From a virus, in the IMG/VR virus record IMGVR_UViG_3300033981_000926, positions 1-20,920 of that record: DNA of 20,920 nt. The stretch is one strand, 5' to 3'. Position numbers and translations under genes: made by a program. The number at the start of each line of letters is the position of its first letter. Position 1 is the first letter of the stretch. Shown in pieces: positions 1 through 20,920 of the stretch. A model generated the notes under the pieces. The model did no database searches, was not told where the DNA came from, and saw nothing but the letters and a program-made list of their open reading frames with translations.

Positions 1-9
1 CCCGCTTCC

Positions 10-390
10 ATGCTCCAACCTGTCCAGCGGATGTCCCCGCCCGCTGTCCCCAGTGATAGCATGTCCCCATCCGCGCAAAGCGGTCGTGTCCCCGCTGTCC
101 CCACTGCCGCGCAAGCTGCCGCTGATGTGAACGCCGAGAACGGTGCGAGAAGCCGCTCCGCCGCGCTGCGCTACTCGGCTCGCAACCTAGAACACCTCGC
201 GGACCTGGACCCGGAGGAGGGCGTGCTCCTGGCCCCGCAGGCCGCCTCGCTCGTCAAAGTAGCTGCTACCGCCGGCGACTGGGCCGCACCTGCATCCACA
301 TCGCTCTCGATCAGCCTGCTCTCAGCCGTGTCGGTTCAGCTTGGCCCATCGCAAGACTGCGAGTCCAGTGTGGAACACCTCGAACAGTAG
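10..390 (+). CDS. Hypothetical protein, open at left edge
   Basis: I do not recognise this protein. The frame is open from the first base of the window, so the gene may begin further left. The ATG at 10 is only the first visible start, and an in-frame GTG at 127 is an alternative. The first 40 residues are low-complexity Ser/Pro/Ala encoded by a run of TGTCCCC repeats. The rest (about residues 45-90) reads as an amphipathic helical segment, for example NLEHLADLDPEEGVLL, followed by a Ser-rich tail. A small DNA-binding or terminase-small-subunit-like role is conceivable from size and composition, but no motif supports it. It is followed by about 400 bp of non-coding DNA, so it is probably the last gene of the unit to its left. 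The 5' part may be regulatory DNA rather than coding. Confidence 0.4.
   Translation: MLQPVQRMSPPAVPSDSMSPSAQSGRVPAVPTAAQAAADVNAENGARSRSAALRYSARNLEHLADLDPEEGVLLAPQAASLVKVAATAGDWAAPASTSLSISLLSAVSVQLGPSQDCESSVEHLEQ
32..102. repeat. Five copies of TGTCCCC in 71 bp
   Basis: The heptamer TGTCCCC starts at 32, 45, 62, 87 and 96, all in the same orientation. Spacing is irregular (13, 17, 25 and 9 bp) and is not a multiple of three, so it is not a codon repeat. Near copies (TGTCCCT, CGTCCCC) lie in the intergenic DNA around 635-651. It could be a binding-site array or simple low-complexity drift. Confidence 0.6.
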
Positions 391-647
391 CGCCAAGCTG
401 ACACGGATTCTGTAAGTCACTGACAAGTCGAGACTTGCGAAAGGTGCGAGCTTTATCTTAGCTGTGTTGTCACACGTTATATCTGTGACCGTGCCAGAAA
501 AAGCATTCTTGGTTCAGCCGAGAGGGTGGAGGGGGTGGTTCAGGCTTTTCCCACGACCGGCGGGCCGTTACTACGTAGCCCCATCACAGATTTTTCGGTT
601 CCGAATCGACTTTTCTAGTAATTCTAACGGCCCCTGTCCCTGACCGT

Positions 648-668
648 CCCCCTGAGCTGCGCTGGGGG
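648..668. repeat. GC-rich imperfect hairpin
   Basis: CCCCC (648-652) and AGC (655-657) pair with GCT (661-663) and GGGGG (664-668), with a TG bulge on the left arm and a TGC loop. No T-run follows, so it is not a typical Rho-independent terminator. It lies 10 bp left of a second hairpin. Confidence 0.5.
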
Positions 669-678
669 CGTGGGCGGT

Positions 679-697
679 GACGGTGGCGATCACCGTC
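679..697. repeat. Perfect 7-bp inverted repeat
   Basis: GACGGTG (679-685) and CACCGTC (691-697) form a perfect stem around the loop GCGAT. It sits between the GC-rich hairpin at 648 and the first TTTCAACA octamer at 706. It is either an operator or an RNA hairpin. There is no downstream T-run. Confidence 0.55.
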
Positions 698-705
698 TAG
701 CACAG

Positions 706-817
706 TTTCAACAGTGCCTATTCTTCTTCTTCTGTCTGGGTTGAAAACGCTAAATATGTTGACAATTGTTGAAAGCTGCTATTTACTCTGTAAATGTTCG
801 CTAAAGTCTTTCAACAA
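706..817. promoter_or_regulatory. Cluster of TGTTGAAA-type octamers (putative operator)
   Basis: TTTCAACA occurs at 706-713 and 809-816, and its complement TGTTGAAA at 767-774. One-mismatch copies are GGTTGAAA at 739-746 and TGTTGACA at 757-764. The 757 and 767 copies are exactly 10 bp apart, one helical turn. The 767 and 809 copies form a perfect 10-bp inverted repeat (766-775 with 808-817), and inside it lies a second perfect dyad, ATTTAC-TCT-GTAAAT (781-795), that covers the start codon at 794. The arrangement overlaps the predicted promoter, as expected for a repressor or activator binding array. The DNA-binding protein is unknown. Confidence 0.55.
759..787 (+). promoter_or_regulatory. 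Sigma70-like promoter of the left gene run
   Basis: A perfect -35 box TTGACA (759-764) is followed after 17 bp by TTTACT (782-787), a 4-of-6 match to the -10 box. Transcription would start close to 794, which is the A of the ATG of the next gene. The -35 box is itself part of one octamer copy, so regulation by the protein bound there is likely. Confidence 0.5.
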
Positions 818-1240
818 ATCTTCGATTCCTCGATTGCCGAGAATTACCGTTATCGGCACATTTTCATGGATATGCTGGTGCTGGCGGACCCGGATGGAGG
901 CATTGACATGACGTTGGAGGCGATAGCGCGAAGGACGAATGTGCCGGTGGATGAGTTGCGGGAGGCAATTACGGCCTTGAGCCTGCCAGATGCGTCGTCG
1001 AGGACACAGGAGTTTGAAGGGCGGCGGTTGGTGCCGATTGACGCGAAACGAAGCTGGGGCTGGCGGGTGGTCAGCTACGGGCATTACCGGGCGATTCGGG
1101 ATGAGGAGACGCGGCGGCAGTATCAGCGGGACTACTACGTTGAGCGGAAGGCAAAGAAGTCGCTGAAAAAGCAGGTTCGGACGGCACGAGACGGCAATCC
1201 GCAAGCGACAATGCTACCGAGGGCACCGCATGAACCTTGA
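794..1240 (+). CDS. Winged-helix phage replication/regulatory-type protein
   Basis: This 148-aa protein resembles small phage proteins with a winged-helix domain, similar to the N-terminal part of replisome-organiser/DnaD-like proteins; I recognise the style, not an exact match. Residues 1-30 (MFAKVFQQIFDSS, then HIFMDMLVLAD) give the opening helices. IDMTLEAIARRTNVPVDELREAI (38-60, shown here in part) is a helix-turn-helix, and RRLVPI...WGWRVVSYGHYR (77-99) fits the wing strands. The tail from 101 is very basic. It probably binds DNA near an origin or recruits host replication proteins; this is inference. No Shine-Dalgarno sequence precedes ATG 794 and the promoter predicts transcription starting at about the same base, so the mRNA may be leaderless. 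It heads a run of small overlapping genes. Confidence 0.75.
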   Translation: MFAKVFQQIFDSSIAENYRYRHIFMDMLVLADPDGGIDMTLEAIARRTNVPVDELREAITALSLPDASSRTQEFEGRRLVPIDAKRSWGWRVVSYGHYRAIRDEETRRQYQRDYYVERKAKKSLKKQVRTARDGNPQATMLPRAPHEP

Positions 1241-1424
1241 GGAACGGCAATTCCTGCGCCGGAAACGGCTCTTAAACGCGCCGTTGGGCGTTCCGGGTGC
1301 TTGGCTAAGGGAAGTGAGTGCGGCGGGCAAGGAGGTCCATTCTCTTTACTGCCAGTGCTCGGATTGCTGGAGGCCGGTCACAGATGAGGACAGGGCGCGG
1401 TGGGAGAAGAAGCGAATCCACTGA
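1230..1424 (+). CDS. Small Cys-containing hypothetical protein
   Basis: A 64-residue protein of unknown function. The start ATG lies inside the end of the previous gene (11-bp overlap) and has a GAGGG ribosome site six bases upstream (1219-1223), which supports this start and translational coupling. A basic N-terminal third (ERQFLRRKRLL) is followed by YCQCSDCWRPVT near residues 40-51. The C-x-C-x2-C cluster could be part of a metal site, but a single cluster needs either dimerisation or further ligands such as the nearby His. The tail is rich in Arg, Lys and Glu. A small nucleic-acid-binding accessory protein fits, but nothing proves it. Confidence 0.6.
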   Translation: MNLEERQFLRRKRLLNAPLGVPGAWLREVSAAGKEVHSLYCQCSDCWRPVTDEDRARWEKKRIH

Positions 1425-1428
1425 AATT

Positions 1429-1578
1429 ATGACTGATAACCAAGAAAAGCTGACTCAGGACTACATCGCGCATTTCTTCCCTTTTGACGGGAAAAAGTGC
1501 GAGTGCGACAAAAAGGCTGGCGTGAAGTGCAAATTCAATCGACTGACGCTGCCCGATGTCGTCAATGCCCTTTCCTGA
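1429..1578 (+). CDS. 49-aa hypothetical protein with Cys cluster
   Basis: This short frame begins at ATG 1429, five bases after the preceding stop. The frame is open further upstream (from 1318), but that part only overlaps the previous gene. The product has an acidic start, an aromatic HFFPFDGKK segment, then CECDKKAGVKCKF (about residues 24-36) and a C-terminal helix LPDVVNALS. Three Cys are packed in eleven residues, a pattern shared with the neighbouring small proteins. No strong ribosome site is seen, and translation may depend on the gene upstream. Function unknown. Confidence 0.5.
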   Translation: MTDNQEKLTQDYIAHFFPFDGKKCECDKKAGVKCKFNRLTLPDVVNALS

Positions 1579-1873
1579 CCCGCCATTCGGCCCTGTTGCG
1601 CTCGAAGATCGGCGAGCGGCGCGAATAGCCGGAAAGCTGAACAAACCGATTGGCGGGCCGAAATGGGTGAAGTCGATGAGCAACGTCGAGCGGGAGCTGC
1701 CGGACGGGGTGGTGACGAGTCAGGACCGCGCCCGTTGGGCGGAACGCTGGCGGCAGGACGGGCACGGCGAGCCGCAGATGGGCGCAGAAATCGTTTTGAC
1801 GGTGCTGCCTAGCCAACCTGTGCCGAAACGGGCACGGAAGGCGTGGCGGGGGCGTGGGAGGAGCGGGAATTAG
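1556..1873 (+). CDS. Hypothetical basic protein
   Basis: 105 residues if the ATG at 1556 is used; ATG 1565 is an equally possible start, and neither has a clear ribosome site. The gene overlaps the end of the preceding one. The product is Pro-rich at the start, strongly basic overall, and ends in KRARKAWRGRGRSGN, a likely nucleic-acid-contacting tail. VTSQDRARWAERWRQ (about 53-67) echoes VTDEDRARWEKK in the small protein encoded at 1230, so the two may share a short helical motif. Its stop codon interlocks with that of the minus-strand gene that follows. No known family recognised. Confidence 0.5.
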   Translation: MSSMPFPDPPFGPVALEDRRAARIAGKLNKPIGGPKWVKSMSNVERELPDGVVTSQDRARWAERWRQDGHGEPQMGAEIVLTVLPSQPVPKRARKAWRGRGRSGN

Positions 1874-2223
1874 CCCTCTACTCCAATCAATTCCTTGGCC
1901 CAGTCGAACATTGCCGCCAGAAGTTCACCAACCTCCAAAAGCTGCGAGCGAGAGCAGGAATGGGCAAATCCGTTGGTTTTCCAGTTGGTGCAGCCGTCCC
2001 ATTTGACTCCAGCGTGCAAATCCCAATCATCGCTATCTGAAAGTTTGTCGAATGGTGTTCCTTCGGATGCTCCGGCATTTCTCACATACGGAACGCCGCT
2101 GATTTCGCCTTCGATTTCAAAGGACCACAAATGGACGCAATGGGATTCGACCCTGCACATCAGCAAAATGCCGTCCTCACGGAAATATCGAACGGTGGGG
2201 GACAGCGTTTCAAACTTGTTCAT
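1870..2223 (-). CDS. Hypothetical protein, second gene of minus cassette
   Basis: A 117-aa soluble protein I do not recognise. The first half looks beta-rich (GILLMCRVESHCVHLWSFEIEG) and the last 30 residues helical (LLEVGELLAAMFDWAKELIG). There are four Cys and several Trp, with no signal peptide or membrane segment. Its ATG overlaps the stop of the upstream minus-strand gene (ATGA), so the two form a translationally coupled pair. Its stop (TAA) interlocks with the TAG of the converging plus-strand gene at 1873. The cassette runs against the surrounding genes, which is typical of accessory 'moron' genes, but no function can be assigned. Confidence 0.6.
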   Translation of the reverse strand: MNKFETLSPTVRYFREDGILLMCRVESHCVHLWSFEIEGEISGVPYVRNAGASEGTPFDKLSDSDDWDLHAGVKWDGCTNWKTNGFAHSCSRSQLLEVGELLAAMFDWAKELIGVEG

Positions 2224-2477
2224 AATTTCTCATCCAGCAACCGCAGCACGCCGAGCCAGTTCTCGCGCGTCTTGAAATAAATCTCCATCGTGGTTGCGCC
2301 GCCCTTCTCGTTCATCAGGTAGATGTCGATGCCGTAGAGCGAAGTGTCGTCCTTGTAGGCGTAGTAGCCCTTGAAGTCGATCTGGTTGAACGTGAACATC
2401 ACGTATCCGTCCACATAGACCTTGACCCGCCCGTTGAAGATTTTGAAGTCGTAGGTAAATTGAGGCTTGGCTGGCAT
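2220..2477 (-). CDS. Hypothetical protein, first gene of minus cassette
   Basis: 85 residues from the ATG at 2477, which follows a purine-rich GGGGAGAGTTGGGG stretch that can serve as ribosome site. The frame is open further upstream to 2558, but that extension runs into the divergent gene and is unlikely. The protein is small, aromatic and beta-rich at first (FTYDFKIFNGRVKVYVDGYV, then GYYAYKDDTSLYGIDIYLM) and ends in a helix (WLGVLRLLDEKL). Alternating hydrophobic strands suggest a compact beta-sheet fold. It is coupled to the next minus-strand gene through an ATGA overlap. Family and role unknown; it may form a functional pair with its partner. Confidence 0.6.
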   Translation of the reverse strand: MPAKPQFTYDFKIFNGRVKVYVDGYVMFTFNQIDFKGYYAYKDDTSLYGIDIYLMNEKGGATTMEIYFKTRENWLGVLRLLDEKL

Positions 2478-2492
2478 ATCCCCAACTCTCCC

Positions 2493-2514
2493 CTTGACTT
2501 TGCCTTTAGTCAAG
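2493..2514. promoter_or_regulatory. Perfect 7-bp dyad between divergent genes
   Basis: CTTGACT (2493-2499) and AGTCAAG (2508-2514) are perfect inverted copies around TTGCCTTT. The dyad fills most of the 51-bp gap between the divergent starts at 2477 (minus) and 2529 (plus). Each arm contains a TTGACT -35-like box pointing outward along its own strand, but no good -10 box follows at the right distance. An operator controlling both directions is the simplest reading. Confidence 0.45.
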
Positions 2515-2528
2515 TGGAGGTTCGGGCC

Positions 2529-2753
2529 ATGAACTACGCAAGAACTGCCAGTCTGCACAAGAATGGCGAAAAATTAGCTGTGCTGGTCGAAGTGGGGGTC
2601 CGCGACGAACGCCGCCTGCAAGTCCTGCTGGCTGAAACGCTCACCGCAATGGCTTCGCTGGAACGGGACGTGGAGAGCATGAGCGATGAGGCTGTTGCCC
2701 GGTATCTGGAGCAACGAGCGGGTCAGCTTTTAACAATCCCACAAAATCCATGA
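2529..2753 (+). CDS. Hypothetical helical protein
   Basis: The start is ATG 2529, chosen over the longer frame at 2460 because GGAGG (2516-2520) lies eight bases upstream. The 74-aa product has a short strand region (GEKLAVLVEVGV) and then a long amphipathic helix or coiled coil (ERRLQVLLAETLTAMASLERDVESMSDE, given here as two overlapping stretches: residues about 25-40 and 40-52). No motif identifies it. It starts the second part of the left plus-strand run and overlaps the next gene by four bases (ATGA), so the two are co-translated. Confidence 0.6.
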   Translation: MNYARTASLHKNGEKLAVLVEVGVRDERRLQVLLAETLTAMASLERDVESMSDEAVARYLEQRAGQLLTIPQNP

Positions 2754-2959
2754 CATCACCACTTCCCACCCAAGCCCCCGCCAAACGCGCCTGGACGCCC
2801 CGCCTGAGCGTCGCGGCCCGGTCCATGACCGTTGGCGCGTATCTGGACTGCGCGGACCGTGCCGAGGCGCTGTGCGTGCAGGCGTATTGGCGCAATCGTG
2901 GCGGCGACACGCGGCGGATGACAGGACCGGACTTTGTGCGCGTTTGGAGGCTGGCGTGA
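2750..2959 (+). CDS. Small hypothetical protein
   Basis: 69 residues, starting at the ATGA overlap with the preceding gene and ending in a TGATG overlap with the next, so it is embedded in a tightly coupled operon. The product is basic with a central helical stretch (MTVGAYLDCADRAEALCVQA) containing two Cys, then an Arg-rich part (WRNRGGDTRRMTGPDF). No separate ribosome site is visible. The coupled position supports reality more than the protein itself does. Function unknown. Confidence 0.5.
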   Translation: MTSPLPTQAPAKRAWTPRLSVAARSMTVGAYLDCADRAEALCVQAYWRNRGGDTRRMTGPDFVRVWRLA

Positions 2960-3126
2960 TGATCCGGTTTGGCAGCAAAAAGTTTGGCGGAATCATCAAG
3001 GGATCGTGGGCGTTTGGACTTTCGGCGCATGGCTGGGTGGTGCGTAATTACGACGGAGGCGATGTTTGGTTTCTGGTGCTCATTATTCCGGCGGCGGAAG
3101 TGACGTTTCATTGGAGGACACCGTGA
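2959..3126 (+). CDS. 55-aa hydrophobic hypothetical protein
   Basis: The start is ATG 2959, eight bases after GGAGG (2946-2950) and overlapping the previous stop (TGATG); the longer frame from 2872 is only a shadow. The peptide has a basic, Gly-rich first half (IRFGSKKFGGIIKGSW) and a hydrophobic patch (VWFLVLIIPAAEV, about 37-49) that is short for a transmembrane helix. A small membrane-associated or beta-structured accessory protein is possible. The GTG of the next gene overlaps its stop. Confidence 0.5.
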   Translation: MIRFGSKKFGGIIKGSWAFGLSAHGWVVRNYDGGDVWFLVLIIPAAEVTFHWRTP

Positions 3127-3266
3127 AACCCCAACCCGTCACCTGCACCATTTGCGGCGCGCTGGCTCGCCGACATCTGAACCTTTGGCAGTGCCGCCGG
3201 AATCCGCGCCACATTGCGGACCTGTTGCGCCTGGTCTGGTTCGAGTGCGGGCCAAACGGAAACTAA
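3123..3266 (+). CDS. Small zinc-ribbon-like protein
   Basis: 47 residues from GTG 3123, supported by GGAGG (3113-3117) five bases upstream and by a GTGA overlap with the previous stop. CTICG near residue 8 followed by WQCRRNP about 15 residues later and a further Cys near the end (WFECG) resembles a miniature zinc ribbon: C-x2-C, then single Cys ligands. His residues between them could complete the site. Such proteins often bind nucleic acid or another protein; the partner is unknown. Its stop TAA interlocks with the stop of the converging glycosyltransferase gene. Confidence 0.55.
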   Translation: MKPQPVTCTICGALARRHLNLWQCRRNPRHIADLLRLVWFECGPNGN

Positions 3267-3991
3267 AGCTCCACCGGGAGCAGCGGCTTGGCGCGGGCGG
3301 CGAGTTTCAGCCGCCAGAAGTTCAGGTGCGATTCCATGTTGCCGGTCGGGGTGTCGTGACGGCAAGTTTCGTGACGGGAAAGGTGATCTTCGCCGATGCG
3401 ATCCCAATGATAGGACGGCGTGCCTGGGAATGTGCGAATGTCAAAAAAGCTATTCGTGGAAATCCATGAATCGGATGCTATCACCATGTCCGGCGGGAAC
3501 AGCTTGTAGATGTAGTCCACTTCGGCGGGAGTCAGCCGTTCAAAAAGAGAGACGGCCCATCCATTGCATTTGATGGGCTTCGTTCCGTCCGCGTAGTGGG
3601 CGGTGTAATGCTGGCCGCAGACTTGCAGCGGGGACTCGTTGCGCTCGTTGACGCGATTCCACGCCTCGACCATTTGCGTGATGTGCTGCGGGTCAATCCA
3701 ATCGTCGTCGTCGAGAATCGTCCAGCAATCGGTGCGAACCATTTTCAGGTTGGCGATGTGCTGATAGACAGGGCGGGTGTAGATGTCCTCTTCGTTGACT
3801 ACTTCGATGCGGAGCCGGTGCGAGTCCGGGACGTTGAGCAATCGGAGCGGCGTCGGATGGCGGTTGATGACGAGAAGCCGCGCCCACGGGTAGTCTTGTT
3901 CGATGAACGACCGGATGGCGCGGGCGATAGTGTCGCGCCCGATGGTTTCCATGATTACGGTGACGGTCGGATTTAGAACGTGAGTTCTCAT
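3263..3991 (-). CDS. Family 2 (GT-A) glycosyltransferase
   Basis: 242 residues from the ATG at 3991, two bases after the stop of the collagen-like gene. The frame continues open upstream through the collagen repeat, but that part is out-of-frame repeat sequence. Features of a GT-A nucleotide-sugar transferase are visible. There is an N-terminal strand [19 protein letters not shown] (residues 8-26). [11 protein letters not shown] (91-101) carries the metal/nucleotide-binding DxD-type motif. [13 protein letters not shown] (196-208) fits the ED catalytic-base region. There is no membrane segment or signal, so it acts in the host cytoplasm. As the last gene of the minus-strand operon it probably modifies the virion appendage proteins encoded just upstream, with the Thr-rich tract as an obvious acceptor; host surface modification is the alternative. 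The donor sugar is unknown. Confidence 0.8.
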
Positions 3992-3993
3992 GG

Positions 3994-4782
3994 TTATGAT
4001 CCGCTGGGGCCGGTTGGGCCGGTTGGGCCAGTCGCCCCGGTCGGTCCAGTCGGGCCGGTCGCCCCCGTTGCTCCTGTCGGACCTGTGGCACCCGTTGGGC
4101 CTGTCGGGCCTGTGGGACCGGTTGCGCCAGTAGGACCGGTCCCTGCCGTCCACGCCCAGTTCGGCACAAGTCCCCAAATCAAATCGCCGCCGGACGTGGC
4201 TTTGCGCGCCTTTTGCAGATGGGTGGTGGTAAGCTGGTCGATGCGAAGGCTTGTTCTCAGGTCCGGGAAATCGCCGGGATCAGGAAACGGAGCGTCCGGC
4301 ATACCATTGACCGTGCTCTTTTCGGTCTGACAGGCGCGCACGTAGGCAATGGGTTGTCGCCAGACGTTGCTCACCCCGGCGTTGTTCGTGAACATCGAGT
4401 TGCCCCAGCTTGCGCCCCATGTCAGCGTTGGGCCTGCGGTGATTGCCCCGGCAAAGCTAAACGTCATCTCCAGCCACACCCAATCCCCGCTAGTCAGCGT
4501 CATCCGGTTGTCGATATTGGCGATGGCGGCGGTCTGTGTCAGGTCGGCTTCATCGAGGAAAATCCAGCCGCGCCGCACGTAGGCGTAAGCGGTCGTCTCG
4601 GCATTGGACGTGAAGCCAGCGCCATACACCTCGAACGGGTGGAGCTTGAGCAGCGCCGGGATGCGGGTGAGAGAATCCGGGTTGCGCCCAGGATATTCGG
4701 ACGCGCCTCCGGCATCCGGTTCCGGCAGTCCGGCTGGAATGACTTCCCGTATACGGGCCAGCGTGGCGTCAAGTTCTTCCAT
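3994..4782 (-). CDS. Collagen-like appendage protein
   Basis: A 262-aa probable structural (fibre or appendage) protein. Residues 1-210 form a mixed domain with Trp-rich beta stretches ([14 protein letters not shown] at 99-112, [13 protein letters not shown]) and no recognised family. Residues 215-259 are 15 uninterrupted collagen-type triplets, 14 of them GPT or GAT, after which the protein ends at once in GS. Collagen-like stalks trimerise in phage fibres and bacterial exosporium proteins. Here the tract is at the extreme C-terminus with no trimerisation domain after it, which is unusual. The ATG overlaps the stop of the upstream gene (TGATG), and the glycosyltransferase follows two bases after its stop. 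The role as a virion surface protein is inferred from this context. Confidence 0.7.
3997..4140 (-). repeat. Collagen-like Gly-Pro/Ala-Thr coding repeat
   Basis: A GC-rich 9-bp-based repeat encodes 15 Gly-X-Y triplets, with Thr at Y in all but the last. The complementary strand reads as a Gly-Pro-Val repeat and the other minus-strand frame is also free of stops, so all these frames are open here by composition. Such repeats change length by slippage in whole triplets. Confidence 0.9.
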
Positions 4783-5864
4783 CAGAACGTATCAGCTTGA
4801 ATCTTGGTCAGCCGCCAGAGGTTGTATTTCCAGTATTCAACCACTGCGGAAAGCACCACTCCGGTTCTTCCCGGATAGGCGCTGGCTGTCGGCGAGGTGT
4901 TTCCCCACGAAACGGATTCAACGATGTAGGGCCACTTTGGGTTTTCCGTGCCGGTGGTGTATGGCCCCAGCGTCACAGCGTTAGTCAGCACGTCGCTCTC
5001 GCGGATGGCCGGGATAAACCACGGGTCACGGACGAGATCAATGGTGCCGGGATTTTCCAGCGTCAGAGCAGCTTGTGCCGTCAGCATGTTCGCCTGGGTT
5101 CCGAATGTCTTGGTGCGCGTCATCTTGACTTCGCGAGTCATGGATGCGCGCTTTGTCCACACGATGCTCAAAGCCGGGGTGCCGTCACGGGCTGTTGTCG
5201 AGTTCAGCACCGCATTTGTAATCAGCGCCGGAGCCTTCATCTTGCCGGTCGGGTAGTCCACCACCGACAGGGCCGCAAAGTTGGAAAGCGTCGTGGTGAC
5301 TTTCATGCCGTGAACGGCTGAAATCGGCTGATAAGTGATTTCGCTGCCTGCAACCTGCGTGAATGGCAGAGTTGGCTTTGTGATCATCTGCATCGTGACA
5401 GTGACTTCGGTGCCAGTCTCTCCGTCCACTTCGGCCCGTATCATTTCCGTTCCCGGCAAATCTCGGGTTTCGTTGATTTCCGTGGCGATCAGGTCGTCGT
5501 TTTCCTGCTCGTAAAAGTTGCGAATCAACACGACTGAACTCACCGTTTCAGAACTGGCAATGTTGGCTTTGATATTTCTCCGGCGCTTAACCGTGACGAT
5601 TTTGCTGTCGCGATCAATCCGGGTGCTCGTTACCCACGGGCCGGGGAAAATCGAGTAGGACCACATGACGCGCCCATCGTTTTCTGCGGGAGCAGCGCCA
5701 TGAAAGACGTGATTCGGCCAATTTACTTCGTCGGGATGCGGCGCGAGGTCGGCTGGAACGGCGTAGCCGGGGGCGCGCGGGTCGCACAGGATGCCGAGAA
5801 TCGGGTAGTCCGTGTTGTCGGCGTCGTATCCGGTAATTACCGTTAATTTACCAAGCTGGGGCAT
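4782..5864 (-). CDS. Probable phage structural protein, unknown family
   Basis: 360 residues from the ATG at 5864. The open frame extends to a TTG at 5942, but an extended -10 promoter at 5906-5914 would start transcription near 5899, downstream of that TTG, which favours 5864. The sequence is soluble, Thr/Val-rich and mostly beta-like ([40 protein letters not shown] near the end), as in baseplate, spike or tail appendage proteins. No catalytic motif, signal or coiled coil is seen. It is the first gene of a three-gene minus-strand operon with the collagen-like protein and the glycosyltransferase, overlapping the former by one base, so a shared role in one appendage is likely. The exact virion position is unknown. 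Confidence 0.65.
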
Positions 5865-5905
5865 GTGCGGAGTTTCTACTGCACTTCCGTAAAAATAGCA
5901 ATTGC

Positions 5906-5914
5906 ATTTTAGCA
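5906..5914 (-). promoter_or_regulatory. Extended -10 promoter of the minus-strand operon
   Basis: On the minus strand the sequence reads TGC-TAAAAT, an extended -10 element with five of six -10 bases. No good -35 box precedes it, as is common for extended -10 promoters. Transcription would begin near 5899 and give a leader of about 35 nt before ATG 5864. No strong ribosome site is visible in that leader. Confidence 0.5.
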
Positions 5915-5935
5915 GGAACGCAACTACTTTGCTTT

Positions 5936-5951
5936 GCGGCAAATCTGCCGC
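5936..5951. repeat. Perfect 6-bp GC hairpin/dyad
   Basis: GCGGCA (5936-5941) and TGCCGC (5946-5951) flank AATC. It lies in the 179-bp gap between the divergent structural and HNH genes, just upstream of the extended -10 of the minus-strand operon, where an operator would be expected. As RNA it would form a stable tetraloop hairpin. Confidence 0.5.
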
Positions 5952-5983
5952 GCGTCCGTTTAGACCGGATCAACTTTTGAATT

Positions 5984-6033
5984 TGCTGCCCCGTGCTGTG
6001 CTCAGTCGAGCGCAGGTCTAACGCGGGGCAGCA
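5984..6033 (+). other. 50-nt two-stem hairpin before the HNH gene
   Basis: An outer stem pairs 5984-5995 with 6022-6033 (12 bp, ten consecutive Watson-Crick pairs, then one G-U and one G-C). Directly stacked on it an inner stem pairs 5996-6003 with 6008-6015 (8 bp, one G-U) around the loop AGTC. Only a six-base bulge (6016-6021) on the 3' side interrupts it. The structure ends 10 nt before the ATG at 6044. No T-run follows on either strand, so it is not a simple terminator. It could be a translation-control element, a processed RNA, or the end of a mobile unit carrying the endonuclease gene. Confidence 0.6.
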
Positions 6034-6043
6034 CTCGAAATAC

Positions 6044-6550
6044 ATGAAAACACCAGAAGAAAAGCGACTTGCAGCAAAAGAGTATGGGAGGATTTGGAGG
6101 AACATTAACAGAGAGCGATTTAATGAAAGCAGAAGGAAGTGGGTGCTGGCAAATCCCTCTCTTGTAAAAGGCTATCAAAGAAAGCATTATGCAAAAAACA
6201 AAAAGAATAGAACTGCAAACACACGGAAATGGCGGGCTAACAATCCTGAAAAAATCAGTGCAATAAGGCACCTACGGTATGCTCGCAAGCGCAACGCCAC
6301 CATCGGCGATCCGAAAACGATTGCCAAGTGGGAGAAGTCCTGGCGCACCAAAAAATTCGCAGTCTGCTATTGGTGCTCTGCTCGCGTTTCAACCAAGAAG
6401 TGCCACATGGATCATATCAACCCAATCGGAAAAAACGGCGAGCACTCCATTGAAAACCTCTGTATTTCATGCCAGCCATGCAACAATAAGAAGTGGGCCA
6501 GTGACCTGAAAACATGGAACAGCCGAATCAAACAGCCGGTGCTATTCTGA
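6044..6550 (+). CDS. HNH endonuclease (probable homing endonuclease)
   Basis: 168 residues from ATG 6044; an upstream in-frame GTG at 5993 lies inside the hairpin and is less likely. The C-terminal third is an HNH/zinc-finger nuclease: CYWC (108-111), CHMDHINPIGKNG (120-132, with the D-H catalytic/metal pair at 123-124), ENLC and ISCQPCNNKK (138-150), giving paired Cys zinc ligands and the final Asn of the motif. The first 100 residues are very basic with a repeated pattern of Arg/Lys helices around NPS or NPE (RKWVLANP, RKWRANNP), seen in other phage HNH enzymes as DNA-binding repeats. The gene is visibly A-rich compared with its GC-rich neighbours, which suggests recent transfer. It stands alone between a minus-strand and a plus-strand operon. 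A group I intron host could not be recognised. Confidence 0.85.
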   Translation: MKTPEEKRLAAKEYGRIWRNINRERFNESRRKWVLANPSLVKGYQRKHYAKNKKNRTANTRKWRANNPEKISAIRHLRYARKRNATIGDPKTIAKWEKSWRTKKFAVCYWCSARVSTKKCHMDHINPIGKNGEHSIENLCISCQPCNNKKWASDLKTWNSRIKQPVLF

Positions 6551-6559
6551 GAGATTTTC

Positions 6560-6578
6560 CGTTTTTTACGTAAAAACG
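6560..6578. repeat. AT-rich hairpin with TTTTTACGTAAAAA palindrome
   Basis: CGTTTTT (6560-6566) pairs with AAAAACG (6572-6578) around TACGT; the core TTTTTACGTAAAAA (6563-6576) is a perfect 14-bp palindrome. It lies 9 bp after the HNH stop and 39 bp before the start of the morphogenesis operon. It may be a terminator for the HNH gene or a regulatory site for the operon. A related TTTACG...CGTAAA dyad lies before the portal gene. Confidence 0.55.
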
Positions 6579-6617
6579 CCTCTTGCTTATGCGGTATTTC
6601 TGTGTAAAACAGCAGGC

Positions 6618-7316
6618 GTGTCCTTCACCATTGCCAATGCCGTTGCGCGTCTCACAGGGTCGAGGTTCAACCTCTTCCTGACGCAAAACGGGCAGATGAG
6701 CAACGTGCAGCAACTCCAGCGCATCAATCAGGTGCTCGAACAGTTTTGGCTGAAAGGCTCGTGGCCGGGGCTGCACACAGAGGCGACGGTGACATCATCC
6801 GGCGGCGTGATTACTCTGGACGCCTCGTATTTGCGGCTGGACGGGCTGGCCGCGTCCAAGGACTTCACCGCGCCGGATACCGGGTGCTGGACGAACATTG
6901 CCATCAAACCGATGCAATATCGGTGGCAACCGGGCGGACCGGGCTATTTCGATCCAACCGACGTTTGCGGCGTGGTCGCCTACGATCTTGGCGATGTTGG
7001 CGGGGTGCGGAAGTATCAACTGACCGGGGACGCGGCGACGCTCGACACCTACGAATACAGGGGGTTTGCCCGCAAACGCTACGTGTGGGCGACGGCTGAC
7101 AGCACGGTTGTTTCACCAGATTGCTACCCGGCGCTGGAAATGGGCGTGCGCGCCTACAACGCCGAGGATGAGCAGGCCGACAACGCGGATGCGCTATGGG
7201 CAAAGGCGTTTCAGGCGTTGAATGATAGCATGGGGCAGTTTAATGAGGGAAATGAATACGGCGTTCTCCAAACCGATCCTGCCATCAGCATGGGGCAGGT
7301 CGCGAACCTGATCTAA
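6618..7316 (+). CDS. Putative head-tail adaptor (connector) protein
   Basis: 232 residues from GTG 6618; an internal ATG at 6696 is a less likely start because it would remove coding-like sequence. The layout is an N-terminal helical part (NVQQLQRINQVLEQFWLK, about 28-45), a central beta-rich domain (TVTSSGGVITLDASYLRLDG at 55-74 and on), and a C-terminal helix pair (ALEMGVRAYNAEDEQADNADALWAKA, about 174-199, quoted in part: PALEMGVRAYNAEDEQ). This resembles the helical-bundle-plus-beta plan of T7 gp11-type tail tubular A or other head-tail adaptors, and the C-terminal helix is typical of them. Position at the head of the morphogenesis operon agrees. This is fold-style recognition, not a sequence match; another structural role is possible. 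There is no good ribosome site. Confidence 0.55.
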   Translation: MSFTIANAVARLTGSRFNLFLTQNGQMSNVQQLQRINQVLEQFWLKGSWPGLHTEATVTSSGGVITLDASYLRLDGLAASKDFTAPDTGCWTNIAIKPMQYRWQPGGPGYFDPTDVCGVVAYDLGDVGGVRKYQLTGDAATLDTYEYRGFARKRYVWATADSTVVSPDCYPALEMGVRAYNAEDEQADNADALWAKAFQALNDSMGQFNEGNEYGVLQTDPAISMGQVANLI

Positions 7317-7319
7317 ACT

Positions 7320-7922
7320 ATGGCACGCTGGCAACCATCCTACTTCCAAACCCCGGACGAAAAACGAATGGCGGCAATTCGCGCCAATCCCACAAACCTG
7401 CCGACTCGACAGGTCCGCCCGATGCTGCCGAATAATTACGACGCCACGGGCGGGACAAACAAGTGGGGCGCTCCCAACGCTAGCATCCCGCAGTATTTGG
7501 AGAACAACCGGAAGATGTACACGATGGAGGATGCGCCGGCACGGACTCCCGCACCGACTTCGCGCTGGGAAGCGCCAGGGGTCGGCGGGGCACTGGCAAT
7601 CAATGCAAAATACGGCACTCCGGGGGGCGTGAACAATCTCGGCTCGTTTCCGATGCCGTCCACGCAAGCGCCGCAAATTCCGCAATCGCAACCTGCACCA
7701 ACGCCTGATGCGTGGGACAGGGGCGAGCTTGGACCCGCAATGAGAGGCGACCAATTTTCGGCGCTGACAAATCGCCCAACTGCCGGGCAACGCTGGGGGA
7801 CCGCACTGGATAAAGCTCCGATGTCAGTCAGCGCCAGAGGACCGGTTTCACGCGCTCGGCAGGAGCAGCGTTTGGCCGGTGGACAAACGCGTGGAAGAGC
7901 TACTTTTGGAGGATACCAGTAA
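7320..7922 (+). CDS. Pro/Ala-rich, probably disordered structural protein
   Basis: 200 residues starting three bases after the previous stop. It is rich in Pro, Ala, Gly, Gln and Asn with almost no predicted secondary structure (for example PSTQAPQIPQSQPAPTPDAW near 112-131) and ends in an Arg/Gly tail (ARQEQRLAGGQTRGRATFGG). It matches no family I know. Position between the adaptor-like gene and the internal-protein genes suggests a minor virion protein, perhaps packaged and ejected. Its TAA overlaps the next ATG by one base (TAATG), and GGAGG at 7908-7912 serves that next gene. Confidence 0.6.
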   Translation: MARWQPSYFQTPDEKRMAAIRANPTNLPTRQVRPMLPNNYDATGGTNKWGAPNASIPQYLENNRKMYTMEDAPARTPAPTSRWEAPGVGGALAINAKYGTPGGVNNLGSFPMPSTQAPQIPQSQPAPTPDAWDRGELGPAMRGDQFSALTNRPTAGQRWGTALDKAPMSVSARGPVSRARQEQRLAGGQTRGRATFGGYQ

Positions 7923-8857
7923 TGGCTGCACTTGACCAAGAAGACCCTCGCAACGTCGCTATCCGCCAGAACGAGGCGGATGCGCGCTACATGCGGCAGA
8001 CGACGCCGGGAGAAAGGGCGATGGACCAGCGTGCCGCGTTTAACGAAGCCTCTCTGCGCCAACGGTCGGAGGCCGCTGCGGCACGGCTCGGCATGGAGCA
8101 ACAGCGCGTGAACATTGCGGAAGGGCGCGCCGGTCTGTCTGAGTTGCGGATGAAGATTGCCGAGGAAAAGGCCAGATTGGCGGAGGCGGATGCGCTTTCC
8201 AAGGCGCAACGCGAGCTGACCGTTATGCAAGAAGCGAGCGGATTCTTGCGGGACGCCGTGGGAATGGACCCAACGAAACCTTCATTTGATGAGCAGTTTC
8301 AAAGGATGCTGGCCGGCTATCCGAACGCCAGTGAGAGCAAAAGCGTGAAGGAGTGGATTGACTACCATCGTCCGATTGCGGAGTCGCGGCGCGCGGAACA
8401 GGCAAAAATCGCCACGGAAAAGCGCGCGGCGGACGCGGCGGCTGCGGAACTCGCCCGATTGGCTGGAATCGCGCCGGACATGCCGGTGACACAGGTGGTA
8501 TCGGATGGGGTCACTCGCAAAATGCCGGATGCCGCAAAGCCGAAAGAAGAAAAGCCCGACACATGGGACGCTTACGAAAAGGCGCTCGCCGCTGCGCGTA
8601 AATCACTCAGCATTCCGGTCGCCAAGAACGCCAAGGATCAAATTCCGCTTCCTCCAGAGATTCAGGCGCAATTTGAAGCGCGCGGAGCGGCGCTGACCAG
8701 AGGCGGGGCGATGCCAGTGCAGACGACTCAGCCGCAATTCACCGTTGGAAATCCAAACGGAACGCCTCCGGCAATCGCGCCTGTCGCGCCTGCTGCGGCA
8801 AGCCCAAGCGCAATCAGGATGAAATACGTTGACGGAAAACTCGTTCCCGCATCGTGA
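7922..8857 (+). CDS. Coiled-coil protein, probable internal virion protein
   Basis: 311 residues; the start is fixed by GGAGG nine bases upstream and a one-base overlap with the previous stop. Residues about 30-110 form a long Ala/Glu/Arg coiled coil (RVNIAEGRAGLSELRMKIAE, then KARLAEADALSKAQRELTVM), and a second helical segment lies at about 155-185. The C-terminal 60 residues are Pro/Ala-rich and disordered, ending in MKYVDGKLVPAS. Long helices followed by disorder, directly before the giant polyvalent gene, fit a small internal or ejection protein that assembles with it. A scaffold is a less likely alternative because a better scaffold candidate lies after the portal. No enzymatic motif is seen. 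Confidence 0.6.
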   Translation: MAALDQEDPRNVAIRQNEADARYMRQTTPGERAMDQRAAFNEASLRQRSEAAAARLGMEQQRVNIAEGRAGLSELRMKIAEEKARLAEADALSKAQRELTVMQEASGFLRDAVGMDPTKPSFDEQFQRMLAGYPNASESKSVKEWIDYHRPIAESRRAEQAKIATEKRAADAAAAELARLAGIAPDMPVTQVVSDGVTRKMPDAAKPKEEKPDTWDAYEKALAAARKSLSIPVAKNAKDQIPLPPEIQAQFEARGAALTRGGAMPVQTTQPQFTVGNPNGTPPAIAPVAPAAASPSAIRMKYVDGKLVPAS

Positions 8858-8858
8858 A

Positions 8859-11800
8859 ATGGCTACGTTCCAAATTGAAACGCCGCATGGAACGCTTGAA
8901 ATAGAGCACGACGGGGACGCATCATCGCTGACTCCAGCGGTGCATGATTGGGTTCAAGGTCAGTCAAATCTCAAAGCAGCGGACGAATATCTCGCGGCGT
9001 CATCAAACGTCACGCCGAAGACATCGTTGCCGGAACTCATCACGCCAGCGCAACCCGTCGCCGGGCCGAACATCGAAGGCGCTGGTTACGTGGAAAAGCC
9101 ACTGCAATTCACAGCGCCGGAAACGGCACTTGGACAACTTGCGAAAGGCAACATTCCGGGTGCGGTCGGAACTGCGGTCGGAACCGCTGCTGGCGCTGTT
9201 CGCGAATCACTGACGCCTATTCTTGGGCCGACCGAGGAACGGATTGCCGCTGAGTCCGTGCCGTGGGGAACCAATCCTGACGGCAGCGTGAAATACGAAT
9301 ACAAGCCGATGGCGGACTTGATGACGCGCAAGGGCATCTTCGCCACGCCGGAAATGTTCGATCTTGCGCCGATTCCACCTGACCCGAATGACCCTGCGTG
9401 GGAGGCCGCACTCAAGGCCGGAACCAATCAGGCGGCGGCGTTTGCAAAGTTTGGCATGAGTCCAGGCGGGGTTTTGATGACGGCTATGGGCGGTGCCGGT
9501 GCTCTTGCAAATGCGGCAAAAGGACTGGCCCCGGCTGGGCTTGGCGCGGAGAGCGCGGGCGCAGCGCAGATTGCTTCGACGCTCGCCAAGACAGGAAAAG
9601 GTGCCGCTGGATTCTTCGCCGTGGACATGGCGGCGGCAGCGCCGGAACAATTCGCGCAGGCGTTTAACGCACCGACATTGCAGGGCAAGATTGAGGGATG
9701 GATTGGGGCGGTGTCGTCACTTGGCTTTTCGGCGCTGGCAACAAAACACGCCCTAGGGAAACCCCTTACTCCCGCTGAAAGCGGAAAGGTGGAAAGCGTA
9801 GCCGAGATGGCAAAGAGAGCGCCGGATGCTGTCTTGGAAACGGTGGCGCAACCAAGAAACAACTTCGATGTTTATTCGCAAGCCATCGCTCAAAATGAGC
9901 TGATTCGCCGGTTCAAGGAGCAGCAAGCCGCACTCGCGCCGGAAGCCACTGCCGCAGCGGAGGTCGCGGCTACGACGCTTCCAAGCGGCAAGGCTGGACC
10001 GCCTGACCCGGTGGCGACTGCTGCCGGTGCTGTCAAGACAACGGAGGATGCTGCGGCTGCGGGAAAGCCGTTCGCGCCAAACATTGAAGGTCCGATCACT
10101 GAGGCGCAATACGGTCGCACGTTGGATGCGTTCGACGTGACCGCCGGAATGGAGCGCAAACCCCTTTCGCCAGCCCCGTCGGGCACACCCACACCGGAAC
10201 AACCGCCTTCGGTGGCTGGCGCACTTTCACCCGAGCCGACACGCACGGAGCCGTCGCCGGTCGCTACCCCGGCGGCGGCTGTGCCGGAAATAGGCGACAG
10301 GATTACCGTATCCCTTGGTGGTCGAGGCGTGACGGAGACGATACAAAAGATTGTCAATACGCCGATTGGTATCCGTTATCAGATAGACCATTTCGGCAAA
10401 AAGCTGGTATCTGCGGAAGACATCACGGCACATGAACCTAAGACGAAAAAGGCCGCGAAACCGATGGACGAACAGCAGGCGCAACGGCTTAAACGAGACT
10501 TGGAAGACATAGCTTCAAGAGCCCCAGCCCCCGCGCCATCGCCCGCGCCCGCTGCGCCGGTTGTTTCCAAAATCCAATCCGGCCAAAAGCAGGGTGATTT
10601 GCAGCTTGGCGCTGAACCGCTCAAGCTCGAAACGGAAACTGTCAGAGCCGAAGCGCCCAAACCGAAGGGACCGGAACCGACCGTTCAGCAGACTATCAAC
10701 GACGCCTTAGACGCATACGGCGATTTGCCGAGCGCATGGGAGCATCTGGACAATCAGGTGAAGTCGCTGGAAAACAACAAGGCGAACAAGGCTGCTATCA
10801 CCCGACTCAACGCCGCCAAGCGCAAGATTGAGAACACTCTGGAAGAAGAGGCGCGGCGCGCGGAGGTGGAGCAAGTGGATGCGTTCAACACCGGCCTTTA
10901 CGAACTGGAAAGCAGCATCAAGGAGCTTGGCGGCATCGCCACTACGACCGGCAAAGGCGAAGGGTCCGGCGGAGAATTGAGCCGCATCGCAGAGGCGCGG
11001 AAAGGCGCGTTCTTGAAGCTGTTTCGCAAGAACGCACCGTCGCATGACACGTTGCGCGAGGGATTGGAGGAGCGTGGATTCCAGTTTGCCACACCGGACG
11101 AAATGTTCATGGCGCTGGAAGATTCCATGCGGTCAGGAAAGAAACTTTACGGCAGTCAGTTTCCCGAGGGATACACTGGCGGTCCCGGCGCGATGGGGCC
11201 AGTGGAAGCGGCGTATCAGGCTGCGTCACGAAGGATTCTTGGCGGATATAACGCTGAGGTGGAAGCGGCGCAAATCCGGCGCGGACAGGTGCCGACGGTC
11301 AGCGAAGCGCGCAAGGAAGACCCGGTGACATTCGAGAACGCGATGGACGCGATTGAAAAGAATCCGGCACTGCCGGAAAAGCTGGTCGATGACATTCTCA
11401 AAAAGGAAAAGAAGTCCATCACCGATGAGGAGCAACAGATGCTTACCTATCGCCGTGCCGAGCTTGAAAACAAGATGGCGGCGGAAAGCGAGCGCGCCAT
11501 TGATCCGTCTTTGACACCAGAGCAACAGGCGGTTCACCAGACCAATGCGGAAGTTTTCGAGGCGCAACTACTGCGAGCAGAAGAAGCGAATCGGATGGCC
11601 GGAACGGCGAGTGGTCGCGCATTGCGGTCGCGGCAGATGGAGATGAATGACGACTACACCTACGCCGGGCTAATGATGCGCGAGCGTCGGGCGACAGGCG
11701 AGGTTGTTCCGAAGGAACGCGCTGCGGAGCTTCGCAAAACTGCCGAGGAGATTAAGAAAGCGCAGGCAGAGGTAGATCGGCTGGTGGAAGAGTATCAAAA

Positions 11801-14800
11801 AAAGGAGGAAGAAGCCGCCGTGGATTCGGTGCTGGCCGCTGCCATCGCTGACAGGGAAGCGCAGAAGGCCGCCGCGCAGAAGTCCGGCGATCTGCCGTAT
11901 CATCCGTCCATCCTCGCCCGCGCCGAGGAAATTGTGAAGGGCATTGAGGCCAAGCGCGATGAGCTGCGCGCCAAGGTGGATTGGCGAAAACTGTTTGGAA
12001 GTCAATCCGGCGCGGTTGGTGGCGTCGGTGGCGGCAAGGGTGAAGGAAAGCCGATGGGTGGAAAGTCTAGGGCACAGGAAGCGCGCGAGGCACGCGCTGC
12101 CGCCGTGGAATATCTAGCCTACGAAATAGCCGCGCATATCAGCAGGTTTGGTGTGAATCGAGCGAAGACGTTGGAAGTGATGCTTGGTCGCTTCGACGAC
12201 AGTATCAAACCGTTTTACGGAAAAGCGTGGGACGCAGCGCAAAAGATCGTAGGCGGGAAAACCAGGTCCGAAAAACCAAAGGTTGCGGAAGCCGTCAAAA
12301 CCGGGGCGACCGCACCGGAGAAGCAACCAAAACCGCCCAAGTCCAAGGATACGCTGGTTGGCGAGGGGCGCGCGGCAGTCGAGAAAGGCGAAGGACTGCA
12401 CAACGTGGTGGCGCAAATCGTGGACGGCATGATTGACGCCGGGAATCGTGACCGTGCCGACATCTTCAAGCGCACGACCAAGATTGTGCAGGAGTTCATG
12501 CCGGAAGCCACAGAGCGCGACGTGAATCGCGCGTATGTGGATTACGGAAAGAAGACATACCCGAATCCTGACGAAGCGGCGGCTTTCAAGCGCAAGACGC
12601 GGCAGGTGAAGAAAATCGGTGAGGACATAGACCGCCTGAAAGAGAAACTTCGCCCGGAACTGCAAGGGTATCAGCGCGAGAAGCTGGACCTCGAATTGCG
12701 CGATCTGGTGAAGCAGCGGAGCGAATTGCTGAAAGACCCGTCCTTGCCACAGGAACCGGGTGCGTTCGCATCGAAGGATGAGGCCAAGCAGACCCGCATC
12801 AAGAACCGCATCGAGGAGTTGGACCGCTACTTGAAAACCGGCGAGAAGCCCGTTGAGAGCAAGCCGACGCAGCCCGACAGCGCGAAAACCGAGCAGATGC
12901 GCGCCGAGAAAGAGGCGCTGGAAGCCTACGTTCGCGAAGTGGACGCCGCCAAGAATCCGCCGTTGTCCGATGCTCAAAAGGCACTGGATTCTGCCATGAT
13001 AGCACGCGAACGCGCCGGGCAGACCTTGGACGACATTTCCACCGGCAAGGTGAAAGACCCGGCGAAGATCAAGGAGGCGCTGACGCAACTGGAAGAGGAT
13101 GTTCGCCTCGAAACCGATGCGCTCAAGGCGCTCGCCGCCGAGATGCGCCGGGACGCCAAGAAGCCGGGCGATCCTGGCTATCTGAAAGAGCAGGCGCAAA
13201 TCAAGGCGCTCGAACGCGCCATATTCAGCTATGCCGAGAAAGTGGCGAAGGGTGACTTGGCCGGCAAAGGAAAGGTGCAGGGGCCGGACTCTCAGCGCGT
13301 GACGCAACTGAAAGCCATCCGCGATTCGCGCCGTGCCGCGTATCAGGCGGCTAGGAACGCCGGAAAGCCGGTGCTATCACCGGAACAGCGTTGGAACGCC
13401 ACGCGACTAAAGGCTCTGACCAAGCGCGAGGCCGACTTTAAGGAGAAAATTCGCACCGGACAGTATGCGCGTCCTCCCAAAAGAGTTCCGCCGAAGATGG
13501 ATCAAGCCACGCAGGATGCACAAATCCGCATGGATGCGATAAAGCAAAAGTTTCTAAAGGAGCAGTTCGATTACTACCAGAAACAGCGCGCCCTTGGCAA
13601 AAAAATCACTGACGGAATCGGGCAGACGCTACGTGCTGGCATCAATATCGTGTCATCCACCGATTTGAGCGGATTCCGTCAAGGCATGGGCGCAACCATG
13701 ATTGCTGTCGGAAAAACCGTGTTTCCGGTGGATATTCGTCGCGGTGTTTCTGGAAAAACGGAAGTTGTTCTGACCAACCCGCTTAAATCGGCCATGATGA
13801 TTCTCAGGCCCGCTGCGAAGATGATCGTGGCGGGTATTTCTGAGCAAAAGGCGAGGCGCATGGAAAAGGCGCGAGAGAACCGGCCAAACGCCAAAAGCGG
13901 GGCGTATGATGAGATGGCCATTGACCAGACAACGCTGGATACAAAGGTTCACTCGAAGCATGAGGAGATGATGTATTCCGTGCTGGACGAATGGGCGCAG
14001 CTTCCAATGCGAACCGGCTCCACCGGAAAAACCATCATCACGGCACCTGGAAAAGTTGCCGCCAAGGTTGTTCACGCCTCAAACCGCGCCTTCAATACGC
14101 TGCTTAACGAGATGCGTCTTGACCTTGCCGATGCGCTCCTTGCGGAAAACTTCAAGGACCGTTCGCCAACTTCGGCAGAATTGAAGGTGCTTGGAAACTT
14201 GGTGAACATAGCAACCGGGCGCGGCAATATCAATCCGAAGATTGCCAGAGGCGCAGGAATGGTGTTTTGGGCACCGTCGCTTTTTGCCAGTCGCCTAAAG
14301 GGACTTGCTCTTGAACCCGTATGGGGAGCAAAACAGCAGTGGAAAGGAACAGGCCGCGCCCGTGCGGCTGTTGCCAAGGATTACGCCCGAGTGATTATCA
14401 GCGGATACTTGCTCTGGAAAGTTGGACAGATGTTCAGTGATGACGACGTTGACACAACTAACCCTACATCCAGCGACTTCGGCAAGATCGTTCGCGGCAA
14501 CACGCGCATTGATCCGTGGGGAGGGCATCAACAGGTTGCAGTTTTTGCTGCCAGAGCAATTACAGGAAAAACCACTTCCATAACCGGCAATGAGAGGGAA
14601 AACAACCTTGGCGATGTGATTGCGAATTTCGGCAGAAACAAACTGCGACCGGACTGGGGAGCACTTTGGAACGCTTACGAAATTTACCACGACAAGCAAA
14701 GACCAGGAAGGCCGCAAACCTACTCAGAGGTTGTTGCGTCCATGTACACGCCAATGTCACTGCGCGATATTGCCGAGGTAATGCGCGACCGTGGAATGAG

Positions 14801-14888
14801 CGAAGGAGCGATTATCGAGGCTCTGGCCATGTTTGGCGCTGGCGTTGCTGTGTATGGCGACGAGGATGAGACAAAGGCACGCCGATGA
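8859..14888 (+). CDS. Giant polyvalent internal virion protein (2009 aa)
   Basis: The start is ATG 8859, one base after the previous stop; the frame begins at 8829 but those residues overlap the preceding gene. Visible parts in order are: a short beta-like N-terminus (FQIETPHGTLEIEHDG); a Gly/Ala-rich hydrophobic region (about 190-300) that could enter a membrane; Pro/Ala linkers; a small beta module (GDRITVSLGGRGVTETIQ, about 479-496); a long series of charged helices and coiled coils with Lys/Arg/Glu richness (about 600-1550); and a C-terminal domain (about 1560-1900) containing SNRAFNTLLNEMRLDL, FWAPSLFASRLKGL and FGKIVRGNTRIDPWGG. The last set resembles the C-terminal domain of 'large polyvalent proteins' of phages (LPD38-like; family number not certain). 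Such proteins are packaged in the capsid and ejected into the host. No polymerase, protease or muramidase motif was recognised. It overlaps TerL by four bases. Confidence 0.75.
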   Translation: MATFQIETPHGTLEIEHDGDASSLTPAVHDWVQGQSNLKAADEYLAASSNVTPKTSLPELITPAQPVAGPNIEGAGYVEKPLQFTAPETALGQLAKGNIPGAVGTAVGTAAGAVRESLTPILGPTEERIAAESVPWGTNPDGSVKYEYKPMADLMTRKGIFATPEMFDLAPIPPDPNDPAWEAALKAGTNQAAAFAKFGMSPGGVLMTAMGGAGALANAAKGLAPAGLGAESAGAAQIASTLAKTGKGAAGFFAVDMAAAAPEQFAQAFNAPTLQGKIEGWIGAVSSLGFSALATKHALGKPLTPAESGKVESVAEMAKRAPDAVLETVAQPRNNFDVYSQAIAQNELIRRFKEQQAALAPEATAAAEVAATTLPSGKAGPPDPVATAAGAVKTTEDAAAAGKPFAPNIEGPITEAQYGRTLDAFDVTAGMERKPLSPAPSGTPTPEQPPSVAGALSPEPTRTEPSPVATPAAAVPEIGDRITVSLGGRGVTETIQKIVNTPIGIRYQIDHFGKKLVSAEDITAHEPKTKKAAKPMDEQQAQRLKRDLEDIASRAPAPAPSPAPAAPVVSKIQSGQKQGDLQLGAEPLKLETETVRAEAPKPKGPEPTVQQTINDALDAYGDLPSAWEHLDNQVKSLENNKANKAAITRLNAAKRKIENTLEEEARRAEVEQVDAFNTGLYELESSIKELGGIATTTGKGEGSGGELSRIAEARKGAFLKLFRKNAPSHDTLREGLEERGFQFATPDEMFMALEDSMRSGKKLYGSQFPEGYTGGPGAMGPVEAAYQAASRRILGGYNAEVEAAQIRRGQVPTVSEARKEDPVTFENAMDAIEKNPALPEKLVDDILKKEKKSITDEEQQMLTYRRAELENKMAAESERAIDPSLTPEQQAVHQTNAEVFEAQLLRAEEANRMAGTASGRALRSRQMEMNDDYTYAGLMMRERRATGEVVPKERAAELRKTAEEIKKAQAEVDRLVEEYQKKEEEAAVDSVLAAAIADREAQKAAAQKSGDLPYHPSILARAEEIVKGIEAKRDELRAKVDWRKLFGSQSGAVGGVGGGKGEGKPMGGKSRAQEAREARAAAVEYLAYEIAAHISRFGVNRAKTLEVMLGRFDDSIKPFYGKAWDAAQKIVGGKTRSEKPKVAEAVKTGATAPEKQPKPPKSKDTLVGEGRAAVEKGEGLHNVVAQIVDGMIDAGNRDRADIFKRTTKIVQEFMPEATERDVNRAYVDYGKKTYPNPDEAAAFKRKTRQVKKIGEDIDRLKEKLRPELQGYQREKLDLELRDLVKQRSELLKDPSLPQEPGAFASKDEAKQTRIKNRIEELDRYLKTGEKPVESKPTQPDSAKTEQMRAEKEALEAYVREVDAAKNPPLSDAQKALDSAMIARERAGQTLDDISTGKVKDPAKIKEALTQLEEDVRLETDALKALAAEMRRDAKKPGDPGYLKEQAQIKALERAIFSYAEKVAKGDLAGKGKVQGPDSQRVTQLKAIRDSRRAAYQAARNAGKPVLSPEQRWNATRLKALTKREADFKEKIRTGQYARPPKRVPPKMDQATQDAQIRMDAIKQKFLKEQFDYYQKQRALGKKITDGIGQTLRAGINIVSSTDLSGFRQGMGATMIAVGKTVFPVDIRRGVSGKTEVVLTNPLKSAMMILRPAAKMIVAGISEQKARRMEKARENRPNAKSGAYDEMAIDQTTLDTKVHSKHEEMMYSVLDEWAQLPMRTGSTGKTIITAPGKVAAKVVHASNRAFNTLLNEMRLDLADALLAENFKDRSPTSAELKVLGNLVNIATGRGNINPKIARGAGMVFWAPSLFASRLKGLALEPVWGAKQQWKGTGRARAAVAKDYARVIISGYLLWKVGQMFSDDDVDTTNPTSSDFGKIVRGNTRIDPWGGHQQVAVFAARAITGKTTSITGNERENNLGDVIANFGRNKLRPDWGALWNAYEIYHDKQRPGRPQTYSEVVASMYTPMSLRDIAEVMRDRGMSEGAIIEALAMFGAGVAVYGDEDETKARR

Positions 14889-16711
14889 CCGCCAAAGCCA
14901 AACCAGCGCAGCGCATCAGCTACGACAACTTTGCGCTGCCGCCCGGTTACGAGCCGTGGCACCTGTGCCTTACCAAGTTCGGACTCGGCAAAGGCGAGGA
15001 AAAGCTGAAATGGTTCAAACGCCTAGTCACTGAGCTGTGGCCGGAACCGCTTTTCATGTGGGACCGTTGGAGCGACCTGTTCTTTGGCGCGCTGTGCGGG
15101 GCGAAGGAAACCGTGGAACGCACCATCGGCACGACGTTTGAAGCGGATTATGCGTGGTGGGAGCAACTGACAAGCACCGGGGCTGCGGGAACGGGCAAAA
15201 GCTCAAGGGCCGCGCTGTGGATTCTCTGCAACTGGCTGTGCGCCCGCGAGCACACAACCTGCATGTTGACCTCAACCAGCGTCACCGCGCTCAAGCAGCG
15301 TATCTGGAGCGAACTGGTGGATTGGATACAGAAGTGCAAGCAGCCGTTGTCCGACCCGACGATTGGCTGGCTGCAAATCGTGCCGTCCGACACCATCATC
15401 CGGTGGAGCGGTGAGGACACGAAAAGCGCCATCTTCGGGCGTGCCGTCGATCAGGGCGGTTCCGTGGATAACGCCGTGGGCCGCATCAAGGGTATTCACA
15501 ACCGGCGCGTGTTTGTCGTCACGGATGAAATGACGGCCATGCCCGAGGCGATTGCCAAGGCGTGCCGCAACCTGGACTCAGGCACGATGGAATTTCAGTT
15601 CATCGGGCTGGGGAACGCCACCGATTACTCGGACCAGCACGGCATCTACTGCGAGCCGGTGAACGGCTGGAATAGCGTCACGGTGAATGACGAGTTCTGG
15701 CTGACCAAACTCGGCGGCTGTTGCGTGCATCTGGACGGGCACAAGTCGCCGTCGCTGGATGATCCGGCCAAGTTCCATTTCTACATCGGGCGCAAGAAGC
15801 TGGAAAAGGATGCGCGATTCTTTGGCGGCGAGAACACGCCGGATTACTGGCGTGAGTGCCGTGGCTTTTGGGCACCGTCCGGCCTGTCCACAACGGTCAT
15901 GGATGCGTTCCTGCTTTCGCAGTTCAACACCGCTGACAAAGCTGTGTGGAAAGCGCGATGGGAGATGGGCGCTGGCTTCGACGTGGCATTTGAAGGCGGG
16001 GACCGGCGCGTGCTCTACCCGTTCAAGTTTGGAGAGTTCGCCAGCGGCGTGACGGGCATCGAGTTTCAAGCGCCGGTCATCGTGAACATCGACATGACTC
16101 AGGACAAACGCTTCATCCACTACGGCATTGCCGCTGCCGTGGAGGAAACGTGCCGGAACTACAAGATCAACGGCCAGTCGCATCCCATCCCGCCGCGCAA
16201 CCTGGCGTGCGACGTGACCGGCGAAGGCGCGGGACCGTTTGGCATCATGTCGGGAAGCTGGTCGCGCGACATCATCCCTGTGGAGTTCGGTGGCGCGGCG
16301 GAAAAGACGGCAGTATCCACGGACAGGCCGACGACTTGGCACGAGCTTTACGGGAACAAGGTGACGGAAATCTGGTATTCGATGCGCCGATTTATCGAGG
16401 GCGGACAGGTGCGCGGGCTTACCGACGCCGACACAATCCGCGAGCTGACTTCCCGCGACTACATCCGCAAGGGCAACAAGACGCACGTGCTGCCAAAAAG
16501 CGAAATGAAGAAGCTCAAGGCGCGCAGTCCCGATTTGGCGGATGCGGCCTGCATCGCCGCCTTCGTGCTTCGCAAGAAAGGCATCATGCCGGCGGGCGTG
16601 GCGGACAATGTGGTGGTGGATGCGACCGCATGGAACACGGCGGCGGAGAAGATGAATATGGAAGGGGATGAATCGGATTACGAAGATTCGACCGCAGCTT
16701 TTGCGATATGA
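14885..16711 (+). CDS. terL: Terminase large subunit (TerL)
   Basis: 608 residues, the DNA-packaging motor ATPase and headful/cos nuclease. STGAAGTGKSSRAAL (97-111) is the Walker A loop, and RRVFVVTDEMTA (207-218) is Walker B with the catalytic Glu at 215. SSTSVTALKQRIWSEL-type sequence after 128 (TSTSVTALKQRIWSEL) follows as in other TerLs. The RNase-H-like nuclease has its expected acidic residues: GAGFDVAFEGGD (D366), NLACDVTGEGAG (D443) and SPDLADA (D550/D553). The length is slightly above average. ATG 14885 overlaps the giant gene's stop (ATGA), and its own stop overlaps the next ATG in the same way, so translation is coupled. No separate small terminase subunit was recognised in the window. 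Confidence 0.93.
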   Translation: MTAKAKPAQRISYDNFALPPGYEPWHLCLTKFGLGKGEEKLKWFKRLVTELWPEPLFMWDRWSDLFFGALCGAKETVERTIGTTFEADYAWWEQLTSTGAAGTGKSSRAALWILCNWLCAREHTTCMLTSTSVTALKQRIWSELVDWIQKCKQPLSDPTIGWLQIVPSDTIIRWSGEDTKSAIFGRAVDQGGSVDNAVGRIKGIHNRRVFVVTDEMTAMPEAIAKACRNLDSGTMEFQFIGLGNATDYSDQHGIYCEPVNGWNSVTVNDEFWLTKLGGCCVHLDGHKSPSLDDPAKFHFYIGRKKLEKDARFFGGENTPDYWRECRGFWAPSGLSTTVMDAFLLSQFNTADKAVWKARWEMGAGFDVAFEGGDRRVLYPFKFGEFASGVTGIEFQAPVIVNIDMTQDKRFIHYGIAAAVEETCRNYKINGQSHPIPPRNLACDVTGEGAGPFGIMSGSWSRDIIPVEFGGAAEKTAVSTDRPTTWHELYGNKVTEIWYSMRRFIEGGQVRGLTDADTIRELTSRDYIRKGNKTHVLPKSEMKKLKARSPDLADAACIAAFVLRKKGIMPAGVADNVVVDATAWNTAAEKMNMEGDESDYEDSTAAFAI

Positions 16712-17343
16712 ACGAGATGACACTGACAAATAGAACAATGGTTCCGCCCGGTGGATACCCATTCAAGCACCCGATCACCGGCCACAATTTCAACAGCGGC
16801 ACATACAATTTACTGCTTTGGCAGGTTCGCGACTACTGCACTGCCAACGGATTTCCGCCCGTTGCCGAGGCGGAAATCGAGCAATATATCTGCGAGCAGC
16901 TTGGTCCGCAGACCGCACGCCGTTTCTGTTCCGGTGACGGAATCTCGGTCAGCGGCGTGGATTTGCAGTGGAGCGATATTTGGGCAGGAACGAAGGTGCT
17001 GGCGTCATTCATCATCGGGGGTCGCAAAACTGTGGACAGAGAGGAAGCTGAACGTCGGGCGCAAATCTGTTTCCTATGCAGCCGCAACGCCCAATACTCT
17101 AAACCGTGCGGCGGAGACTGCCCTGAACTGGCTGACACTGTTGCGGCGATTGTCGGAGGAGAAGGAACCACGCGAGATTTGGACCTGCACGCCTGTTCCG
17201 TGTGCAAATGCAGCAATAAAGCCCAGGTTTGGGTGCCGATTGAGCACCTAAAACGCGGTGTGACGCCGGAAATGATGCCACTTTTCCCGCCAAAATGCTG
17301 GAAACGGCAGGGAATTGAGGAGATGGACGCGGAAATTGTTTGA
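16708..17343 (+). CDS. Cys-rich metal-binding protein between TerL and portal
   Basis: 211 residues, coupled to TerL by an ATGA overlap. Residues 30-110 are helical and mixed. The C-terminal half holds a dense Cys set: CFLC (121-124), PCGGDC (133-138), ACSVCKC (162-168) and KCW (196-198), eight Cys in about 77 residues. Spacing fits one or two structural zinc sites; an iron-sulfur cluster cannot be excluded. Position between terminase and portal suggests a packaging or head-assembly role, but that is inference from location only, and no named family is recognised. The end of the gene holds a possible early start (17315) for the portal frame. Confidence 0.7.
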   Translation: MNEMTLTNRTMVPPGGYPFKHPITGHNFNSGTYNLLLWQVRDYCTANGFPPVAEAEIEQYICEQLGPQTARRFCSGDGISVSGVDLQWSDIWAGTKVLASFIIGGRKTVDREEAERRAQICFLCSRNAQYSKPCGGDCPELADTVAAIVGGEGTTRDLDLHACSVCKCSNKAQVWVPIEHLKRGVTPEMMPLFPPKCWKRQGIEEMDAEIV

Positions 17344-17346
17344 CTA

Positions 17347-17365
17347 TTTACGCAAACAACGTAAA
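17347..17365. repeat. TTTACG...CGTAAA dyad before the portal gene
   Basis: TTTACG (17347-17352) and CGTAAA (17360-17365) are perfect inverted copies around CAAACAA. The dyad fills the 34-bp gap between the Cys-rich gene and portal ATG 17378, the only real gap in this part of the operon. It may be an RNA hairpin or a regulator site. Confidence 0.5.
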
Positions 17366-17377
17366 AACTCCGCACAG

Positions 17378-19702
17378 ATGACAAACCAAGCTCCTCCAGA
17401 CGGGAAACTTGCTGACTTAACCAAGTCAGGGGAGCCGATTAAATCGCGCGTCTCAGACCCGAAGCACGCGCTGAAAATCTGTCAGCGATTCGTTAATGAC
17501 GACCGGCTAAGGGCTGCTCGTCGCGCCAAAGTGCAGGGCGCATTTGACGGCAACGCCCCAAAGGCACAGGGCGATCTTATCAGGGCCGGACGCGGAAACG
17601 ATTCCAACCTGAACTTCAAGCGGCATCGCGGAAACATTATGAACGCTTGGACGCCGTTCTTCGATATGGTGTGCGAGGTTCCGCTCTGCATTGACGGCGA
17701 TCTGGACTACGGCGACGCGGCTCAGGACGCGGAATTGATGCGCGGGTTTGCCGAGTATTTTCACAGCATGGTTTTCAACTGGCGCGGGTTTGACGACATG
17801 AGTCAGCTTTGCGACCTGCAAATGCTTCTACACGGTCCCGGCGTGCTGGCGTGGGAGGATTCGCTGGATTGGCGTCCGAAGGCGATTCTGGCGGGGAACA
17901 TATACTTTCCAGACGGCACCGAGCTTTCCCTGGACAACTGCGAAATGGCGATGGTCTTTACGCCCATGAGCGCCGGCCAACTCTGGCGCAAGATTGAGAA
18001 CGAAAAGGCCGCGAAGGCTGCGGGCTGGAATGTCGAGGCGGTGAAGAATGTCATCATGGACAGCGCCACCAACGGCAGCGAAGCCTACGGATGGAATCGC
18101 GAGTGGCAGCGGTGGAATCAGGCGTTTAAGAACGGCGACATCTACGTGACGCAAACGCAGACGAAACGCATCCAGCTTTCCACGTTGTTTGTCGAGGAAA
18201 TGGACGGAACGATTTCGCAGAAGATCGTCCCTGCAAAAGAGGGGCAGGCAAATTTCGATTTCATCTTCGACAGCCAAAGCCGGTATGAGGGCTGGGACCA
18301 GTGCATCTGTCTGTTCCCCTACGACATTGGGGCCGATGGAACGTATCATTCCATCAAGGGGTTAGGCACTGACATCTACCCGTTCTGCGCGTTGCTGAAT
18401 CAGATTGACAACAGCATTGCTGACCTTGTGGTAACAGGCATCAAGCCGATGTGGCAACCGACCACGAACGCCAAGCTGGAAGACTTCAAGATGGTAAAAT
18501 GGGGTGGCGGCAACTTCATCCCGAACGGAATCAACCCGCTCCAGTTGAACATGAGTCAGGGGATCAATCCGGCGCTGGAAGTGTCCGCTGCTTTCACTCA
18601 AACGCTAATTCAGAACACCGCAGCATCCAATCAGCAGGATTTGGCTGCGCCGACCGTGGAGGAAACAGCCAAGGGAGCGATGATTCGTGCCGCCGAACGA
18701 GCGAAGGTTTCCAAGGGACTGCACAACCGATACATGCGGTGCAAGGACCGGCAGTATTCGGAGATGTGGCGTCGGGCGACAAACCCTGATTTGAAGCCTT
18801 GGCATCCTGGCGCAAAAGAGGCGCTAAAGTTTCAGGAACGGTGCTACAAACTTTGCGACAAGCTGGGAGTGGAGCACAAGGCGTTGCAGGCAGTGACAGG
18901 CATCCGAGCCAATCGTTCGCTGGGGCTTGGCAGCGCGGCCATGCGAATTGAAATCGTCAATCAGTTGATGGCGAACATAGACCGCTTCGATGAGGTGGGG
19001 CAGAACGAAATCAAACGCCAGTTCGTTTCGGTGATGACGAGCTTCCACAGCGTTGACGCCATTGTTCCAAGTCTCACAACCGGACGGGACGCCACCAACG
19101 ATGCGGCACTTGCGGCGCAGGAAGACAATGGCTTCTCGATGCTTGGCGAAGAGGCGGAGGCGATGGTTGTGCCGGGACAAAATCACGTCATTCATCTGGA
19201 GGTTCACATTCCGTCCATGCAGAAAGATATGGCAATGTGCCAGGCCGGAGAGCAGGCACCGGAAGAGTGCGACAAACGATTGGAGGCGAAAGGCAAACAC
19301 GCAGGCGAGCATCTTGCCAAGCTCGCTGGAAATCCTACGCGCAAACGCGAATACAAGCAGTTCAAGATGGCGTTGGATGAGCTGGCCGCGTTCAAGGATC
19401 AACTTGAAGCCATGCTGGAACAGCAGGCAGAAGACGCGCCTCCGCCGCCTGACCAGCCGACGCCTGAGATGGCGAAGGTGCAGGGCAATTTGGCGATCAA
19501 AGCCGAGAAAGAACAAGCCACGATGCAACTGCGCGAGCAGAAGCAAGCGTTCGATCAGCAGATGAAGTTGCAACAGGCCGCGTTCGACAAGGCGCTGGCC
19601 GATGCCAAAGCGGCGGCGGACATCAACCGTTCCACGGCAGAGAGTCGCGCCTATACAGCGATGGACATGGAAAAGGCAGCAACCGAAAAAACCGATGAGT
19701 AA
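17378..19702 (+). CDS. Portal protein
   Basis: 774 residues from ATG 17378. The frame is open to ATG 17315, inside the previous gene, which would add a basic 21-residue N-terminus; neither start has a clear ribosome site, though GAGGAG lies right before 17315. The protein has the size and plan of a portal of podovirus type: an N-terminal helical part with NFKRHRGNIMNAWTPFFDM (80-98), a mid wing/stem region (QSRYEGWDQCICLFPYDIG; GLGTDIYPFCALLNQIDNSI), the helix with AAPTVEETAKGAMIRAAERA, then a Pro-rich hinge (PPPPDQPTPE, about 688-697) and a long coiled coil (about 700-765) like the C-terminal barrel helices of P22-type portals. Location after TerL and before the scaffold-like gene is the usual order. 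Confidence 0.85.
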   Translation: MTNQAPPDGKLADLTKSGEPIKSRVSDPKHALKICQRFVNDDRLRAARRAKVQGAFDGNAPKAQGDLIRAGRGNDSNLNFKRHRGNIMNAWTPFFDMVCEVPLCIDGDLDYGDAAQDAELMRGFAEYFHSMVFNWRGFDDMSQLCDLQMLLHGPGVLAWEDSLDWRPKAILAGNIYFPDGTELSLDNCEMAMVFTPMSAGQLWRKIENEKAAKAAGWNVEAVKNVIMDSATNGSEAYGWNREWQRWNQAFKNGDIYVTQTQTKRIQLSTLFVEEMDGTISQKIVPAKEGQANFDFIFDSQSRYEGWDQCICLFPYDIGADGTYHSIKGLGTDIYPFCALLNQIDNSIADLVVTGIKPMWQPTTNAKLEDFKMVKWGGGNFIPNGINPLQLNMSQGINPALEVSAAFTQTLIQNTAASNQQDLAAPTVEETAKGAMIRAAERAKVSKGLHNRYMRCKDRQYSEMWRRATNPDLKPWHPGAKEALKFQERCYKLCDKLGVEHKALQAVTGIRANRSLGLGSAAMRIEIVNQLMANIDRFDEVGQNEIKRQFVSVMTSFHSVDAIVPSLTTGRDATNDAALAAQEDNGFSMLGEEAEAMVVPGQNHVIHLEVHIPSMQKDMAMCQAGEQAPEECDKRLEAKGKHAGEHLAKLAGNPTRKREYKQFKMALDELAAFKDQLEAMLEQQAEDAPPPPDQPTPEMAKVQGNLAIKAEKEQATMQLREQKQAFDQQMKLQQAAFDKALADAKAAADINRSTAESRAYTAMDMEKAATEKTDE

Positions 19703-19978
19703 ATGACTAAGGCGGATTTCATTAAGGAGTGGGGCGCGGACTGGCGCAAACTGGCCGGCAAACCAATCTTCGCGGCGTTGCTATCAGCGATAGATGATGA
19801 AAGCCCTTCGCGAATCATTGCCGCGCGAAGTGATGCGGACGTTCTGCACGGTGGACCCGTGCTGGCCGCTGAGATTCGCGGACATGAACGGCTGCGCGCC
19901 TTCCTTGTTTCACTATCCACCGAGCAGGACAAACATTTTGAGCCGGACGACAAATTCGGAGAACCTGAAAAAATATGA
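19703..19978 (+). CDS. Small hypothetical protein between portal and scaffold
   Basis: 91 residues; the ATG follows the portal stop without a gap and its stop overlaps the next ATG (ATGA), so it is translated as part of the operon. The sequence is helical and acidic at the end (DFIKEWGADWRKLAGKPIFA; ERLRAFLVSLSTEQDKHFE). No motif is recognised. Small genes in this position are common in phage head operons and may be head-assembly accessories, but nothing specific shows it here. Confidence 0.65.
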   Translation: MTKADFIKEWGADWRKLAGKPIFAALLSAIDDESPSRIIAARSDADVLHGGPVLAAEIRGHERLRAFLVSLSTEQDKHFEPDDKFGEPEKI

Positions 19979-20920
19979 GCACTACCATTGCGGAAGCCCC
20001 GCCAGCCGAAAACAAGCCAAGCCCGTTTCATGCGGCGCTGGAAAATGCGTTCAAGGGAGACGACGCGCCACCTGTCGAAACCAAACCGGAAGCAGTCGCC
20101 AAGCCTGCCGAGGCTGCTAAGGAAAGCTCTAAGTCGGTTCCTGACACACTGTTCAAGAAACCCGACGCCGAGGCCAAGCCTGCGGACGAGCCGCCGGCAC
20201 CAAAGGCCGCTGCGGATGAGATTGCCGAGCCGCCAAAGCTGGACGCCAAGGGCAAGGCAGGGTGGGAGGCGTTGAAGAAAACGGCACGAGAAGAGGCGAC
20301 CAAGCGGGCGGAACTTGAGAAGCAAATAGAGGAGTGGAAATCCAAAGGCCGCGATCCAGAGACTCTGGAAAAGGCGTTGTCGGAGCGCGACAAGAAGCTG
20401 TCTGAATACGAGGCGAAGGTGGCGCGGGTTGACCTGGAATCGAGCGAAAGTTTCCAGCGCGAAATCGTGGAACCGCGCAACCGCGAGATGCAACGCGCCA
20501 AAGCATTTGCCGAGGAAATCGACGCTAACCCGGAGGAACTGACTGCGGCACTGTCACTGACCGGAAAGGCGCGCGCCAACGCGCTTCGCGATCTGGCGCT
20601 TGACCTAGACCCGGTGCAGAGCGGTCGGCTGGGGCGCATCATTGAGAAGATGGACGAGTTGCATGAGCGCGCCGAGTCGGAGCGGGCCAATGCCAAGACG
20701 TATCTGGAACAGCGCACGGAACGCGAGCGTTTGGACAAGCTGGCCGAGCATGGCGAGTTCGTAAAAACCAAGTTCCTGCAATTCGAGGACACCACCAAGC
20801 GGCTCAAGGCGCGGCTGGAAATCCTAAACCAAGTGGACGGTCACGAAGATTGGAACACCAAGTCAAAGGCCGTTGTGGAAAGCGCCCGCGCTTACATTCA
20901 GGAAAATCCCTACGCCGATG
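19975..20920 (+). CDS. Scaffold-like protein, truncated at right edge
   Basis: The first 315 residues are in the window and the frame is open at the last base, so the gene continues to the right. ATG 19975 overlaps the preceding stop; GGAG at 19958-19961 is 13 bases upstream, rather far. The N-terminal 95 residues are disordered Ala/Pro/Lys/Glu. From about 100 onward the protein is almost wholly charged helix (EEATKRAELEKQIEEWKSKG; SESFQREIVEPRNREMQRAK) with no Cys. High charge, coiled coil and position after the portal are typical of head scaffolding proteins; the major capsid gene would be expected next. A tail or internal protein is the alternative. Confidence 0.65.
   Translation, partial: MSTTIAEAPPAENKPSPFHAALENAFKGDDAPPVETKPEAVAKPAEAAKESSKSVPDTLFKKPDAEAKPADEPPAPKAAADEIAEPPKLDAKGKAGWEALKKTAREEATKRAELEKQIEEWKSKGRDPETLEKALSERDKKLSEYEAKVARVDLESSESFQREIVEPRNREMQRAKAFAEEIDANPEELTAALSLTGKARANALRDLALDLDPVQSGRLGRIIEKMDELHERAESERANAKTYLEQRTERERLDKLAEHGEFVKTKFLQFEDTTKRLKARLEILNQVDGHEDWNTKSKAVVESARAYIQENPYAD

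Follow-up and report, generated by a model that had tools for sequence, protein, structure and literature searches.

RNA structures are known in the leaders of several phage endonuclease genes. A 2010 review describes such structures as sequestering the ribosome binding site in I-TevI, I-TevII, I-TevIII, segB, and mobE (PMC2988022). The last of these is a free-standing HNH gene of phage Aeh1 (PMC2988022, PMC3014915). Reduced initiation has been shown for the mobE structure and implicated for the segB structure (PMC3014915), and late transcripts of I-TevI lack the inhibitory structure (PMC2988022, PMC3014915). A different arrangement is described for seg43 of Aeromonas phage 25, whose enzyme is similar to segD, a GIY-YIG endonuclease. 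There, a very stable hairpin lies just upstream of the ribosome binding site without covering it, and its effect on translation was undetermined as of that review (PMC2988022).

The window analysed here is the whole 20,920-nt stretch of a virus record (IMGVR_UViG_3300033981_000926, positions 1–20,920). As in the T-even type, an endonuclease gene in it has a stably folded RNA leader. Like the seg43 leader of phage 25 as the review describes it, the window has a very stable hairpin directly 5′ of a free-standing phage endonuclease gene, and no Shine–Dalgarno sequence is covered. Unlike the segD-like enzyme of phage 25, the window enzyme is an HNH protein; in addition, the window has no recognised T-even relation, and no Shine–Dalgarno sequence is visible before the ATG. 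The locus also resembles mobE of Aeh1 and segB and I-TevI of T4 in placing structured RNA at the point where translation of a phage homing endonuclease begins. Unlike those genes as described in the two sources, it shows no paired Shine–Dalgarno sequence at a working distance, and a sigma-70 scan, whose model may not be that of the phage, gave no internal promoter. By this comparison, seg43 of phage 25 would be the closest precedent among the systems these sources describe, and the window hairpin is likely a new example of an already known kind, the RNA-structured leaders of phage homing endonuclease genes.

A stable hairpin upstream of an HNH gene

The main hairpin (window 5984–6033, + strand) is predicted to be composed of a 12-bp basal stem (5984–5995 paired with 6022–6033) and an 8-bp apical stem (5996–6003 paired with 6008–6015), closed by a tetraloop (6004–6007). 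The single bulge, GUCUAA, comprises 6 nt (6016–6021) on the 3′ side. A first-pass annotation had described 20 bp in two stacked stems with a one-sided bulge, and refolding reproduces this description and its coordinates exactly to the base. The annotation had missed an outer extension of 6 bp (5975–5980 paired with 6035–6040, + strand), which brings pairing up to 3 nt 5′ of the ATG. The predicted unpaired probability of the extension is 0.03–0.11 for positions 6035–6039 and 0.31 for position 6040. In the centroid structure, two small hairpins are predicted further upstream in the same leader (5936–5970, + strand).

The region 5970–6060 (+ strand) folds with a predicted energy of −40.3 kcal/mol (z −5.5), which is equalled by none of 200 shuffles, and 5984–6031 folded alone gives −31.5 kcal/mol (z −5.0). 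In a sliding scan with 6954 sampled segments, the hairpin is the most stable 60-nt segment on the + strand, with −37.0 kcal/mol as compared with −33.7 kcal/mol for the best segment on the − strand. The antisense of the hairpin region folds with −30.8 kcal/mol versus −40.3 kcal/mol for the sense strand. This better folding of the sense strand favours a role at the RNA level.

Between the main hairpin and the ATG at 6044 lie 10 nt, as the first-pass annotation had stated. The gene that starts there (6044–6550, + strand) encodes a 168-residue protein with a C-terminal HNH domain, a nuclease domain of a homing family. The assignment is made by Pfam HNH (3e-07, 30.9 bits; cut-off 21.4) and PHROG 2118 HNH endonuclease (2.9e-14), with a further match to PHROG 1035, endonuclease VII. 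Scans of bacterial genomes found no member of this HNH subfamily. The GC content of the gene is 0.458 versus 0.578 for the window, and a value as low is found in only 0.4% of 507-bp windows. The strongest fold of the window therefore adjoins a gene of low GC content.

Several known identities were considered for the hairpin. No T-run follows it on the 3′ side and the terminator scan gave no match there, which bears out the earlier remark that a terminator tail is lacking. Rfam covariance models, including that of the IscB-associated omega RNA, gave no match to the hairpin region, consistent with the earlier view that the element resembles neither group I introns nor IscB RNAs. Terminator, tRNA, and Rfam identities were rejected, as the respective scans were empty. 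The location directly 5′ of an HNH gene would also suit a component of an RNA that partners the enzyme, similar to the omega RNA of IscB. However, besides the absence of an Rfam match, HNH is the only recognised domain of the 168-residue protein, and the hairpin is not conserved among the HNH relatives. Therefore, an RNA partner is extremely improbable.

The occupied site and its empty counterparts

Upstream, the hairpin and the HNH gene are flanked by a divergent gene without a Pfam or PHROG family (4782–5864, − strand). Downstream, they are flanked by a gene with a weak match to an SU10 adaptor (6618–7316, + strand; PF24175, 25.0 bits, below the cut-off of 27). The downstream gene is 85–99% identical in six relatives and in a partial seventh. 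Farther away in the window are a protein with a collagen-like GPT/GAT-repeat tail that matches phage tail fibre PHROGs (3994–4782, − strand) and a 2019-residue ORF without a Pfam family (8829–14888).

Both the HNH gene and the hairpin are absent from all seven related viral contigs with a readable homologous intergenic spot (L010, L011, L012, L013, L014, L015, and L072). This count omits L075 and L076, in which the match starts at residue 73 and the spot is not readable. The empty site in the seven contigs consists of two divergent genes, the divergent neighbour being kept, with only a short stretch between them. BLAST blocks to L010–L015 end at 5901–5913 and restart at 6599–6681, and the right flank is alignable by MAFFT from about 6557. 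The segment missing from the relatives thus has approximate limits of 5914 and 6556 (+ strand) and comprises the leader, the hairpin, and the HNH gene. No blastn match to 5900–6620 was found in the phage collection. The HNH protein has a match in one of seven related records, that of the sister phage G001, at a different place, and the leader DNA was found in none of the same seven records in a search without a positive control.

Like a free-standing homing gene, the HNH gene is intergenic and is missing from close relatives of the phage that has it, and we infer that it is mobile. Given the empty sites in the relatives, the HNH gene elsewhere in G001, the leader not found in the related records, and the low GC content of the HNH gene, it is more likely that the hairpin and the HNH gene were gained as a unit in the lineage of the window than that they were lost repeatedly. 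The hairpin probably belongs to this inserted unit. The first-pass annotation had raised the possibility that it is part of a mobile unit, and the comparison supports this: in none of the seven contigs is the hairpin kept without the gene (0/7). One occupied site and seven empty sites provide a clean natural comparison for the hairpin as part of a mobile unit.

Location inside the missing segment is also compatible with a DNA-level element, such as a palindrome terminating the mobile unit, a site that the HNH protein binds or cuts, or a REP-like repeat, and the hairpin folds as single-stranded DNA as well (−21.2 kcal/mol, z −4.3). However, it is not positioned at the end of the segment, and it was found once: when the window was scanned for ungapped inverted repeats, an unrelated pair alone was listed, the seven related records yielded no copy (in the search without a positive control), and viral contigs gave no exact-pattern match (0). 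Moreover, the antisense folds clearly worse, which a DNA palindrome does not need. We therefore regard a DNA-level element as very unlikely.

In the closest relatives, the empty site carries a dyad, TTTACG-N7-CGTAAAAA, which is also found near the start of a 795-residue ORF (window 17360; 17345–17367) and at G001 9040, and a longer dyad of the same kind is located at G001 17055. The CGTAAAAA sequence is over-represented in the window (5 occurrences versus 0.56 expected). The dyad, repeated near gene starts, is a candidate phage promoter or operator. In the window, a copy of the empty-site region, CGTAAAAA..GCAATTGC, is present to the left of the unit (5886–5905, + strand), and sequence comparison places a diverged copy to its right (6557–6586, + strand), beside the gene start at 6618. 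Each neighbour therefore keeps one copy. The two flanking copies may be either a duplication made by the insertion or a regulatory repeat brought with the unit.

A separate structured RNA candidate was observed in the related phages. It is large (461 nt, −239.7 kcal/mol), is located at L010:1300–1760 (G001 about 44800–45260), and is also found in L062–L068; it is absent from the homologous place in the window (2960–3123). Its hairpin units have the form stem1-ACA-stem2-loop-stem2′-CA-stem1′, with four in L063 and none in 300 mononucleotide shuffles. Ten distinct units occur over seven contigs, several of the seven sequences being identical, with changes on both sides of the stems. The spacers are GGC-rich low-complexity DNA, and no Rfam match at the gathering threshold was found in the sources scanned. 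It may represent a new class of phage RNA or act as an RNA sponge.

Hairpins upstream of other HNH genes

The nearest relative of the HNH protein is encoded in the sister phage G001, at another location (L002:4818–5582). It, too, is preceded by a strong hairpin (L002:4740–4830, −36.8 kcal/mol, z −4.7), the main stem of which ends 9 nt before the ATG. The L002 hairpin has a 5-nt bulge, also on the 3′ side, and a paired GAGG in the 3′ arm, a possible Shine–Dalgarno sequence. By eye, the sequences of the two hairpins are not alignable. The sense strand again folds better than the antisense (−36.8 versus −28.9 kcal/mol). The antisense folds worse in both the window and L002 because the weak pairs of the sense strand are G-U. 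Selection on the HNH transcript would produce such a bias, although few pairs are involved. A hairpin of this kind is missing from the two remaining close HNH relatives, L029 and L026/L030. Also within L002, at G001 about 38805–38864 (− strand), lies the strongest 60-nt fold scanned in G001, a two-stem hairpin (CCCGCGC..GCGCGGG) with −45.3 kcal/mol.

Among 21 distinct HNH loci, the upstream fold ranks in the best 5% of locus blocks at four (window, L002, L009, and L018). This set omits duplicates or near-duplicates of loci that were kept (L004, L017, L021, L025, L030, L034, L038, L039, L042, and L043). Among annotated gene starts in named phages, best-5% upstream folds occur at 3 of 19 HNH starts (L018, L052, and L061) and at 9 of 122 other gene starts. 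A rank test detects no shift in upstream fold strength between the two groups (p = 0.86; 19 vs 122). The 19 starts are from 18 of 45 matching phage records, and three of them are shared with the 21-locus set. A rule that HNH genes carry a leader hairpin was rejected, as upstream folds are no stronger there than at other genes.

Two further structures were observed in this survey. In L009 (4713–4764), a GGGGG just 5′ of the ATG of an HNH gene is paired in a long hairpin (z only −2.0), the classical arrangement for sequestration. In Pseudomonas phage vB_PaeS-D14C, a perfect 12-bp hairpin (L061:2881–2908) is located near the end of the ORF preceding an HNH gene.

The frequency of strong upstream folds at ordinary genes and the lack of enrichment among HNH relatives are what would be seen if the window hairpin were an ordinary hairpin, with no function for the HNH gene and carried along in the inserted DNA. 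We consider this unlikely, since the hairpin is the strongest fold of the window, is located exactly before the start codon, and has a sense-strand bias. A more far-reaching proposal is that the small homing genes of the HNH type in this uncultured phage group carry a sense-strand RNA module of their own, a hairpin with two stems and a 3′ bulge located just before the start codon. The module would change freely in sequence but retain its form and position, and the HNH protein or an RNase would read it to set expression. This proposal is distinctly unlikely. The arrangement of leader hairpin and HNH gene is limited to one locus, perhaps two.

The translation start and possible control of expression

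The first-pass annotation had suggested that the hairpin could limit translation of the nuclease. The predicted cost of opening positions −20 to +13 of the HNH start is 18.0 kcal/mol and falls to 4.4 kcal/mol when the hairpin is removed; for ten further starts placed by hand in the window, the cost is 6.6–11.8 kcal/mol. Costs above 18.0 kcal/mol are predicted for at least 10 of 51 automatically chosen ORFs, some of whose starts are misplaced. Opening positions −12 to +13 of the HNH start costs 6.4 kcal/mol, an ordinary value. The suggestion is thus plausible, as the cost over the longer interval and the T-even precedents speak for it, but the cost close to the start codon is unremarkable. No Shine–Dalgarno-like sequence is visible between the hairpin and the ATG (6034–6043), indicating that nothing classical is sequestered. 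A GGGG at 6025–6028 is paired, but is 15 nt from the ATG.

The hairpin could instead be an RNA processing or stability element, either a site of the RNase III type cut at the asymmetric 3′ bulge or a 5′ stem–loop protecting the HNH mRNA. RNase III sites of phage T7 consist of a pair of stacked stems interrupted by an asymmetric bulge or internal loop. The window hairpin is similar in its stacked stems and asymmetric bulge, as far as its sequence tells, and its main irregularity, like that of the L002 hairpin, is a one-sided 3′ bulge (6 nt in the window, 5 nt in L002) that separates a long basal stem from a shorter apical one. In addition, since the upstream neighbour is divergent, transcription of the HNH gene would begin within the leader, and the hairpin would therefore be near a 5′ end. 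However, the sigma-70 scan recognised no promoter in the leader, and two hairpins are too few to establish a common 3′ bulge beyond chance. Processing or protection of the RNA is thus possible but doubtful. Weighing the opening costs for and against, we rank translational restraint first and RNA processing or protection second.

We put it as about evenly balanced that the hairpin acts in cis as the 5′ leader structure of a homing-type, free-standing HNH gene, arrived with that gene, and throttles or times its translation. The structure, its position, its absence together with the gene, the preference for the sense strand, and the second hairpin before a related HNH gene in the sister phage were all observed; we infer that the hairpin is transcribed, that it lowers translation, and that it affects timing. 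In the sense transcript, the 20-bp hairpin and the 6-bp extension would reach to 3 nt before the AUG and cover the upstream half of the ribosome landing site, and initiation would therefore be slow as long as the structure is present and closed. Its loss or opening might come from a transcription start within the hairpin or from processing of the bulge. The outcome would be that a DNA-cutting enzyme is kept low or late. If translational restraint is the correct reading, self-restraining RNA structures of selfish endonuclease genes would extend to a phage group that is not recognised as T4-related.
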